Origin: Anaeromonas frigoriresistens
GTDB taxonomy: Bacteria > Bacillota > Clostridia > Tissierellales > SIT17
Assembly: GCF_016820655.1 (NCBI RefSeq)
Contig: NZ_WSFT01000016.1
Span: 1 to 64,000, forward strand
Direction: 5' to 3'
DNA length: 64,000 nt
Shown: positions 1 through 64,000 of the stretch, in pieces
How positions within the stretch are numbered: position 1 is the stretch's first letter
Layout: each line of letters starts with the position of its first letter
The notes under the pieces: model-generated
Database searches by the model: none
What the model was told of the DNA's origin: nothing
Seen by the model: only the letters and a program-made list of their open reading frames with translations
Made by a program: the position numbers and the translations under genes

Positions 1-108
1 TCCTCTAATTCTTCTTCATCTATTTCTCCTGTGGGTTCCTCTAATTCTTCTTCATCTATTTCTTCTGTAGATTCTTCTAACTCATCATCCTCTATTTCTT
101 CCGTTGGG
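1..108 (-). repeat. Three 36-bp tandem repeats inside the acidic gene
   Basis: Units at 1-36, 37-72 and 73-108 align without gaps. The first two are nearly identical and the third is more diverged. The period is a multiple of three and keeps the reading frame, giving 12-residue protein repeats. The array probably continues beyond the left edge. Confidence 0.75.
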
Positions 109-140
109 TTTTCTGCTGGTTTTTTTTTATCCTTTTCCAT
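1..140 (-). CDS. Acidic tandem-repeat protein, N-terminal part only (runs off left edge)
   Basis: Reading leftward from an ATG at 140-138, preceded by an AAAGGGGTG ribosome site, an open frame continues to base 1 without a stop, so about 46 residues are visible. The start is basic (MEKDKKKPAENP) and is followed by Glu/Asp-rich 12-residue units of the type EEIDEEELEEPT. The unit is repeated at DNA level every 36 bases. There is no signal peptide in the visible part, so it is probably cytoplasmic or the acidic head of a longer protein. I do not recognise a family and infer no function. Low-complexity acidic sequence limits any homology call. Confidence 0.6.
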   Translation of the reverse strand, partial: MEKDKKKPAENPTEEIEDDELEESTEEIDEEELEEPTGEIDEEELE

Positions 141-270
141 GACGCCCACCCCTTTTTATTTACAACTCCACATTCCATTTTATGTATTAACCTCCATATT
201 TAAAACAAGTTTTTTGATGTGATTTTATAAGATAACTATAATACGTTGTAGTACATTGATTTTATGCAAA

Positions 271-310
271 AAAATACTACTCCATTTTTAAAACTAAAGA
301 GCAGTATTTT
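271..310. terminator. Hairpin, possible bidirectional terminator
   Basis: Twelve-base arms at 271-282 and 299-310 pair with one mismatch, and A-rich/T-rich ends give U-runs on both strands. It sits in the 371-base gap between the acidic gene and the small secreted-protein gene. Apart from this and the palindrome at 387-442 I see nothing else in that gap. Confidence 0.5.
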
Positions 311-386
311 ATCTGATAAAATTTTTCAATTTCAACCTAATCATTTATAGAATGGAGTAATTTATTGAAATATCAATTCTATATTT

Positions 387-442
387 TAGATTAATAAAAG
401 TTCCCTCAGACATATATGTCTGAGGGAACTTTTATTAATCTA
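387..442 (-). terminator. 56-bp perfect palindrome, intrinsic terminator
   Basis: The centre is between 414 and 415 and every base from 387 to 442 pairs. The stem contains TTCCCTCAGACATA and its complement, flanked by AAAA/TTTT. It lies 70 bases downstream of the stop of the small secreted-protein gene at 512 and most likely ends that transcript. Confidence 0.8.
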
Positions 443-511
443 CTAAATTTATAATCCATTCTTAAAGATTATATTTTACTTATTTTACAATCAGAACATA
501 AGAGGGTATGA

Positions 512-697
512 TTACATCTCACATTCTACCATTTGTACACAATCGGATATACCTTTATCCATGTGTTGAGCACATTGTACAACATGTTGTCCACCTTTAC
601 TAACTGCCATATTTGAAATATTATTTGCTGCAAATACAGAATTACTTGAAGCCATTAATACTATTCCAACAATAGCTATTGATAATAATTTTTTCAT
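512..697 (-). CDS. Small secreted protein with signal peptide and cysteines (61 aa)
   Basis: The start is the ATG at 697-695, because AGGAGGAG lies 6-7 bases before it; an earlier in-frame start at 715 would contain the ribosome site. Residues 1-23 form a classical signal peptide: MKK, a hydrophobic core, then NSVFA before the likely cleavage at A/ANN. The mature part is about 38 residues with three Cys and two His in a segment reading QCAQHMDKGISDCVQMVECEM-like spacing (C, then C and C near the end). That pattern could bind metal or form a disulfide. It follows topB by 122 bases and ends at the palindrome 387-442. I do not recognise the family. Export is well supported; function is unknown. 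Confidence 0.65.
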   Translation of the reverse strand: MKKLLSIAIVGIVLMASSNSVFAANNISNMAVSKGGQHVVQCAQHMDKGISDCVQMVECEM

Positions 698-819
698 GCT
701 TTCTCCTCCTGTCATAGGATCTAATATATTTTAATTTTTAAAACCTTTATTAAGTATAAATAAATTTTATGAAAAAAATGTGAAGATGAGAATATATTTT
801 TAATATATTAATATTACTT

Positions 820-2940
820 TTACCTTTTACCAAAAACCACTTTTCCATTTTCAATTACTAACTTTGCCTCAAAGGTTCCTCCATTTTTATAGGAAAACCC
901 TTGAATTACAGAAGTTTCTCCCTTTTCAACTAAATCCTTTACTTCAGTTTTATTTAATTTTTTTCCTGCTATAAATGCACCAATAAAAAATTTACAGGAA
1001 TTCACATACTCACTACATCCATACCCCTTTGAATTTTGAGTAATATTCCCTTTTTTACAAAGAGGGCAAACTCCAATTACTGGCCTTTGTCTTGTGGCTT
1101 TTCCTCTTCTTTTTCTTTTAAATGATGTAGCCATATCCCCTTCTATCTCTATAGTTCTACTTTTTCCTGCCTCTGTAACAATAAATGTAGCAAAATTATT
1201 GATACTCTCCATAAATCTCTCTGGAGAAAATTTATCCTTTGCTATATTATTTAGAGCCTTTTCCCATTTTCCTGTTAATTCAGGAGACTTCAGTTCATTA
1301 GGAATTGTACTTATAATAGATATTCCTTTTACTGTAGGTACAAGGGATTTCTTTTCTCTTTTTATATAACCTACTTGAATAATTCTTTCAATAATAGATG
1401 CCCTTGTAGCAGGGGTTCCTAATCCACTACCTTTCAATTGCTCTCTTAGTTCTTCACTATCTATAAGTCTTCCTGCATTCTCCATAGCACTTAATAATGT
1501 GCTTTCTGTATACTGCTTTGGAGGTTTAGTTTGTTTTTTTATAATCTCTGTATCTTTAAACAGAAGATTTTCTCCTTTCTTTAAGGAAGGAAGTTGTTGT
1601 TCAGAATCTTTTTCCTTTTTTTCATCATTCATATAAATAAGCTTCCAACCCCAATCTGTTACTACCTTTCCTTTTGATACAAAGTCTTCCCCTTGATTTT
1701 CTACTACAATAGTAGTAGTTTCATATTTATACCTAGGAAAGAATACAGTTATCAATCTTTTTACAATGAGATTATATATATTCTTTTCCTTTATATTCAA
1801 TCTTTGTATATTAGGAGTTTTAGGGGTAGGAATACATGCATGGTGATCAGTTATTTTCTTATCATTAATAATTCGTGACGTAAATTTCAGTTTATCAATA
1901 ATTTTAGATATGTATTGCTCATATGGATTAATCCTTAGCTTTTCTAATGTTTCCTTTACAATACTCTTCATATCTTTAGACAAATATCTGCTATCAGTAC
2001 GAGGATAAGTTATTAGTTTATGCTTTTCATAGAGACTTTGAGCAATATTTAAAGTTTCTTTAGCTGTATATCCAAAATACTTATTACCATCTCTTTGTAA
2101 TTCCGTTAAGTCATAGAGCAATGGAGCAGGTTGGCTTTTCTTCTCCTTTTTTATGTCAATGACTTCTCCTGTACTTCCTTTTACCTTATTGGCAATGGTT
2201 TTGGCATTTTCTTCACTAGATATTTTACTGCTATTTTCTTTTATATCTGTCCATAAACCTTGAAAATTATCATAGATACTTTTTACTTCCCAATAGTCTT
2301 GAGGCTTAAAGTTTTTAATCTCCATATCTCTATTAACAATCATCGCTAAAGTAGGGGTCTGAACTCTACCTATACTAAAAAGTATATTATTCTTTATGGT
2401 ATAAGCCCTAGTACCATTCATACCAATTAGCCAGTCTGCTTCACTTCTACAACGAGCTGATTGATACAAAGCATCATATTCTGTACCATCTTTTAATTCA
2501 TCAAATCCTTTTTTTATGGCCTCTTCAGTCATAGAGCTAATCCATAATCTTTTGAAAGTTGTATTACAGTTTGCCAGTTGATAAATATATCTAAAAATTA
2601 GTTCTCCCTCTCGCCCTGAGTCTGTGGCGCATATTATACCTTCTACTTCTTTACTATTCATGAGTTTCTTTACGATATCAAATTGTTTTTTCGTTTTAGA
2701 TGATGGTTTTAGTATAAATTCTTCTGGTATAATGGGTAAATCTACCATATTCCACTTTTTATATTTCTCATCATAATGATCTGGTTCGCAAAGGGTTACT
2801 AAGTGTCCTATTGCCCAGGTAATTATGTATTTTTTTCCTTCAATATATCCAGTTTTTGAAGAACTGGGTCCCTTTATAATTACTGATGCAATATCTCTTG
2901 CTACACTTGGTTTTTCTGCTACTATTAATGTTTTTGTCAT
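820..2940 (-). CDS. topB: DNA topoisomerase III
   Basis: Type IA topoisomerase of 706 aa. The N-terminus (MTKTLIVAEKPSVARDIA) starts the Toprim domain, with the acidic DSGREGE-type motif near residue 108. The catalytic tyrosine lies in LITYPRTDSRYLS near residue 310. The SIGRVQTPTLAMIV motif near 190 is typical of the TopB branch. A C-terminal cysteine zinc-ribbon-like segment (C-x2-C ... C ... C, near residues 620-650) precedes a small topoisomerase C-terminal domain. It relaxes and decatenates DNA and resolves recombination intermediates. The length suits the Firmicutes plasmid/chromosomal TopB type. The ribosome site is AAAGGATG before the ATG. It is followed by the small secreted-protein gene and preceded by the SelO terminator, so it is probably its own unit. 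Confidence 0.93.
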   Translation of the reverse strand: MTKTLIVAEKPSVARDIASVIIKGPSSSKTGYIEGKKYIITWAIGHLVTLCEPDHYDEKYKKWNMVDLPIIPEEFILKPSSKTKKQFDIVKKLMNSKEVEGIICATDSGREGELIFRYIYQLANCNTTFKRLWISSMTEEAIKKGFDELKDGTEYDALYQSARCRSEADWLIGMNGTRAYTIKNNILFSIGRVQTPTLAMIVNRDMEIKNFKPQDYWEVKSIYDNFQGLWTDIKENSSKISSEENAKTIANKVKGSTGEVIDIKKEKKSQPAPLLYDLTELQRDGNKYFGYTAKETLNIAQSLYEKHKLITYPRTDSRYLSKDMKSIVKETLEKLRINPYEQYISKIIDKLKFTSRIINDKKITDHHACIPTPKTPNIQRLNIKEKNIYNLIVKRLITVFFPRYKYETTTIVVENQGEDFVSKGKVVTDWGWKLIYMNDEKKEKDSEQQLPSLKKGENLLFKDTEIIKKQTKPPKQYTESTLLSAMENAGRLIDSEELREQLKGSGLGTPATRASIIERIIQVGYIKREKKSLVPTVKGISIISTIPNELKSPELTGKWEKALNNIAKDKFSPERFMESINNFATFIVTEAGKSRTIEIEGDMATSFKRKRRGKATRQRPVIGVCPLCKKGNITQNSKGYGCSEYVNSCKFFIGAFIAGKKLNKTEVKDLVEKGETSVIQGFSYKNGGTFEAKLVIENGKVVFGKR

Positions 2941-3090
2941 AAAAAAGCATCCTTTTCATTCTTATTATTAATAATCCTCCTATATTTTATCATTAATTTG
3001 GTCTATTTGCAGAATAAAGTAAGTTATCTCCCCAGATTCTCCATTACAAATCCATAACTAAACTTTTCTACATATACTGGTGCTCTAAAA

Positions 3091-3122
3091 TATAAAAACC
3101 CCCAAATCAATCAGTTTGAGGG
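3091..3122 (-). terminator. Intrinsic terminator of the SelO gene
   Basis: On the minus strand CCCTCAAA (3122-3115) pairs with TTTGGGGG (3106-3099), with one G-U pair, followed by a run of five T. It lies about 50 bases after the SelO stop. Confidence 0.7.
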
Positions 3123-3174
3123 AATTTATAATATAATTTAAATTTTATATGTTAGCTATACATAGATTTCTATA

Positions 3175-4650
3175 TCAAGTACCACAAAAAGTTCGATAAG
3201 GAAGACTTGATGGAGGTGGTAGTTCGGAATACTCATTCTGTTCAGTGGTATAGGCATAAGGCTTAGAAAGAATATCAAGAAGTCTCTCCATTATACTGTA
3301 ATCTCCTCTTTTTTCCGCTGATTCTAGAGCTGCTTCTACTCTGTGATTGCGAGGAATTACTGCTGGATTATTATTTTTCATCAATTTCTGAGAAGATTCC
3401 TTTGATTCTTCCTGTCTACTTAATCTATCTTGCCATCGACCATACCAGGTTTTAAAATCAGAAGCCTTAAACAATTCCATATCTTCTAACTTATTAAGAG
3501 TTAATGCACGAAAAGTGTTAGTATAATCTGATTTATGTTTATGCATAATACTGAAAAGGTCTTCAATAAGAGATTCGTCCTGTTCCTCTTGATTAAATAT
3601 CCCCAGTTTCGCTCTCATTCCTCCAAGCCAATTACAGCGATACAACTCACTAAATTTTGAAAGTGTGTTTTCAGCCAATTTAATAGCTTGTTCCTCCTCA
3701 TCATCTAATAAGGGCAATAATGTTTCAGCAAACCTGGCAAGATTCCAAGCCGCCATGGAAGGTTGATTACCATAGGCATAACGTCCATTAATATCAATTG
3801 AACTAAATACTGTTGATGGATCATATTGATCCATAAAAGCACAAGGACCATAATCAATTGTTTCTCCACTAATAGTCATATTATCGGTATTCATTACCCC
3901 ATGAATAAATCCAACCAATTGCCATCTTGCAATTAATTTAGCTTGAACTTTGATCACTTCTTGAAGCAAGAAAACATAAGGATTACTCTCCTTTTTATAA
4001 CCTGGAAAATGTCTTTCTAATGTGTAATCAGCCAAGGTACGAAGCTCTTCAACATTTCCCCAGTTTGAGACGTATTGAAAGGTACCTACTCGAATATGAC
4101 TGGCAGCTACTCTGGTAAGAATTGCACCTGGTAACTTAGTTTGACGAGTTACTGATTCACCAGTTGTGACAACTGCTAGACTCCGTGTAGTAGGTATACC
4201 AAGGGCATACATAGCCTCACTTATGATGTACTCCCTAAGCATAGGTCCAAGAGTTGCTCGACCATCTCCCCCCCGGGAATAAGGAGTTCTGCCAGAACCT
4301 TTTAGCTGAATATCAAATCGTTCTCCTTTAGAGCTGATTTGTTCACCAATCAGTATAGCTCGACCATCTCCTAGCATCGTAAAACGACCAAATTGATGTC
4401 CTGCATAAGCTTGAGAAAGAGGCACTGCCCCCTCAGGAACTCGATTTCCAGCAAATACTTCTACTTCATCCTTTTCCTTTAATCCCTTATCATTCAGTCC
4501 TAGGGATGTTGCTAAGGTACGATTAAGAACTACTAACTTAGATGATGATACGGGAGTGGGTTTAAGTCTAGTGAAAAATAATTCTGGTAAACGGGCATAA
4601 CTATTGTCAAAATTCCATCCTGTTTTTATTATTAAATTTTTATTTGTCAT
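3175..4650 (-). CDS. selO: SelO/YdiU family protein adenylyltransferase
   Basis: SelO pseudokinase-fold enzymes transfer AMP from ATP to Ser/Thr/Tyr of target proteins and are linked to redox stress. The protein (491-492 aa, usual length) shows the family blocks: [13 protein letters not shown] at the start, [36 protein letters not shown] (nucleotide-binding region, about residues 115-135), [20 protein letters not shown] (catalytic/Mg region) and FMDQYDP. The C-terminus ends FCGT, so a Cys sits third from the end, where animal SelO carries selenocysteine. Two adjacent ATGs exist (4653 and 4650). AAGGAG is only 2 bases from the first and 5 from the second, so I chose the second. It has its own terminator at 3091-3122 and is likely monocistronic. 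Confidence 0.93.
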
Positions 4651-4833
4651 CATATCTCCTTCTCTTCTGATATCTTTTTATCTTAAAATTTTCTTTTATA
4701 TAAAGCATTCTACATTCTCTTTTAGTGTTTTCTCCTACCACTTTATTATACTTTTTTACCCAAATATATATTTCTTTAAATAATTAGATATAATTAAATT
4801 TAAAAATATTAGAATGTAAAAAATATATAATTG

Positions 4834-5223
4834 CTATTTATAAAATATAGCGGTGATCAGAAAATTAGTTCCATATATTTCATTCTTAACTAATCCATTC
4901 TCAGACCATTTTCCAAATCCTGCTTCTATAGCTAAAGGTCTTAAATCTCCATACACAGAAAATACTCCTTTTGTCCAAATTTTATTATATCCATAAATTT
5001 TTATAATTTTCTTTATTTCCTTTAAATTCTTACTTGCAAGCCGATGCACTTTAAAAATATCACTAGTAACGTTAAAAAAATCCTTATAAAACAATGTACT
5101 CTTACAATAATGAGCAAAAAGTATACAGTTAACATCTCCATTTATCATAAGATTCCCTTTTAATATAACTTTATATTTATCACTAATTTCATAGGCCTTA
5201 TTAATTAAATCCCTATTATTCAT
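4834..5223 (-). CDS. QueG-like domain protein lacking the ferredoxin part (129 aa)
   Basis: The last third, LAIEAGFGKWSENGLVKNEIYG followed by FLITAIF (near residues 94-127), matches the LA-x-AGLG-x-x-GKNGLL-x-x-x-x-G pattern of QueG-like 4Fe-4S proteins. The full-length relative at 25365-26282 has VMARDAGLGGFGKNGLLI. Here the protein stops just where the cysteine-rich cluster domain should begin, and no CxxCxxC motif is present. The start has a GGGAGG site, so it looks like a translated small protein rather than debris. It may be a stand-alone N-domain or a truncated gene with an intact frame. Role unknown. It sits between SelO and the two-component operon, with gaps on both sides. Confidence 0.6.
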   Translation of the reverse strand: MNNRDLINKAYEISDKYKVILKGNLMINGDVNCILFAHYCKSTLFYKDFFNVTSDIFKVHRLASKNLKEIKKIIKIYGYNKIWTKGVFSVYGDLRPLAIEAGFGKWSENGLVKNEIYGTNFLITAIFYK

Positions 5224-5299
5224 ATAAACCTCCCGCTTTCCTGTTATTTTATATTTAGGATTGACTTGTAAGGAAACTTTAATTCATATGAGTATATTG

Positions 5300-5332
5300 A
5301 AAAAGCAGAAGGAACCGTCCCCTCTGCTTTTT
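5300..5332 (-). terminator. Intrinsic terminator overlapping the kinase stop codon
   Basis: Arms AAAAAGCAGA (5300-5309) and TCTGCTTTTT (5323-5332) enclose a loop containing GGAACCGTCCC. The right arm includes bases of the histidine-kinase stop codon at 5331-5333. Related hairpins abut stops at 10803 and 13208. Confidence 0.75.
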
Positions 5333-6719
5333 ACACCACTGGTATAGTAAAACTAATCTTTGTACCTTTATTCAGTTGACTTTTGACAAATATTTTCCCA
5401 CCATGTTTACTTATTATCTCTTTACATATAGCAAGACCTAATCCTACGCCTTCATAATCTGATTCCTTTGATGTCTTTCCTTGATAATAATAATCAAATA
5501 TATATGGTAAATCTCTAGACTCAATACCTTCTCCATTATCTTCAACAGAAATTAACAATTCATTTTCCTGTCTGTATCCTTCTATTTTTATTGTGCCATC
5601 ATCCGATGTATGTTTAATCGCATTATTATAAAAATTTAAAATAACTTGTTCAATTCTAATAATATCCACATTAATCATGCACTTAGGTATATTATTACTG
5701 ATAATGATTTCTCTTTTACGATCTTTATTAAAAATAGGTTTTAATATGTTGTGAAAAACATCGTCTGCATATACTTCTTGAAAATTATATTTAAACTGAT
5801 TCATATCATATTGAGCATATTTAAATAAATCATTTACTTGATTCATTAAACTATTCATTTTGCTCTGTATAATTGTGTGATAATTATTTATTGTTTTCTC
5901 ATCTTTTGCTACTCCACTAACTAATCCTTCGATATAAGCATTAATAGTTGCTATAGGTGTTTTTAGTTCGTGGCTAATAGTTGTCAAAAAACTCTTTCTC
6001 TTTCCCTCATAGGATTGTTGTTTTTTCATTAAATATGATAGTTCTTCTACCATACGATTATAGCTAATATATATATCTTGTTCTTTAGATTCTTTAGGCA
6101 CTTTTAATGGTTTAAAGATACCTTTTGACACGTGATTTAGTCCATCAATAAGCTGACTAAAACCATTAGATAACTCCTTTTTATACCCAATTATTGTTAC
6201 AATAATACTTATTATCCATAATATACTTAGTAATATGATGGTAAATAACCACTGGAAGGGCATATAGTTCTCATCTCTTATACTCTCTATAATCGTCTCG
6301 AATATAGTAAATCCTACAACAGTTCCTTGATTATATATAGGTAAACTTAATAAGTATTTCTTATTGTTTCTAATCTCATAACTATTGTCAAAATACAAAT
6401 GCTCTGTTATGTCAATTTTACTACCCAATTTAAACTGACTATCAAATTCATAAAGAACTCTACCCTCTAAATCAATAATAGTACTAGTTACTCCATTACT
6501 TTCAAAACTGTTATCTAAAATTTTTTTAACATCTGAAGATAAAGGCCAGTTCTCAAGTATAACATTATATTCAGGATTTACTTTAACTCGCATTTTATTT
6601 ATAATATTTGGACTTTCTTTTTCTTTATATGTATTCAATCCAATGATTAAAGTTATAATAATACCAATTGTACATAAGATAGTACTTATATAGCCTATTT
6701 TATAAAATCTACCCATCAT
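5331..6719 (-). CDS. Sensor histidine kinase of an ABC-transporter-linked two-component system
   Basis: About 462 aa. TM1 is near residues 7-28, followed by an extracytoplasmic domain of about 125 residues. TM2 is near 155-178, then a HAMP-like linker, a dimerisation/phosphoacceptor domain with the H-box SHELKTP (near 250), the N-box NFYNNAIKHTS, and G-boxes DNGEGI and GVGLGLAICKEI. It should autophosphorylate on His and pass phosphate to the regulator encoded just upstream, whose gene overlaps this one by about ten bases (translational coupling). The start is ambiguous: TTG, ATG, ATG in a row at 6722, 6719 and 6716; I take the first ATG. The signal is unknown. The long external domain differs from the very short one of BceS-type kinases. 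Confidence 0.88.
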   Translation of the reverse strand: MMGRFYKIGYISTILCTIGIIITLIIGLNTYKEKESPNIINKMRVKVNPEYNVILENWPLSSDVKKILDNSFESNGVTSTIIDLEGRVLYEFDSQFKLGSKIDITEHLYFDNSYEIRNNKKYLLSLPIYNQGTVVGFTIFETIIESIRDENYMPFQWLFTIILLSILWIISIIVTIIGYKKELSNGFSQLIDGLNHVSKGIFKPLKVPKESKEQDIYISYNRMVEELSYLMKKQQSYEGKRKSFLTTISHELKTPIATINAYIEGLVSGVAKDEKTINNYHTIIQSKMNSLMNQVNDLFKYAQYDMNQFKYNFQEVYADDVFHNILKPIFNKDRKREIIISNNIPKCMINVDIIRIEQVILNFYNNAIKHTSDDGTIKIEGYRQENELLISVEDNGEGIESRDLPYIFDYYYQGKTSKESDYEGVGLGLAICKEIISKHGGKIFVKSQLNKGTKISFTIPVV

Positions 6720-7404
6720 CAAACTTATATCCCACTCCCCATATAGTCTTTATATATATTGGATGAGCAGGATCTGCTTCTATTTTAGTTCTTAGTTTCC
6801 TTATATGAACAGTTACAGTACCTATTTCTCCAAACTCATCCACACCCCATACTTCATCATATATTTGTTCTTTTGTAAAAACTGTACCTGCATTAGAAGC
6901 TAATAGCCATAATATTTCGAATTCTTTATGTACAAGTTCAATCTGTTTATCATCTACTTCCACTAAGTGCTTTTTAAGGTTAATCTTCATATTTTTAATA
7001 AATAAACCATCTTCATCTTCAGACTTTCTATTTGTTGACATATATCTTCTTAATTGAGCTTTTACATGAGCTACAACTACCGCTGGACTAAATGGCTTTG
7101 TTAAGTAATCGTCCGCACCTAGTCCTAGAGAAATTATTTTATCAATGTCTGTATCCTTTGCACTTAACATAATGATAGGAATATCTGATTCATTACGGAT
7201 ACGCCTACATATCTCCATACCATCATTATCCGGGAGCATAATATCTAATATAACAAGAGATGGAGAGAAACTTTTAAATTTCTCATAAGCCTCTCCCCCA
7301 TTATAAGCAGTCATAGCTTCCATACCTTCAGTTGTTATGAAGTCCCTTAGTATGTCTGCAATTTCCTTTTCATCATCTACAATAAGCACTCGTCTCTTAT
7401 TCAT
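6709..7404 (-). CDS. OmpR/PhoB-family response regulator
   Basis: Receiver domain (residues 1-120) with the acidic pocket DDEKE, phosphoacceptor Asp in VILDIMLPDNDG, the conserved Thr/Ser-type LSAKD and Lys in LTKPF. It is followed by a winged-helix DNA-binding domain ending TIWGVGYKF. The start was chosen as ATG 7404-7402 with GAGGTG six bases upstream; the in-frame GTG at 7413 lies at the ribosome site. Product 231 aa. It lies between the permease gene and the kinase gene and overlaps the latter, so it is the cognate partner and probably regulates this operon. Target sites are not evident. Confidence 0.92.
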   Translation of the reverse strand: MNKRRVLIVDDEKEIADILRDFITTEGMEAMTAYNGGEAYEKFKSFSPSLVILDIMLPDNDGMEICRRIRNESDIPIIMLSAKDTDIDKIISLGLGADDYLTKPFSPAVVVAHVKAQLRRYMSTNRKSEDEDGLFIKNMKINLKKHLVEVDDKQIELVHKEFEILWLLASNAGTVFTKEQIYDEVWGVDEFGEIGTVTVHIRKLRTKIEADPAHPIYIKTIWGVGYKFDDG

Positions 7405-7419
7405 ATAAAACACCTCGAT

Positions 7420-9768
7420 TTATTCAGTAATCAAATCCTTTGGTGAAATACTAGCAATTTTTTTTGTGGGTATAAGAGTAGCTATTAATGCTATTACACA
7501 ATATAGTAAGACAATCAATATACCTTGACTGTGGATAAAACTTACTGGTAATTTAATTGATCTATATGGCGTTACAGCAAACATAGTCGTCATTACTTTA
7601 TCTATAGTCAACAAACATAGAATATATCCAGCGAAGACTCCCATCACTGTCAATGTTAATGACTTAACTATTAGTAAAATCCTCATTTGTTTATTGCTAA
7701 AGCCTGTGGCTTTTAATATTCCATATACCTTTGTTGATTTACTAATGTCAATAAGAGTCCAATTAAATATAATAATTCCACATACAATTAAGAAAATACC
7801 TAGTATCATATTGGTTACTAATGGTAGTGTTTTTACTGTGTTAATTATCTGTAGTGAATCACTATCATATTCGGATACAGCCACCTCATTTCCCAATACA
7901 CCAACAACATTTGCTTCTATTTCTTCCATTATAACATTTTCTGTACTCATATATAACCAATAAAATCCATTTTCAATGTCTAAATCTGAAGGAATGTTTT
8001 TTTCAACAGTCACATAGGATAATCCTGAATGCATAACTGATTCATATATTCCTGTAATTAAATATTTTTTATCTTTACTTGTATTTTTAATTACGATATA
8101 ATCTCCAATTGTTTTACCAGCCTTCTGTGATACTAGTGAACTGATAACAATTTCATTACTATTAACTGGTCCTCTACCTTCTACTAATACAATGGTGTTT
8201 TTATCTAAATCACCATATAGAGTTGCACCTAACAAAGGAATATTTTCCCTTCCATCTTTAGAGAGGGTACTAACCGATAATTCTTTTGTATTAAATACTG
8301 CACTTTCAACACTTTCGATGCCCTCTAGTTTATTTATAACTTCTGTAATGGATTTGTTACTAGAATCAGTTACTGAAACCTCTCCTGCCGTAATACCTAT
8401 TAAATATTTTGAGAAATGTCTAGGATTTGACATAGATCCAGAAATATTACTAATTGTCAAACTCACAAATGCAATAATCATTATAGAAACTATACTTACC
8501 ACTGTCTTTCTTTTATCCATAAGTATTTGCTTTATAGCTAGAACAAAACTTAATGGAGCTTTTTGTAATTGAGATACACTGAACTTGGATCTTTTTACTT
8601 TATTCTGTGGCATACCGTATTTTATAGCTTGAATTGGCTTAATTTTATTTGCTTTACTGGCAGTGAGAAATACAAATAATAGCAATAATACCAATATTAT
8701 TCCTATAGTAATAAAGAAATACTGACCTAAGGTAGTATTAGCCCGAACCTTCATATCTCTTGTTAATATTTCTTCTAACATATTTCTTACTGGAACTCCT
8801 AATAATGCGCCGAGAGATGATGCAATTATGCCAATTATTATATACATATATATAAAGATTTGCATAATTTGCTTCTTACTATATCCAATTACTTTTCTTA
8901 CTCCTATAGTTTTATACTGCTGTAAAATTTGATTTCTAATTGTAACCCGTATAATAAATATAACAATGATAAACATAAAAATTGATACTAATAATAAAGC
9001 TGATGCAATAATATTTCCAATCATATTATAGGCAGCATTAATATCTGAATATTTTATAAAGGATGGTTGGACCTTATTAAGCATATAAGTACCAAAGTCC
9101 TTTTTAAAAACCTTTTCTTTTTCAGTACTAAAATCTTTATATTTAATACCTAATAATGTTATATTTGAACTAATATTCTTTTCTTCAAAAAAATCCTCAG
9201 CTACAAAACACCTAAAGGGGGACATAAATCCATTGTTAAATTGGGGGTCCACAACAAGTTTAGCCACTATAAGTTCATAGATGTTATTATCCAAATTAAC
9301 CTTTAATGTATCTCCAACTTCTATTTCATTATTACTAGCAAAATTATTTGGTATATATATCTCATTACCATTTGGTTCTGTAGCTATTTCATTTTCATCA
9401 ATATATACTATATCTTGTTTGCTATCTTCTATAAATTCTGTTAATAATATGGTATTATTAACTTTTTCATCATCTTTCATATATTCAACATTAACATCGT
9501 AGGAGCTAAACTCGCTGACACTCTTTACCGTGTTATAATCCTCGACCCACCTTTTGATGTCATCTACATCACTTACACTAGAGTCTAAATATAACAAACT
9601 CTCTGATGCATTCGCCCGACTATACATCTCATCAAATGGAGCTGTTTGATTAATTAAAGATAATCCTATATATATCAATAATGATGTCAGCATAATTATT
9701 AACCCAATTAGAAAGCTTTGCATTTTCTTTCTTCTTAACATAGCTATTGCTGATTTTAATCCAATCAT
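7420..9768 (-). CDS. FtsX/MacB-type ABC transporter permease (782 aa)
   Basis: Two FtsX-type membrane blocks are visible: residues about 250-375 and 655-780, each with three hydrophobic helices. Each is preceded by an N-terminal helix (about 18-40 and 415-440) and a large soluble extracytoplasmic domain (about 45-245 and 445-645). That makes an 8-helix, internally duplicated permease. It pairs with the ATPase encoded four bases upstream. The layout resembles mechanotransmitter-type exporters used for antimicrobial peptide defence or lipoprotein/cell-wall work. It lacks the 10-helix BceB plan. Ribosome site AGGGGTGG before ATG 9768. Substrate unknown. Confidence 0.85.
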   Translation of the reverse strand: MIGLKSAIAMLRRKKMQSFLIGLIIMLTSLLIYIGLSLINQTAPFDEMYSRANASESLLYLDSSVSDVDDIKRWVEDYNTVKSVSEFSSYDVNVEYMKDDEKVNNTILLTEFIEDSKQDIVYIDENEIATEPNGNEIYIPNNFASNNEIEVGDTLKVNLDNNIYELIVAKLVVDPQFNNGFMSPFRCFVAEDFFEEKNISSNITLLGIKYKDFSTEKEKVFKKDFGTYMLNKVQPSFIKYSDINAAYNMIGNIIASALLLVSIFMFIIVIFIIRVTIRNQILQQYKTIGVRKVIGYSKKQIMQIFIYMYIIIGIIASSLGALLGVPVRNMLEEILTRDMKVRANTTLGQYFFITIGIILVLLLLFVFLTASKANKIKPIQAIKYGMPQNKVKRSKFSVSQLQKAPLSFVLAIKQILMDKRKTVVSIVSIMIIAFVSLTISNISGSMSNPRHFSKYLIGITAGEVSVTDSSNKSITEVINKLEGIESVESAVFNTKELSVSTLSKDGRENIPLLGATLYGDLDKNTIVLVEGRGPVNSNEIVISSLVSQKAGKTIGDYIVIKNTSKDKKYLITGIYESVMHSGLSYVTVEKNIPSDLDIENGFYWLYMSTENVIMEEIEANVVGVLGNEVAVSEYDSDSLQIINTVKTLPLVTNMILGIFLIVCGIIIFNWTLIDISKSTKVYGILKATGFSNKQMRILLIVKSLTLTVMGVFAGYILCLLTIDKVMTTMFAVTPYRSIKLPVSFIHSQGILIVLLYCVIALIATLIPTKKIASISPKDLITE

Positions 9769-9772
9769 AATA

Positions 9773-10531
9773 TTACCACCCCTTACTCATAATAAAGTCA
9801 AATATATATTTTTCCCTCTCTTCCAAGCTATCAACCATAAACTGATCTAGATTTAATTCTCCATCGATCTTACCATCCTTAATATAAAGAATTCTATTAC
9901 CTCTACATGCAGCTTTTAAGTCATGGGTAACCATCAATATTGTTTGACCTGAACCATTAATATTTGATAGCAAATCTAAAGCCTGTTTGCTTTGTTTAGC
10001 ATTAAGAGCCCCTGTGGGTTCATCCGCAAATACTATATTTGGATTATTAATTAGACTTCTAGCAATGGCTACACGCTGTTTTTGTCCTCCTGATAATTGT
10101 GAAGGATATTTATTTTTATGTTCTATCATATCGATTTTTTCTAGCAATTCATCTGTGTTCCTGTGGACTTCTTTTCGATTTTTTGTTCCTAAATATCCTG
10201 TTATAATAATATTTTCATATACTGAAAAATCATCTATAAGATTTGGCTCTTGAAATACAAATCCAATTTGATTTCTTCTAATATCTATCATTTTATTCTC
10301 TTTCAAATTATCAATTCTTTTTTCATTTAAATACATTTCTCCAGATGTAATATCATCTATACCACTTAACAAATACAATAGTGTAGATTTACCTGCCCCT
10401 GAAGTCCCCATAATAACTGTAAAATCCCCTTGATAAACCTCAACATCTAAGTTCCTTATAACATTAGCTGATACTTCTCCATTAGTAAATGTTTTACAAA
10501 GACTTTTCCCTTCTAATACAATTGATTTCAT
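9773..10531 (-). CDS. ABC transporter ATP-binding protein (LolD/MacB/BceA-like)
   Basis: 252 aa nucleotide-binding subunit: Walker A GTSGAGKST (about residue 40), Q-loop FVFQEPNLID, signature LSGGQKQRVAIA, Walker B NIVFADEPTG, the D-loop GALN and H-loop VTHD. The DEPTGALN motif is typical of the class that drives FtsX-type permeases. It is the first gene of an ATPase-permease-regulator-kinase operon, with spacings of 4, about 15 and -11 bases. The ribosome site is GAGGGGAA about ten bases before the ATG. The 5' region to 10700 is AT-rich and I could not settle on a promoter in it. Confidence 0.93.
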   Translation of the reverse strand: MKSIVLEGKSLCKTFTNGEVSANVIRNLDVEVYQGDFTVIMGTSGAGKSTLLYLLSGIDDITSGEMYLNEKRIDNLKENKMIDIRRNQIGFVFQEPNLIDDFSVYENIIITGYLGTKNRKEVHRNTDELLEKIDMIEHKNKYPSQLSGGQKQRVAIARSLINNPNIVFADEPTGALNAKQSKQALDLLSNINGSGQTILMVTHDLKAACRGNRILYIKDGKIDGELNLDQFMVDSLEEREKYIFDFIMSKGW

Positions 10532-10727
10532 TTTTCCATTCCCCTCTACTTTTCAATAAATAATATTTATTAATTTTTATTTTTCAGAATCTTTATATAA
10601 GATTTATTATCCTTTTGATAAACTTCATTATCTGTTATCTATATAGTAATATAAGGATGACCTTTAAATCCTTAACTATTTATTAACTGATTATTAAAGA
10701 ATCATGAAATGCTATTAATATATAAAT

Positions 10728-10756
10728 AAAAAAACCTCAAACTTACTCGTCTGAGG
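10728..10756 (-). terminator. Intrinsic terminator downstream of the M24 peptidase gene
   Basis: On the minus strand CCTCAGAC (10756-10749) pairs with GTTTGAGG (10742-10735), with one G-U pair, and is followed by seven T. It shares the CCTCAGA/TTTGAGG theme with the palindromes at 387 and 3091. Confidence 0.75.
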
Positions 10757-10774
10757 GAAAATCTATTTTTATTG

Positions 10775-10803
10775 GAAGCAAAAAGATCCGTCTTCTTTGC
10801 TTC
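10775..10803 (-). terminator. Hairpin abutting the stop codon of the M24 peptidase
   Basis: Arms GAAGCAAA (10775-10782) and TTTGCTTC (10796-10803) enclose a loop with GATCCGTCTTC. The arm reaches the TAG stop (10805-10803). It looks like a diverged copy of the hairpin at 5300-5332 and sits directly ahead of the stronger terminator at 10728. Confidence 0.5.
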
Positions 10804-11879
10804 TATCCTATTATTTCTAGTTCCTTGTTAGCTTTATTGAGAACTTCACATCCATCTTCTGTTACCAAGACAAGATCTTCTATTCTCACTCCAACCTTCC
10901 CCGGGATATATATTCCTGGTTCAATTGAAAATATCATTCCAGGTTCTAACACATCAGTGTTTACAGAGGATACATCTCCAAAGTCATGAACTTCTATTCC
11001 TATAGAATGCCCCGTCCTATGGGTAAAATACTCTCCATATCCCATTGACTCTATATAATCTCTTGCAGCAAGGTCTATATCACAGAATCTAACTCCTGGT
11101 TTAACTTTAGCTATAGCTTTTTTGTTTGCTTCTAAAACTATATTAAATACTTCTTTAGACTTTTCATCTACTTCTTTAAAGAATACTGTTCTAGTCATGT
11201 CAGAACAATATGAATCCTTTACACAACCTATATCTAATATAATACTGTCACCCTTCTTTGGCGTACTAAGTCCATTTTCATGGTGAGGATTTGCAGCATT
11301 TGGTCCATAGGCTATTATAGGATTAAATGAGAAGCCTTCAGCTCCAATCTCTTTATATATAGAAAGTAAAACTTGAGTCATATCTTTTTCAGTATATCCT
11401 TCAAGAACTGCCTCTTTTAGTTTCTCAATTGCCATATCATTTAACCTTGATGTATTTCTCATTAGCTCTATTTCTTCACTATCCTTTATCATTCTAGCTC
11501 TATCTACTATGAAAGATCCATTAACATAAGCCCTTGCTCCATTAAGTTCCATAAGTCTTATAAGAAAACTAGAAGGCCAGTTTTTATCTATTCCAACAGT
11601 CTGGTCATTCATTAAGCTCTCAGAAAGAATTTTTACGCAATCATCAGTATCATCAAAGGAAACTATTTCTACCCCTAGGTCTTCCCTTATAGGGAATAGT
11701 TTATTTACAAATAATTTGTGACCTCCCTTAGTGTTTAAATAAAGAGCAAGCATCCTTTCCCCTGGATGTATCCACTCTCCTGCAAGATAAAATATAGAAG
11801 CTGGATCCGAAATTATAAGTTGATTTAGATTATTATCTTTCATTGATTTAAGTACTTTATTTAGTCTATTAGATTTCAA
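10803..11879 (-). CDS. M24-family aminopeptidase, probable Xaa-Pro peptidase
   Basis: 358 aa. A creatinase-like N-domain (1-120) precedes the pita-bread metal domain. The metal ligands are readable as Asp and Asp in [16 protein letters not shown], His in [13 protein letters not shown], Glu in SIEPGIYI and Glu in [12 protein letters not shown]. It should remove N-terminal residues before proline from peptides in the cytosol. The start codon is TTG at 11879-11877, supported by AAGGAGG seven bases upstream; no nearby ATG has a ribosome site. It is followed by two hairpins. The 276-base gap upstream (11880-12155) shows no gene or clear element. Confidence 0.88.
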
Positions 11880-12155
11880 TGTTATTCCTCCTTCTTTTTT
11901 CTAATTATTATTTTAAAATTAATACAATACGATACTACTTATATTAATATTAAAGCTATTTATTTACATATTCTGATTTTTAATAAATATTATCTATCAT
12001 TTATACTATACTTTATCATCATATTTATATGCAAGAACTAGGCAAATTATTTTTACTTTTCATAAGAAAAAACATTAGAAAAAGACTAGCTATTGATGTT
12101 AATATCCTATTTAATAAAACTAATACATTATAGTAATAAACTAGTTGTCACAATC

Positions 12156-13046
12156 TTATTTATGTATCCACTCAGTTGCTGTTGCAAATGGTCTAAGTCC
12201 AATATTATAGTAAAATTGTTGTGATGAGCCTACTAAAATTTTCTTTGCCCCCAGTTCTCCAACACGACGAATGCCTTCTATAACTGCAGCCTTACCTAAT
12301 CCCATTTTTCTATAATCAGGATCTGTTGCCACAGGTTCTATAACTGCATAGTCCCCCTCCTCATCGTACCACATTCCACAATAAGAAACAAAATTACCAT
12401 CTGGAGCTACCACAGCTACTTTTAAATTCAAGTCTACATTAGGACGTTTCATCTGATTATTTCCTTCTTCTTCTGTCTCTTTTGAAAAGGTAAATTCTCC
12501 TTCTCCATTTAATTCATGATTAAATCCTTTCCATAAAACACGGTAGTATTGATATAGGTCATACGTATCCTTCATAGTAGTAATTTTAAATCCTTCTGGT
12601 AAAGAATAATCTGTAGATGTTTTATCTAAATAAAAAATAGCATCACTTTCTTTATCCTCAGTAGCCACAAATCCAAGCTCAGCAGCGATATCTTGAAAAT
12701 ACCTATCTGAATCTGAAATCACTACACCAAACTTTCCATCTTTAAATAAATTATCTTTTGCATATAATAGCATATCTTTTTTTAAGTACTCATATTCTGG
12801 AAAAGACAAGCAATATGCAGTACCAGGTTGAACATCAAATGTGGCTATACCTACTATCTTATTAGAATCCTCCCATAAACCAATCTTTCCTACTGAATTC
12901 TTATCTAAGTAACCATGGGTTATCATCCAATCCCATCTCGCATAGGTAAATTCCCTATAACCTAAATTTATAAAAAAATCTCTTACTTTAAAATAATCAT
13001 CTGTAATACCTGCTTTCGAGGTATAATTTCTAAATTTAATAGACAT
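12156..13046 (-). CDS. GNAT-family N-acetyltransferase (296 aa)
   Basis: The C-terminal half (about 150-296) shows a GNAT fold: VAVVAPDGNFVSYCGMW, then AVIEPVATDPDYRKMGLGKAAVIEGIRRV, where R-K-x-G-L-G-K-A is the acetyl-CoA pyrophosphate loop, ending in YYNIGLRPF. The N-terminal half may be a second, degenerate GNAT-like domain. An acetyl-CoA-dependent transfer to an amine is expected; the substrate is unknown. ATGs occur at 13052 and 13046. AGGGGG is 2 bases from the first and 8 from the second, so I chose 13046. It stands alone between two gaps. Confidence 0.8.
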   Translation of the reverse strand: MSIKFRNYTSKAGITDDYFKVRDFFINLGYREFTYARWDWMITHGYLDKNSVGKIGLWEDSNKIVGIATFDVQPGTAYCLSFPEYEYLKKDMLLYAKDNLFKDGKFGVVISDSDRYFQDIAAELGFVATEDKESDAIFYLDKTSTDYSLPEGFKITTMKDTYDLYQYYRVLWKGFNHELNGEGEFTFSKETEEEGNNQMKRPNVDLNLKVAVVAPDGNFVSYCGMWYDEEGDYAVIEPVATDPDYRKMGLGKAAVIEGIRRVGELGAKKILVGSSQQFYYNIGLRPFATATEWIHK

Positions 13047-13179
13047 AAGCATATCCCCCTTTATTGCTATTATAAACTTATATCAATCTAATAAAAATAC
13101 CAACTTTATATATAATTTTTCTTTACCCAAACATAACAAGAGCTTTAAAATAACCATTCTGATAATATTAAAAAATAAA

Positions 13180-13210
13180 AAAGCAGAAAGAACTAACCCT
13201 TCTACTTTTA
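13180..13210 (-). terminator. Intrinsic terminator of the mevalonate operon, overlapping the mvaK2 stop
   Basis: On the minus strand AAAAGTAGAA pairs with TTCTGCTTTT (one G-U pair) around a loop GGGTTAGTTC, followed by T-rich sequence. The 5' arm begins in the TAA stop of mvaK2. It is related to the hairpins at 5300 and 10775. Confidence 0.75.
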
Positions 13211-14320
13211 CGTCTCCTTTACTATTGAAATACCTTTTTTTGATATACTTAAATTTAATGGACTAATATTAACTGCCTTCCATGCTCTATATAACTCTTC
13301 TTTTTGATTATCACTTTTCAGAAAAGCAATTCCACAGTCTCCTCCTCCAGCTCCTGATGATTTGCCACTTCCAAATGCTTCAGCAATATCACATAAAGTT
13401 TTTAGTTCGGCTGTTTCGATAGTAATACCGGTCATTTCATCAAGTTTTTGAAGTGTTTTCCTATTTTGTGCTAAACTATTGATGGCCTCTTTACAATCAT
13501 TTTTCTCAAAACTATTAATCAATTGTTCTACTGAAATATAGCTTTCCCTTAGAAACCCATTGTAATCATCTATATTACTATCACGAAAATTTTTAACCCT
13601 CTTGATCATAGGTGCTGTTGCTGCTGCTTCCTTTGTCCATCCAACAACTAATTCAAGGGATGATGGAGGAGTTAATGACTTGATCACCAAATTAGGCCAG
13701 GATGTATATATCAGCTCTATTATACCTTTACCTTCCTCTAACTCATTTAATATCCACTCTGAACTAAAAGCAGTATACTCAAGCCAACCTCCATAAACAG
13801 CTGCAGCAATATCAGCTCCTGAACCATTTCCTTGAGTTTTTAAATGTGCAATAGCAGAAAGTTTAAAAATTTGTTCTTTTATAGGATATTCACCCTCTTC
13901 AGTATGGTACCTTAAAACAGCAGAAATAACAGCGACCACAATAGCTGCACTAGAGCCAAGTCCATATTTTTTCCCTGTCAAAGGATCATTAAGTTCACTT
14001 TTAATTTGTATCTTAAAGGGTTGAAGTTTTACTGATTTTTCTTGTAAAAATCTTATCGCCACCGTAATGGAATTTTGGATAAATTTCAATCGTGAATCTG
14101 ATACACCAAACTGTATCCTTTCATCATTCATTTCCCATGTAATACCTTCTATTTTCCACTGGGGAATAGAAATCTGATTTTTTTTATCTGGTTCTATATA
14201 AGCAGTTACATAACGATCTACAGCTATAACCACTGACTTCTGCTTAGGTTCTAGTACAGCATACTCACCAGCAATCATTAGCTTTCCTGGAATTTTCACA
14301 CTATAGCTTGAATAGGTCAT
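13208..14320 (-). CDS. mvaK2: Phosphomevalonate kinase
   Basis: GHMP kinase, 370 aa, converting 5-phosphomevalonate to 5-diphosphomevalonate with ATP. Seen: an N-terminal VKIPGKLMIAGEYAVL motif (residues 8-23), the phosphate-binding loop KKYGLGSSAAIVVA near 130, a TQGNGSGADIAAA segment near 170 and the C-terminal GKSSGAGGGDCGIAF near 335. Those blocks and the length fit bacterial type MvaK2. It is the last gene of the fni-mvk-mvaD-X-tctA-mvaK2 operon, starting 19 bases after the permease stop with AAGGAGAGG as ribosome site. The kinase is separated from its pathway partners by two membrane-protein genes. Confidence 0.92.
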   Translation of the reverse strand: MTYSSYSVKIPGKLMIAGEYAVLEPKQKSVVIAVDRYVTAYIEPDKKNQISIPQWKIEGITWEMNDERIQFGVSDSRLKFIQNSITVAIRFLQEKSVKLQPFKIQIKSELNDPLTGKKYGLGSSAAIVVAVISAVLRYHTEEGEYPIKEQIFKLSAIAHLKTQGNGSGADIAAAVYGGWLEYTAFSSEWILNELEEGKGIIELIYTSWPNLVIKSLTPPSSLELVVGWTKEAAATAPMIKRVKNFRDSNIDDYNGFLRESYISVEQLINSFEKNDCKEAINSLAQNRKTLQKLDEMTGITIETAELKTLCDIAEAFGSGKSSGAGGGDCGIAFLKSDNQKEELYRAWKAVNISPLNLSISKKGISIVKET

Positions 14321-14338
14321 TACTATTCCTCTCCTTAA

Positions 14339-15697
14339 CTATAAAATCGATAACATTTTAATAATCCATGGTGCTGAATATAAAGTCATAAATAGAACAC
14401 CATAATTAACTCCCAATCTAAATAATACCCCTGATACAATCCCTATTAAAAGAACACCAGCGATATTAATCCATCCTGCATCTATAAAAGCTAACAATAA
14501 TACTAAACTAAAAAATAGACCTAACATTGCTTCATGGGGTATTCTTTTAAACACAAAGGTACAAATTTCCTGGGAATACTTAACTGCAATATAGAATGTA
14601 AAGACTGAAGCAATCACAGCTCCAATAAGAGTTGCCCAAACAAAATCTGAAGTTGATAATAGATGGTGCATATTATTCTCTAAGTTATAAACCGGTGGAG
14701 CATTAAATAACGGATTAGCTGGTCCAATAGCCATAGGTGATAAGGGTATCCCTAAAGCAATAAGTGGAATTAATGTTCCAGAAATATAGGTTGCCTGAGC
14801 TAAGGCTTCCATGGTAGATACTGCAATTGATGCCTTCTCAACTGGGTCCTTTGTACCGCTAGCAAACAACTCTCCAAAGAAAGTAGTCATACCAACAGGA
14901 CTTAATATAAAGGTAACAGATCCAATAAGGGAAGCTAATGCACTATAACCAACCTCTTTCTTTGTTAAAATCTTAAATGGATTTGGAAATTTATTGATTT
15001 TATCTCCCTTTTTTAAATAAATTGTTTTCTTATCAAATCGTGGCATACTGTCTCTTTTATCTTTATTTAACATTTCAAATAAGGTTAAAATCACAGGGCC
15101 AATAGTAATACCTAAGAAAAAAGAAATAAATACATTAGTTCCTTCTGGTACTACTCCAATTCCCCAATACATATAACGAAGTCCTTGAATTAATATTGCA
15201 AAGGGTAGTATTGAAGCTAGGGCTATCCATCTTTTCTTACTCATGAGGGCTAATAATACAGCCCCAATAAAAAACACTGGATCTCCATACTTTTTAATAA
15301 CCATTGCAAAGGGAATCAAGGCTTGAGCTAGAAATAAACTTACTGGTATAGAAATAATAGTTCCTATAATAGCTCCTGAAGCAATTTTTCGAATACTAGT
15401 GTCTGTTAGACCATTTTTTTTCAAGATCATAGCATGTTCTACCATCGGCGTAGACATAACACCAGCAGGAATCCCTGCTATTGAAACAGGAACTGCATCA
15501 ATCAATTTACATGCTATAATAGCTGAAATAAAGAAGGCCAGTATTACAGCAGGCTGTATTCCTGATAAAACTAATACTAAAGTTATTGGTGCTATAGTTG
15601 CAGTTTCATCTGCTCCTGGAGCAGCACCAATAATAGTATACATAACCGCTGCAATAGCAGCGGCAATAATCATCTGTAAAATTAAACTAATATCCAT
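14339..15697 (-). CDS. TctA-like permease embedded in the mevalonate operon (452 aa)
   Basis: Very hydrophobic protein with roughly 11-12 membrane helices. It contains TctA/DUF112-type features: an early GAAPGADETATIAP loop (TctA proteins have a G-x-x-PG motif here), IPAGVMSTPMVEHAM around residues 78-95, and a second-half repeat with GIPLSPMAIGPANPLF near 320-335. TctA is the large subunit of tripartite carboxylate transporters. No periplasmic binding protein (TctC) gene is in the window. It begins one base after the stop of the 89-aa gene and ends 19 bases before mvaK2, so it is cotranscribed with lower-pathway enzymes. I infer a transported carboxylate related to the pathway, mevalonate being the obvious candidate. 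Family assignment is by eye. Confidence 0.7.
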   Translation of the reverse strand: MDISLILQMIIAAAIAAVMYTIIGAAPGADETATIAPITLVLVLSGIQPAVILAFFISAIIACKLIDAVPVSIAGIPAGVMSTPMVEHAMILKKNGLTDTSIRKIASGAIIGTIISIPVSLFLAQALIPFAMVIKKYGDPVFFIGAVLLALMSKKRWIALASILPFAILIQGLRYMYWGIGVVPEGTNVFISFFLGITIGPVILTLFEMLNKDKRDSMPRFDKKTIYLKKGDKINKFPNPFKILTKKEVGYSALASLIGSVTFILSPVGMTTFFGELFASGTKDPVEKASIAVSTMEALAQATYISGTLIPLIALGIPLSPMAIGPANPLFNAPPVYNLENNMHHLLSTSDFVWATLIGAVIASVFTFYIAVKYSQEICTFVFKRIPHEAMLGLFFSLVLLLAFIDAGWINIAGVLLIGIVSGVLFRLGVNYGVLFMTLYSAPWIIKMLSIL

Positions 15698-15698
15698 A

Positions 15699-15968
15699 TT
15701 AATCCTCCTGATTTGCTTCTATAAATAACCTTTTAGGTTTAATAAAAATAGTACAGATAATAAATCCAATAATTGCACCAGTTAAACCAAAAAATAGTGG
15801 CTTAGGAGGTTCTTGAGGTGCAATGAAATATCCTCCAAGGGTTGTACTACTACAAACAATAAGAGATATAACCAGATGTTTAATGTTGACTATATCCTCC
15901 CAAATTTCAATATTCTCTTTTAAATCCATTCTCTCACTTTCTTCTAGTGACTCATGTATTATATTCAT
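15699..15968 (-). CDS. Small 2-TM protein preceding the TctA-like permease (89 aa)
   Basis: The first 28 residues are charged and polar, then helices at about 30-48 and 60-78 and a short basic end (KPKRLF). The ribosome site GGAG is 8 bases before ATG 15968. Its stop is separated from the permease ATG by one base, implying tight coupling. In position it mimics TctB, the small membrane subunit of tripartite transporters, but TctB usually has four helices and about 150 residues, so this would be a reduced partner. I do not recognise a family beyond that. Confidence 0.6.
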   Translation of the reverse strand: MNIIHESLEESERMDLKENIEIWEDIVNIKHLVISLIVCSSTTLGGYFIAPQEPPKPLFFGLTGAIIGFIICTIFIKPKRLFIEANQED

Positions 15969-15993
15969 TCACTCAACTCCTATATTTAAATTT

Positions 15994-16968
15994 TTATAAA
16001 TAGGTAATTCCTTCACCTGGATGACAAGTAATAACCTCTTTAACAGAAGGTAGGCTTAATAAAGATTCATAAATACGCTTCTCGTCAGTTGGCAAACAAA
16101 GAACCTTTACATTTGGACCAGCATCTATAGTAAGATAAACAGGAATACCAGATAGCCTTAGACTTTGAATATAATGAATTACCTCCATCGTTCCACTTTG
16201 CCAATACAAAACTGGAGGTTCAGCTCCTAACATGGTAGCATGCATTTTTAATGCATTCCCTTCAACTACTTCTCCAAGTCTTTCAAAATCCTGTGCATTT
16301 ATTGCTTCTCTTACCATTACCAAATCTTTTTCTACAGTACTTAGCCAGCCAGAATAAAAAGGAGAAGTCTCAATTGTACGTTTCATTCCTTCTCTACTTG
16401 ATACATTTTTTTCTTTCGAAGCTACAACAACTGATAATATACTAATATTCCAATCCTTTTCTGATAATAGTGGTTTAGCAAAGGAATCTTGTCCATCTTT
16501 TTGTATTCCCTTTTGCCACTCTACAAATCCTCCATAGATAGAACGACTAGCAGATCCTGACCCTTGACGAGCTAGAATTGATATATCTTTCTTATCTAAA
16601 TCTAAATTAAGAGATTTCGATGCTGCAGCTGCTAAGGCAGCAAATCCAGATGCAGAGGAAGCAAACCCTGCAGCTGTAGGTACTTTATTTTCCGAAATAA
16701 TTTCTGCATGTAAGTTAGTTCCTGTCCTTTTTCTTATGCGATCAAGAAATCTAGAAACCTTATCTCTCTCACTATTACTTTCTATATTCTTGTTTAAAAT
16801 AAAAATATCACTATCCAGTTTTTCTTTGAATTCTACAGTAGTTATAGTATAAAACTTATCAAGAGTAATAGATATACTACTATTCATAGGTAAAAACAAG
16901 TTCTCATCACGTTTTCCCCAATATTTTATCAATGCAATATTGGTATTTGCTTTTGCTGTAGCTTTCAT
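15994..16968 (-). CDS. mvaD: Diphosphomevalonate decarboxylase
   Basis: GHMP-type enzyme of 324 aa, forming isopentenyl diphosphate from 5-diphosphomevalonate with ATP and loss of CO2. Diagnostic motifs: ALIKYWGKRDENLFLPMNSSIS (residues 12-33), VPTAAGFASSASGFAALA (ATP loop, about 105-122), RQGSGSASRSIYGGFVEW (about 140-157) and TIDAGPNVKVL near 285, which carries the catalytic Asp. The ribosome site AGGAGG is 8 bases before the ATG. It follows mvk by 12 bases and precedes the 89-aa membrane protein by 25 bases. Confidence 0.95.
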   Translation of the reverse strand: MKATAKANTNIALIKYWGKRDENLFLPMNSSISITLDKFYTITTVEFKEKLDSDIFILNKNIESNSERDKVSRFLDRIRKRTGTNLHAEIISENKVPTAAGFASSASGFAALAAAASKSLNLDLDKKDISILARQGSGSASRSIYGGFVEWQKGIQKDGQDSFAKPLLSEKDWNISILSVVVASKEKNVSSREGMKRTIETSPFYSGWLSTVEKDLVMVREAINAQDFERLGEVVEGNALKMHATMLGAEPPVLYWQSGTMEVIHYIQSLRLSGIPVYLTIDAGPNVKVLCLPTDEKRIYESLLSLPSVKEVITCHPGEGITYL

Positions 16969-16980
16969 TTACTTATCCTC

Positions 16981-17949
16981 CTAATCATTCAGTGATACAT
17001 AGAGTCTTTCATTTTCAGTTGAAAAATACCAGCTCTTCTCAACTCCTGATTTTACTAATTCATCTGCTACTACTTTAGAATGCTCTAGATCTCGACCAAG
17101 GGCTATAATACAACCTCCTAGTCCTCCTCCTGTTAATTTAGCTCCCAATGCACCAGCATTTATTGCTACATTAATTAGTTTATTAAGGTTATCATCGCTA
17201 ACACCTAAGTTTATAAGTTCCTGCTGATTTAAATTCATTAATTTTCCTAACAAGTTATTATCTCCATTCACCAAGGCATATTTAGATTCGTCAGCAATTC
17301 TCTCAATTTTAGCTAATGATTTCTGTATATTACTTTTCTCTAAATCATATCTCTTTTTGACATTTGTAACTGCCCTTCTAGTATTGCCAGTTCTTCCAGT
17401 ATCAGCAACAACAATATGAAATGGTTCCCTAATCTTAATGGTCATGGACTCTTTACCTTTTTTAAACCATATTGGATATTCACTGGATGAAGCAATCATA
17501 TCCAATCCACTGGGATTTCCATGGGCATAGGTTTCAGCTACTGTAACAAGAGAAAATAATATATCCTTGGATAACTTCTGTCGATAGAATGAAAATAAAC
17601 TCCTGACAATAGTAATTGAAATTGCAGCACTGGATCCTAATCCCCTTCCAATTGGGATAAGTGAATCAATTGTAATGTGTAAATCTCTAATAGGTTTATT
17701 TAAATAATTTAAGGTTTCTTTAATACACTCTTCTATTCCTCTCATTTCATTAGGCATTTCATATATATATCCTCTATAAAGAGAAGATTTAAATTTAATT
17801 GGACCTTTAGATTCCTTTACTGTTGCTCTTACTTTTAAAGGAAAGGGCATAGCTATAGCAGGTTTCCCATAAACAACTGCATGTTCTCCAACTAATATCA
17901 ATTTACTATGAGACTCTCCTATTGCTTTTTTATTACTCTTCAAACTCAT
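16981..17949 (-). CDS. mvk: Mevalonate kinase
   Basis: GHMP kinase of 322 aa phosphorylating mevalonate to 5-phosphomevalonate. Seen: SKLILVGEHAVVYGKPAIA (residues 15-33), IPIGRGLGSSAAISIT (ATP loop, about 105-120), AHGNPSGLDMIASSS (about 148-162, with the catalytic Asp) and AKLTGGGLGGCIIAL near 280. The ATG overlaps the fni stop in an ATGA arrangement (17949-17946), so translation is coupled. It is the first committed kinase of the lower pathway and would be the entry point for mevalonate taken up from outside. Confidence 0.95.
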   Translation of the reverse strand: MSLKSNKKAIGESHSKLILVGEHAVVYGKPAIAMPFPLKVRATVKESKGPIKFKSSLYRGYIYEMPNEMRGIEECIKETLNYLNKPIRDLHITIDSLIPIGRGLGSSAAISITIVRSLFSFYRQKLSKDILFSLVTVAETYAHGNPSGLDMIASSSEYPIWFKKGKESMTIKIREPFHIVVADTGRTGNTRRAVTNVKKRYDLEKSNIQKSLAKIERIADESKYALVNGDNNLLGKLMNLNQQELINLGVSDDNLNKLINVAINAGALGAKLTGGGLGGCIIALGRDLEHSKVVADELVKSGVEKSWYFSTENERLYVSLND

Positions 17950-18992
17950 TTTGCACCATCCAATAATTCCTTAAGTTCTCCTTTTATCCTATAGGGAACA
18001 TTTTTTAACTCCCCTATGTTCTTTTTACCTAATAAAAGCATAATAACTTTGGACTTATAAATAATATTCTGTAGATATTTTTCTGCACTTTCATATCCTT
18101 CATCTACAAATTTCTTTAAAACAGGTCCACTGATTCCTATTATATCTGCTCCAACACATAATGCCTTAACTACCTCATTAGCAGTTCTCATTCCCCCTGT
18201 GCTGATTATATTTAAATCATTACTTATGGCCCTAGTTTCTATAAGACTTAGAGCAGTTGGAATTCCCCATTCAAATAATTCATAAAAGTCAAATTCTTCG
18301 TTTCTTGCATTCTCTACTTTAATGAAATTTGTTCCTCCATGACCCCCTACATCTATATATTTAACTCCTATACTTCTTAATCTTGTTGCCACATCCTTTG
18401 AGATACCAAATCCAACTTCCTTCACAATAACAGGTTTATCAATTTTTTTAACCATATCCTCAATATTGTTTAATACACCTTTAAAGTCTCTATCTCCTTC
18501 AGGCATACATATTTCCTGAGCTGGATTCAAATGAATCTGAATAGCATCTGCCTGTATCATCTCCATAGCTCGACGAGCTTCATCAACACTCACAAAGGCA
18601 TTTACATTTGATATAACAACTCCATCCTTTAATACTTCCCTAACAATTTTAAAGGATGCTTCATAATTTTTATCCTTTATTGCAATTGTCTGAGAACCAA
18701 CTGCCATAGGTATATTTAATTCCCTTGCTATTTTAGCAAGGTTGCTGTTTATTTCTACTGCCTTATCAAAACCTCCTGTCATTGCATTTATCATTACAGG
18801 AAAGCTTATATCCTTACCTAAAAAACTAGATTTTGTGCTTATTTCAGCAAAATCCAGTTCTGGTAAAGAGTTATGTTCTAAATATATATCTTTAAAGTAA
18901 TTATCACTCTCAAAATTATCTTTTAAAATATGATTAACATGATCTTTTTTTCTTGAGCTTCTAATTTTACTCTTTGAGTTTAATTCTTCCAA
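17946..18992 (-). CDS. fni: Type 2 isopentenyl-diphosphate delta-isomerase (FMN-dependent)
   Basis: 348 aa, interconverting isopentenyl and dimethylallyl diphosphate in a flavin TIM barrel. Motifs: RKKDHVNHIL near the start, FPVMINAMTGG (about 70-80), MAVGSQTIAI, IQIHLNPAQE (about 150), PVIVKEVGFGIS, VGGHGGTNF and IISTGGMRTANEVVKALCVGAD. It is the first gene of the operon. The start is a TTG at 18992-18990 with GGAGG ten bases upstream; no better start exists. A promoter with a palindromic box lies about 75-115 bases upstream (19065-19108). Confidence 0.94.
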   Translation of the reverse strand: MEELNSKSKIRSSRKKDHVNHILKDNFESDNYFKDIYLEHNSLPELDFAEISTKSSFLGKDISFPVMINAMTGGFDKAVEINSNLAKIARELNIPMAVGSQTIAIKDKNYEASFKIVREVLKDGVVISNVNAFVSVDEARRAMEMIQADAIQIHLNPAQEICMPEGDRDFKGVLNNIEDMVKKIDKPVIVKEVGFGISKDVATRLRSIGVKYIDVGGHGGTNFIKVENARNEEFDFYELFEWGIPTALSLIETRAISNDLNIISTGGMRTANEVVKALCVGADIIGISGPVLKKFVDEGYESAEKYLQNIIYKSKVIMLLLGKKNIGELKNVPYRIKGELKELLDGAK

Positions 18993-19064
18993 TGTTGTCT
19001 TTCCTCCTATAATTTTTTTAAATTATATATATTAAATATTATTTTTATACTTCAGTCTACAAAA

Positions 19065-19093
19065 ATGATACCATAGTGATACGAATTTGTAAA
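19065..19093 (-). promoter_or_regulatory. SigA-type promoter of the mevalonate operon
   Basis: On the minus strand TTTACA (19093-19088) and TATCAT (19070-19065) are separated by exactly 17 bases and point into fni. The predicted transcript would have a leader of about 65 bases. Confidence 0.6.
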
Positions 19094-19108
19094 TGATAAA
19101 CGTTATCA
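19094..19108. promoter_or_regulatory. Palindromic operator-like box TGATAAACGTTATCA
   Basis: The 15-mer has TGATAA/TTATCA arms around ACG and directly abuts the -35 of the fni promoter. It fits the 7-1-7 plan of Fur-family boxes (TGATAAT-N-ATTATCA) at 12 of 14 positions. It is also about 115 bases upstream of the plus-strand small ORF at 19221, so it could serve both directions. Confidence 0.45.
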
Positions 19109-19220
19109 ATAAAAAATATAAACTATATAAGTATTCAACAGAAATAAGAAATACAAAACACCCTTGAAAAGGCTAAATACTATTATGTAGTAAAGATGCA
19201 AAGAAAGATTAAGGAGGAAA

Positions 19221-19334
19221 ATGAAGTTATTATACTTTATAATACTGGTAATCACTCTGATTCATAATATGCTGTTGACAATACTATTAATAAAAAAGTT
19301 AATATTACTAAATAGTCAATTTAAAATATATTAA
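19221..19334 (+). CDS. Tiny hydrophobic peptide (37 aa), divergent from fni
   Basis: ATG at 19221 is preceded by AAGGAGG, a full ribosome site, at a good distance. The frame encodes MKLLYFIILVITLIHNMLL and then a second hydrophobic stretch, ending TAA 19332-19334. A strong hairpin (19341-19369) begins 6 bases after the stop. Ribosome site, open frame and terminator together argue that it is expressed. It would be a single- or double-pass membrane peptide. No family recognised. A possible -35 is TTGAAA near 19164, without a convincing -10. Confidence 0.5.
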   Translation: MKLLYFIILVITLIHNMLLTILLIKKLILLNSQFKIY

Positions 19335-19340
19335 ATAATA

Positions 19341-19369
19341 AAGCACCGCATTTCTTTATGCGGTGCTTA
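19341..19369. terminator. Bidirectional terminator
   Basis: Ten-base perfect arms AAGCACCGCA/TGCGGTGCTT with a loop of about 8 bases. It closes the plus-strand small ORF. It is also placed to stop leftward transcription from putP, where it is followed by T-rich sequence. From 19370 to 19501 I see only fragments of frames with stops. Confidence 0.8.
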
Positions 19370-19501
19370 CTTTAATTTCAATTGATTTCTATTCATTTCC
19401 ATATACTGGTATTGCTGTAGAAACTGCATATACTTAAAATAATACTCTATATTTCCTGTCTAACTGGAATCATATGAACTTCTTTATAATTCTCTTTAAT
19501 A

Positions 19502-20983
19502 TTACACTTTACTTTTTGCAATAGAATCAAATTCATCTTGAATTTCTTGAGAAGGCTCTTTACCTAAAAGACTCACTATGACAATTATAATACATGCTAA
19601 GAAGAAAGCAGGAACCATTTCATATAATTCAAAAATACCACCTGTTAATTTGCCCCATATAAATACTGTAGCTCCTCCTACTATCATTCCTGCTACTGCA
19701 CTTGTCTTTGTCATCCTTTTCCAAAATAGCGAGAATAAAACCACAGGCCCAAAGGCTGATCCAAATCCAGCCCATGCATTAGATACTATATCTAGTACAG
19801 AACTATTTGGATTCAATGCAATGATATATGCAATAATAGCTATAGCTAAAACTGTAATTCTACTCACCATCAAAAGCTGCTTCTGTGATGCATTTTTATT
19901 AATTAGTGGTTTATAAAGATCCTCTGAAAAAGCTGATGCAGTAACCAATAGCTGTGAATCAGCAGTACTCATAATTGCAGCTAAGACAGCAGCTAAGAAT
20001 ACCCCTGCTACGATTGATGGAAGTAATCCATCTATCAGAACCATAAATACTTGTTCAGAGTCTCCTAATACTCCTGGGATGATTATTCTTCCTACCATAC
20101 CAACAACAAGAGCCGCCACTAAACTTACAATAACCCAAGTCATAGCAATTCTTTTTGATGTCTTAATTTGGGAAGAAGATTTTATTGCCATAAAACGTAC
20201 TAAAATGTGAGGTTGTCCAAAATATCCTAAACACCAAGCAAAGGATGATAAAATCACTAACAATCCTAGACTATTCCCCGCTGCATCTGTCAATGGATTT
20301 AAAAGTTCTGTATTAAATCCTCTAATACTATCTAAAGTAGCAGATGGTCCTCCATTTGTAGAGATACCAATAATCGGTACAACTACAACAGCAATAAACA
20401 TTATAATTCCTTGAATAAAATCAGTAGTACTCACTGCCATAAATCCACCTAAAAAAGTATATCCTACTATAACGATAGCTCCTATGGTAAGAGCTATAGT
20501 ATAATCTAGTCCGAATACTGTTCCAAAAAGTTTTCCACCTGCTACAAACCCTGATGCTGTATAAACAGCAAAATAAAATACAATAATTATAGATGATACC
20601 ATTCTCAATGTATTGTTATCGTCTCTAAATCTATTTCCAAAGTAGGATGAAAGAGTTAAGGAATTTCCTGCTATCTCAGTATATTTTCTGAGCCTCGTTG
20701 CAACAAACTGCCAATTTAAAAATGTTCCAATTCCTAAACCTAATGCTAACCATAGAGATCCTAGTCCTGAAAGATAAGCTGCCCCTGGAAGTCCCATCAA
20801 AAGCCATGCACTCATATCTGATGCTTGTGCACTCATTGCAGTTACCCAACTTCCTAATCCTCTTCCTCCTAACACATAATCAGATAGGTCTGCTGTTTTC
20901 ATGTAATAATAAATACCTATTCCTAACATAACCCCTAAGTATAATACAAATGCTACTAATATTGCTAAATTACCCTCTAACAT
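19502..20983 (-). CDS. putP: Sodium:solute symporter, probable sodium/proline symporter
   Basis: 493 aa with about 13 membrane helices, the LeuT-fold SSF family. The N-terminal third matches PutP: LSDYVLGGRGLGSWVTAMSAQASDMSAWLLMGLPGAAY (residues about 33-70), then GGFMAVSTTDFIQGI in TM6 and a conserved MSTADSQLL segment carrying the sodium-site residues. Sodium-driven proline uptake is the likely role; related amino acids are possible. The ribosome site AAAGGAGAG precedes the ATG. The 333-base upstream region holds two palindromes (21095-21119 and 21127-21136) that may be control sites. Probably monocistronic. Confidence 0.9.
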   Translation of the reverse strand: MLEGNLAILVAFVLYLGVMLGIGIYYYMKTADLSDYVLGGRGLGSWVTAMSAQASDMSAWLLMGLPGAAYLSGLGSLWLALGLGIGTFLNWQFVATRLRKYTEIAGNSLTLSSYFGNRFRDDNNTLRMVSSIIIVFYFAVYTASGFVAGGKLFGTVFGLDYTIALTIGAIVIVGYTFLGGFMAVSTTDFIQGIIMFIAVVVVPIIGISTNGGPSATLDSIRGFNTELLNPLTDAAGNSLGLLVILSSFAWCLGYFGQPHILVRFMAIKSSSQIKTSKRIAMTWVIVSLVAALVVGMVGRIIIPGVLGDSEQVFMVLIDGLLPSIVAGVFLAAVLAAIMSTADSQLLVTASAFSEDLYKPLINKNASQKQLLMVSRITVLAIAIIAYIIALNPNSSVLDIVSNAWAGFGSAFGPVVLFSLFWKRMTKTSAVAGMIVGGATVFIWGKLTGGIFELYEMVPAFFLACIIIVIVSLLGKEPSQEIQDEFDSIAKSKV

Positions 20984-21094
20984 AATTTCTCTCCTTTTAG
21001 TTTTATTTATCTCAATTTAATTATAGTCTTTTACAAATTTTCATTTTAACAATGAATCCAATTTACTATGTACATTTATTTTTTTGCAAAAAAA

Positions 21095-21119
21095 AATAAA
21101 AACGTCGAACGTTTTTATT
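21095..21119. promoter_or_regulatory. Inverted repeat upstream of putP
   Basis: Arms AATAAAAACGT and ACGTTTTTATT (11 bases each) flank a 3-base centre CGA. It is about 110-135 bases before the putP start. It could be an operator or a short hairpin. The loop is too short for a typical terminator. Confidence 0.4.
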
Positions 21120-21126
21120 TGTAGGG

Positions 21127-21136
21127 TGTGATCACA
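21127..21136. promoter_or_regulatory. Short perfect palindrome TGTGATCACA upstream of putP
   Basis: A 10-base perfect palindrome within GGTGTGATCACAACC, 8 bases from the inverted repeat at 21095. Its place between two transport genes suggests an operator, but no regulator can be named. Confidence 0.3.
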
Positions 21137-21316
21137 ACCGTTATTTAGTATAACCTTTATCTGTTAACTTGTCAAATGTTCGTAAAATTCATAAGTTTTA
21201 TATTAAAAAACTTCTAAAACTTACTATAAAAAGTAAAAAAACTAATTGATAAATCTTAATTTCAGCTTAATTAAATCAATATTATAATTCTTATTCTTTT
21301 ATAACTATTCTTCCAA

Positions 21317-22258
21317 TTAAAAAATAACTAAATGTATGATTCCTCTCAACACAATACCTATAATTGCAGCTTTAAATGCTGGTTTAGTAACTGAAGCTAC
21401 CCTCGTTCCTGCTGATATTAATAATGCTACACCTACAGGATCCAGTGGATTTATAGAAAATCCTGCTATTCTATTTAACTCAACCGCTGTCATACTACCT
21501 TCCGATATTAAGTCCATCACTATTGCCATCATTGCAGTTCCACCTGCTATATACTTTGTAGCAATTGGTAATATAGCTACTCCAGGTATACCAACCCTAG
21601 TCAATGCAGGAGCTAATAGCTTTTCTAAAAAGTCTATAACGTTAATCTCTCTTAATATATTAACCATAAATAGTGCTAATATCAAAGGTACTATTGATTT
21701 TTTTGCAATTTCTAAACCTTCTTCTCCTCCCCTAAATAAGAGAGAAATTATTTTCTTTTTTTCTACCTCTTTATCATCTTTTACAGAAATCTCTTCTTGA
21801 GGTAATTTATCAGATTCATCCTCTCCATGGAATCTATAAGCAAGATATGCTGCTATTAATCCCCCAATTATTGAAGTTAATATAATTATAGGCATATTTA
21901 AACCTACAACTGCCAAGGGCAGGATAGCATTTCCTTGAGACATTACTAATACAGCAGCTAAAGTAGCAGCAATTTGTCTATTAGATATATGTTTATCATA
22001 CTCCATTATCTTGAATGTAGCTATCGGTGCCGCAAAACTTATAAACTGAACTTGCAACAAAGCAAATACACCTAAGCCAGGTAATCCAAAAAAAGCTAGT
22101 ATAGGTGATAATTTAGCAGCAATAGCACCCAATACACCTTTATTTTCAAGTACTCGCATAACGGCCATCATCACAACTAGTATAGGGAGTATTAAATATA
22201 AGGCTAAATTAATAGCTGTCTCTCCTGAATTGATTATTATTTCAACTAATGTGTGCAA
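21317..22258 (-). CDS. Nucleoside-recognition (Gate) domain membrane protein
   Basis: 313 aa with two similar hydrophobic halves (about 1-150 and 185-313) joined by a charged linker DESDKLPQEEISVKDDKEVEKKK. Each half resembles a Gate domain: LPILVVMMAVMRVLENKG in the first, and TKYIAGGTAMMAIVMDLISEGSMTAVELNRIAGF in the second. Proteins of this type are predicted transporters or regulators of small-solute flux; the name nucleoside recognition is historical. The start is TTG at 22258 with AGGAGG eight bases upstream. No cotranscribed partner is visible. Substrate unknown. Confidence 0.75.
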   Translation of the reverse strand: MHTLVEIIINSGETAINLALYLILPILVVMMAVMRVLENKGVLGAIAAKLSPILAFFGLPGLGVFALLQVQFISFAAPIATFKIMEYDKHISNRQIAATLAAVLVMSQGNAILPLAVVGLNMPIIILTSIIGGLIAAYLAYRFHGEDESDKLPQEEISVKDDKEVEKKKIISLLFRGGEEGLEIAKKSIVPLILALFMVNILREINVIDFLEKLLAPALTRVGIPGVAILPIATKYIAGGTAMMAIVMDLISEGSMTAVELNRIAGFSINPLDPVGVALLISAGTRVASVTKPAFKAAIIGIVLRGIIHLVIF

Positions 22259-22570
22259 ACTTCTCCCCTCCTATCAAAAAAAATGGTGTCCATACTTAAT
22301 CCTGAATAAAACACAAAGTATATTATACATTAATTTGTTTAAAAAGTCTTTTGTTGATTGAAATTACAATTATTCTTTTCGGTCTGAAATTGTATATTCT
22401 TTAATTAAAAATGCCTTCAAATAATAATAATTAGGAAATTTTTTATCCTGAGATTAGTTTTATGGTTCAATATGTAATTAGTCTGACAACTTATTTTAAA
22501 AAATAATATAAAATAAGGAAACTTCAGAATTTAAATAAATAAGTTTTTTGTAGAAGTACACCCCATAAAA
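22259..22570. other. Intergenic region with no gene seen
   Basis: AT-rich sequence between the Gate-protein gene and the terminator at 22571. A TATAAT reads leftward at 22327-22322 and may be the -10 of the Gate-protein gene. A loose inverted repeat TACAATT ... AATTGTA spans 22365-22394. I find no open frame with a ribosome site. Confidence 0.4.
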
Positions 22571-22600
22571 ATACTTCCCCAACCATCTCTGAGGAAGTAT
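22571..22600 (-). terminator. Terminator-like hairpin of the TTCCCC...TGAGGAA type
   Basis: On the minus strand ATACTTCCTCA pairs over 11 bases with TGGGGAAGTAT (one G-U) and is followed by TTTTATGG. The element at 27981-28014 shares its stem and flank. It lies past the pseudogene remnant at 22651. Confidence 0.65.
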
Positions 22601-22650
22601 AAAATTGACTATTTAATTAATCAAAAATGTTAGAAAAGCTTGAAATCAAT

Positions 22651-22895
22651 CTATTTCTTCTCTATCAGCACAACTGTCTCAACTGTTACTTGCTACCAAT
22701 CAAAATTTCGCTGCCCTCATTTTATGGGCAAGTCTAGCATGAGGCATACATCTGCTTCTTCATCTAGTTGGAGTTCATTTAAAATCTAAACTCTTACAGG
22801 TTCACAGAAACCTAGAGAAGTATATTAAGGTTCTGTTCCATTATGTATTCACCTATCTTATTATCATAACCAACCACAATTACTACTACATACTA
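22651..22895 (-). pseudogene. Heavily decayed remnant with an rlmD-like 3' tail
   Basis: Reading leftward with several stops and at least one frameshift, one finds YVVVIVVGYDNKIGEYIMEQ, then LNELQLDEEADVCLMLDLP. Nearer the end come CMPHARLAHKM (compare CNPATLARDLK of RlmD) and FDW..VTVETVVLIEKK-stop (compare HVETVVLMSRV-stop of the intact gene at 35706). The last block is the most convincing. I infer a displaced 3' end of an rlmD/rumA gene, but the upstream part does not clearly match, so this is tentative. Confidence 0.35.
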
Positions 22896-22910
22896 ATCAA
22901 AAAAATAAAT

Positions 22911-22946
22911 CCAGAAGAATAGAAAAGTCATTTAATATTCTTCTGG
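22911..22946 (-). terminator. Intrinsic terminator of the flavodiiron protein gene
   Basis: Perfect 11-base arms CCAGAAGAATA and TATTCTTCTGG, followed on the minus strand by ATTTATTTTTTTG. It begins 37 bases past the stop. Confidence 0.85.
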
Positions 22947-22982
22947 GTCATTCATAAAATAATATTAATTTTTAATCTTATA

Positions 22983-24206
22983 TTATATTGTTTTATCTTT
23001 CATATTTTCTAATAATTTTAAAATTCCTTCTTCGATTTTATTGAAATCCTCTGACTTTGGAGCTCCTTCAAATTCAACCATTTCTACAAAATCCCATTTC
23101 ATTCTATTTCTCTCAATTATTTCTTTGAGTTCCCTTTCAGCTCCACCTGACCATCCATAAGATCCAAAGCGGAAAGCTACTTTATTGGTAATTTTTTTTC
23201 TTCCCAATTCCTCTATGGCTGCTGCTACAGGTGGAAACATTTTATATTCATAGGTAGGAGCAGCAATTATTACTCCAGCTGATTTAAAAACAGTGGCAAC
23301 CATTTCACTTTCACTTTCTAAAGGCATTTCAAGACTATTTACTTTTAACCCTTCTCTTTCCAAGACTGTTTCTGCAAAATCAACTGCTTTTTTAGTCATT
23401 CCATACATAGATCCCCATAATATAGTTATTTCTTTTTTCCCGGATCCTGATGAATATTTACAAAACCTTGAATAATCACTCATTATTTTTTGTGGGTTTT
23501 GTCTATATATAGGTCCATGACCCGGAGCTATAATATCTATATCCAATTCTTTAGATTTTTTTATTGCCTTTTTTACCATAGGTGCAAATGTGCCCATAAC
23601 ATTCGAAAAATACCTTATACCTTCATCTTCAAAAAATTCAATTTCCTCATCAGTCATCTCATCATCAAAATGATGCTCATCCATTTTCCCAAAGGCTCCA
23701 TACATATCGCAGGAGAATAGAGTTTTAGTGTCTGACTCATAAGTATACATAGTATCCGGCCAATGTACATTTGGAACTGGATGGAAACTTAATTTTTTTC
23801 CTTTACCTAAGTTTAAGGTATCTCCCTCTTTAACTACTCTTATATTTTCTTCATCCCCATAAAAAGAAGTTACTAATTTAGCGGCTTTATCTGTGCATAC
23901 AATAGTAAAATCATCATTGATTTTTTTAAAACTCTCAATCCATCCAGAATGATCTGGCTCCATATGGTTTACTATCAAATAATCTATTTCTTTAGGATCT
24001 ACATCAATTTCTCCAAGGATTTTATACAAAGTTTCTGGTACTCCATCCCAACCTATAACTCCATCTATAATAGCAGTTTTATCTCCCTTTACTATATAAG
24101 AATTTAATGTAACGCCATTAGCTATCTCCCATATTCCTTCAAAAAGCATATCTTCTACATTCATGGACAACATATGTATTCCATCTGCTATCTTTATTTT
24201 TTTCAT
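22983..24206 (-). CDS. fprA: A-type flavodiiron protein (oxygen/NO reductase)
   Basis: 407 aa. The metallo-beta-lactamase-like domain (1-250) carries the diiron ligands in NHMEPDHSGW (H-x-E-x-D-H), VHWPDTM, LFSCDMYGAFG and APGHGPIY. A flavodoxin domain follows (about 255-400) with TILWGSMYGMTKKA for FMN phosphate and GSYGWSGGAEREL. It reduces O2 to water (or NO to N2O) and protects oxygen-sensitive enzymes such as the PFOR encoded elsewhere here. There is no C-terminal rubredoxin. The ribosome site AAGGAGG precedes the ATG. It is monocistronic with its own terminator at 22911. The neighbour upstream, YaaA, is also an oxidative-stress gene. Confidence 0.93.
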   Translation of the reverse strand: MKKIKIADGIHMLSMNVEDMLFEGIWEIANGVTLNSYIVKGDKTAIIDGVIGWDGVPETLYKILGEIDVDPKEIDYLIVNHMEPDHSGWIESFKKINDDFTIVCTDKAAKLVTSFYGDEENIRVVKEGDTLNLGKGKKLSFHPVPNVHWPDTMYTYESDTKTLFSCDMYGAFGKMDEHHFDDEMTDEEIEFFEDEGIRYFSNVMGTFAPMVKKAIKKSKELDIDIIAPGHGPIYRQNPQKIMSDYSRFCKYSSGSGKKEITILWGSMYGMTKKAVDFAETVLEREGLKVNSLEMPLESESEMVATVFKSAGVIIAAPTYEYKMFPPVAAAIEELGRKKITNKVAFRFGSYGWSGGAERELKEIIERNRMKWDFVEMVEFEGAPKSEDFNKIEEGILKLLENMKDKTI

Positions 24207-24342
24207 AATTAAACCTCCTTATTTATAAATCAATATAATATTTACCCTTTTTCATTAAAATTAATTATATATGATTATATTTTTTAATTAAGTTCAAATA
24301 GGTATTTTATATAGTGAACCTAATCCAGTTTCTAACTTTGTG

Positions 24343-25092
24343 TTATTTCTCATTTTTCAAAAAAATGTATGTATTTTCATCTGATAGATGCTCCACAAAA
24401 TTATAATCTAGTCTATTAAAGCTTTTGATAACTTCTACATTTTCAATCTGTTTTTCTGCCATAAATCTTACCATTTCACCTCTTGCCATCTTTGCTAATG
24501 TACCCTTTTCAACTATCTTTTTTCCAATCAATTCACCAAAAACACAAGTAATAAATTGTATTTTTTTATCCACATATTTAGAAATACATTTGCTATACTC
24601 TTTAGATGCCAGATTTATAATGCACTGACTTTCCGAAATAAGTTGATCAGCTAATTTTTTATTCCAGAATTTATAGAGTGAGTTTATATCATCATCTCCC
24701 AGTTTTGCTTGCATTTCTAACCTATAAGGAACCACACCATCAAAAGGACGTAAGATACCATAAAACCCAGATAAAATACGCAAATGCATTTCAATATATT
24801 CAAATTCCTTGGTTGTAAACACTCCTGGGCCCATGTACTTATACTGAAGCCCCTCAAATGAAAGGAGGGCAGGAGTTAAGTTACTATATAAATCCATCTT
24901 ATGGATACGCTCATAATTTAGAGTAGCTATTTTATCACTACATTTCCATATAGATTTTAATTTTTCATAACTTAATCTTTTAAAATATGATAGCAAAACT
25001 TCTGTATCATCTATAAACTGAGGAAGTTGATTATAATCTAATGAATCTATATCTATTTTCATCTTCTTGGCAGGTGAAATAATAATTCTCAT
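24343..25092 (-). CDS. yaaA: YaaA (UPF0246) peroxide-stress protein
   Basis: 249 aa from the ATG at 25092, which has AAGGAGG five bases upstream; an earlier in-frame start at 25137 has none. Family signatures: MRIIISPAKKM at the start, FEGLQYKYMGPGVF, RILSGFYGILRPFDGVVPYRLEM, FWNKKLADQL, INLASKEYSKCI and CVFGELIGKKIVEKGT. In E. coli YaaA binds DNA and lowers free iron under peroxide stress; the same role is assumed here. It stands between the flavodiiron gene (137 bases away) and the QueG-like cluster. Confidence 0.9.
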   Translation of the reverse strand: MRIIISPAKKMKIDIDSLDYNQLPQFIDDTEVLLSYFKRLSYEKLKSIWKCSDKIATLNYERIHKMDLYSNLTPALLSFEGLQYKYMGPGVFTTKEFEYIEMHLRILSGFYGILRPFDGVVPYRLEMQAKLGDDDINSLYKFWNKKLADQLISESQCIINLASKEYSKCISKYVDKKIQFITCVFGELIGKKIVEKGTLAKMARGEMVRFMAEKQIENVEVIKSFNRLDYNFVEHLSDENTYIFLKNEK

Positions 25093-25236
25093 AATGACCT
25101 CCTTGTATAATAAATCTGTAGTCAAGCACAGGTTCATTAGAATTTATTATATCATATCCAAATTTTTTCTTACTAATTAAATATACCTTATCCACATCTA
25201 GTATCCATCATAAAGAACTCTCAAATAAGAAGTAAA

Positions 25237-25276
25237 AATAAGCCTACCAAGGTGATTTCACCCTAGTCGGCTTATT
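25237..25276 (-). terminator. Intrinsic terminator after the QueG-like operon
   Basis: Outer arms AATAAGCC/GGCTTATT and an inner GGTGA/TCACC stem form a long, slightly bulged hairpin, followed on the minus strand by TTTTTA. It ends the marR-QueG-like transcript. Confidence 0.8.
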
Positions 25277-25364
25277 CTGCTACTATTATTCAATTTCCCA
25301 TTCAATCTCTGTTACATCTAATAATATCACAATCAACCTCTCATAATAAGCTAAAGCTATAATA

Positions 25365-26282
25365 TTACTTTTTAGCATAGATTTTTTCAATTTTTTCATA
25401 CTTTGACTTTAAAAATGTACATTCTTTAATGCATACTGTGCACCCATATTGTTTTGAAAACGGACCAGAACATTTTTTATAATCTATATGCTGTTCACTT
25501 CCATCTTCAAAAACGATAGGCTTTTCATAAATTGCCTTTGCAGGACATTTTCTTACGCAATTGTTACATGAATCACAAAAGTTTTGTATCCAATCGTGAT
25601 TTAGTTGATGATTCAAAGGGAGATTTTCGATATCCGTAAGTATTGCAGCAAGACGTACACTTGGACCAAAATCCTGTGTAATTAAAAGCCCATTTTTACC
25701 AAAACCACCAAGCCCTGCATCCCTCGCCATAACTGAAAGATTTAGATTGCTACCAATCGCTGGAATTGGCTGTGCATTAAAACCTTTACTTCTAAGGAAG
25801 TCAGATATAAAATTTACTGCTCTTCCAAGTTCATAATAAGTTCTGAAAACTTCTTTAATAGTTCTTTTAGATGGCGCATGTTCTATCTCTGTTTTTTTCA
25901 TCTCCATTGTAAAGACTATAGCATTCTTAAATATAACAATTGACTCCCTAAACATATGACTTTCCTTTACTTCTGTGTATCCTATACCTGATATGCCAAG
26001 GGATCTTGCGAAAGCTTCCAGTTCTGTCAATACCTCCGCGGTTATAGTTTTGTTTCCAGTATACGGATTCTTTTCAATGGATTTGACAGTCTTATTCAAT
26101 TCTCGAAGTGAACCAATTAAATACTTTGCATGAGACGGCATTGTTTTAACTTTTGATAATAAGCTGCCGTACTTCACACTAATCTCTGGGACTATTAATC
26201 CTTTTTTAAAATGCGGTTCTCCATACCAAACTTTATCAATTGGTCTGATGTGTTTATATTCTCTAGGCATTGGGAATTTCAT
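25365..26282 (-). CDS. QueG-like 4Fe-4S double-cluster protein (305 aa)
   Basis: The N-terminal two thirds resemble the cobalamin-binding region of epoxyqueuosine reductase/reductive dehalogenase-like proteins (VMARDAGLGGFGKNGLLI near 190-205). The C-terminus is ferredoxin-like: CDSCNNCVRKCP (C-x2-C-x2-C-x3-CP, about residue 235) and GCTVCIKEC (second cluster). True QueG is a queuosine tRNA enzyme, but this protein is diverged and linked to a MarR regulator, so a different redox job is likely. ATG 26282 is chosen because GAGGAGG is 6 bases upstream; it starts one base after the marR stop. It is an intact paralogue of the broken gene at 26750. Confidence 0.75.
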   Translation of the reverse strand: MKFPMPREYKHIRPIDKVWYGEPHFKKGLIVPEISVKYGSLLSKVKTMPSHAKYLIGSLRELNKTVKSIEKNPYTGNKTITAEVLTELEAFARSLGISGIGYTEVKESHMFRESIVIFKNAIVFTMEMKKTEIEHAPSKRTIKEVFRTYYELGRAVNFISDFLRSKGFNAQPIPAIGSNLNLSVMARDAGLGGFGKNGLLITQDFGPSVRLAAILTDIENLPLNHQLNHDWIQNFCDSCNNCVRKCPAKAIYEKPIVFEDGSEQHIDYKKCSGPFSKQYGCTVCIKECTFLKSKYEKIEKIYAKK

Positions 26283-26283
26283 T

Positions 26284-26739
26284 CTAATCCTCCTCAATCT
26301 TCGAATCAATATTTGCTACTAGCGCCTCCGAGTTAAGATGAAGTAGTGACAAATACTCATAAAATACTTGTTTGTCTTCACCCTTAAACCCTTTAAAGAG
26401 TTCTTTCTCAGCATTGGTTTTTACATGAATTAAATCATCTACTATCATTTCGCCTTTTTCTGTTACATAACACAAGGTATTTCTTTTATCTTTTTCATCT
26501 GATACTCTCCTAATAAAACCATCACCTTCAAGAATTATAAGTGCTTTAGTAACACTAGCTTTTCCAACATTTTTAAGCCTTGCAAGCTCAAGTTGATTAA
26601 TTCCAGGACTGCTATAAATCAAAAGAAAATACTCGAATTGACCTTGCTTTATTCCATATTTATCGATTTTTGAACCGATATAATAATTTATATTTGAAGT
26701 AATTGTCCTAATCAATTTTCCGAAATTCTGTATTTCCAT
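26284..26739 (-). CDS. MarR-family transcriptional regulator
   Basis: 151 aa winged-helix protein: GIKQGQFEYFLLIYSSPGINQLELARL, then the recognition helix region NVGKASVTKALIILEGDGFIRRVSDEKDKRNTLCYVTEKG with the wing (DxRxx-like DEKDKRN). Dimeric repressors of this family answer to small aromatic or oxidising ligands. It lies between two QueG-like paralogues in one transcript. The likely target is the promoter at 27762-27790, which carries two ACTGGT-N-AACTAA copies. GAGGAA precedes the ATG. Confidence 0.9.
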   Translation of the reverse strand: MEIQNFGKLIRTITSNINYYIGSKIDKYGIKQGQFEYFLLIYSSPGINQLELARLKNVGKASVTKALIILEGDGFIRRVSDEKDKRNTLCYVTEKGEMIVDDLIHVKTNAEKELFKGFKGEDKQVFYEYLSLLHLNSEALVANIDSKIEED

Positions 26740-26749
26740 ATCAAATTCC

Positions 26750-27697
26750 TCACTTCTTTGTTTTTTTATTGGTTTTTAAGAATGCCTCTTTTATTTTTTC
26801 ATAATTACCGGTTGTAAATGGACATACCTTAATGCAAATACCACAACCGTAGTTTATAAACCCCTCACAACATTTTTCGTAATCAATACGGGTTGGATTA
26901 ATTCCATCCAATGCTACGGGTTCTTGTAGGATTGCACCAGATGGACATTTACGAATACACTTTCCACACTTCTTGCAGAATTCTCTTATCCATCTGATAT
27001 CCTCAGTATTACGATTAATAAATTCGTCCAGATTCTCAATATTTGTGTAGACAACTGATAATCTATGACAATGACCATGCTTTTTTGTTATGACCATACT
27101 GTGTCTACCTATAATAGCGATACCTGCCCACTCAGCTGCCATAGAATAATCTAACTGCCCATCCATAGAATGATTGGGACTCGCTCCAAATCCTTTCTTT
27201 TGTAGGAACTCTGCAACCTTGTTGGCAATATTCCCTGTCTGTCCATATACTTTGGCCACTTCTAGCTAACACTCTATACTTGGGGCTGTTCCAAATGCAG
27301 TTTTATCCATAGCTCATGAAAATACCAGAGCATATTTATGGGGAACCCCACATTCCTTGAATATTTTCTCAGGTGTAACTTCAAAAAAACCATATTCATC
27401 TACTTGAAGAGAATTTAGTAGTTGATCTAATTCTTCAAAGCTTACCCTTGACATATGTCTCTTTGTGGTTGAAGTATCTTCCTTTATCAGCTTCACTGTC
27501 TTATTTATTGAATATGGGAGCTTGTAAATATTTTTTATATTTTTCAATATATGAAATACATCATTCCTATTAAACTTTGGTTTGCGCCCTTCAACATACA
27601 ATCTTTTTGATGGAGATTTTTCTTTAGAAAATACACTTGCTTTTTCATTTAATTCAATAGTTTGTGGTTTGACCATCTTATTTAAACTTAAACCCAT
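26750..27697 (-). pseudogene. QueG-like 4Fe-4S protein gene broken by two in-frame stops
   Basis: One continuous frame from ATG 27697 is interrupted by TGA at 27316-27314 and TAG about 17 codons later. After these it continues as AKVYGQTGNIANKVAEF and on to the cluster motifs CKKCGKCIRKCP and GCGICIKVCPF, ending at 26750. The readthrough aligns without gaps to the intact paralogue at 25365: KYALVFS-stop-AM versus KNAIVFTMEM, and APSIEC-stop-LEVAKVY versus APSKRTIKEVFRTY. The stops fall at Met and Ile positions, not at conserved residues, so recoding is unlikely and recent inactivation is the simple reading. The downstream half has an internal start candidate (27259) but no clear ribosome site. 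Confidence 0.75.
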
Positions 27698-27734
27698 AGT
27701 TTTGCTCACTCCCTTCAAGTTAGTAATATCACAA

Positions 27735-27796
27735 TTAGTTCACCAGTATACCATTAGGTTTACTATACACTATTTTAGTTAACCAGTCAACTATTA
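27735..27796 (-). promoter_or_regulatory. Promoter with MarR-type operators for the QueG-like/marR operon
   Basis: On the minus strand TTGACT (27790-27785) and TATAGT (27767-27762) are 17 bases apart. The -35 lies in an imperfect palindrome AGTTGACTGGTTAACT. A second copy of the core, ACTGGTGAACTAAT, lies just downstream of the -10 (near 27749-27735). Two spaced copies flanking the promoter core suggest repression by the MarR product of the same operon. Confidence 0.65.
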
Positions 27797-27804
27797 TTTT
27801 AAGG

Positions 27805-27933
27805 TTAACAATTATAACTTATTTGAAATTCATGAATTATGTTTATGTTATTACAGAAAATTATGAGTAGCAAGGCTATTAGAAGCAAGAAAAATTTTGG
27901 AGTTAATTCACTTAACTTTTTCTCTAAATTCAT
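27805..27933 (-). CDS. Possible 42-aa membrane peptide
   Basis: ATG at 27933 opens a frame of 42 codons: a charged start MNLEKKLSELTPKF, a hydrophobic helix FLLLIALLLIIFC and a short tail, ending TAA 27807-27805. There is no clear ribosome site and it lies just upstream of the promoter at 27785, so this may be chance. Confidence 0.2.
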   Translation of the reverse strand: MNLEKKLSELTPKFFLLLIALLLIIFCNNINIIHEFQISYNC

Positions 27934-27980
27934 CTTTTTATGTGAGATTGTAAATTATGCGTGAAAGTGAGACCCCCATA

Positions 27981-28014
27981 AATAAAAACTTCCCCAAACA
28001 TACATCTGAGGAAG
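27981..28014 (-). terminator. Intrinsic terminator after the DUF6179-like gene
   Basis: CTTCCTCA pairs with TGGGGAAG (one G-U) on the minus strand and is followed by TTTTTATTTA. It is closely related to the element at 22571-22600, including the flanking CCCCATAAA. Confidence 0.75.
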
Positions 28015-28068
28015 CACATATTTTACTATTAAATTCACTTATAACCTATTATAAACCATTCCCAGATA

Positions 28069-29433
28069 TCAATCTCCTATAAGATGTTTTGCAATCTGGA
28101 GAATTAGTTCTTGTCTGTTAGTTGGAAGTTGCTTAATATAGTTTTCTAAGTATAATCGTACTACCTGTTCCGTATCTGATAAATCTACAGCTTGAATGTC
28201 CGACTCAAACGGGTGTCTTTTAATCATTGCTGCAATTTCAACATCTCCGAGAGTATTAAACAGAGAAATAAATTCCTCTTCTTCTAATTGTGCATCAAGT
28301 AATATATCTTCAAGATCATCAAAAGATTTTACTCTTTCCTTTATAAGTTCTAACTTATCAGATGAAAATCTACATCTAAGCAATTCTTCTATTAACCTTC
28401 TATATTCTTCATCATCCATTTTAACACTGGATTCAAAGTGGATTTTAGGTTCTAGATTTGGATTAATTGAGGTTATGAATACTTTACTGAGGGTATTTAA
28501 TTTTAGTGCATTTTCTATATTAGTTGTAATCTTCGATAAACTTTTTTCAATATATTTTTGGAGAGAAAGGTTTGTAATATTTAACTCTTCAAATATATCT
28601 TTAGTCGCCTTATGAATATTTAACATAAGTGTATGATTATCATATCTTAGTAATTTTTCAAATAAACGTTGAATATCTTCTCCCGTAATATTGAGTTCTC
28701 TAATGTTACGGTTAGCGAGAGAACATCCCAAAGCCGTTGTTAATAATTGTTCAAAAATATTAATCAATAATTCCGTGTACCCTTTATCATATCCATAAAG
28801 TAGATAATGAATGTTCTCTGCTGCAAAATTCATGCAAAATTCGTTCTCAAGGTATAAATTCTCAAGGTATTTTTGAATAAATTCTACTCCTGCCAAATCA
28901 TTAACAGGATTGCAAAGCTGATAGTCAATAGAAGCAGGAGAATCATGGGCCTCATACTCTAAGTTGTATGACTTAAAGAAAATCCCAATTCCATTTTCAC
29001 TAAGTGTCGAATTATAAGAATGATTTAGTGTATCTAGTTTATTCTTTTGCACCATATTATAGATACGCTTTGTTACTTGAAATCTAGTATTAACTAATTT
29101 TCTGCCTTTCTCATATAGATCAGAAATCCTTACTGTTTTTAGCTCTTTTACAGCATAGTCTGGATCTGGTAAAGACTTTAAGTATAGACCTATTGAATAA
29201 ATATTAGATTTCATAATGCTTTCAGCAGTCTCAACTCTTATAGAACTGCTTTCAGCCTTATTATATCTCTCACTTTTATATGATAAGAGACTAATACATT
29301 GTAGCTGAATATTTTCTAAATCAGACTCATTTAATAGTCCAGAGGTATATGCCTCTTGTAAAATATTATTAAAATAGAATTCATCACTCAAATTATGACT
29401 ATTAATGATATGTCGCTTTTCAATATTCTCCAT
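28069..29433 (-). CDS. Helical protein of unknown function, DUF6179-like (454 aa)
   Basis: The start is ATG 29433 (MENIEKRHIINSHNL) with GAGGAGG six bases upstream; an upstream frame extension to 29514 lies inside the preceding gene and is rejected. The protein is acidic, almost wholly helical by composition, without signal peptide, membrane helix or catalytic motif that I can name. The C-terminus is rich in Glu/Leu/Ile repeats (DLEDILLDAQLEEEEF). It overlaps the upstream DUF6323-like gene by 14 bases, which implies coupled translation and a shared complex. I recall DUF6179 and DUF6323 as clostridial neighbours; the assignment is from memory of sequence style and needs a profile search. Confidence 0.6.
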   Translation of the reverse strand: MENIEKRHIINSHNLSDEFYFNNILQEAYTSGLLNESDLENIQLQCISLLSYKSERYNKAESSSIRVETAESIMKSNIYSIGLYLKSLPDPDYAVKELKTVRISDLYEKGRKLVNTRFQVTKRIYNMVQKNKLDTLNHSYNSTLSENGIGIFFKSYNLEYEAHDSPASIDYQLCNPVNDLAGVEFIQKYLENLYLENEFCMNFAAENIHYLLYGYDKGYTELLINIFEQLLTTALGCSLANRNIRELNITGEDIQRLFEKLLRYDNHTLMLNIHKATKDIFEELNITNLSLQKYIEKSLSKITTNIENALKLNTLSKVFITSINPNLEPKIHFESSVKMDDEEYRRLIEELLRCRFSSDKLELIKERVKSFDDLEDILLDAQLEEEEFISLFNTLGDVEIAAMIKRHPFESDIQAVDLSDTEQVVRLYLENYIKQLPTNRQELILQIAKHLIGD

Positions 29434-29911
29434 CTGCATCCTCCTCTTCACATTCATTATCCTCTGAATAATCAGGAGCATATCCATATCGTAAATTACG
29501 AGCCATTTTATCAAGTTCTCGTCCTGATAACAATTCTAATGATCCTTGGCATTTGCCATCAAAGGAATTTTTCATAAACTTTATGAGTTCATCATCACTT
29601 ATTAAATCGAGAGTTTCATTTTTATAAAAATAAAAAATTTCAATTAACTCATGAAGTGTTTCTACATAGTTATGCATAGAAATATAAGGAGAATCACAAA
29701 ACTCCTTGATTATTTTATCAATTACGCCACCTCCAAATTCAATACGTCCATTATTTTTTAGTGAAAAAGTTCTTGTTTCAACTAATTCAATGGCATCTTG
29801 GTGAGATAAAGTTAACCCAAATCTAAAAGTATAATCATTACATTTTTCAATTTCATCAACTGCTTGTTTTTGTATCAAGGATGAAAATACATTCATAATC
29901 TCAAATGACAA
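29420..29911 (-). CDS. DUF6323-like protein (163 aa)
   Basis: The start is taken as TTG 29911-29909 because GGAGGTG lies six bases upstream; the frame is open further upstream but without a ribosome site. The most characteristic part is FGLTLSHQDAIELVETRTFSL, NGRIEFGGGVIDKIIKEF and CDSPYISMHNYVETLHEL (residues about 30-90), followed by DELIKFMKNSFDGKCQGSLE. It ends in an acidic tail. It is probably cytosolic and helical. It is the first gene of a two-gene unit with the DUF6179-like gene; function unknown. A consensus promoter on the opposite strand starts about 50 bases upstream. Confidence 0.6.
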   Translation of the reverse strand: MSFEIMNVFSSLIQKQAVDEIEKCNDYTFRFGLTLSHQDAIELVETRTFSLKNNGRIEFGGGVIDKIIKEFCDSPYISMHNYVETLHELIEIFYFYKNETLDLISDDELIKFMKNSFDGKCQGSLELLSGRELDKMARNLRYGYAPDYSEDNECEEEDADGEY

Positions 29912-29958
29912 TAGGATCACCTCCAAAAGAAAAACAAATATATTTTTCAAAATAACGC

Positions 29959-29987
29959 TTGACATTTGATTTGTAATATGCTATAAT
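29959..29987 (+). promoter_or_regulatory. Perfect-consensus SigA promoter on the plus strand
   Basis: TTGACA (29959-29964), 17-base spacer, TATAAT (29982-29987), pointing right. Both boxes are exact consensus. The only thing downstream before a hairpin at 30077-30110 is about 85 bases without an ORF. Confidence 0.7.
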
Positions 29988-29993
29988 TAAATT

Positions 29994-30112
29994 GATACTA
30001 TTTATTATAATTTGATTCGGCCATAAATTATATTATACCATTAAATTTTAATAAAAGCAATACTATAAAAACAAAAAGCCAACGTTTATATACTAATATA
30101 ATCGTTGGCTAT
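29994..30112 (+). ncRNA. Candidate small RNA between a consensus promoter and a hairpin
   Basis: Expected start about 7 bases after the TATAAT and end at the hairpin with arms AGCCAACG/CGTTGGCT. The interval is AU-rich and has no ATG-initiated frame. The hairpin has a weaker T-run on this strand (ATCTTTATATTT) than on the minus strand, so termination here is uncertain. It may instead be a leftover promoter from a lost gene. Confidence 0.3.
30077..30110 (-). terminator. Terminator after a recombinase remnant
   Basis: Arms AGCCAACG (30077-30084) and CGTTGGCT (30103-30110). On the minus strand it is followed by TTTTTGTTTTTA and lies 11 bases past the stop of the serine-recombinase remnant. Confidence 0.75.
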
Positions 30113-30120
30113 CTTTATAT

Positions 30121-30370
30121 TTATATTTCAACATCAATAACGACTTCAGACTTAAACCCTATAATTAGCTTATCATTAAAGACTGTTACTTTTTCAATAA
30201 GCCACCTTACCAGGTGCTCATCACATTCCTCCAGTTCATAGGACTGTTCATTCAAGAACTCTGTCATTTCAGCTATTCACTGCCTTCTTCCTTAATGTTC
30301 TGCATTTTCTATAATCAATTGATATATTCACATCAATTCTATCTCCTCAACCCTATAAATTCATCCACTC
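30121..30370 (-). pseudogene. Internally deleted large serine recombinase
   Basis: The 3' end reads EMTEFLNEQSYELEECDEH, then LVRWLIEKVTVFNDKLIIGF and KSEVVIDVEI-stop. This is the usual C-terminus of large serine recombinases (an LVR-x-LIEKV-x-V-x-x-x-K-x-x-x-x-FKSG-like end). Upstream at about 30335-30365 is a YRVEEIE motif that I take as the N-terminal start of such a gene. The whole catalytic middle is missing. It lies directly next to an rlmD 3'-tail copy at 30522. It has its own terminator. Confidence 0.6.
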
Positions 30371-30560
30371 TTTCAACTCAACCCTACCTATTTTTATGTT
30401 CAAATTTTGCCCCAAAATATACCCTCGATATGTTCCTGAGAACACATTTCGAGGGCTAAAGTCAAATGGAAAGAACTACTTTCATTTTATAAAACCCAGT
30501 ATCTATAAGGCTTTCAGAGCTTTACTTTCTCGTTATCAAAACCACCGTCTCCACGTGCGT
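30330..30560. repeat. Junction block, left copy (homologous to 35533-35740)
   Basis: Shared landmarks in the same order as the right copy: ATTCTATCTCC-CAACCCT (30336), CTCGATATGTTC (30424-30435), AAACCCAGTAT (30492-30502) and the rlmD 3' tail CCGTCT-CACGTG (30545). Spacings of 88, 68 and 53 bases compare with 79, 67 and 43 in the right copy. A hairpin CCCTCGATATGT/ACATTTCGAGGG lies at 30422-30455. Confidence 0.7.
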
Positions 30561-30590
30561 GGAGTAATCTTAAAAACATGTCAAATTGCC
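30522..30590 (-). pseudogene. Duplicated 3' end of rlmD
   Basis: Reading leftward, YSTHVETVVLITRK-stop matches the end of the intact RlmD (TVHVETVVLMSRV-stop). A shifted upstream frame gives FDMF, the counterpart of PVDMFPHT. Only about 20 codons remain. It is best read as an attachment-site copy left by an element that integrated at the rlmD 3' end 5.2 kb away. Confidence 0.7.
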
Positions 30591-30710
30591 CTCTTTTTTA
30601 TTCAATAATCGTTTCATTTGTAATTAATATTAAGAACTGTACTTTCTACCATATATATATCTAATTATCTGTTTATTCTATTTTAATTTGCCTGCCAGCA
30701 AGTATTTTCC

Positions 30711-31282
30711 CTATTGCAAAAAACAAACTTTAGTATTCTTGATCGAATTCCATAAATCTGGATTTTCATTTATCTCAAGATGTTCTTTCATTAGATCTTC
30801 TTCACTCAGGCATTTATTAAAATCTTCCATTTGATTGCGTTCTGCAAGCAAAATCACAACATAAATGGCAGTTAATCAAATCCAAGCTATATTAATGCTA
30901 GTATCAAAAATCGTGTCGATCAATTTCAGCTTTACAGTATTCATATCCTTTAGCTCTGAAGCCAAAACTGCTGTATATATCATCAACACAGGATCAATCA
31001 TTCCCCATGTCAATTCATCCACATTAATATTTCTTTTCAATTCCTTTGAATATAGAAATGGGTGAGTTGGTTTTGAATATCCACCTTTTCGTACATATTC
31101 CACCAATAAACCAATAAACCAATAAGTAAGGTAAAAATTCCTGTTGCAATAATCAAAATGCGATTTAATCCTGAATAATACCTAATAGCAAAAAAAATAG
31201 AGAAAAACCCAGTCAAAAATAAAATTATAACACTAAAAATCATTCCATACATCAATGGTATTTTCTTCATATATACTGACAC
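30711..31282 (-). pseudogene. Broken membrane-protein gene
   Basis: GTG 31282 with AGGAAG six bases upstream opens a frame with two hydrophobic helices (about residues 12-32 and 41-61). Near 31090-31106 the sense moves to another frame: VEYVRKGGYSKPTHPFLYSK and on to TIFDTSINIAWI. There an in-frame TGA interrupts it. The same frame then continues as LTAIYVVILLAERNQMEDF and SEEDLMKEHLEINENPDLW to TAG at 30711. One frameshift plus one nonsense codon reconcile all parts into a single protein of about 190 aa. I do not recognise the family. Confidence 0.5.
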
Positions 31283-31348
31283 TTCTTTCTTCCTAAACTT
31301 TTTTTCTACCTAGCATACTATTCATTCTACATGGATTTAATAATCATA

Positions 31349-31831
31349 TCACCATGTCAAATTTTTGTTCTGATCAAGCGTCAACAAGTTTCCACATGTG
31401 TCGTCTGCGTAATAGGAATACACAACATCCTTATTATTGCCATGTATTCCTTTAGTCTTTTTTACAGATACGTCCTCCTCTAATTCCATCCCTGCCTTGA
31501 ATACAAAAGTGACTGAATAAGGATTTACCTTACCACTTTCATCCGTTTTACCTATAATAACTTTATCAATTGAATTCTCGAAAACCTCACGATCAAATAC
31601 TTCTAATAATTCATTGTTGTCAAATGCTTTTCTAAAAGATTTAAGCTTATCTTTTAAAAGCTTTTCTTGCTCATGGGTTCCATCTAAAGAATTAGCTTCT
31701 TCTTTTAGTTCTTCCAATCTTTTCGTAGTCGCATGATATTTTTCTTCATAGGTCTCTTTATTGATGATGCCTTCAAGATTCATTTCTGCAAGCTTACTTA
31801 ATTTATAATTCGTATGCTCAATATCTGACAA
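31349..31831 (-). pseudogene. C-terminal fragment of a large serine recombinase
   Basis: The frame encodes EHTNYKLSKLAEMNLEGII, KETYEEKYHATTKRLEELKE (the coiled-coil segment of large serine recombinases) and later NELLEVFDREVFENSIDKVI and SVTFVFKAGMEL (the C-terminal beta segment). The N-terminal resolvase domain with the catalytic Ser and the recombinase domain are absent. Its 5' end runs into the last codons of the hydrolase gene (overlap 31818-31831), marking a deletion or insertion joint. It may still be translated from the TTG at 31831, but it cannot catalyse recombination. Confidence 0.7.
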
Positions 31832-32786
31832 AACGTGCTAGTGCATCTTCAAGCTGGAATCTACCAGGTTCCTCCACTGGGAAGTGACCGCATCCCTCCA
31901 GTACAACTATCTCTTTCTTGCTCTTTATCCGATCAAAGAATTTCATGGAAAGTTCGAGAGGTGTCCAGGGGTCAACGGCAGGGTGAGCTAGCAGAACAGG
32001 ACAAACATTAAAATCTTCCGGTTCAATGGCCGGTTTTGCATTCATCAAGCTCCTAAGGAATCCCATTGTTACTGTCGTTCCTCCTGCAAGTCTATCTTTA
32101 ATAAAAACTCTACTAACCTCAGGATCATTTGTAATAAGTTCCATTGGGGCAAGCCATTTCATTGGCAATCTGATTGGATCAATCAACGGTCCGAGGAGCT
32201 TTGCAAACAAGAATCCCCCTCCTCCTAAGAGTGAATTCCGCCCAACCTTTGCCATTGTTTTTATACTGCGGGTATCTGCTAATGTGGTTGCAATAAGACC
32301 ATCCACTTTCTTGTTTTCAGCCGCTGCCATATATGCCAACAATCCACCTATAGAAAGCCCCCACACTATAACAGGTAAACCATCTTTCTTTCTCTCTGCA
32401 TCAATTAGAGCTGATCCAATTTTACTCCAAAGGGCATAGGTAGGCTTTGTCTTTGAGGATCTTACGGTTAAACCGTATCCTGGAAAGTCCGGTGCTACCA
32501 CTTCACACCCTGCTCTCATTGCCATCCTGGCAAAGGCACCTAGGACTCTGCCATTTCCTCCTCCACCATGGAAAAGAAGCATTTTTGCCTTAGGATTATT
32601 TACAATATATCTATCGAGGTGAATTTGGTGTTCTTCAAAATCCCACCACTCCTCATTTGGTATATATTCTCCTTGTAGTCGAAGATCCTCCGGCAGATAT
32701 TTTTGGTACCAGCGCCACTCAGGACGATTTAGATAATATTGCTTTTCACCATTTCGGGGAATTCTTAATAATCCTCTAAAGTTCAT
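31818..32786 (-). CDS. Alpha/beta hydrolase (322 aa)
   Basis: Oxyanion motif FHGGGGNGR near residue 73, nucleophile elbow WGLSIGG near 143-149 (Ser), acid in HPAVDPWTP near 270 and His in EGCGHFPVEEPG near 302, all in the canonical order. Cytosolic esterase or lipase-like; substrate unknown. The ribosome site AAGGAGG is about ten bases before the ATG. It follows a TetR gene in the same direction (about 80 bases), a common regulator-enzyme pair. The last residues (FVRY) lie at the joint with the recombinase fragment, so the natural C-terminus may have been altered by a few residues. Confidence 0.85.
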   Translation of the reverse strand: MNFRGLLRIPRNGEKQYYLNRPEWRWYQKYLPEDLRLQGEYIPNEEWWDFEEHQIHLDRYIVNNPKAKMLLFHGGGGNGRVLGAFARMAMRAGCEVVAPDFPGYGLTVRSSKTKPTYALWSKIGSALIDAERKKDGLPVIVWGLSIGGLLAYMAAAENKKVDGLIATTLADTRSIKTMAKVGRNSLLGGGGFLFAKLLGPLIDPIRLPMKWLAPMELITNDPEVSRVFIKDRLAGGTTVTMGFLRSLMNAKPAIEPEDFNVCPVLLAHPAVDPWTPLELSMKFFDRIKSKKEIVVLEGCGHFPVEEPGRFQLEDALARFVRY

Positions 32787-32867
32787 AAATCTCAGACCTC
32801 CTTAAATATTATTATCCATATACACTATGGTCTTTATTAATCAAATCATTTAAAACCATATCTAGAG

Positions 32868-33446
32868 CTATTTCAGCAGTTTGACAACTAATGCTTTTAG
32901 CTCCTCTGAAGCTTCATCTATAGTAAAAGGGGTTTCTTCAATAATCGCCCGTTCCAAAACTTCATGAATCGTGATCACTAAAAAATAGGCCATAAAGTTT
33001 GAATTATCAATATATAATTCGCCTTTTAATCGTCCTTTTTCTATCCAAACAGTAAGCCATTCTATCCACTTGTTTACTGACTTACTTTCCATATTATGAA
33101 ATCCGATGAAAGTAAAAAATCTCACATGATGCATTAATTTTAATAGTGTATTGTGCTTTTTTAGAAAAAAAACGATGTAGGAAATAATTCTCTCAATATC
33201 CTCTTTTTCATAGCCTTCTACATCTAATTTAGCAAGATACTTATTTAAACCACTTAGTTTAGTGTCAATAAAATGCCAAACTAAAGCTTCCTTTGAATCA
33301 AAATATAAGTAAAAGGTTCCTTTTGCTATACCAGCACGTTGAACGATATCATTTATTGTAACTTTGCTAACACTTTTTTCCATAAACAATTGTTCCGACG
33401 CTTCGAGTATTTGATTTCTAGTTTCTTCTCCTTTTTTTGTAATCAT
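32868..33446 (-). CDS. TetR/AcrR-family transcriptional regulator
   Basis: 192 aa. The N-terminal helix-turn-helix is clear: RNQILEASEQLFMEKSVSKVTINDIVQRAGIAKGTFYLYFDSKEAL (residues 9-55). The C-terminal ligand-binding helices are unassigned. It precedes the alpha/beta hydrolase gene and probably controls it and itself. An 18-bp perfect palindrome overlaps its ribosome-site region, and TGACCAGT/TGGTCA repeats lie at about 33500-33570. It is part of the accessory block between rlmD-tail remnants. Confidence 0.9.
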   Translation of the reverse strand: MITKKGEETRNQILEASEQLFMEKSVSKVTINDIVQRAGIAKGTFYLYFDSKEALVWHFIDTKLSGLNKYLAKLDVEGYEKEDIERIISYIVFFLKKHNTLLKLMHHVRFFTFIGFHNMESKSVNKWIEWLTVWIEKGRLKGELYIDNSNFMAYFLVITIHEVLERAIIEETPFTIDEASEELKALVVKLLK

Positions 33447-33455
33447 AAAGCCCTC

Positions 33456-33473
33456 CTAATATGCGCATATTAG
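33456..33473. promoter_or_regulatory. 18-bp perfect palindrome at the tetR start
   Basis: CTAATATGCGCATATTAG lies 10 bases upstream of the tetR ATG and touches the GGAGGG ribosome site. A TetR dimer here would block its own translation-start region or promoter exit. TGACCAGT near 33500 and TGGTCA near 33555 and 33568 are further repeats in the same upstream region. Confidence 0.55.
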
Positions 33474-33606
33474 TTTCATTAGATTTGTTTTAACGTATAT
33501 GACCAGTCTTCATAAATTAATTATAACAGTACCTCTCATTGATTTATATGGTCACTTCTACTGATTTGGTCAGTTTTATATCTGTCTAATAAGATATTTA
33601 GTAAAT

Positions 33607-33650
33607 AAAAAAACCGAGCAATAATGAATTAGTTTTATCCATACACTCGG
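33607..33650 (-). terminator. Probable terminator
   Basis: CCGAG/CTCGG arms (33646-33650 and 33614-33618) followed on the minus strand by seven T. The loop is long (27 bases) and the stem short. It lies downstream of the anti-sigma gene and the rlmD-tail remnant. Confidence 0.45.
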
Positions 33651-33793
33651 CTTCCTTCTATTTAAAATACATATCTGCTTTTAAGCAATTCGCAAAGCGA
33701 TTCAAATTTCAAGCTTGCCAACAGGCACTTTATTTCGGAAATCTTCTCCATCTCTGATGAATTGAAAATCATCTGTAACCATTGTAAACACAG

Positions 33794-33993
33794 CTATTTC
33801 ATAGATTCCACCCTTTGTATTCCTACTACGCACTCAACATGGCTTGAGAGTACAGCATAAATGTCTTTCAATCTGTCGGTTCTCGAAAACATATCCACGG
33901 CATTTTTTGCACTATCGGTAGTCGGGAACATATCCACAGCCAATATCGCCAATAAAAATATATCTGCCCGTATAAATGATATCTTTTATTTGA
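33794..33993 (-). pseudogene. Third rlmD-like 3'-tail remnant, with a duplicated VDMF segment
   Basis: An open run of about 66 codons reads ADIFLLAILAVDMFPTT, then NAVDMFSRTDRLKDIY and SSHVECVVGIQRVESMK-stop. VDMFP and HVECVV match PVDMFPHTVHVETVV of intact RlmD. The VDMF block occurs twice (about 33892-33903 and 33924-33936), as if two tails had been joined. There is no start with a ribosome site. I read it as a junction left by another integration event. Confidence 0.5.
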
Positions 33994-34028
33994 GCCTTTA
34001 GTAAAATCTATCCCAAAAGGGATCATAC

Positions 34029-34934
34029 TTAACGACCCTCATATATTTTATTTTTATACTGTCTAATTAAGTTTACAGCCATTAGAAAAGCAATATATAG
34101 CGGAATCATAACTAACAATATTGCATAAAAATCCCGTGTCGCAGTATATGATGAAGTTGTAAATCCTTTAATAATCAAATGACCTAATAGGTAGGATACC
34201 GGTAAAAAGAAAACTTTCATTGTAAAATTAAGCACTTTTTTATTACGATACAATATAAGCATAATTAATCCACAAGTTGCAGCAAATACTATAGCAATAA
34301 GTGCGTAATAGGATAAAAATAGTCTTGGTAATGTAACAATCCCGCCGTTTGGATTTATATCTTTACCATACATCAATATATCTTCACTTCCATCTGTATG
34401 GTAATAATATACAGAAACAACATTTTCATCATTTGGATTTAAAATAGTATTATTTGTATTAGATTTTTTTATATTTCTATTCCATATGCTATTCCATGTA
34501 ATAATGTGATAGACATAACCAGTGTTGTCATCTGTAGGATATCTATTGATGTCATATCCATATACGGTATCCTCAAATTGAGCGAGCACCGACCCATTAC
34601 CAATCTCATTTATTGTTACACTTCTTTCGCTATATGGAATATACTCTGGAGCGGTCAAGAAAGCAATTGTTATAACAAAAATCATAATTGAAAACATCAT
34701 TGAGAATATTGCCGTCTGAATTTTCTTCTTGCGTAATGTTGATTTTATCTTTAGTAAAGGTGAGGTATTCCTATCTACTGGCATTTCATTAAAATTGCGC
34801 ATCTCATTAAGACAATTCTTGCATTCCTGACACTGCTCAATATGTTCTTCAACCATAATACACGAGTCATCACTAAGCATATTTTCTAAATATAGAGGCA
34901 ACACATCTTTAATAACATTACAAGTGACTTTCAT
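34029..34934 (-). CDS. Anti-sigma factor with zinc-finger head (301 aa)
   Basis: Residues 1-50 form a zf-HC2-type motif with H-x3-C-x2-C in EEHIEQCQECKNC, preceded by CNVIKDVLPLYLENML. A hydrophobic helix follows near 75-95, then an extracytoplasmic domain of about 120 residues and three or four helices at the C-terminal end (about 210-295). It should hold the ECF sigma factor at the membrane. The start ATG 34934 overlaps the sigma stop by one base (TGATG). Signal unknown. The multi-helix tail is longer than in simple one-helix anti-sigma factors. Confidence 0.82.
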   Translation of the reverse strand: MKVTCNVIKDVLPLYLENMLSDDSCIMVEEHIEQCQECKNCLNEMRNFNEMPVDRNTSPLLKIKSTLRKKKIQTAIFSMMFSIMIFVITIAFLTAPEYIPYSERSVTINEIGNGSVLAQFEDTVYGYDINRYPTDDNTGYVYHIITWNSIWNRNIKKSNTNNTILNPNDENVVSVYYYHTDGSEDILMYGKDINPNGGIVTLPRLFLSYYALIAIVFAATCGLIMLILYRNKKVLNFTMKVFFLPVSYLLGHLIIKGFTTSSYTATRDFYAILLVMIPLYIAFLMAVNLIRQYKNKIYEGR

Positions 34935-35416
34935 CAATAATCCCTCATTTCTTCTCTAATCTTATTTCTAGCTCGATGAAAAGTGACACAAGCCCAATTA
35001 TCTGTTTTACCAAACAAACTGCCAATCTGCCTAAAGCTCAGTTCTCCAAAAACTCTTAGAGAAAACACTTCCTTATATGGCTCAGATAAGTTATGGAGAA
35101 TTTCATGAGTTTTCATCGACTCTTCAGATGAAATTACCGATCTTTCTATATCAAAATCATCTTTCTTTTCAGGCACTGAGTCTAGCTCTATCAAAGTCTT
35201 ATGTTTTCTTATATATGAATAATATGAGTTTTTGGCTATTTGAAATAACCACACCTTGATATCACAATTTCCTTTAAAGCTTTCAATGGACTTTATCGCT
35301 TTTATAAATGTTTCAGATGTCAAATCTTCTGCTATATGTTTATCTTTTGATAGACTATATATGAAGAAGTAAACATCCTTAAAATAGTTATTATAAATCT
35401 CCTCAAGCTCTGTCAC
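34934..35416 (-). CDS. ECF-type RNA polymerase sigma factor
   Basis: 160 aa. Region 2 is seen in YFKDVYFFIYSLSKDKHIAEDLTSETFIKAI (residues 11-41) with VWLFQIAKNSYYSYIRKHK. Region 4 is in LSEPYKEVFSLRVFGELSFRQIGSLFGKTDNWACVTFHRARNKIRE (residues about 108-155). The start is GTG 35416 with AGGAGGTG five bases upstream. It is cotranscribed with its anti-sigma gene. The pair lies between the rlmD terminator and a tail remnant, so it looks like cargo of the accessory island. Confidence 0.9.
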   Translation of the reverse strand: MTELEEIYNNYFKDVYFFIYSLSKDKHIAEDLTSETFIKAIKSIESFKGNCDIKVWLFQIAKNSYYSYIRKHKTLIELDSVPEKKDDFDIERSVISSEESMKTHEILHNLSEPYKEVFSLRVFGELSFRQIGSLFGKTDNWACVTFHRARNKIREEMRDY

Positions 35417-35476
35417 TTTTTCACCTCCTATCTATAAGACGCACGGGATTTAATAATCTTACAATAAATTATAAAA

Positions 35477-35508
35477 AAATCTCAAAGTTTAAGTAATCCT
35501 TGAGATTT
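35477..35508 (-). terminator. Intrinsic terminator downstream of rlmD
   Basis: Arms AAATCTCAA/TTGAGATTT, followed on the minus strand by TTTTATAATTT. It lies about 200 bases past the rlmD stop, beyond the junction block. Confidence 0.75.
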
Positions 35509-35532
35509 AAAAATATTTTAGAGATAAACACT

Positions 35533-35740
35533 TACATCTATTCTATCTCCACAACCCTAAGGATGTTATCTGTTCTGTCCACTCAAACCTACTTCCCTTT
35601 TTAATTCAATTTCTATCACTCGATATGTTCCCCCAAACGTAAAAACTTACTTTCGGTCGAGTAAACAAGATAAATGTACTCATTCAAACCCAGTATAATC
35701 ATGGGTTACACTCTCGACATCAATACTACCGTCTCGACGT
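35533..35740. repeat. Junction block, right copy at the rlmD 3' end
   Basis: Contains ATTCTATCTCCACAACCCT (35540), CTCGATATGTTC (35619-35630), AAACCCAGTAT (35686-35696) and the true rlmD 3' end. Reading leftward after rlmD, a short frame MDRTDNILRVVEIE-stop resembles the first residues of clostridial large serine recombinases. It suggests that an integrase gene once followed rlmD directly. Confidence 0.65.
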
Positions 35741-37070
35741 GAACTGTATGTGGAAACATATCTACTGGTTGTATTTCTAATGTTTTGTATCCATTTTCAT
35801 TTAAGTATTTTAGATCTCTTGCTAATGTAGCTGGATTACAGGATACGTATACAACTTTTTTAGGATTCATTTCTATTATTGTATCTAGTACTTTTTGCTC
35901 ACAGCCTTTTCTTGGCGGATCTACAACTACAACATCTGCCCTTATACCTTGTTTATACAGCTTAGGAAATACTTCTTCTGCTTTTCCTGTAAAAAACTCT
36001 GCGTTTGTTATTTTATTTATTTTTGCATTTTTCTTAGCATCTTCTATAGCTAGTTTAACTACCTCTATCCCGTATACCTTTTTAGCCTTTTTAGCTAAAA
36101 ATAAAGATATACTTCCTATTCCACAGTAGAGATCAAATACTGTCTCATCCCCTTGTAAATCTGCATACTCTAGAGCTTTATTATATAAAACTTCTGTCTG
36201 TATAGGGTTGACTTGAAAAAAGGATAATGGAGATATATTAAATTTTATATCATCAATATAATCCACTATTTTATCTTCTCCATATAAATTTATAGTTTTA
36301 TGTCCTAATATAACATTATTTCTTCTAGTATTAATATTCTGAACTATACTTTTTACTCCCTCAATATTTGAAGTTAGTTCGGTAATTAACTCTTCTTTAT
36401 ATGGGAGCTTTTCTCCATTTGTTATTAGTACTATCATCAAATCCCCTGTTCTAAAGGATGTTTTAGTTAAAATATGTCTTATTATTCCTTTTTCCTTTTT
36501 TTCATCATAAGCTTTTACATTGTATTTCTTCATAAAGCTTCTTACTACTTTTATTATTTTATCTGTTATTGAGTGTTGTATTATACAACTATTAGTATCT
36601 ACAATATCATGGGTCCCTCTTCTATAGAATCCTATTTTAACGAAGTCTTCTCCAGGAGATAGAGGAAATTGAGCTTTATTTCTATATCCAAAAGGATCTT
36701 TCATTCCTAAAGTATCATGAATCTTTATATCCTCCATTCCTCCGATTCTTTTCATATCATTTATAACTCTTTCTTTTTTTATCTTTAACTGTTTATCATA
36801 ATCTATCTTTTGAATTTGACAACCTCCACACTCATCTACTACATGACAAGGAGCATCTATTCTCCATTCTGAAGGACTACTAATATTTACAAATTCTCCA
36901 ATACCATAATTCTTTTTTACTGTATGTATTTTAAGATTTCCTTTATCTCCAGGAATGCCATCATCGATAAAAATTGCAAATCCATCTATTTTAGCTACAC
37001 CTTGTCCTCGATGATTTAAATCTATTACTTCTGCTTCATATATATCTCCTTCTATTACTGGGGGTTTCAT
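35706..37070 (-). CDS. rlmD: 23S rRNA (uracil-C5)-methyltransferase RlmD/RumA
   Basis: 454 aa. TRAM RNA-binding domain at residues 1-60 (IDLNHRGQGVAKIDGFAIFI). An Fe-S cluster set follows: CHVVDECGGCQ plus a later Cys. SAM-binding motifs are VFDLYCGIGSISLFLAKKAKKVYGIE (about 310-335) and VVVDPPRKGCE, and the nucleophile is in VSCNPATLARDL. The C-terminal tail is PVDMFPHTVHVETVVLMSRV. It methylates U in 23S rRNA (or U54-type tRNA sites in some relatives). The start is ATG with AAAGGAGAG. Its 3' end is the apparent integration target for the elements between 30 and 35.7 kb. Confidence 0.94.
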   Translation of the reverse strand: MKPPVIEGDIYEAEVIDLNHRGQGVAKIDGFAIFIDDGIPGDKGNLKIHTVKKNYGIGEFVNISSPSEWRIDAPCHVVDECGGCQIQKIDYDKQLKIKKERVINDMKRIGGMEDIKIHDTLGMKDPFGYRNKAQFPLSPGEDFVKIGFYRRGTHDIVDTNSCIIQHSITDKIIKVVRSFMKKYNVKAYDEKKEKGIIRHILTKTSFRTGDLMIVLITNGEKLPYKEELITELTSNIEGVKSIVQNINTRRNNVILGHKTINLYGEDKIVDYIDDIKFNISPLSFFQVNPIQTEVLYNKALEYADLQGDETVFDLYCGIGSISLFLAKKAKKVYGIEVVKLAIEDAKKNAKINKITNAEFFTGKAEEVFPKLYKQGIRADVVVVDPPRKGCEQKVLDTIIEMNPKKVVYVSCNPATLARDLKYLNENGYKTLEIQPVDMFPHTVHVETVVLMSRV

Positions 37071-37219
37071 AAGTATCTCTCCTTTAACAATTTCCTTCTC
37101 TCTTTATAACTATAAAGAAACTAATAATTTTTTTCAAGGTATTTTCTAATTTATGTTCTATATATATTATTCCCTACATACAAATATATTAAAAGACAAG
37201 CTTCTTAGGAGGGGATAAA

Positions 37220-37318
37220 ATGCTTAAAGCTATAAGAAATCTCTTGATAATAATATTGATATGTTTTACTGCTTTGGGAATTTCAATTAATGCTACGCCT
37301 TTGGTACAATTATTTTAG
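37220..37318 (+). CDS. Tiny hydrophobic peptide (32 aa)
   Basis: ATG 37220 is preceded by TTAGGAGG seven bases upstream, an almost ideal ribosome site. The peptide MLKAIRNLLIIILICFTALG, then about 12 more residues, is one membrane helix or a signal-like peptide, ending TAG 37316-37318. A hairpin follows at 37347. It sits in the 399-base gap between rlmD and fxsA, opposite to both. No family recognised. Confidence 0.5.
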   Translation: MLKAIRNLLIIILICFTALGISINATPLVQLF

Positions 37319-37346
37319 TAGAAAATCAATTTATTTATAAAAAAAT

Positions 37347-37366
37347 GGCACACCCTAAGGTGTGCC
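37347..37366 (-). terminator. Terminator of the fxsA transcript
   Basis: Arms GGCACACC/GGTGTGCC with a 4-base loop. The T-run (ATTTTTTTA) is on the minus strand, so it chiefly stops leftward transcription from fxsA. On the plus strand the hairpin follows the small ORF but has no T-run. Confidence 0.8.
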
Positions 37367-37397
37367 TAAAAAATTGAGAATCGGTTGCCAATTTCTC

Positions 37398-37453
37398 ATT
37401 CTATAGAAATTGTTGACTTAAATAAATATTTTATTCAAGTCAACAATATTTCT
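37398..37453. promoter_or_regulatory. Overlapping inverted repeats 3' of fxsA
   Basis: TGTTGACTT (37411-37419) pairs with AAGTCAACA (37437-37445), extended by AGAAAT/ATTTCT. A second pairing, CAATTTCT/AGAAATTG, uses part of the same sequence, so two hairpins are mutually exclusive. It lies between the fxsA stop and the terminator at 37347. Role unknown. Confidence 0.4.
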
Positions 37454-37469
37454 ACCCAAATTTTACTAA

Positions 37470-37871
37470 TTAATCTCTTCGATTATAATAAAAATGTACT
37501 TGACCTTCTTTTATCATACTTTCAAATTTGCTTTTAATGTATGCTTTAAATATTGTTCTAGTCATTGGTATAACTAAACTAAAACCTACTACATCTGTTA
37601 ATATTCCTGGAGTTAATAAAAATGCTCCTCCTATAAGAACACACAAACCATTTATTAACTCATTTCCTGGCATTCTACCTTGATTTATTTCAGTTTTTAT
37701 TCTTGTTATTATTATCTTACCTTCACTTTTAGCAAGATAGGCCCCTGCAATTCCAGTTAATAATACCAGTAATAATGTTGCTGAAAAACTGGTTACTTTT
37801 GCAATTTGAAATAATATATATAGTTCAACTATAGGTGTCAATGTAAATAATAGTATAAGTTTTCCTAACAT
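37470..37871 (-). CDS. fxsA: FxsA-family membrane protein
   Basis: 133 aa with helices at about 5-23, 28-47 and 73-100. The family pattern is plain: LLFTLTPIVELYILFQIA at the start, TGIAGAYLAKSEG, then GGAFLLTPGILTDVVGFSLVIP. In E. coli, FxsA overproduction relieves F-plasmid exclusion of phage T7; the normal role is unsettled. It follows the thioesterase gene by 11 bases and is cotranscribed with it. Confidence 0.9.
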   Translation of the reverse strand: MLGKLILLFTLTPIVELYILFQIAKVTSFSATLLLVLLTGIAGAYLAKSEGKIIITRIKTEINQGRMPGNELINGLCVLIGGAFLLTPGILTDVVGFSLVIPMTRTIFKAYIKSKFESMIKEGQVHFYYNRRD

Positions 37872-37882
37872 ATGCTCTCCCC

Positions 37883-38296
37883 CTATTCCATGGTTTCGTA
37901 TAGTTTACTCCATAAATCATTATACTTTTTTTTGAAATTTACTGGTTTTAAGTCCTTATCTACAAAAGCGTGAATGGTATGCCCTTCTGCTAATAGAGCA
38001 TTATCACTTTTTCTAATAATATTATAATTAAATTCTATTCGAACACCTTTCATTTTATCAATCCACGTTTCTATTATTACTTCATCATCATACTTAGCTG
38101 ATATTTTGTATTTACAACCTACATCTATTACTGGTAAAAGTATTCCTAATTCTTCCAATTGTTTATAGCTATATCCTAAGTTTTTAAAAAACTCTGTCCT
38201 TCCTACTTCAAACCAATTAAAATAATTTGCATGATATATAATACCCATTTGATCTGTTTCACTGTATCTAGCTCTTATTGTAGTTTTATATGACAT
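37883..38296 (-). CDS. Acyl-CoA thioesterase, YbgC/FadM-like hotdog fold
   Basis: 137 aa from ATG 38296, chosen because GGAGG is five bases upstream; an ATG at 38308 contains that ribosome site. The hotdog signature RYSETDQMGIIYHANYFNWFEVGRTEFF (residues about 9-36) carries the catalytic Asp of the D-x-M-G-H/I-x-x-x-N pattern. It hydrolyses acyl-CoA thioesters in the cytosol; chain preference is unknown. It lies between pyk and fxsA. Confidence 0.88.
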   Translation of the reverse strand: MSYKTTIRARYSETDQMGIIYHANYFNWFEVGRTEFFKNLGYSYKQLEELGILLPVIDVGCKYKISAKYDDEVIIETWIDKMKGVRIEFNYNIIRKSDNALLAEGHTIHAFVDKDLKPVNFKKKYNDLWSKLYETME

Positions 38297-38368
38297 GATA
38301 TCCTCCATTTATATAATATATAATAATTATATCAAATTTGTTTGCACAGAGAAAGTTAAGTATATAAT

Positions 38369-38406
38369 TAAAAATGTCGAGGTTTATATAAACCTCGACA
38401 TTTTTA
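38369..38406 (-). terminator. 38-bp perfect palindrome, terminator of pyk
   Basis: Every base from 38369 to 38406 pairs around a TATA centre, with AAAAATGTCGAGGTTTA as arm and T-runs at both ends. It starts five bases after the pyk stop. Confidence 0.88.
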
Positions 38407-38410
38407 GTTA

Positions 38411-40168
38411 TTATAATACTCTTGCTTTTCCTCTATAAATAAAACCTCTTATACTATCTACTGTAATAAGTTCCCCATCCTTTAGTTCTGTAGTAGCTTT
38501 ATCTACTCCTACTATTACAGGCTTTTCTATATTAAGACCTACTACTGCTGCATGGGAAGTAAGTCCGCCTTTTTCTGTGATTATTGCTGAGGATCTTTCC
38601 ATAAAAGGTACAATATCTCTATCTGTATTTATGGCAACTAATACGTCACCATCTTCAAACTTAGCTTCTGCATCTTCTTTGCTGGATACTATGCATACAT
38701 TTCCTATAGCACTTCTATCTCCAATCCCAGTTCCTTTTAATACAACTTCTCCTACTGTATGAACCTTTAGTAAGTTAGTTGAACCAGCTTTTCCTACAGG
38801 TACTCCTGCTGTTATTACTACTAAATCCCCATTTTCTATATATCCATTTTCTAAAGATATAGATACTGAATCGTCTATTATATCATCTGTTGATGAAGAT
38901 TGTCTTGAAAGTAAAGAATTAACTCCCCATACTAACCCAAGTTTTCTCCTAACTTTTTCTGATGTAGTGACTGCTATAATTGGTGCAGCTGGTCTAAATT
39001 TAGATACAGCCCGTGCCGTATATCCTGTACTAGTAGCTGTTATAATAGCTTGAGCTTCCAAATCTTGAGCAGTTGTACACGTTGCATGACTTATAGCATT
39101 TGTAACACTTATTTCCTGTAAACGAGCTCTAGAGAATAATAGTCCTTCGTAGTCTAAAGATCCTTCTGTTTTCATAGCTATATTCGCCATTGTTTGTACA
39201 GATTCTATAGGGTATTTACCTGCTGCTGTTTCTCCTGATAACATTATTGCATCAGTACCATCTAATATAGCATTAGCTACATCTGTAACTTCTGCTCTTG
39301 TTGGTCTAGGGTTTCTAATCATTGAATCAAGCATTTGAGTAGCTGTTATTACTGGCTTTCCTGCTAAATTACATTTTTTAATTATCATTTTTTGAACTAA
39401 AGGTACTTCTTCTGCTGGTATCTCTACTCCTAAATCACCTCTAGCTACCATTATTCCATCAGAAACTTCTAATATTCGATCAATATTGTCGACACCCTCT
39501 TGATTTTCTATTTTAGAAATTATTTCGATATCTTCTGCATTATTTTCTTCAAGAATTTGTCTAATCTCTAATACATCAGAAGCCTTTCTTATGAATGAAG
39601 CTGCTATAAAATCTATACCATTTTTAATACCAAATTCTATATCACTTCTATCTTTTTCAGTTATAGCAGGAAGATTTATTTTAACTCCTGGTACATTTAC
39701 ACCCTTTTTATTTTTCACTTCTCCACTATTTTTAACTTTACATTTTATATCAGTATCATTAAGTACTTCTATAACTTCTAACCCTACTAACCCGTCATCT
39801 ATTAGTATTGTATCCCCTTTATCTATATCCTTTGGTAGGTCTTTATAGGTTATAGGACATACCTCTTTGTCTCCTAATACATCTCTAGTAGTTATAATAT
39901 ACTCTTGATCTTCTTCTAGTATTACACTGCTTTCTTTAAAATCTCCTGTTCTTATCTCTGGGCCTTTTGTGTCTAACATAATTGCTACTGGAGTATTTAA
40001 CTTTTCTCTAACCTTCTTTATTAAATCCATTCGTTGTTTATGTTCTTCGTGATTTCCATGGGAAAAATTCTGTCTAGCCACATTTAATCCATTATTTATT
40101 AGTTCGGTTAAAAGTTCTTCTGTTTCTGATGCTGGTCCTAATGTACATACAATTTTAGTTCTTTTCAT
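38411..40168 (-). CDS. pyk: Pyruvate kinase with C-terminal PEP-utiliser domain
   Basis: 585 aa from ATG 40168. The GTG at 40180 lies in the AGGGGTG ribosome site. The barrel shows RTKIVCTLGPAS, ISKIENQEGVDNID, MVARGDLGVEIP (Mg/substrate) and AGKPVITATQMLDSM. Residues about 475-585 are the extra domain typical of Bacillus-like enzymes, with the TSHAAVVGL motif of phosphohistidine domains. It forms pyruvate and ATP from PEP, feeding the PFOR encoded at 56.5 kb. It follows pfkA by 17 bases, one glycolytic operon. Confidence 0.96.
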   Translation of the reverse strand: MKRTKIVCTLGPASETEELLTELINNGLNVARQNFSHGNHEEHKQRMDLIKKVREKLNTPVAIMLDTKGPEIRTGDFKESSVILEEDQEYIITTRDVLGDKEVCPITYKDLPKDIDKGDTILIDDGLVGLEVIEVLNDTDIKCKVKNSGEVKNKKGVNVPGVKINLPAITEKDRSDIEFGIKNGIDFIAASFIRKASDVLEIRQILEENNAEDIEIISKIENQEGVDNIDRILEVSDGIMVARGDLGVEIPAEEVPLVQKMIIKKCNLAGKPVITATQMLDSMIRNPRPTRAEVTDVANAILDGTDAIMLSGETAAGKYPIESVQTMANIAMKTEGSLDYEGLLFSRARLQEISVTNAISHATCTTAQDLEAQAIITATSTGYTARAVSKFRPAAPIIAVTTSEKVRRKLGLVWGVNSLLSRQSSSTDDIIDDSVSISLENGYIENGDLVVITAGVPVGKAGSTNLLKVHTVGEVVLKGTGIGDRSAIGNVCIVSSKEDAEAKFEDGDVLVAINTDRDIVPFMERSSAIITEKGGLTSHAAVVGLNIEKPVIVGVDKATTELKDGELITVDSIRGFIYRGKARVL

Positions 40169-40185
40169 AATACTTTTCACCCCTA

Positions 40186-41163
<978 letters not shown>

Positions 41164-41227
41164 TCATCCACCATGGACTTCAAACGTCCCATAGCAATTA
41201 AAAATTAATATTTTTTATTTTTTATTA

Positions 41228-41419
41228 TTAATATCCTAAATCCATTATTACACTATGAACATCCCTGGCCTCAAACTCTGGTGCCATTATTTTATATATT
41301 GTTATGTCCCCTTCTTTAGAAAAGGGTTTAAATCTTACTAAAAACCCTTCTTGAGTTAATTTATCCTTTAATTCCTTTGCTAGATCTTCTCCTTCGACCA
41401 TATGAACTGCTGTCCACAT
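41228..41419 (-). CDS. Conserved small protein between dnaE and pfkA (63 aa)
   Basis: The frame MWTAVHMVEGEDLAKELKDK then LTQEGFLVRFKPF...YKIMAPEFEARDVHSVIMDL fits a compact ferredoxin-like alpha-beta fold, similar in style to DUF2007-type proteins (one amphipathic helix, then strands). GGAGG precedes the ATG. Small genes of this kind are often seen at this place in Clostridia. Function unknown. Confidence 0.7.
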   Translation of the reverse strand: MWTAVHMVEGEDLAKELKDKLTQEGFLVRFKPFSKEGDITIYKIMAPEFEARDVHSVIMDLGY

Positions 41420-41500
41420 TTAATTACCTCCAAATACTCTTTTAATAATAATTTATACAGAGTAATTATACCATAATTTAAAAATATATAAAATTATATA

Positions 41501-44500
41501 CTAAGAAAGTTTCACATTTTCTCTCCCTAATAACTTATTTAATTCTTCTAATAATCCCTTATTACTAACATCTACCCAAAAATCTCTATCAGCCATCACA
41601 GTTTTTTTATTTTTCTCAAAATATACATATACAGGAATGTCTCCATTATAGTTTGAAAGAATACCCTTAATTTTATTTAGATTGTATTCCTTATCTGCTA
41701 TTTTCAAATATAATTTACTTTTCTTATTTTTCATAAGTGGTCTTATTGAAGAACAAATTATTTTTGGTTCATCTTCTTCACTTATTGATAGTTTCCCTTC
41801 TACGATAACAATACTATCTTCTTCAATATATTTAGTATATCTATCATAAACCTTAGGGAATATAATAAGTTCTACAACTCCAAATAAATCCTCTAAAGTG
41901 GCAAAAGCCATCATATTATTATTCTTAGTTATTTTATTCTTCTTTGAAATGATTATACCGCCAATTTTAATTTGACTTCCATCCCTATGAACTAAATCAC
42001 TATTACCTTCTTTTATACTATTATTTACTTCTATAATTTCACTAGTATTTAGTGTAGATATTGTATTTAATTCTTCTTCAAGGCTAGAAAGAGGGTGACC
42101 ACTTATATATATTCCTAACATTTCCTTTTCCATAGATAACAAAGTTCTATCAGGAAAATCTTTTATATTAGGCAATACATCTTCTTTTATATTATTACCT
42201 TCTTTTGAGGCTATATCCTGAAACATATTGAACTGTCCTTGAATATTCCTCTTTTTATCCTGTTGTACCCCTTCTAAAACTCTTTCATATATAGCTAATA
42301 ATTGAGCTCTATTTCCTTTTACAGAATCAAATGCTCCAGCCTTTATAAGACTTTCTATTGCTCTTTTATTTAAAGATTGACTTTCAACTCTACTACAAAA
42401 GTCTGTAAGACTGCTAAATTTCTCACCGATAACCCTTGCTTTTATTATTGAATTTATTAATCCTACTCCTACATTTTTTACAGCAGCTAATCCATATCTA
42501 ATTCTTCCCTTAGATACGGTAAATTTTGCATAACTTTCATTCACATCAGGAGGTAATACTTCTACTCCTAGCTTTTTACTTTCTTGAATATATAAAGACA
42601 CACTGTTTGTACTGCCCATTACACTAGTAAGTAAAGCCGCCATAAATTCTACAGGATAATAATATTTTAGCCAAGCTGTTTCATAAGCTAATACTGCATA
42701 GGCGGCGGAATGAGATTTATTAAAAGCATATTTAGCAAAATCTATCATTTCATCATATATTTTATTTGCAGATTTTTCATCCACTCCATTTCTAATAGCT
42801 CCAGCAATTTCAATATTACCTTCTTCATCCTCTTTTCCATAGATAAAATGTCTTCTCTCTCTTTCCATAACATCCATTTTCTTTTTACCCATAGCTCTTC
42901 TTACTAGGTCGGATCTTCCCATTGAATATCCACCCACATCTCTAACTATTTGCATTACTTGTTCTTGATATACCATACAACCATAGGTAACTTTCAATAT
43001 AGGTTCTAAAATTGGATGGGTATAATCAATTTTTTCTGGATGATTTTTATTTTCAATATATCTAGGAATTTGCCTCATAGGTCCTGGTCTAAATAAAGAG
43101 TTAGCAGCCACTATATTCTCAAACTCAGTAGGCTTAAGCTCTTTTAAGAATTGTCTCATACCAGCACTTTCAAATTGAAATACTCCTAAGGTTTCCCCTT
43201 TACTAAACATCTTATATACTTTAGGATCATCATAGTCTGAATTAGAAAGGTCTATCTTTTTATTATAATTTTGTTTTATTAGGGTCTTTGCATCTCTTAT
43301 AACAGTAAGATTTCTCAATCCTAAAAAATCCATTTTTAATAATCCTAATTCTTCTAACTCTGTCATTGTAAATTGGGTAATTATTGAGTCATTATTTCTT
43401 CCTAAAGGAACATATTCTGTAACAGGAAGCTTAGAAATAACTACCCCTGCTGCATGAGTAGATGTATGCCGCGGCATACCTTCAACGTCTTTGGCTGTAT
43501 CTATGAGACTTTTCACAGTATTATCTTCCTCATAGGATTCCATTAATTTATTATTAACACTCAAAGCCTTATCTATAGTCATTCCTAGCTCCATAGGGAT
43601 TTGTTTAGCTATATAGTCTACCTCTCCATAAGAAATATCTAATGCTCTCCCTACATCCCTTATAGCACCTCTCGCAGCCATAGTACCGAAGGTAACTATC
43701 TGAGCTACTCTATCATCCCCATATTTTTTTATAACATAATCTATAACTTCTTCTCTTCTTTCATAACAGAAATCTATATCAATATCAGGCATGGTAACTC
43801 TCTCTGGATTTAAAAACCTTTCAAAGATAAGGTTATATTTGATAGGGTCAATGTCTATTATTCCTAAGGTATATGATACTAAACTTCCAGCAGCAGAACC
43901 TCTTCCTGGTCCCACCATAATTCCATTATCCTTAGCATATTTGATAAAATCCCATACAATTAAAAAATAATCTACATATCCCATATCTTCAATAACTTTT
44001 ATTTCATATTTAAGTCTCTCTTGTATTTCCTGGGTGATATTTTCATACCTTTCTTCTAATCCTTTATAGCATAATTCTTCAAAGTATGTCTCATTAGTAT
44101 ATCCTTCTGGTATATTAAATTCTGGTAAATGAAGAGTGTCAAAATCAAGCTCAACATTACATCTATCTGCTATTTTTGCAGTATTATCCAATGCATCTAA
44201 CCTATGAGGAAATACTTTTGACATTTCTTCATAGGTTTTTAAATAGAATTCAGTAGAAGGAAATTTCATTCTATTTTCTTCATTTATTGTTTTTCCAGTT
44301 TGTATACATAATAATACATCATGAAATTTGGAATCTTCCTTATTAGTATAATGAACATCATTTGTTGCAACTAATTCTATATCTAACTCTTCACTTAGTC
44401 TTATTAATTTTTCATTCACTAATTTTTGTTCCTTAATACCATGGTCTTGAATTTCTAAAAAATAATTTTTCTTTCCAAAGGTATCTTTATATTTTTTGGC

Positions 44501-44974
44501 TATATTTTTTGCTTTATCATAATTATCATTAAGTAAATTCTGTTGGAGTTCTCCACCAAGACAGCCACTTAATACAATTATACCTTCTTTGTACTTTTCT
44601 AATATGGTAAAATCTACTCTTGGCTTATAATAAAACCCATTTACAAACCCTTCTGATACTATTTTAATCAAGTTTTTATATCCTATATTATTCTCAGCTA
44701 ATAAAACTAAATGATATTGGCTTTTATCCTTACTAGGATCTTTCCTAGTATATTCTCCCATAGAAACATATACTTCACATCCTAATATAGGTTTTATTCC
44801 TTTTTTTACAGCAGATTTATAAAAATTCACAACCCCATACATTACTCCATGATCTGTTATGGCTACACTATCCATTCCTTGTGCTTTAACTCTATCCATA
44901 AGTTTATCTACTCTAGAAGCACCATCTAAAAGACTATATTCCGTATGAAGATGTAAATGTGTGAATCTTGACAT
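41501..44974 (-). CDS. dnaE: DNA polymerase III alpha subunit
   Basis: 1157 aa, DnaE1-like length. N-terminal PHP domain: FTHLHLHTEYSLLDGASRVDKL and AITDHGVMYG. The polymerase core has the catalytic PDIDIDFCYERR (about residue 400), GPGRGSAAGSLVSY and FNKSHSAAYA. The tail includes a helix-hairpin-helix region and an OB fold (IKIGGIIISKKNKITKNNN, about 1000-1080). It replicates the chromosome, in Firmicutes alongside PolC. AAGGAG precedes the ATG. It is separated from HPr by a terminator. Confidence 0.96.
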   Translation of the reverse strand: MSRFTHLHLHTEYSLLDGASRVDKLMDRVKAQGMDSVAITDHGVMYGVVNFYKSAVKKGIKPILGCEVYVSMGEYTRKDPSKDKSQYHLVLLAENNIGYKNLIKIVSEGFVNGFYYKPRVDFTILEKYKEGIIVLSGCLGGELQQNLLNDNYDKAKNIAKKYKDTFGKKNYFLEIQDHGIKEQKLVNEKLIRLSEELDIELVATNDVHYTNKEDSKFHDVLLCIQTGKTINEENRMKFPSTEFYLKTYEEMSKVFPHRLDALDNTAKIADRCNVELDFDTLHLPEFNIPEGYTNETYFEELCYKGLEERYENITQEIQERLKYEIKVIEDMGYVDYFLIVWDFIKYAKDNGIMVGPGRGSAAGSLVSYTLGIIDIDPIKYNLIFERFLNPERVTMPDIDIDFCYERREEVIDYVIKKYGDDRVAQIVTFGTMAARGAIRDVGRALDISYGEVDYIAKQIPMELGMTIDKALSVNNKLMESYEEDNTVKSLIDTAKDVEGMPRHTSTHAAGVVISKLPVTEYVPLGRNNDSIITQFTMTELEELGLLKMDFLGLRNLTVIRDAKTLIKQNYNKKIDLSNSDYDDPKVYKMFSKGETLGVFQFESAGMRQFLKELKPTEFENIVAANSLFRPGPMRQIPRYIENKNHPEKIDYTHPILEPILKVTYGCMVYQEQVMQIVRDVGGYSMGRSDLVRRAMGKKKMDVMERERRHFIYGKEDEEGNIEIAGAIRNGVDEKSANKIYDEMIDFAKYAFNKSHSAAYAVLAYETAWLKYYYPVEFMAALLTSVMGSTNSVSLYIQESKKLGVEVLPPDVNESYAKFTVSKGRIRYGLAAVKNVGVGLINSIIKARVIGEKFSSLTDFCSRVESQSLNKRAIESLIKAGAFDSVKGNRAQLLAIYERVLEGVQQDKKRNIQGQFNMFQDIASKEGNNIKEDVLPNIKDFPDRTLLSMEKEMLGIYISGHPLSSLEEELNTISTLNTSEIIEVNNSIKEGNSDLVHRDGSQIKIGGIIISKKNKITKNNNMMAFATLEDLFGVVELIIFPKVYDRYTKYIEEDSIVIVEGKLSISEEDEPKIICSSIRPLMKNKKSKLYLKIADKEYNLNKIKGILSNYNGDIPVYVYFEKNKKTVMADRDFWVDVSNKGLLEELNKLLGRENVKLS

Positions 44975-45028
44975 TCTGATCTACTCCTTAAAAAAATGTT
45001 TTATCTAATATTCAACAATAAGTTAAAA

Positions 45029-45058
45029 AAATAGATAGTGATATATCACTATCTATTT
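45029..45058 (-). terminator. 30-bp perfect palindrome, terminator after HPr
   Basis: AAATAGATAGTGATA and its complement form an unbroken stem, followed on the minus strand by TTTTTTAACTT. It ends the Nudix-whiA-HPr transcript. Confidence 0.8.
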
Positions 45059-45123
45059 ATATATTTTATCATATTTAATTCTATAACAATTAAATAGTTT
45101 TTAATCAATAACTTTGATAATAA

Positions 45124-45396
45124 TTATACATATTCTTCTTCTAATTTATTGATCAAAAGATTTTCTAAATGATCAATTGCTTTTTTTTCATCCTCACCGG
45201 TAGCAAACATCGTTATTTCGTCCCCTTGACATACACCTAAAGCCATTATTCCCATTATACTTTTTGCATTTACTTTTTTTCCTGCCTTCTCTATAGATAT
45301 ATTACTTAAGAACTTGCTGGCTGTCTGAACAAATAAAGCTGCTGGTCGTGCATGAAGACCTATCTTATTATTTACAGTAACCTTTCTAGACTCCAC
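45124..45396 (-). CDS. ptsH: HPr phosphocarrier protein
   Basis: 90 aa. It retains both control residues: His in IGLHARPAALF (residue 15) for PEP/EI phosphorylation and Ser in AKSIMGIMAL (residue 46) for HPr kinase. So it is HPr and not Crh, the His-less homologue at this locus in Bacillus. GTG start at 45396 shares a base with the whiA stop (TAGTG), with GAGGTG seven bases upstream. HprK is encoded at 61.2 kb in this window. It links sugar uptake to carbon catabolite control. Confidence 0.92.
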   Translation of the reverse strand: MESRKVTVNNKIGLHARPAALFVQTASKFLSNISIEKAGKKVNAKSIMGIMALGVCQGDEITMFATGEDEKKAIDHLENLLINKLEEEYV

Positions 45397-46358
45397 TATA
45401 AATCACCTCTCTCCTTTTTCAAATCCTCTGCTATCTTCTCTATTTTTCTTAATCTGTGATTAACTCCTGATTTACCTATAGTAGGTATTAACATATCTCC
45501 TAATTCCTTCAGACTAGCTTCTTTATTTATCAATCTCAATTGTGCTATTTCTTGTAAATTCTCTGGTAATTCATCAATGCCTATTGTATTTTCAATATAT
45601 TTTATATTTTCTGCCTGTCTGAGAGAAGCATTTATAGTCTTGCTCAGATTTGCCGTTTCACAATTTACTATCCTATTTATATTGTTTCTTATATCCTTTA
45701 GAACTCTAATATTCTCCAATTCTAATAAAGAAGTATGGGCACCAATAATATTTAACAAATCAACTATTTGTTCTCCCTCTTTAATATATACTACATAATA
45801 ATCCTTTCTTATTACAATCTTAGAATTTAAATCAAAAGAATTTATAATTTTTGATAAATCATTAGCATGTTCTTCATTATGCGTTACAAATTCTAAATGA
45901 TAAGTTTTTTCAGGATCACTTAAAGAACCCCCACCAAGGAATGCTCCTCTAATATATGCTCGTCTACAACACCTATTCTTTATAATGTCCCTAGGTACTC
46001 TATAATTAATATTTAATATATTTTTATCATCAGATGTAAAAAGTCCAGTATCCCTTACTATTTTATCCACACTATGGGGATCATGGATAATCATTAAATA
46101 ACTATTATTCTTTTTTAATTGCTTATTCTTTCTAACCATAACTTCTGTGTGGGCATTATGAAGCGTCTTTATTAAAGTGAATATACGTCTAGCAATGGCA
46201 GCGTTTTCAGTAGAAAATTTTAAATTTATCCTACCACTTCCAGTAAATTGAATAGTACCACTCATTCTTACCAATGCTGCCAATTCTGCTTTTGGACAAC
46301 AAGAATCTTTTATTTCTAGTCTTGATAATCTATTTTTTGTTTTAGATGAAAATGACAT
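45396..46358 (-). CDS. whiA: WhiA, DNA-binding regulator of division/sporulation
   Basis: 320 aa. The N-terminal LAGLIDADG-homing-endonuclease-like domain shows RRAYIRGAFLGGGSLSDPEKTYHLEFV (about 132-160). The C-terminal helix-turn-helix shows LPENLQEIAQLRLINKEASLKELGDML and SGVNHRLRKIEKIA (about 258-310). It is widely conserved in Gram-positive bacteria. It lies between the Nudix gene (12 bases upstream) and HPr. Confidence 0.94.
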   Translation of the reverse strand: MSFSSKTKNRLSRLEIKDSCCPKAELAALVRMSGTIQFTGSGRINLKFSTENAAIARRIFTLIKTLHNAHTEVMVRKNKQLKKNNSYLMIIHDPHSVDKIVRDTGLFTSDDKNILNINYRVPRDIIKNRCCRRAYIRGAFLGGGSLSDPEKTYHLEFVTHNEEHANDLSKIINSFDLNSKIVIRKDYYVVYIKEGEQIVDLLNIIGAHTSLLELENIRVLKDIRNNINRIVNCETANLSKTINASLRQAENIKYIENTIGIDELPENLQEIAQLRLINKEASLKELGDMLIPTIGKSGVNHRLRKIEKIAEDLKKERGDL

Positions 46359-46370
46359 TTCTATCTACTC

Positions 46371-46787
46371 CTAATTTGAACTAATCTCATTAATTGCTTT
46401 TTTAATTATTTTTCGCTCATCTTCATATTTAGCAATCATTACTGCTCTTTCAATATGAACAAATCTAGCTTCTACAAATCCTTCATTTTTCTGAGGAGCA
46501 CAATTCATGCTTTTAGTATCCATTAGATACCAGTGAACTGTCTTTTTTACTAATTCATTATTATATCCTCTATTATTTCTAAAGCAATAGTTTATATTAC
46601 CTATATATTTAATAACATTTCCTCTAACATTTCCTTCTTCATATACTTCTCTGACAGCAGCATGTAATAAACTTTCGTTATCTTCTACTCTTCCCTTTGG
46701 AAGAACCCAATCTCCATTATATTTTTTTAATAATAGTATGGCATTCCCAAATATAACGACGCCCCCTGAACTTATCTCTTCTCTCAT
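46371..46787 (-). CDS. Nudix hydrolase
   Basis: 138 aa. The Nudix box is complete: G in KGRVEDNE then SLLHAAVREVYEEGNV (G-x5-E-x7-REVYEEGNV; residues about 32-54). It cleaves a nucleoside diphosphate linked to another group; the substrate is unknown. It is the first gene of the Nudix-whiA-HPr operon, with AGGAG nine bases before the ATG. It is divergent from the M42 peptidase gene. Confidence 0.9.
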   Translation of the reverse strand: MREEISSGGVVIFGNAILLLKKYNGDWVLPKGRVEDNESLLHAAVREVYEEGNVRGNVIKYIGNINYCFRNNRGYNNELVKKTVHWYLMDTKSMNCAPQKNEGFVEARFVHIERAVMIAKYEDERKIIKKAINEISSN

Positions 46788-46884
46788 ATAATCACACTCC
46801 TGTTTATATACTCAAGAGTTGTATCATTTATTTTCCCACTAAAACTTTATTATATTATACCATAAGTTTTACTACTTAAAATAG

Positions 46885-46912
46885 TTGAATTAAATAATAA
46901 TTATATTATACA
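46885..46912 (+). promoter_or_regulatory. Probable promoter of the M42 peptidase gene
   Basis: TTGAAT (46885-46890), 16-base spacer, TATACA (46907-46912), about 40 bases before the start codon. It lies in the 167-base divergent region shared with the Nudix operon. Confidence 0.5.
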
Positions 46913-46954
46913 ATGATAGTATAGTCAAAAAATTCTAAAAATGAGGTGTTGTTT

Positions 46955-47992
46955 ATGGTTATTGATACAAATTACATGAAGTATATATTAGATAAACTTC
47001 TAACTACTCCTAGTCCTACTGGTTATACAGATGATGTTATGAAATTAATGCTAAATGAGTTTAGTTCTCTTAACATCGATACATATTTTACCGAAAAAGG
47101 AGCATTAATTGCTACTATACCTGGAATTAATGATGACAAGCATAGAACTTTATCAGCTCATGTAGATACTCTAGGTGGTATGGTAAAGGAAATACAGTCA
47201 AATGGTAGGCTTAAATTAACTCAAATTGGTGGTTATGATTGGCATTCAATCGAGGGAGAACATTGTACAATTATAACTTCTACTGAAGCTAAATATACTG
47301 GTACTATTGTTTTGAATAAGGCTTCAGTTCATGTTCATGGTAGTAAATCTGATAAGTCTGATAGAGATGAAGACTCTTTAGAGGTTAGAATTGATGAAAA
47401 GGTAAAATCTGAGGAAGATGTTAAAAAGTTAGGTATTGGTGTAGGAGATTTTGTTAGTTTCGACCCTAGAACAGTTATTACAGAAAATGGTTTTGTAAAA
47501 TCAAGACATTTAGATGATAAGGCTGGTGTTGCAGTACTATTAGGTATTGCTAAATTTCTTAAAGATAAGGACGTTACTCCTAAATATACAACACATTTCT
47601 TTATAAGTAACTATGAAGAAGTAGGTCATGGTTCTAGTGCTTCTATACCTTCAAAAACTTTTGAATTTATAGCAATAGATATGGCAGCTGTAGGTGATGG
47701 TCAGACTTCAGATGAATATAAAGTCACTATATGTGCTAAAGATTCTAGTGGCCCTTATGACTATCATTTAAAAAAACATTTAGTTAAATTAGCTGAGAAA
47801 AATAATATAGACTATACTGTAGATATTTATCCTCACTATGGATCTGATGCCAGTGCAGCATTAAGAGCTGGTTGGGAATTTAAACATGGATTAATAGGCC
47901 CTGGTGTTGATAGCTCTCACGCTCATGAAAGATGTCATATGGATTCTATAGAAAACACTATAAAATTAGGAATTGCTTATACAATAGAATAG
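46955..47992 (+). CDS. M42-family metal aminopeptidase
   Basis: 345 aa from ATG 46955, which has GAGGTG six bases upstream. Metal ligands in family order: His/Asp in SAHVDTLGG (about 66), Asp in RHLDDKAGVAVL (about 185), the Glu pair in SNYEEVGHG (about 218), Asp in AIDMAAVGDG (about 240) and His in DSSHAHERCHMDS (about 325). It resembles FrvX/YsdC and glutamyl aminopeptidases: tetrahedral, cytosolic, trimming peptides. It is the only sizeable plus-strand gene in the window and converges on tnaA, with a shared palindromic terminator. Confidence 0.92.
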   Translation: MVIDTNYMKYILDKLLTTPSPTGYTDDVMKLMLNEFSSLNIDTYFTEKGALIATIPGINDDKHRTLSAHVDTLGGMVKEIQSNGRLKLTQIGGYDWHSIEGEHCTIITSTEAKYTGTIVLNKASVHVHGSKSDKSDRDEDSLEVRIDEKVKSEEDVKKLGIGVGDFVSFDPRTVITENGFVKSRHLDDKAGVAVLLGIAKFLKDKDVTPKYTTHFFISNYEEVGHGSSASIPSKTFEFIAIDMAAVGDGQTSDEYKVTICAKDSSGPYDYHLKKHLVKLAEKNNIDYTVDIYPHYGSDASAALRAGWEFKHGLIGPGVDSSHAHERCHMDSIENTIKLGIAYTIE

Positions 47993-48042
47993 AAGTAAAA
48001 AAGATGGGCTAGTAGCCCATCTTTTTTACTTCTATTCTATTG
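47982..48042. terminator. 61-base convergent palindrome spanning both stop codons
   Basis: Perfect 29-base arms (47982-48010 and 48014-48042) around the loop AGT. It contains the last codons and stop of the M42 gene on one side and of tnaA on the other. Both proteins therefore end in Ile-Glu followed by TAG. AAAAAA/TTTTTT runs serve both directions. Confidence 0.9.
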
Positions 48043-49411
48043 GTTTTAATTTAGCTATAAAATGTCTTAATACTTTTGGCTCATAGGTAAAGTCATAGCC
48101 TTTTAATTGGTCTTTTCTTTCATTAATATTTTTAAAAGCTTCCACTATAACATCCATATGATTATTAGTGTACACTCTTCTAGGTATAGTTAACCTCAAT
48201 AATTCTAATGGTGACTCTAATTGTTCATTAGTGTCTGGATCTCTACCTAGAAGGAATGATCCTATTTCTACTGCTCTTATTCCTGCTTCTTTATATAATT
48301 CTACACATAGAGCCTGGGCTGGGAATTGGTGATATGGTATATGAGGAAGCATCTTCTTTGCATCTACAAATACAGCATGACCTCCCACAGGCTTTTGAAT
48401 AGGTATACCCGCTTCGTCTAATTTTCTACCTAGATATTCTACTTGACCTATTCTAGACTGTAAATAATCTTCTTGTACTACCTCTCTAAGTCCTCTAGAC
48501 AATGCTTCCATATCTCGACCCGAAAGTCCACCATAGGTAGGAAATCCTTCTATTGGGATAACATTTTGTCTTACTCCTTCAAATAGCTCTTCATCTTCCT
48601 TTAGAGCAATCATACCCCCCATATTTACTATTCCATCCTTCTTAGCACTCATAGTAAGTCCTTCACCATAGGAAAACATTTCTTTTATTATTTCTTTTAT
48701 TTCTTTATTTTCATATCCTTTTTCTCTTTTCTTAATAAAATATGCATTCTCTGCAAATCTAGCAGCATCAAAGAAAACTCTTAATCCATATTTATCTGCT
48801 ACTTTTTTAACCTCTTTAATATTTTTCATTGATACAGGCTGTCCTCCAGCACTATTACAAGTAACTGTTATAATTATGAAAGCACAATTTTCAACACCCT
48901 TATCTTCAATAAAGCTTGTTAGTTTATCTATATCAAAATCGCCTTTAAAAGGATGCTCTTTTTGAGTATCATATGCATCATCAATAACTAAATTAACGGC
49001 TCTACCGCCTTTTAGTTCAATATGAGCTTTAGTAGTATCAAAATGCATATTTCCTAATACATACTGTCCTTCTTTTATTAATAAAGGGAAAAGTACATTT
49101 TCGGCTCCTCTACCTTGATGGGTAGGAACAAAATAATTATATCCTATTATATCCTTTATACTATCTTTAAGGTTATAATAATTTTTACTACCAGCATAGG
49201 ATTCATCTCCTAGCATAAGTCCTGCCCACTGATTATCACTCATAGCACCAGTACCACTATCAGTCAACAGATCAATGAAAATATCTTCGCTTTTTAAACC
49301 AAATTGATTATATCCTACTTCTTCTATTCTCTTTTCTCTTTCTTCCTTTGGTATTAGTTTAATAGTTTCTACCATTTTAATCCTATATGGCTCTGCCATT
49401 TTTTCATACAT
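48032..49411 (-). CDS. tnaA: Tryptophanase (tryptophan indole-lyase)
   Basis: 459 aa PLP enzyme producing indole, pyruvate and ammonia from tryptophan. Shared motifs: [40 protein letters not shown] and the PLP lysine in [13 protein letters not shown] (about 258). The tail [17 protein letters not shown] and [16 protein letters not shown] is that of TnaA. Tyrosine phenol-lyase has Arg-Ser-Met-Glu-Arg-Gly in the first segment, so I chose tryptophanase. Ribosome site AAGGGGGC. No tnaC-like leader peptide is visible in the short 5' gap; instead there is an A/T palindrome at 49439. A sensor kinase gene lies directly upstream. Confidence 0.92.
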
Positions 49412-49438
49412 TTAAATGCCCCCTTTATATTAATTTCT

Positions 49439-49465
49439 AAAATATTTTATTATTTAAAATATTTT
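49439..49465. promoter_or_regulatory. A/T-only inverted repeat in the tnaA leader
   Basis: AAAATATTTTA (49439-49449) and TAAAATATTTT (49455-49465) flank five bases, 28-54 bases before the tnaA start. There is no following T-run on the minus strand. It may be an operator or leader hairpin, or simply AT-rich chance. Confidence 0.3.
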
Positions 49466-49514
49466 GACTATATATTGTTATTCTATAATTCTTAGAAAAT
49501 ACCTTCATTTTTTC

Positions 49515-51776
49515 TTAGTTTATATCAGAGAATTCTATGTTAGTTATATGCTCTAACTCTTTTTTTGTTCTCTTCATACTAGATCTATCTTTATTTTTTA
49601 TTTTTTTATCTGGCAAACATATACTAAATTCTGTTCCTTCTCCTTCCACACTGTTGACTACAATATTTCCATCCATTTTTTCAATAAGTATCTTTACTAA
49701 GTTTAGTCCTAATCCTGTACCTTCACTTACTCTTGATAATGAACTATCTATTATGGTAAATTTTTCAAATATTTTATCTAGTTTATCTTCTGCAATTCCT
49801 ATCCCACTATCTTTAACCGAAATACATATTCTATCTTCCTTTTGAAAAATATTAACTATTATTTGTCCCCCTTCTGGAGTAAACTTAGTAGCATTAGATA
49901 ATAAATTCAGCAGTATTCTTTCATATTTTTCAATATCTAAAGAAATTATCTTTTCTTCAAATTCTGTATCAAAAATCACCTCAATACCTTTACTATCAGT
50001 TAGATGAGTAATAGAATTAGTTATTTCTTCAGAAAAAGATATTATATCAAAATTACCCTTAGTTAATTCTAAGTACCCTGCTTCTGATTTTTGTATATCT
50101 AAGAAGTTATTTATAAGCCTCAATAATCTATAAGAATTAATCTTAATTTTTTCTATATGACTTATTGCATTTAAACTTAATTCTTCTCTATATTTATCAG
50201 TTAATAGCAATTGAGATGCAGCTATAATAATATTTGCTGGAGATCTTAATTCATGTGATATTATTGAGAAAAATTGATCTTTGGCTTTTAAAAATTTTAA
50301 CTCTTGAGTTATATCCACACCAGCCATAACCACGGACTTCAAATTACCGTCATCATATAATGGAGTATCTGTAACTTTTAATGTTACATTAGATTTATCC
50401 TTTAATTTCATGTCTAATTGTTTCGAATCTAGGAATACTTTATTTTCCAATCTATATATCATATAATCAACTTCACTATCTATATTGTTAATATCTCTGA
50501 GTTCATATAATGTTTTACCCTGCATCTCCTTAATCGTTAATTTTTCACCTATAAATTTATTTATCAGTTCATTTCCATATTTATTTATATATTTAATATT
50601 TAAATCTGGATATTTTAATAAAGCTACAGGAATATGAAATCTATCTAATATATCTGTAAACAATTTATCTCTTTCTCTAATCTTTTTTTGCACTCTTTTT
50701 ATTTTTGTAATATCACTAATGGTTTCTACCCATCCCATAATTTCATTATTCCTTTTGATTGGCTCTACATTTATATTATAAAATTTAATTTTGCCTTGTT
50801 TAGGTATAACAACTTCTTGTAAATTACCTTTTGTCCCTGTCTCTTTTCTCTTTTCCCAAAAATCGTATATTCGTTGCTTTTGTTTCCATGATTTATTAGT
50901 TAATTTTAAAATACTTTTACCTATTATATCCCTAGTTCCTGAAACGCCTTCAACTATATCTCTGTATTTATCATTAGCATCTAATATTATATTTCCATCA
51001 TTAGAATAATAAGCCGTTCCTATATCCTGTTGATCGAAAATTGCCTTTAATAAAAGACGTCTATTTAGATACCTTTGATTTAGTTCTATAAACTTTTCAT
51101 TAACAAAAGCATCATCCTCTATTGATCTTTTACATTGATTTTTTATAGAATTTGTGTCTATGAAATTCATCCTCTTTAATTCTCTCTCTACTCCATTACA
51201 TACCATTAATAAAGCCTTATAATAATATTGGACGTTTAATTTATCAGGAATAGTCATATCTAAAATACAAAATAAATTCCCTACAGTATCATGAATAGGA
51301 ATAGATATCTGAGCTATACCTTTCCTATTAATTAAATAATGCTCATATCCTTCAATAATAATAGTTTTATCTAGTAAGTATGCTTCTCCAGGACCATTAG
51401 TTCCCATATATTTATTTTTCCAACAAACTCCTTTTTTAAGCCCGATTTTTTCTAAAGTTAAACTATATTCCTTATTTCCCCATTGATGTATCAAATGACA
51501 CTTCCTATCAAATACATTAATAATCATTTCATTATCTTCAAGTGAGTTAATTAATAATATATTTGCATAGGATCCTATAATTTCTAATACTTCAGTATAC
51601 TGTTTTAAAATTGCTTCAAACTCTTCTTTTTCGTACTTTATTGTCACACCTGAAGCATTTGGTTTAATTTCATAGGATTGAGATCTTGACCAACTTTTTT
51701 TAACTAAAGGATTTAATCTTTTACCGTTACTCATTGCTGTATATATTTCATCCCTTTGTTCCTCATCAAAATTCAT
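49515..51776 (-). CDS. Orphan sensor histidine kinase with AcoR-type GAF head
   Basis: 753 aa from ATG 51776, with AAGGGGGG five bases upstream. Residues about 1-210 look like the GAF sensor of AcoR-family sigma-54 activators: KKSWSRSQ, then GVCWKNKYMGTNGPGEAYLL, the EHYLINRKGIAQISIPIHD pattern and FCILDMT. Two PAS domains follow (about 245-370 and 380-500), then HisKA with SHELRSPANI (about 520) and HATPase with LLNLLSNATKFTPEGG, KDSGIGI and GTGLGLNLV. No membrane helix is present, so it senses a cytosolic signal. There is no response regulator beside it. It lies 103 bases upstream of tnaA in the same direction. Confidence 0.85.
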   Translation of the reverse strand: MNFDEEQRDEIYTAMSNGKRLNPLVKKSWSRSQSYEIKPNASGVTIKYEKEEFEAILKQYTEVLEIIGSYANILLINSLEDNEMIINVFDRKCHLIHQWGNKEYSLTLEKIGLKKGVCWKNKYMGTNGPGEAYLLDKTIIIEGYEHYLINRKGIAQISIPIHDTVGNLFCILDMTIPDKLNVQYYYKALLMVCNGVERELKRMNFIDTNSIKNQCKRSIEDDAFVNEKFIELNQRYLNRRLLLKAIFDQQDIGTAYYSNDGNIILDANDKYRDIVEGVSGTRDIIGKSILKLTNKSWKQKQRIYDFWEKRKETGTKGNLQEVVIPKQGKIKFYNINVEPIKRNNEIMGWVETISDITKIKRVQKKIRERDKLFTDILDRFHIPVALLKYPDLNIKYINKYGNELINKFIGEKLTIKEMQGKTLYELRDINNIDSEVDYMIYRLENKVFLDSKQLDMKLKDKSNVTLKVTDTPLYDDGNLKSVVMAGVDITQELKFLKAKDQFFSIISHELRSPANIIIAASQLLLTDKYREELSLNAISHIEKIKINSYRLLRLINNFLDIQKSEAGYLELTKGNFDIISFSEEITNSITHLTDSKGIEVIFDTEFEEKIISLDIEKYERILLNLLSNATKFTPEGGQIIVNIFQKEDRICISVKDSGIGIAEDKLDKIFEKFTIIDSSLSRVSEGTGLGLNLVKILIEKMDGNIVVNSVEGEGTEFSICLPDKKIKNKDRSSMKRTKKELEHITNIEFSDIN

Positions 51777-51869
51777 ATAAGCCCCCCTTATCATCCATAT
51801 TATTAATTAAACATAAAAAGATAAAAATCCTTTTTTGTAGACAGAATTTTTGAAATATTTTAAAATAAA

Positions 51870-51899
51870 AAAAGATATTAGCTTTTACTAATATCTTTT
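51870..51899 (-). terminator. Terminator whose 5' arm is the end of yvcK
   Basis: AAAAGATATTA/TAATATCTTTT arms with an 8-base loop. On the minus strand the 5' arm encodes the last residues of YvcK and the stop TAA opens the 3' arm, which runs into TTTTTTTATTTT. Confidence 0.8.
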
Positions 51900-53191
51900 C
51901 TACTATTTAGGAATTCTAAAATAGGTAGTTTATGATTTTGAGATAATGAAGTAATAATTTGACTTAACCTTATAGCATCATGTCTTATATAATCTTTTTT
52001 TATATCAATCAGATTATCTTCTATAACTGTTATTCCCTTTATAATTAAATAATCATTGTCCTCTTCATTTAATAAAACAGGAGTTGCCCCATCCTCAGAG
52101 TACTTCTGTAATACATTAGCTGGTAACTTTTCATTATTAGTAATTACATAATCAATTATTTTTTCACTACTGTGCTTAATAATAGCCCTTACATGATCAC
52201 TTACTGAGTATCCATCAGTTTCTCCCGGCTGGGTCATAACATTACTTATATATATTTTAGTAGCTTTAGTATTTTCCAACTCTTTAACTATATTTTTTAT
52301 TAATAAATTTGGTATTACACTAGTATATAAACTACCAGGACCTAGTAATACAATATCTGCTTCTCTAATTCTATCAATAGTTTCAACTAAAGGATTAAGA
52401 TTTTGTGGTTTTAAAAAAACTTTTTCTATTTTACTTTTTATTTCTTCATTTACTACAGAAACATTTGATTCCCCTTTGATAACTTTACCATTTTCCAATT
52501 TTGCATATAATGTTACATCTTCTAAAGTCATTGGTAAAACTTCTCCAGATACAGCTAAAACATTAGCCATCTCTTTTATTGCAAATTCAAAATTGTCATA
52601 TATACCATTCATAGCGGCTATAAATAGATTTCCAAAACTTTGGCCCTTCAAATTTCCTTCAGTAAATCTATATTGAAGTAATTTTTCCATTGTAGGTTCT
52701 GTATCCGCTAATGCTAAAATACAAGATCTAATATCTCCCGGAGGCAACATACCTAAATCCTCTCTCAGAATACCTGAACCACCACCATCATCTGCAACTG
52801 TTACTACAGCTGTAATATTTGATGTATAATTTTTCAACCCTCTTAGAAGGACAGAAAGTCCAGTTCCCCCTCCTAATACTACAACCTTGGGACCTTTATC
52901 TAATACTTTTTTCTTATTTATCATATTAGAAACTGAGTTTTTACTTAAATCAACTTCATATTTATACTTATTAATTACTCCTAGCAATGTACCAAGTCCA
53001 TACTTTAAAGAAATAAATAAAAAGATAGTACCTACAATTATCATAATAATATAAATATACGGTTCATCAATTGTAAAATTAATGTACTTATATATAGGAG
53101 ATAATCCTAGAGAAAATAAAATAATCCCTATTCCCCCTAATACAATCCACCGTTTTATTCCTATTTTTATTTTCATTTTATTAATTTTCAT
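51878..53191 (-). CDS. yvcK: YvcK/CofD-like gluconeogenesis and cell-shape factor
   Basis: 437 aa. Two membrane helices at about 13-32 and 42-62 precede the CofD-like domain: [38 protein letters not shown] (about 100-137), [27 protein letters not shown] and [17 protein letters not shown]. In Bacillus the homologue binds UDP-sugars and is needed on gluconeogenic carbon sources. The N-terminal membrane anchor is a common clostridial variant. It overlaps rapZ by 11 bases and ends in a terminator. Confidence 0.93.
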
Positions 53192-54062
53192 TGGATCCCT
53201 TCTTAATATTTATATTACTATCTCTATGTTTTATCATTCCTTTGAATTTATTATTCTTTAAATAATGAAACAATTCATTGGCAATAGTTACTGATCTATG
53301 TTTCCCTCCAGTACAGCCTATTGCAACAATTAGTTGACTTTTACCTTCTTTTATATAAAAAGGAATCAAGAAACTAATCATATCATTTAATTTATTTAAA
53401 AACTCTTTAGACTGATCCCAGTTCATTACATAGTCTCTTACCCTCTTATCATTTCCTGTAAACTCTCTTAATTCATCTATATAATGAGGATTAGGAAGAA
53501 ATCTTACATCAAATACTAAATCTGCATCTAAAGGTATACCATGTTTAAATCCAAAAGATACTACAGATATAGTAAAATTATCTTTTTTTTCTCCTTCTAG
53601 GAATAAACTTTTTATTTTCTCTTTTAAATTTCCAATTGTGTAATTAGTAGTATCTATTAGATAATCAGATTTCTGTCTTATCTCAGTTAATATATCTCTT
53701 TCCTTTGATATTCCATCAATTATTTGTCCATCAGGAGATAACGGATGGGGTCTTCTAAGTTCTTTATATCTCTTAATTAGCACTTCATTTGATGCATCTA
53801 AGAACATTATTTTATAATTGTATCCATAATCTTTGAGTTTACTTAAGTTCTCAAATAAATCATCAAAGAATTCTCCACCCCTTATATCTACCACTAAAGC
53901 TACTCTTTTTACCTTTCCCATGGATTGATAACATAGTTCAGCAAATTTAGGAAGTAATGAAGGTGGTAGGTTGTCCATACAATAAAAGCCTATGTCTTCC
54001 ATCACTTTTATAGCTTGACTTTTCCCCGCTCCAGATAATCCTGTAACTATAACAAATTCCAT
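53181..54062 (-). CDS. rapZ: RapZ, RNase adapter/nucleotide-binding protein
   Basis: 293 aa: P-loop [18 protein letters not shown] (residues 5-22), [37 protein letters not shown] (about 88-110), [26 protein letters not shown] and the C-terminal [15 protein letters not shown] with metabolite-binding residues. In E. coli it tunes GlmS synthesis via small RNAs; in Gram-positives it is linked to YvcK and WhiA. GGAGG precedes the ATG. It is part of murB-rapZ-yvcK. Confidence 0.94.
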
Positions 54063-54082
54063 ATTATCGCCTCCTAAGGATA

Positions 54083-54997
54083 TTATTCTTCTCCTACTAT
54101 TAATACTTCTCTTTGAAGCTCTACTCCATGTCTATCTTTCACTGTTTTTTGTATAGTTTTTATCAAAGTTAATACATCTTCACATGTAGCATTACCTAAG
54201 TTAACTACAAATCCACAATGCTTTTCAGATACTTGAGCATCTTTATATCTAAATCCTCTTAATCCTGATACATCTATTAACCTACCTGCATAATCTCCTT
54301 CAGGTCTTTTAAATGTACTTCCTGCGCTAGGAAGCTGTATCGGTTGTTTTGTATTCCTTCTTTCAGTATAATCATCCATAGAGTTTTTAATATCATCATA
54401 ATTCCCTTTTTCCATTTCCATTTCGACTTCAACTACTAATAGTTTTTCTTCATGCACTCTACTATGTCTATATCCAAAATGCATTTCTTCTTTGGAATAT
54501 TCTTTAATATCTCCGTTTTCATCTATGCATTTTACTTTAGTAATAACATCTTTAAGTTCAGTTCCATAAGCACCAGCATTCATTGCTACTCCTCCACCTA
54601 ATGACCCGGGGATACCACTAGCACCTTCTAATCCTGTAAGAGAATTTTTTAAAGCCATCTTCGCAACTCTGGATACCTTTGCTCCAGCTTCTGCTATTAT
54701 TTTATTACATTCAACTTTAATGTCATTTAAATTATCGTCAACTTTAATAACTAATCCTCTTATTCCTTTATCTCTAACTAATAGATTTGTTCCATTGCCA
54801 AGGACAAAGTAATCTATATTATTATTATTACAAAACTTAATTAACCTTGATACATCATTAATATTCTGTGGATAAGCCATTACATCTGCAGGCCCACCTA
54901 TTTTAAAATATGTGTGTTCTTTCATTAGTACATCTTTTTCTAATTTAATATTACTAAATTCTTCATTTATTAATTCATAAATTTCATTTTTTTTCAA
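54083..54997 (-). CDS. murB: UDP-N-acetylenolpyruvoylglucosamine reductase
   Basis: 304 aa flavoenzyme of peptidoglycan precursor synthesis. FAD-binding motifs: [15 protein letters not shown] (about 27-41), [13 protein letters not shown] and [24 protein letters not shown] (about 120-143). Also [10 protein letters not shown], the catalytic Ser in [12 protein letters not shown], and [13 protein letters not shown]. It is a type II-like MurB. The start is TTG at 54997, with AGGAG nine bases upstream and no better ATG. It is the first gene of a tight murB-rapZ-yvcK operon (20 bases, then overlap). Confidence 0.95.
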
Positions 54998-55076
54998 CTA
55001 CACCAACTCCTGTACAAAAAAATATATTTCTTATAATTATACCCATACCTCATTATTGTACCATAGAATTTATATA

Positions 55077-56399
55077 TTAATTTGATAAAAGTATATTAAT
55101 TTGTTTATTAGCTTCATTTAAAGCTTCTTTTGATGATTTTTCACCAATGATGGCTAACCTTATTTGATTTTGCATAATTCTATCTATTTCATTCCATTTT
55201 TTATGTTTAGGAACATTTTTAGAGTATTTAATATAGTTATTCAATTTTTTCATTTGAGGATTGTCAGGATATAATTCCTCTATATCTTTTCTTATAGAGA
55301 ATACTCCCATGTTTTTAAGTTTCATCTGATTCTCTTTTCTTATTATAGACTTTAATAGTTCCACACATAATTCTAGTTTCTTTTCATTTTCTTGTTGTGT
55401 TATTCCATAGGCAGCTACAGAGTTATTTAATAAATTAGGTATTTTATTATCTCCAAGTGGATAGTTAGCAACCATATAGTTAAAACCTTCACCAGAGTCT
55501 TTTAGTTTATCTAATACACTAACTGCCCAAGACCCTGTAGGATAAACAGCTACTGATTTATCTTTATAAAATTTAGTCCAACTTACATTTTCACTATCAC
55601 TTCCAAAACTTTCTGGAGTTACTTTATATTTATATTTTAAATCTACTACCTTATTTATTCCAGAAAGAGCTTTATCCCCATTAAATACATATTTATCTTG
55701 TTTTGTGTTTAATATATTAGCTCCATCTGATAGTATAATTCCCCATAAATTATATTTATTAGGCTCTATAAAAGAAGTAAATCCATAATGATCAATTTCA
55801 CCATTTCCATCTTCATCATAAGTAAGCTTTTGCATACTCTCTATAAATTCATCATAAGTCCAATTTCCTTCTTTTGGAGGTTCTACTCCTCTTTGAGTAA
55901 AAAGATCTAAGTTAATATACATGCAATAGGTAGTCATCATAAATGGCATACCATATATATTCTCATTATTAGTTACCGCTTCTAAGGTTTGATATTTAAA
56001 TATTTGTTTTTCCTTTTCAGTTATATAATCATTTAGAGGTTCTAATATCTTATCATTCATATATTCATATTCGGTTGCTACTGGAGCTATGTCTGGTAAC
56101 GTAGAAGTATTTAATGCAGCTTCTAATTTTATTGGTCCTTTATCCCAATCTAATGGTTGAAAATTTATATATACTCCAGGATGGTCTTTCTCAAATTCTT
56201 TTATTATACCCATAATCCAATTATACCTAGTACCTTTTTCAATATCTAATCTGGGATAATCCCACATTGTTATTATCCCCCTCCATTGTTCTTCTTCTTT
56301 GTTTAGTTCTTTATTATTCTTTATTAAAAATAAATAAATAGGCCAAACTATTATAAAAAGTATTATTAGTAGTCTAGATACTTTTTTAGTCCACTTCAT
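55077..56399 (-). CDS. Membrane-anchored extracellular solute-binding protein, family 1
   Basis: 440 aa from ATG 56399; an ATG at 56414 would place the GGGGGG ribosome site inside the gene. An N-terminal helix (about residues 8-27, RLLIILFIIVWPIYLFLI) anchors it. There is no lipobox Cys, unlike most Gram-positive binding proteins. The rest is a sugar-binding fold: GIIKEFEKDHPGVYINF, YGMPFMMTTYCMYINLDLF, WTYDEFIESMQKL, YGFTSF and AVYPTGSWAVSVL. No permease or ATPase genes are adjacent. It could serve a distant ABC system or act as a sensor. It lies between murB and PFOR. Confidence 0.85.
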   Translation of the reverse strand: MKWTKKVSRLLIILFIIVWPIYLFLIKNNKELNKEEEQWRGIITMWDYPRLDIEKGTRYNWIMGIIKEFEKDHPGVYINFQPLDWDKGPIKLEAALNTSTLPDIAPVATEYEYMNDKILEPLNDYITEKEKQIFKYQTLEAVTNNENIYGMPFMMTTYCMYINLDLFTQRGVEPPKEGNWTYDEFIESMQKLTYDEDGNGEIDHYGFTSFIEPNKYNLWGIILSDGANILNTKQDKYVFNGDKALSGINKVVDLKYKYKVTPESFGSDSENVSWTKFYKDKSVAVYPTGSWAVSVLDKLKDSGEGFNYMVANYPLGDNKIPNLLNNSVAAYGITQQENEKKLELCVELLKSIIRKENQMKLKNMGVFSIRKDIEELYPDNPQMKKLNNYIKYSKNVPKHKKWNEIDRIMQNQIRLAIIGEKSSKEALNEANKQINILLSN

Positions 56400-56456
56400 T
56401 ACGCCACCCCCCATAGTATAAATATTCCCTTGCTATAGAGATTATGAAAAAGAAAA

Positions 56457-56484
56457 AAGGATGATGAAATTAATCATCATCCTT
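56457..56484 (-). terminator. Terminator of the PFOR gene
   Basis: Arms AAGGATGATGA/TCATCATCCTT around 6 bases, ten bases past the stop, followed on the minus strand by TTTTTCTTTTTC. Confidence 0.85.
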
Positions 56485-56493
56485 AATATTAAA

Positions 56494-59400
56494 TTAGTAT
56501 TTCATTTCAGCCATTCTTCTATAATTAGCATATCTTTCTTTAGCATCTTCCTCAGCATGGTCGAATAATTCTTCTGCAACCTCTGGGAAAGTGTTAGATA
56601 AAGTAGTATATCTTACTTCACTCATTAAGAAATCTTTAAATGAAGCAGTTGGCTCTTTAGAATCTAATACAAATGGATTCTTTCCTTCTCCTTTAAGCTC
56701 TGGGTTATATCTATATAAATGCCAGTATCCAGCTTCTACAGCATTCTTTTGTTGTTCTTGAGCTTTACCCATACCAGCTTTGATACCATGACTAATACAT
56801 GGTGCATAAGCTATGATTAGTGAAGGTCCTTTGTAGCTTTCGGCTTCAACTAATGCCTTCATAAATTGATTTTTATTAGCTCCCATTGCAACTTGAGCTA
56901 CATATACATATCCATAAGTTGTTGCTATCATACCTAAGTCTTTCTTCTTAGTTCTCTTACCTGAAGCAGCGAATTGAGCTACTGCTGCCGTTGGAGTTGC
57001 TTTTGAAGACTGTCCACCAGTATTTGAGTAAATTTCAGTATCAAATACTAATACATTAACATCTTCTCCTGAAGCTAGTACATGGTCTAATCCACCGTAA
57101 CCGATATCATATGCCCAACCGTCTCCACCAACGATCCATACTGACTTTTTGATAAGATAGTCTTTATTTTCTTCTATTTCTGCTAATAGTTCTTTTGCTC
57201 TCTCATCTGTAACATTATTAGATTTAAGCATTGGAAGTATTTTTGCTGTTGTTTGCTTAGAAATTTCAGCATCTTCTTTTCCTTCAATCCATTCATTCAT
57301 TACAGTATTAATATCATCAGAAACATTCAGTTCAATTAATTCTTTCATTACAAGTTCTAATTTATTTCTTAATTGGTTAACTGCTACAGCCATACCATAT
57401 CCATACTCTGCATTATCTTCAAATAAAGAGTTTGCCCAAGCAGGTCCTTTACCTTCTGAGTTTACACAGTAAGGAGTTGATGGTGCTGAACCACCCCAAA
57501 TTGATGAACACCCAGTAGCATTAGCTATAATCATTCTATCTCCGTACAATTGTGTTACTGCTTTAGCATAAGGAGTCTCTCCACAACCAGCACAAGCCCC
57601 TGAGAACTCTAATAATGGTTGAGCAAACTGACTTCCTTTTACAGTATTTATATTCATTCTATCCTTCTTCTCAGAAACTGTCATTGCAAAATCCCAGTTT
57701 GGAACTTCTTTTTCTGTTTGAGTTTCAATAGGCTCCATTACTAATGCCTTCTCTTTAGCAGGACAAATATCAGCACAGTTTCCACATCCAGTACAATCTA
57801 GAGTCGAAATTTGTATTTTATATTTAAGTCCACTGAATTGCTTACCCATTGCATCTAATGTTTCAAAATCTTCTGGTGCTCTTTCCATTTCTTCTTCATC
57901 TATAAGAATTGGTCTTATAGTTGCATGAGGACAAACAAAAGAACATTGATTACATTGAATACAATTTTCTGGTATCCATTCTGGTACATTTACAGCGATA
58001 CCACGTTTTTCAAATTTAGCACTTCCATTTTGGAATGTTCCATCTTCTGCTTCTAAGAATGTACTTACAGGAAGTAAATCTCCTTCTTGTCTATTAACTG
58101 GCTCAAGAATATTTTTAATGAAATCTGGTGTTTCAACTCCTGCTGCTACTTGACTTTCAACAGTTTCCTCTACCCACTCTTCTGGTACATCTATCTTAAC
58201 TAAGGACTCTATTCCTTTTTGAACAGCATCTTGATTCATCTTAACTATCTTTTCACCTTTTTTACCATAGGATTTAACAATTGCACCATTTAAGTACTCA
58301 ATAGCTTCATCTAAGTCGATCACTTCAGCTAATTTAAAGAATGCAGATTGCATTATCATGTTTGTTCTATGGCCTAATCCTATCTCTTGAGCTATCTCAG
58401 TAGCATTTATTGTATAGAATTTAATTTCGTTATCAGCTATAAACTTCTTCATTGATGCTGGAAGTTTATTTTCTAATTCTTCTGGAGACCATAATGTGTT
58501 TAATAAGAATGTTCCACCCTTTTTAAGTCCCTTTAATAGATCATATTTATCAACATAAGATTGAGTTGAGCAAGAAATGAAATCTGCTTGATCAATTAAG
58601 TAAGTTGATTTAATTGGCTGCTTACCAAATCTTAAGTGAGATACTGTAACTCCACCTGATTTCTTAGAGTCATATGAGAAGTATCCTTGAGCATATAAGT
58701 CAGTATTGTCACCAATGATTTTTATAGCATTTTTATTAGCCCCAACAGTTCCATCTGATCCTAATCCCCAGAACTTACATCTAATAGTACCTTCTGGAAT
58801 AGTGTTAATGCTCTCCTCTATACTTAATGATGTATGGGTAACATCATCATTAATTCCAATTGTAAATCCATTCTTTGGATTTTCTTTGTTTAATTCATCA
58901 AATACTCTCTTTATTTGTGAAGGTGTAGTATCTTTAGAACCTAATCCATATCTTCCACCTATTATAAGAGGTTTAACTTCCTCATCATAGAATAAAGTTC
59001 TAACATCTTGATATAATGGTTCCCCTAATGATCCTGGTTCTTTAGTTCTATCTAATACAGCTATTTTATTAACTGTCTTTGGTAATACATTGAAGAAGAA
59101 GTCTTTGCAGAAAGGTCTATAAAGGTGTACTTTTATAACCCCTACTTTTTCTCCTTTAGAAACTAAGTAATCTACTGTTTCTTCTATTGTTTCTGTAACA
59201 GATCCCATAGCTATTATTACTTTTTCAGCATCTTCTGCTCCATAATAATTGAAAGGTTTATATTCTCTTCCAACTACCTTTGATATTTCTTTCATGTATT
59301 CTTCTACTATTGCTGGTAATTCATTGTAGAATCTATTTGAAGATTCTCTAGCTTGGAAGAATATATCAGGGTTTTGTGCTGTACCTCTTGTTACAGGACG

Positions 59401-60033
59401 CTCTGGATTTAATGATCTTTTTCTAAAAGCTTTTACCGAATCATAATCTACTAATTTAGCAAATTCATCATAATCTACTACTTCTATCTTTTGAACTTCA
59501 TGAGAGGTTCTAAATCCATCAAAGAAATGTAAGAAAGGTATTCTAGACTTTATAGAAGCTAAGTGAGCAACTCCACCTAAATCCATAACTTCTTGAACAC
59601 TACCGGATGCTAATAATGCAAACCCAGTTTGTCTTGCTGCCATAACATCTGAATGATCTCCGAATATTGATAATGCATGACTCGCTACAGCACGAGCACT
59701 TACATGAAACACTCCTGGTAAAAGTTCTCCAGCGATTTTATACATATTAGGTATCATTAGTAATAAACCTTGAGAGGCAGTGAAAGTGGTAGTTAATGCT
59801 CCACCTTGTAAAGCTCCATGAACTGCTCCAGATGCTCCTCCCTCTGATTGTAATTCAGTTACCTTAACAGGCTGTCCAAAAATATTATTCTTACCATGTG
59901 CAGACCAATCATCAGCATATTCAGCCATTGGTGATGAAGGTGTTATAGGATAAATAGCAGCAACATCTGTAAATGCATATGATACATAAGCTGCAGCAGT
60001 ATTTCCATCCATAGTTTTCATTACTTTTGCCAT
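56494..60033 (-). CDS. nifJ: Pyruvate:ferredoxin (flavodoxin) oxidoreductase
   Basis: 1179 aa, single-chain homodimeric PFOR. Domain I begins TMDGNTAAAYVSYAFTDVAAIYPITPSSPMAEY. The two [4Fe-4S] ferredoxin-like motifs are in CIQCNQCSFVCPHATIRP and CTGCGNCADICPAKE (about 680-760). The proximal cluster is CAGCGETPYAK, and the TPP site GDGWAYDIGYGGLDHV is near 960. It oxidises pyruvate to acetyl-CoA and CO2, reducing ferredoxin; the enzyme is oxygen-sensitive. Ribosome site AAGGGGGT. It has its own promoter (60089-60117) and terminator. Confidence 0.97.
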   Translation of the reverse strand: MAKVMKTMDGNTAAAYVSYAFTDVAAIYPITPSSPMAEYADDWSAHGKNNIFGQPVKVTELQSEGGASGAVHGALQGGALTTTFTASQGLLLMIPNMYKIAGELLPGVFHVSARAVASHALSIFGDHSDVMAARQTGFALLASGSVQEVMDLGGVAHLASIKSRIPFLHFFDGFRTSHEVQKIEVVDYDEFAKLVDYDSVKAFRKRSLNPERPVTRGTAQNPDIFFQARESSNRFYNELPAIVEEYMKEISKVVGREYKPFNYYGAEDAEKVIIAMGSVTETIEETVDYLVSKGEKVGVIKVHLYRPFCKDFFFNVLPKTVNKIAVLDRTKEPGSLGEPLYQDVRTLFYDEEVKPLIIGGRYGLGSKDTTPSQIKRVFDELNKENPKNGFTIGINDDVTHTSLSIEESINTIPEGTIRCKFWGLGSDGTVGANKNAIKIIGDNTDLYAQGYFSYDSKKSGGVTVSHLRFGKQPIKSTYLIDQADFISCSTQSYVDKYDLLKGLKKGGTFLLNTLWSPEELENKLPASMKKFIADNEIKFYTINATEIAQEIGLGHRTNMIMQSAFFKLAEVIDLDEAIEYLNGAIVKSYGKKGEKIVKMNQDAVQKGIESLVKIDVPEEWVEETVESQVAAGVETPDFIKNILEPVNRQEGDLLPVSTFLEAEDGTFQNGSAKFEKRGIAVNVPEWIPENCIQCNQCSFVCPHATIRPILIDEEEMERAPEDFETLDAMGKQFSGLKYKIQISTLDCTGCGNCADICPAKEKALVMEPIETQTEKEVPNWDFAMTVSEKKDRMNINTVKGSQFAQPLLEFSGACAGCGETPYAKAVTQLYGDRMIIANATGCSSIWGGSAPSTPYCVNSEGKGPAWANSLFEDNAEYGYGMAVAVNQLRNKLELVMKELIELNVSDDINTVMNEWIEGKEDAEISKQTTAKILPMLKSNNVTDERAKELLAEIEENKDYLIKKSVWIVGGDGWAYDIGYGGLDHVLASGEDVNVLVFDTEIYSNTGGQSSKATPTAAVAQFAASGKRTKKKDLGMIATTYGYVYVAQVAMGANKNQFMKALVEAESYKGPSLIIAYAPCISHGIKAGMGKAQEQQKNAVEAGYWHLYRYNPELKGEGKNPFVLDSKEPTASFKDFLMSEVRYTTLSNTFPEVAEELFDHAEEDAKERYANYRRMAEMKY

Positions 60034-60088
60034 ATGTAATTACCCCCTTATATTTTATATAAATTAATCAACAAAATTGTTCAAATTA

Positions 60089-60117
60089 AGTATATTAAAC
60101 AATTCTATGAAAGTCAA
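60089..60117 (-). promoter_or_regulatory. Promoter of the PFOR gene
   Basis: On the minus strand TTGACT (60117-60112), 17-base spacer, TATACT (60094-60089), about 55 bases before the start codon. Confidence 0.7.
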
Positions 60118-60135
60118 TATGATACAATTTTTTGG

Positions 60136-60162
60136 TATCTTTCAACATTTGTGTGAAAGATA
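60136..60162. promoter_or_regulatory. Inverted repeat upstream of the PFOR promoter
   Basis: TATCTTTCA (60136-60144) and TGAAAGATA (60154-60162) flank nine bases. It is 19 bases upstream of the -35 and 33 bases past the glucokinase stop. There is no T-run, so an operator is as likely as a terminator. Confidence 0.4.
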
Positions 60163-60194
60163 TGATTTTTCAAATTATTGTATACAATATAATT

Positions 60195-61145
60195 TTACTT
60201 ATATTCTGAAATCAAGGCAGCACCAATAATTCCTGCGTCATTACCCAATTGAGACAACTTTATTTCAGTAGTTGAACCTTCTTTAAATATTACATAATTG
60301 ATAAATTCTCTATTTATTTTTTCTATCAAATATTTTCCTGCTTTTGATACTCCACCGCCTATAGCAATTATATCTGGATTTAATATATTTATAAAATTGC
60401 CAATGCCAATAGATAAGTATTTTACCATCCTATCTATGGATTTTAATGCCAATTCATTATTTTTTTTCGCCATATCAAAGATAAACTTTGTATCCATTAC
60501 TCCATCTTTACTTCTTAAAGCTTCCATAAACTCTTCATCCAGGAAACCTTCATCTATCAATTTTTGTGTATATCTAACTATGGCTGTAGCTGATGCAAAG
60601 GTTTCTAGGCATCCATTATTCCCACAGTTACAATCATAAAAGTTCTCACCAATAATCATATGTCCTATCTCGGAGCCTTTATTATGAGTTCCACTATACA
60701 CTTTTCTATTTATTATTATTCCACCTCCAACCCCTGTACCTAGAGTTAAAAATACTGAGTTTTCGCTACCCTTTGTTATACCTTTTACACTCTCAGCTAT
60801 AGCAGCTACTGTAGCATCATTATCAATATAAATAGGTAGTCCATATCTAGATTTTAAATCTTTACCTAATGGGGCATCTTTCCAATTCAAATTAGTACAG
60901 TATATTACATTATCACTTTGAGGATCTGCTATTCCAGGAACTCCTATTCCTATAGAATCTATTCTATAATTCTCTTGTTTTGAATATTGAATCGCCTTAT
61001 TTATAAGAGTAATCATGTCTTCCCTTACCGCTTCATATCCTAAACTTGCTCTTGTACCAATTGTATCCTTATATAAAATATTTCCTTTATAATCTACTAT
61101 ACCTGCCTTAATACTTGTTCCTCCCACATCAATTCCAATATACAC
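60195..61145 (-). CDS. glk: ROK-family glucokinase
   Basis: 316 aa from GTG 61145 (MYIGIDVGGTSIK), chosen because GGAGG is seven bases upstream. ATP-binding DVGGTSIKAGIVD, sugar site IGVPGIAD and IDNDATVAA, LTLGTGVGGGIIINRK, and the zinc motif CNCGNNGCLE (about 172-181) of ROK kinases. It phosphorylates glucose to glucose-6-phosphate, likely for sugars entering without the PTS. A close placement upstream of PFOR and downstream of hprK groups it with central carbon genes. Confidence 0.93.
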   Translation of the reverse strand: MYIGIDVGGTSIKAGIVDYKGNILYKDTIGTRASLGYEAVREDMITLINKAIQYSKQENYRIDSIGIGVPGIADPQSDNVIYCTNLNWKDAPLGKDLKSRYGLPIYIDNDATVAAIAESVKGITKGSENSVFLTLGTGVGGGIIINRKVYSGTHNKGSEIGHMIIGENFYDCNCGNNGCLETFASATAIVRYTQKLIDEGFLDEEFMEALRSKDGVMDTKFIFDMAKKNNELALKSIDRMVKYLSIGIGNFINILNPDIIAIGGGVSKAGKYLIEKINREFINYVIFKEGSTTEIKLSQLGNDAGIIGAALISEYK

Positions 61146-61182
61146 TTTAATACCTCCTATCACTATACAGCAATTACCTGTT

Positions 61183-62103
61183 CTATCTATTTTCCATTTG
61201 ATCCATTAGCTTATTGTTCAATTCTAATGCAGCATTATATCCCATTTTCTTTTGTCTATGATTTCTAGCAGCTACTTCTACAATCATAGCAAGATTTCTA
61301 CCAGATTTTACTGGTATCACAATTTTAGGCATTTTAGTATCTAATATATCCGTACACTCTTCATCTAGTCCTATTCTGTCATATTCCTTTTTTTCATCCC
61401 AATACTCTAATTCTACTACTAAATCTATTCCTTTAGCATTTCTAACTGCTCCTACACCGTAAAGTCTTTTAATGTCAAGTATACCAATACCTCTAATCTC
61501 TAGAAAATGTCTAATTAATTCTGGAGCTTTTCCTTTTAAAACTCCTTCATCTCTTTTTGTAATCTCAACAGCATCATCTGCAACCAATCTATGTCCTCTC
61601 TTTATTAATTCTAAAGCAGTTTCACTTTTTCCTACTCCACTTTTACCTACTATTAATACACCTACCCCATATATATCTACTAGTACCCCATGCATAGTAG
61701 TACTAGGAGCTAACATATCATCTAAATAATTTATTAATCCATTAATGAACTTTGTTGTAGAAAGACTTGTTCTCAACACAGTCCTATCATATTTTTTTGC
61801 TAAATCCAGGGCTTCATCTGTAATTTCTAAATCTCTACTTATTATTACAGCAGGAATAGGATGCTTGAAAAAATAATTTAATCTTTTCATTTTGGTATCC
61901 TCATCTAATGTTTGTAAATAGTGCCATTCTACTTTACCAATAATTTGTAATCTTTCATAAGCAAAGTAATCCTCATATCCAGCTAATTGGAGCCCAGGTC
62001 TGTTTATATCGCTTTTTATTATTTTTATATTATTGTCTTTACTTTGATAAATAACTTCAACATCTAAATCTTTTATTAATCTTTTTATTGATACTGAATC
62101 CAT
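61183..62103 (-). CDS. hprK: HPr kinase/phosphorylase
   Basis: 306 aa from ATG 62103 with AAAGGAGAG upstream; an extension to 62157 would overlap uvrC. Walker A VGKSGVGKSETALELIKRGHRLVADDAVEI (about 150-180), the signature EIRGIGILDIKRLYGVGAV (about 203) and the C-terminal IPVKSGRNLAMIVEVAARNHRQKKMG. It phosphorylates HPr on Ser46 when glycolytic intermediates are high and reverses this with phosphate. Its partner HPr is encoded at 45.1 kb. It lies 49 bases downstream of uvrC. Confidence 0.95.
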   Translation of the reverse strand: MDSVSIKRLIKDLDVEVIYQSKDNNIKIIKSDINRPGLQLAGYEDYFAYERLQIIGKVEWHYLQTLDEDTKMKRLNYFFKHPIPAVIISRDLEITDEALDLAKKYDRTVLRTSLSTTKFINGLINYLDDMLAPSTTMHGVLVDIYGVGVLIVGKSGVGKSETALELIKRGHRLVADDAVEITKRDEGVLKGKAPELIRHFLEIRGIGILDIKRLYGVGAVRNAKGIDLVVELEYWDEKKEYDRIGLDEECTDILDTKMPKIVIPVKSGRNLAMIVEVAARNHRQKKMGYNAALELNNKLMDQMENR

Positions 62104-62153
62104 TTTAACTCTCCTTTCATTTCTGTATGATATTAAAGCATCCCAGATTAGAC

Positions 62154-64000
62154 TCACTTTTTCCTGAAAAAATTATATACTGCTTCAGCTGATATAATAT
62201 TCATACCTTCTACATCTTGTAATTCCTTAGTACTTGCTGTTTTTATATTATCAATTGAACCCAATGTTCTAAGCAATGCTTTCTTCCTTTTATCACCAAT
62301 GCCTGATATATCATCCAATACTGATTTAAATAATTTTTTATCTCTTAGACTTCTATGGTAGCTTATTGCAAACCTATGGGCTTCATCCTGTATTCGTGTA
62401 ATTAATTTAAAAACTTCAGTATTCTTAGCAATAGTAATTTCTTTATTATTATATATTAACCCTCTAGTTTTATGGAAATCATCTTTTATCATACCGCAAA
62501 CAGGTATGTTTAAATTGAATTGTTCTATAACCTTTAGTGCAATATTTACTTGACCTTTTCCTCCATCCATCATTATTAAATCAGGTAATATGGAAAAACT
62601 TTCTATTCCAACTTTATTTTCCTTTATAAGTTTACTTTCTTCTATTGCTCTTTTAAATCTTCTCCAAAGTATTTCTTCCATACTACCATAATCATTTGGA
62701 CCTTCTATAGATTTTATTTTAAATCTTCTATAGTCACTACTTTTCTTATTTCCTTCTTCAAATACAACCATAGATCCAACTGATTCTACTCCTTGGATAT
62801 TGGATATATCAAAGGCTTCAATCCTATTTGGTATATGTTCTAATCCTAATACTTCTTTCAAAGCCATTAAAGTACTTTTATTTTCATTCATATTTCGTTT
62901 TATTCTGTCACTGTATTGGTTTAGCGCCTGTAATGCATTTTTTCGTACCATTTCCATCAGATGATTTTTTTCCCCTCGTTTTGGCATCTTAATATACACC
63001 TTAGATCCTCTTTTTTCAGATAACCATCTAGCTACTAAAGCCATATCTTCAAATTCTTCTTCTATTAATATTTCTTTAGGAATATATGAGCTTCCCATAT
63101 AAAACTGCTTAGTAAAAGAAGCTAAAATTTCTTCTCGTGACTGTCCCTCAATATCAGATATTATAAAATGTTCTCTTCCAATTAATTTACCATTTCTAAC
63201 AAAGAATGTTTGGACAATTGCATCTTCCATACCTTTAGCCATTCCAATAATATCCTGATCCATGGTAGTAGTGGATATAATTTTTTGTTTTTCTAAAATA
63301 TGTTGTAGCGATACTAGCTGGTCTCTATATCTAGCAGCTTCTTCAAAGTCTAAATTCTTAGAGGCTTCACTCATTTTTTCTTTAATAATTTCTATTAATT
63401 TTTCTTCTCTACCATTCAAGAACATTACTATCTCATTTATCATTTCCATATAATTACCATGGTTAACATTTCCCATGCAAGGCCCCTGACATTTTCCAAT
63501 GAAATAATTCAGACAAGGCCTTTCTCTAACTTTTTTACCTTCTTCAAGTTTTAATTTGCAAGTTCTAATAGGATAAAGGTCTCTGATGATATTTAAAGTA
63601 TCATTCACTGCCCCAGTACTAGTATAAGGCCCAAAATACTTAGATCCATCTTTTAATACTTTACGTGTTTTTATAACCCTAGGATATGACTCATTTACTG
63701 TCACTTTTATATAGGGGTATTGTTTATCATCCCTTAAAAGCACATTATACTTTGGCTTATGTTTTTTTATAAGATTAGACTCTAATATTAATGCTTCTAT
63801 CTCTGAATCTGTTAGTATATATTCAAACTCTGATATATGACTTACCATAGTTTTTACTTTTGTGGATTTGGATGATGAGGACTGAAAATATTGTCTTACT
63901 CTCTTTTTCAAGCTATTTGCTTTCCCCACATAGATAATTTGTCCTTTTTCATCTTTCATCAAATAAACTCCTGGACTATCAGGTAATTTTTTTAGTTCTT
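62154..64000 (-). CDS. uvrC: UvrABC system protein C (5' end beyond the window)
   Basis: The frame is open to the right edge, beginning ELKKLPDSPGVYLMKDEKG, so about the first dozen residues are missing. GIY-YIG domain (VYLMKD...IIYVGKANSLKKRVRQYF) cleaves 3' of the lesion. A Cys-rich stretch CKLKLEEGKKVRERPCLNYFIGKCQGPC follows, then a UVR helix pair (about 200-240) and the endonuclease domain with IEAFDISNIQG and MMDGGKGQVN. A helix-hairpin-helix tail (DISGIGDKRKKALL) ends it. It makes both incisions in nucleotide excision repair with UvrA and UvrB. Confidence 0.96.
   Translation of the reverse strand, partial: ELKKLPDSPGVYLMKDEKGQIIYVGKANSLKKRVRQYFQSSSSKSTKVKTMVSHISEFEYILTDSEIEALILESNLIKKHKPKYNVLLRDDKQYPYIKVTVNESYPRVIKTRKVLKDGSKYFGPYTSTGAVNDTLNIIRDLYPIRTCKLKLEEGKKVRERPCLNYFIGKCQGPCMGNVNHGNYMEMINEIVMFLNGREEKLIEIIKEKMSEASKNLDFEEAARYRDQLVSLQHILEKQKIISTTTMDQDIIGMAKGMEDAIVQTFFVRNGKLIGREHFIISDIEGQSREEILASFTKQFYMGSSYIPKEILIEEEFEDMALVARWLSEKRGSKVYIKMPKRGEKNHLMEMVRKNALQALNQYSDRIKRNMNENKSTLMALKEVLGLEHIPNRIEAFDISNIQGVESVGSMVVFEEGNKKSSDYRRFKIKSIEGPNDYGSMEEILWRRFKRAIEESKLIKENKVGIESFSILPDLIMMDGGKGQVNIALKVIEQFNLNIPVCGMIKDDFHKTRGLIYNNKEITIAKNTEVFKLITRIQDEAHRFAISYHRSLRDKKLFKSVLDDISGIGDKRKKALLRTLGSIDNIKTASTKELQDVEGMNIISAEAVYNFFRKK

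Follow-up and report, generated by a model that had tools for sequence, protein, structure and literature searches.

The Clostridia bacterium Anaeromonas frigoriresistens carries a lower mevalonate pathway operon into which two genes for membrane proteins, a TctA-related permease and an 89-residue protein (p89), are inserted. We consider it probable (about 0.85), from sequence and genomic context, that this operon is a mevalonate salvage module and that the p89-permease pair is its mevalonate importer. The operon lies in a stretch of 64,000 nucleotides (the window; contig NZ_WSFT01000016.1), and evidence for its role comes from the source genome, from the co-occurrence of the pair with mevalonate genes across Clostridia and Bacilli, and from the two kinds of operon in which the pair is found.

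The mevalonate operon

The operon is a run of six minus-strand genes transcribed in the order fni, mvk, mvaD, p89, permease and mvaK2 (Table 1), with intergenic gaps, from fni to mvaK2, of -4, 12, 25, 1 and 18 bases. An earlier note on this DNA had described this gene order, gap lengths between -4 and 25 bases and a single terminator at the end of the run, and each of these was borne out, with all six ORFs recovered at their minus-strand positions. The enzyme assignments were made with NCBIfam equivalog models, all four of which scored over their cut-offs, and both kinases and the decarboxylase of the lower mevalonate pathway (TIGR00549, TIGR01220 and TIGR01240) are present in the operon. The promoter-like site upstream of fni is weak, since 31 such sites were found as against 42 expected in shuffles. 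No RNA family was detected in the window by Rfam at gathering thresholds. Upstream of the operon lie genes for a PutP-type sodium/proline symporter (19502-20983) and a Gate-domain membrane protein (21317-22258), which are separated from it by a terminator-like hairpin (19368-19341) and appear unrelated to it.

Table 1. Features of the mevalonate operon in the window
Feature	Position	Strand	Evidence
fni, type 2 isopentenyl-diphosphate isomerase, transcribed first	17946..18992	-	TIGR02151, 390 bits vs cut-off 281.3
mvk, mevalonate kinase	16981..17949	-	TIGR00549, 275 bits vs cut-off 163
mvaD, diphosphomevalonate decarboxylase	15994..16968	-	TIGR01240, 349 bits vs cut-off 171
p89, small membrane protein, 89 aa, putative permease partner	15699..15968	-	no family over cut-off; two predicted TM helices
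TctA-related permease, 452 aa, putative mevalonate importer	14339..15697	-	PF01970, 82 bits; co-occurrence with mevalonate genes
mvaK2, phosphomevalonate kinase, transcribed last	13208..14320	-	TIGR01220, 332 bits vs cut-off 166
Intrinsic terminator-like hairpin and T-run after mvaK2	13179..13209	-	
Promoter-like site upstream of fni, TTTACA-17-TATCAT with a TG preceding the second hexamer	19065..19093	-	consensus match only

Among the genes of the operon the permease is the best conserved between the window and the congener G001 (84% identity, dN 0.10, dS 0.89), which points to strong purifying selection on it; the enzymes share 57-73% identity in the same comparison.

Isoprenoid routes of the source genome

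The source genome (3.2 Mb, 99.15% complete) has no match to the HMG-CoA reductase (HMGR) profile PF00368, with control genomes behaving as expected, so that the earlier remark that the reductase gene is not in the window holds for the genome as a whole. HMGR is likewise absent from the three congeners examined. The lower mevalonate pathway of this organism is thus left without a known internal source of mevalonate; without HMGR, an HMG-CoA synthase (mvaS) would not lead to mevalonate either. Searches of the same genome did find the MEP pathway genes dxr and ispG, which makes the operon a means of salvage beside the MEP pathway and not the sole or essential supply of IPP. This corrects in one respect the earlier inference that the operon turns external mevalonate into isoprenoid precursors, which is otherwise supported. 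Obligate mevalonate auxotrophy of the source organism is ruled out by the same two genes. Sampled genomes of three families of the order (f4, f5 and f7) have ispG and lack a canonical dxr (PF02670), a gap that a type II DXR is likely to explain (PMC3847144); auxotrophy of family f7, which the missing dxr might have suggested, is ruled out by the presence of ispG.

In the pathway that we envisage, p89 and the TctA-related permease would form a secondary transporter that takes up mevalonate without a binding protein. The imported mevalonate would be converted to IPP by mevalonate kinase, phosphomevalonate kinase and diphosphomevalonate decarboxylase, with Fni balancing IPP and DMAPP, and would thereby supplement de novo synthesis by the MEP pathway. 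In related bacteria the same transporter appears instead to feed catabolism, in which mevalonate would be converted to HMG-CoA by HMGR and then be acted upon by HMG-CoA lyase (HMGL). The transport activity itself, its substrate, direction and ion coupling, and the role of p89 are all what we infer from the observations presented here.

The permease and its small partner

The permease matches the Pfam TctA profile PF01970 over nearly its full length (profile positions 1-417 of 423) with a score that is modest but over the cut-off (82 bits against 28.9), in keeping with the earlier call of this protein as TctA-like. Profile-profile comparison with canonical TctA (hhalign) gave a probability of 95.6% at 22% identity. 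By these comparisons the permease and TctA are distantly related. The glycine motif GxxxG..PGxG, which occurs in both TM1 and TM7 of all eight canonical proteins compared, is only partly kept in the permease: TM1 retains just GAAPGA, followed by an invariant DET, and the repeat of the motif was not found in the TM7 region, where the sequence reads FILSPVG. Signatures of the permease family are PGxDET and GIPLSPxAIGP...FNAPP. A confident AlphaFold model of the permease (pLDDT 86, pTM 0.87) had no Foldseek match at E below 0.001, and none of the solved structures resembles it convincingly. In structural comparisons with this model the top row was barley YS1 (Z 10.2), and the others mostly had middling Z, among them LaINDY (Z 7.8, rmsd 5.9, 207 aligned) and HiSiaQM (Z 6.4, rmsd 7.8, 214 aligned), both with Z in a range common for the tool. 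These middling DASS and TRAP rows are compatible with, and not proof of, a place of the modelled fold in the ion-transporter superfamily. Searches by sequence for relatives of solved structure gave none for the permease and only chance-level matches for p89.

Two helices are predicted in the structure model of p89 (residues 29-49 and 56-75), the first being preceded by a conserved E-x-W-x-D segment and the second followed by KPKR. It has no Pfam or NCBIfam family over cut-off and no match to the Pfam TctB profile, and its hhalign probability against eight canonical TctB proteins is 0.9%, in a family so poorly conserved that a remote kinship might escape notice. The comparison with TctB, which the earlier note had suggested, thus revealed no detectable relation; p89 as a shortened TctB is without support, the only shared likeness being gene position. 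That position is constant: p89 lies directly upstream of the permease in 80/80 named loci, at a spacing of -26 to +12 bases (-4 to +12 in 77 of them), which suggests translational coupling and a complex of the two proteins. The p89-related proteins of three loci (L029, L015 and L030) are longer, at 147-156 residues.

Matches to the TctC solute-binding protein (PF03401) number zero in the source genome, which agrees with the earlier description of a reduced two-part transporter without TctC; 23 of the 34 genomes searched, this one included, are without TctC. The pair is hence a TctA-related variant that has no binding protein and lacks defining features of a tripartite transporter.

Co-occurrence with mevalonate genes

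The pair is present in both Clostridia and Bacilli, and no holder without any mevalonate genes was found among those examined. Among 100 genomes of the order a true mvaD occurs in 15, all of which also have the permease; the only other permease holder (G015) has an adjoining HMGR and no mvaD (hypergeometric p ~1e-17, an order of magnitude only, as phylogeny is ignored). Within genera the two come and go together: in g1 the source genome, G001 and G003 have both and G002 has neither; in g10 G028 has both and G012 and G040 neither; and in g7 G089 has both and G009 neither. Of 341 genomes drawn evenly from the class, four have the permease, and each of these also has mvaD or HMGR: the source genome and G362 have mvaD, and G171 and G347 have HMGR beside the permease; mvaD was found in no other genome of this draw (hypergeometric p ~2e-7, again phylogeny-blind and good to an order of magnitude). 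The pair of G362 is not linked to its mva genes, from which it lies about 230 kb away. Among 50 named holders, which include Clostridium, Bacillus, Virgibacillus, Oceanobacillus, Lentibacillus and Sporolactobacillus, mvaD is present in 45 and the remaining five have HMGR beside the pair. These counts are not phylogenetically independent. HMGR without the pair was seen in five class genomes and in G064.

The adjacency, whose frequency in other genomes the earlier note had wished to see checked, recurs widely: the pair lies among mvk, mvaD and mvaK2, often with fni, in 45/80 named loci and in 12/15 neighbourhoods from relatives in the order, and its linkage to lower mevalonate genes is therefore not a matter of chance. 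It had also been proposed that the permease might carry an unrelated carboxylate and owe its place in the operon to accident, as TctA proteins generally move citrate and other acids (PMC5812351). We regard this as very improbable, since the co-occurrence, seen in independent draws and in one case without linkage, counts strongly against accidental placement, and the pair recurs beside both sets of mevalonate-using genes.

Two operon settings and a common substrate

The second of these sets centres on HMGR. In L029 (G015) the order is HMGL-HMGR-small protein-TctA and in L151 (G171) it is p89-TctA-HMGR-HMGL, whereas in L030 and L152 HMGR and the pair are accompanied by AtuA-family genes; L030 also has an upstream sigma-54 activator. 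No mvaD match was found in G015, G171, G347 and five of the named Bacilli, and ispG was found in all five of these mvaD-less holders that were checked (5/5). HMGR is thus not needed for isoprenoids in these holders, and most simply it degrades mevalonate. NCBIfam names the HMGRs beside the pair 'degradative' (TIGR00532), a label that counts for little here, as it is often given to class II enzymes of biosynthesis too. Mevalonate kinase and HMGR have just one metabolite in common, mevalonate, and this is the main argument for mevalonate as the substrate of the pair.

An importer of a related compound that feeds the same genes, such as 3-hydroxy-3-methylglutarate, mevalonate-5-phosphate or mevalonolactone, would accord with the range of carboxylates carried by TctA-type permeases (PMC5812351) and with the AtuA-family genes that also adjoin the pair. 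However, hydroxymethylglutarate needs HMGR to enter the lower pathway and phosphomevalonate is not an HMGR substrate, so that only mevalonate suits both operon types, and we consider these compounds improbable substrates. Mevalonolactone yields mevalonate upon hydrolysis, yet itself bears no carboxylate.

The direction of transport bears on another reading, in which the pair would act as an overflow valve exporting mevalonate or another pathway intermediate. Many oceanobacilli have an unlinked pair together with a full mevalonate pathway including HMGR; these have no evident need for import, and their pair may act in export. HMGR is, however, missing from the source genome and from all of the tested genomes in which the pair is inside a lower mevalonate operon (0/16, vs 31/34 of the others), leaving no known mevalonate to export; the HMGL-HMGR-pair operons of mvaD-less genomes, being of catabolic type, also need import. 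We thus hold export to be unlikely and mevalonate import to be the better account of the pair. The earlier inference that the operon captures external mevalonate is supported by the absence of HMGR, the recurring adjacency, the co-occurrence that persists even when the genes are unlinked, and the HMGR/HMGL operons in genomes without mvaD.

Several related loci deserve mention in their own right. The stand-alone pairs of the oceanobacilli (L099, L103, L108-L113 and others) occupy a syntenic position on the chromosome, and the genomes concerned have the full mevalonate pathway. The 1.8 Mb genome of G362 (97% complete; L153 and L154) has lower mevalonate genes and the unlinked p89-TctA pair, and neither HMGR nor ispG was found in it, which makes its organism a candidate for a true mevalonate auxotroph. 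In L169 (5680-10037) an AtuA-AtuA_ferredoxin-HMGR operon has a GntP-type permease in the place that the pair occupies in L030 and L152; this replacement is consistent with a transport function that a different carrier is able to take over, and the GntP-type protein is a possible second, unrelated mevalonate carrier. The repeated occurrence of AtuA and AtuA ferredoxin-like proteins beside HMGR (L030, 4693-6474; L152, 11908-13634; L169, 8340-10037) suggests that members of the AtuA family act on HMG-CoA or on a closely related compound. More divergent HMGRs adjoin HMG-CoA lyase without the pair in L171 (2000-4219) and L172 (7470-9702).

Evolution of the pair

In a tree of 97 permease sequences labelled by context (lower-mevalonate, HMGR or unlinked), nine changes of context are needed, all of them among the mevalonate settings and the unlinked state, and the HMGR setting appears in several separate places. 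The window permease groups with sequences from Clostridium and Fonticella (82-84%) and is only about 40-54% identical to those of most of its own order. The neighbours of the operon in the source genome differ from those in G001 and G003, and the operon was not found in the congener G002. Horizontal transfer is likely.

Implications and comparison with known systems

Bacterial uptake of mevalonate has been a known phenotype since mevalonate was discovered as a growth factor for lactobacilli; to our knowledge, however, no natural bacterial mevalonate permease gene has been characterised or assigned. In the literature that we searched, which largely excluded subscription journals, we found no paper naming such a permease and none linking TctA with mevalonate, an absence that is not proof. 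The words 'transporter' and 'uptake' and the stem 'scaveng' are absent from the main text of a review on isoprenoid routes in bacteria published in 2026 (PMC13001223). We think there is a good chance that the pair represents a widespread, hitherto unrecognised family of natural mevalonate importers, of TctA type, without a binding protein and with their own small subunit, serving salvage in cells that have the MEP pathway, catabolism and, in at least the small genome G362, true auxotrophy. If so, mevalonate would be traded among the members of bacterial communities, an indication of cross-feeding with a precursor of isoprenoids, and partial mevalonate pathways in genomes would be read as salvage instead of decay. 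The question is directly testable, as the two-gene candidate is present in culturable Clostridium, Bacillus and Sporolactobacillus, with Clostridium intestinale and Bacillus niameyensis among the holders.

Among known systems, the mevalonate catabolism of Pseudomonas mevalonii, in which mvaA encodes HMGR and mvaB HMG-CoA lyase, is mirrored by the relatives of the pair in HMGL-HMGR operons (L029 and L151), whereas the window operon is an anabolic lower pathway with neither gene. Import of mevalonate, the function that the pair would have, has been obtained with the yeast carrier JEN1, which laboratory evolution turned into a mevalonate importer that sustains growth when mevalonate is supplied from outside (PMC12405511). 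JEN1 belongs to an unrelated family, while the pair would be a natural importer, and as such useful for mevalonate-fed strains, for which JEN1 needed evolving (PMC12405511). In its permease the pair resembles the archaeal stand-alone TctA proteins (arCOG04469), which are of the same family, also occur without TctB and TctC and have been suggested to be self-sufficient (PMC5898192; PMC5812351); in contrast to these, the pair is bacterial and has a conserved small partner of its own and a specific metabolic context. With the tripartite TctABC transporters (the TTT family), whose TctA-type permeases carry citrate and various other carboxylates and for which a 2018 review found bacterial TctA lacking TctC to be very rare, with one genome left (PMC5812351), it shares a remotely homologous permease and a small membrane protein encoded just upstream of it, as TctB is. 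It differs from them in that there is no TctC gene in the genome, the small partner is not detectably TctB and has two TM helices against the four of TctB, the canonical glycine motifs are incompletely preserved, and the genes are linked to those of mevalonate metabolism.

Follow-up and report, generated by a model that had tools for sequence, protein, structure and literature searches.

Organization of the region behind rlmD

The window analysed here, a stretch of 64,000 nucleotides, carries on its minus strand the gene rlmD, followed in the reading direction of that gene by cargo genes, remnants of large serine recombinases (LSRs) and further rlmD-like tails. Seen from rlmD outward, the features are as follows.

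35706..37070, minus strand: rlmD (23S rRNA uracil-5-methyltransferase, RumA family), the anchor gene; Pfam PF05958 and TRAM
35740..35741, minus strand: junction J0 at the His codon of HVE, whose CA is the inferred crossover dinucleotide; sequence
35533..35741, minus strand: left end of unit 1, which is block B; alignment, and the end type recurs in the order
34934..35416, minus strand: unit 1 cargo, ECF sigma factor, SigM-like; PF04542/PF08281
34029..34937, minus strand: unit 1 cargo, zf-HC2 membrane protein, probable anti-sigma factor; PF13490
33833..33946, minus strand: conserved right end of unit 1; HMM from other genomes only (E=3e-26) and alignment
33840..33841, minus strand: junction J1; right-end HMM and tail PWM
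33794..33841, minus strand: displaced rlmD tail HVECVVGIQRVESMK-stop after J1; translation, compare HIECVVGIQKT-stop of G061
32868..33446, minus strand: unit 2 cargo, TetR-family regulator; PF00440
31818..32786, minus strand: unit 2 cargo, alpha/beta hydrolase; PF12146/PF12697
31349..31831, minus strand: LSR, C-terminal 160 aa, lacking the catalytic domain; identity to LSRs
31397..31398, minus strand: junction J2 with decayed tail ACACATGTGGAAACTTGTTGACGC; sequence only
30876..31282, minus strand: unit 3, broken gene with overlapping frames, no family; translation and Pfam
30556..30557, minus strand: junction J3; tail PWM
30522..30557, minus strand: displaced rlmD tail HVETVVLITRK-stop; translation, PWM score 37.3
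30330..30557, minus strand: left end of unit 4, which is block A; alignment and end-type model
30124..30276, minus strand: C-terminal scrap (51 aa) of a second LSR, end of the recognisable stack; translation

Four junctions (35740, 33840, 31397, which is decayed, and 30556) fall at the conserved His codon of rlmD, and each is followed by an rlmD-like tail. The present end of rlmD is itself supplied by a unit, as the codons past the His at 35741 (VETVVLMSRV-stop) come from the adjoining one. The crossover was set at the CA of the His codon using six near-identical cassette copies and an empty site; an alternative placement at the GA of GTNGA was dropped on the same comparison. A preliminary description of this DNA had recognized two sites from the two blocks, and these are present, but the number of junctions is four rather than two.

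The two blocks and their landmarks

The alignment of 30330-30560 with 35533-35740 is far above chance, and the two blocks of about 200 bases that had been paired by their ordered landmarks, including the rlmD tail, are thus real. The global alignment score of 30330-30575 against 35533-35760 was 188.5, compared to a mean of 86.3 (sd 9.3) and a maximum of 121 in 1000 first-order Markov shuffles of one block, and to a mean of 85.5 and a maximum of 121.5 at random places of the window. Both blocks hold ACATCWATTCTATCTCCWCAACCCTA (30330-30355 and 35534-35559, 92%), CTCAAMCCTAC, CTCGATATGTTCC, AAACCCAG and the rlmD tail ACCGTCTCSACGTG in identical order and with approximately the same spacing. Block B starts at about 35741 and, read in the direction of rlmD, begins at the 3' end of rlmD itself; it contains the new rlmD tail, a GGAACATATC motif and two tandem GGGTTGAGNNGACAG..GAT repeats. 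Block A starts at about 30557 and begins with a detached 12-codon tail (HVETVVLITRK-stop, 30557-30522).

The possibility that the shared landmarks belong to a general repeat had been raised beforehand. A third clear copy was not present in the genome of the window, where the next-best matches were at chance level, and the block sequence is therefore not a repeat spread through this genome. An Rfam scan gave no match above chance and the blocks showed no conserved RNA fold; the hairpin fold z values were 0.0 for the right end of unit 1, 0.0 for block B and -4.2 for block A (mononucleotide shuffles, RNA parameters).

Unit 1 carries no recombinase

Unit 1 (33842-35741) is a compact element of 1.9 kb with both ends kept, arranged as left end B, ECF sigma factor, zf-HC2 membrane protein and a right end of ~105 bp. 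The sigma factor scored above the cut-off of TIGR02937 and below that of TIGR02950. No recombinase was found in a Pfam scan of the ORFs of unit 1, no IntI tyrosine recombinase among the island ORFs in the same kind of scan, and no relaxase, conjugation or mobilisation family among the ORFs scanned in 28069-37070.

The well-preserved right end at 33833-33946 had been overlooked in the preliminary inventory. A right-end HMM trained without the window (it was built from G018 and G038 only) matched 33833-33938 with E=3e-26 and stopped at the junction. This end contains two GATATGTTCCCG..ACCGAYAG-type repeats and GACATTYATKCTGTMCTCTCAAGC, which reaches the junction; it also carries GACATTTATGCTGTACTCTCAAGC and terminates at CATGTTGAG, where the displaced tail starts.

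The sigma/zf-HC2 gene pair also occurs elsewhere in the order with 67-87% identity. At seven loci checked in seven other genomes of the order, the match was confined to the two genes, with no cassette end found within 1.5 kb, as would be expected of captured cargo; unit 1 itself was thus not seen in other genomes.

Recombinase remnants in units 2 and 4

The recombinase remnants reported earlier proved genuine. The fragment at 31349-31831 corresponds to the last 160 aa of an LSR, with 68% identity to G015 and 34-46% to full-length LSRs, and 31 of the 150 genomes searched in the order hold relatives, mostly as frames of 560-640 aa. The frame of the fragment passes through J2, which lies at the point of the LSR frame where G009 and G008 have their intact junctions. 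As its tail has decayed, J2 is a probable junction placed by this position. The scrap at 30124-30276 is unrelated to the first LSR and has a similar C-terminus in G066 and a 46% match in G144.

In G056, G054, G116 and G009, rlmD is separated from a displaced tail by an LSR element of ~16 to 64 kb, and G008 retains a 3.5-kb scar at the same place. The LSR frame crosses the junction, reading …HTCGECG in one frame and …THVESVV in the other. This arrangement is the one reported for the rumA ICEs of streptococci, in which rumA and the integrase gene trade 3' ends upon integration (PMC4701971). As judged by position and frame, unit 2 likewise ends in a truncated LSR whose frame runs across the junction, as in rumA-targeting ICEs.

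Distribution of the left end

We searched the order with a left-end model (~210 bp) made from the two window copies and one copy of G009. The end type was present in 72 of 249 genomes, with up to four copies per genome, and the inspected copies start with an rlmD-type tail. Some lie directly behind an intact rlmD (G018, G052, which has two rlmD genes, G061, G091 and G123), others behind the 3' end of an LSR gene (G009, G056, G066, G083 and G178), and the remaining ones behind a third kind of sequence. Because its copies follow three different kinds of sequence, the block is the left end of rlmD-targeting mobile units and not native rlmD flank. The preliminary description had suggested looking for intact elements at rlmD with the same tail; the landmarks of the blocks were seen after the LSR junction of G009, which belongs to another family, and directly after intact rlmD in further families.

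The congeners, which would have been the natural island-free comparison, were not empty controls. In G001, rlmD ends in HVETIVLLTR-stop and is followed by unrelated DNA, the contig ending 23 bp after the gene, and in the other two of the three (G002 and G003) the site is filled by a tyrosine-integrase prophage. An empty site was found instead in G079.

Distribution of the right end

The right-end model had hits in 68 of the 249 genomes searched in the order and, at the level of the class, in 54 of 391 genomes, the latter representing 44 of 223 genera (the class was taken as Clostridia from gene content). A displaced in-frame tail of the HVExVxLMSR type with a stop abuts the right end in 44 of 45 loci, the remaining one lying at a contig end; the model includes just the first nine bases of the rlmD-type tail. 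With two LSRs and the prophage tyrosine integrase as queries, no ORF match to an LSR or prophage-type integrase was found in the 1.5 kb upstream of the right ends at the examined loci. LSRs and right ends co-occur in 15 of 150 genomes (hypergeometric p=0.007), an association confounded by phylogeny.

The gene nearest to the right end is almost always codirectional with rlmD. The tail PWM gave ~50 junctions in 25 rlmD-region sequences, and with a single exception these lay on the rlmD strand; this count is partly circular because the training set of the PWM included some of the junctions later found, whereas the right-end evidence is not circular. A scan of the genome contigs for rlmD gave 8 loci. 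A paralogue of rlmD on another contig of the host anchors a second stack that holds two more right ends. Codirectional arrays of recombinase-less cassettes at a fixed anchor are represented by unit 1 and by the stacks in G038, G066 and G000 C12.

Recombinase-less units move between sites

Six genomes of a single family carry a 3.16-kb unit with 99.5-99.9% identity among the copies. Its cargo comprises Erm(A) (NCBIfam 510 bits, cut-off 475), an APH(9)-like fragment, a cytidine deaminase and an MBL-fold hydrolase. The homology starts at the junction, and the position in the stack differs among the six genomes: the left neighbor is an rlmD-family gene in two (different genes), an LSR pair in one, and another unit or right end in the others. 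The G144 copy is interrupted by ~0.8 kb of extra DNA.

The DNA beyond this unit in G083 corresponds to the DNA directly behind the orthologous rlmD junction in G079, matching at 90.6% over 1536 bp from base 1 onward; G079 thus provides the empty site. Among 14 genomes of the G083 genus, the tail changes at the same codon in all 13 intact rlmD orthologues. Further exact unit boundaries were found between G018 and G048 (94%) and between G083 and G237 (95% over 6.3 kb). Judged from these genome comparisons, recombinase-less units do move as discrete cassettes in other genomes.

Model of serial insertion and competing explanations

We conclude, with a probability of about 0.8, that the region consists of mobile units inserted serially at one site of the rlmD 3' end, the CA of the HVE His codon. 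Most small units of this kind have no recombinase gene of their own. The stacking proposed in the preliminary description holds, since every one of the four junctions carries an rlmD-like tail and rlmD now ends in codons brought by a unit. Repeated site-specific entry, restoration of the gene end, stacked tails and LSR remnants are all retained from that scar model; decay as the whole story is not, given that unit 1 is recombinase-less with both conserved ends kept and belongs to a widespread class of such units. The site, the orientation, the replacement of the tail and the unit boundaries are established at the level of the nucleotide sequence.

As read from the sequence, each entry splits rlmD at the His codon, with the left end of the unit giving a new in-frame tail and stop and the old tail being displaced to the far side of the entering unit. 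The unit would circularise, and its right end joined to its left end would form an attP-like site; the predicted circle has GACATTTATGCTGTACTCTCAAGC-CA joined to CGTCGAGACGG. A candidate LSR acting in trans, from resident ICEs, IMEs or prophages using the same site, would then integrate the circle into rlmD (attB), so that the newest units would lie next to rlmD and the older ones further off. LSR elements and right-end units have unlike sequences on the right-end side of the junction, and one LSR may therefore not serve both.

On a wider scale, we give about even odds to an integron-like cassette system in Clostridia, and through them in streptococci and enterococci, which would be anchored at rlmD/rumA, have dedicated conserved ends, use LSRs in trans, gather resistance and detoxification genes, and seed the lsa(E)-lnu(B) and apmA clusters on Enterococcus plasmids. 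The strongest competitor, still unlikely, is ordinary accretion and decay, in which LSR ICEs or IMEs in tandem at rlmD lost their recombinase and transfer genes and became CIME-like remnants with no separate cassette system. The LSR remnants in units 2 and 4, the 16-64 kb LSR elements at rlmD in G054, G056, G116 and G009, and the accretion and CIMEs described in streptococci all fit such a history. However, the ~105-bp right end is common to dozens of genera and to unrelated cargo with no LSR matched beside it, and independent deletions would not produce the same end. One unit, moreover, sits in different contexts in six genomes at an identity of at least 99.5%.

Shuffling of cargo by homologous recombination between short tails and left ends, perhaps via transformation and without a site-specific recombinase, seems improbable. 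These sequences are repeated and could recombine, and some copies are more than 80% identical, but the tails are short and often different while the junction codon stays constant between genera, and the comparison of G083 with G079 requires no homology past a few crossover bases. Least credible by far is a shared block that is simply native DNA flanking the rlmD 3' end, or else a dispersed repeat, with the second copy a simple duplication. The block does stand behind intact rlmD in several families; the congeners G001-G003, however, carry other DNA after rlmD, which ruled out the native flank, the block is also found behind LSR genes and right ends far from rlmD, and the genome of the window has no third clear copy.

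Relation to known systems

That RumA/rlmD 3' ends are targets of some integrative elements, as the preliminary description stated, is published for streptococcal ICEs and IMEs, which have a single serine integrase in rumA whose 3' end spans att, with integration changing frames (PMC4701971; PMC5357655). The window shares with them the target gene end and the tail exchange (four junctions, one decayed), and the LSR of unit 2 fits in position and frame, although it is only a 160-aa C-terminal fragment. Unit 1 differs in having no integrase, relaxase or conjugation gene and in a right end that is a dedicated conserved sequence.

The CIMEs and microCIMEs of Streptococcus salivarius are recombinase-less, ~1-13 kb long, att-flanked and stacked at a gene 3' end (PMC7563491). 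Unit 1 is likewise att-flanked, free of recombination and conjugation genes and in tandem at a shared site. The S. salivarius composites lie at rpmG, rpsI, fda and rplL (PMC7563491), as opposed to rlmD here, and the right end described here is common to unrelated cargoes across the whole class and on plasmids. In Streptococcus suis, the rum 3' end is a hotspot with ICE_prophage tandems, described as composite ICE/prophage in the portion of that report accessible to us, which mentions no cassette ends (PMC5053989). The hotspot is the same, and S. suis records hold the right end between resistance genes.

Integron cassette arrays also have a fixed chromosomal anchor and codirectional recombinase-less cargo, often resistance or detoxification genes, and entry next to the anchor is a further likeness that we infer here. 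However, no IntI or attC was found here, insertion replaces the tail of a coding gene, and, unlike attC hairpins, the ends show no consistent folding above chance. In summary, the literature already covers the targeting of rumA by LSRs, the exchange of 3' ends, tandem accretion and CIMEs. What appears to be new is recombinase-less rlmD units with a common conserved right end at this scale, of which we found no description in the open-access literature.

The right end in plasmids, phages and resistance clusters

The right end occurs on 129 plasmid records, 121 of them from Enterococcus; the other hosts are Listeria, Staphylococcus, Lysinibacillus and two Bacteroidota. It is also found in eight streptococcal phage records, several of which are named '_rum'. 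On the inspected plasmids, lsa(E)-lnu(B), apmA or erm(G) precedes it and rlmD-type tails come after it, with no rlmD annotated. Three different tails follow the lsa(E)-lnu(B) unit, in Enterococcus faecium, in E. hirae and in the Listeria/Staphylococcus records, respectively. In S. suis records, the order behind rum is either erm(B)-vat-lnu(D), the right end and ANT(6), or mef(A), ANT(6)-ANT(9), the right end and lsa(E)-lnu(B). The right ends in two records (L265 and L266) have no clear tail.

If the cassette reading is true, the ~105-bp end is a mark by which resistance clusters, lsa(E)-lnu(B) and apmA among them, can be traced to their origin. The gene rlmD, known mainly as an ICE and prophage site in streptococci, would then be a class-wide anchor for cassette capture, and the assembly of resistance arrays without integrons in Gram-positive bacteria would become directly testable.

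In the host (G000), the region 76000-95500 of contig C12 (L214) holds a second rlmD-family gene with 32% identity, which likewise anchors a stack of successively inserted mobile units. Five junctions with tails and two conserved right ends were observed behind this gene, and the cargo includes ABC transporters and serine-hydrolase/beta-lactamase-like genes. In the congener G001, the rlmD-family genes on C43 and C6 are both located at contig ends, with 23 and 281 bp, respectively, from stop codon to end, as expected if the assembly broke at repeated unit ends.

Left of the stack in the window (22983-29965) lie the FprA and YaaA genes, which in the congeners G002 and G003 are not on the rlmD contig, and a DUF6179-DUF6323 pair that is located elsewhere in G001. 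These gene locations point to a possible rearrangement border at the stack or close to it. A ferredoxin-type 4Fe-4S protein gene in the same region is split into two frame-shifted halves (26750-27718), and its intact paralogue adjoins it (25365-26309).

In three compared genomes (G238, G239 and G240; L281, L277 and L278), the rlmD frames extend well beyond the junction (HVETVALLSKLNxxHxxIEIE...), and the C-terminal extension resembles large serine recombinase (LSR)- or ICE-encoded C-termini. In the G018 island (L164-L166), about 2.3-59 kb after rlmD, an insertion of 57 kb that carries an LSR pair interrupts a type I restriction-modification region borne on a cassette, an arrangement that recalls Tn1806-like elements in hsdM.

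In G002 and G003 (L018, L020), a prophage occupies the rlmD 3' end, with its tyrosine integrase adjoining rlmD, and in G002 the displaced tail HVETVCLIEKK* was found 37.7 kb from rlmD. Thus, this site also serves as a target for a second type of recombinase.
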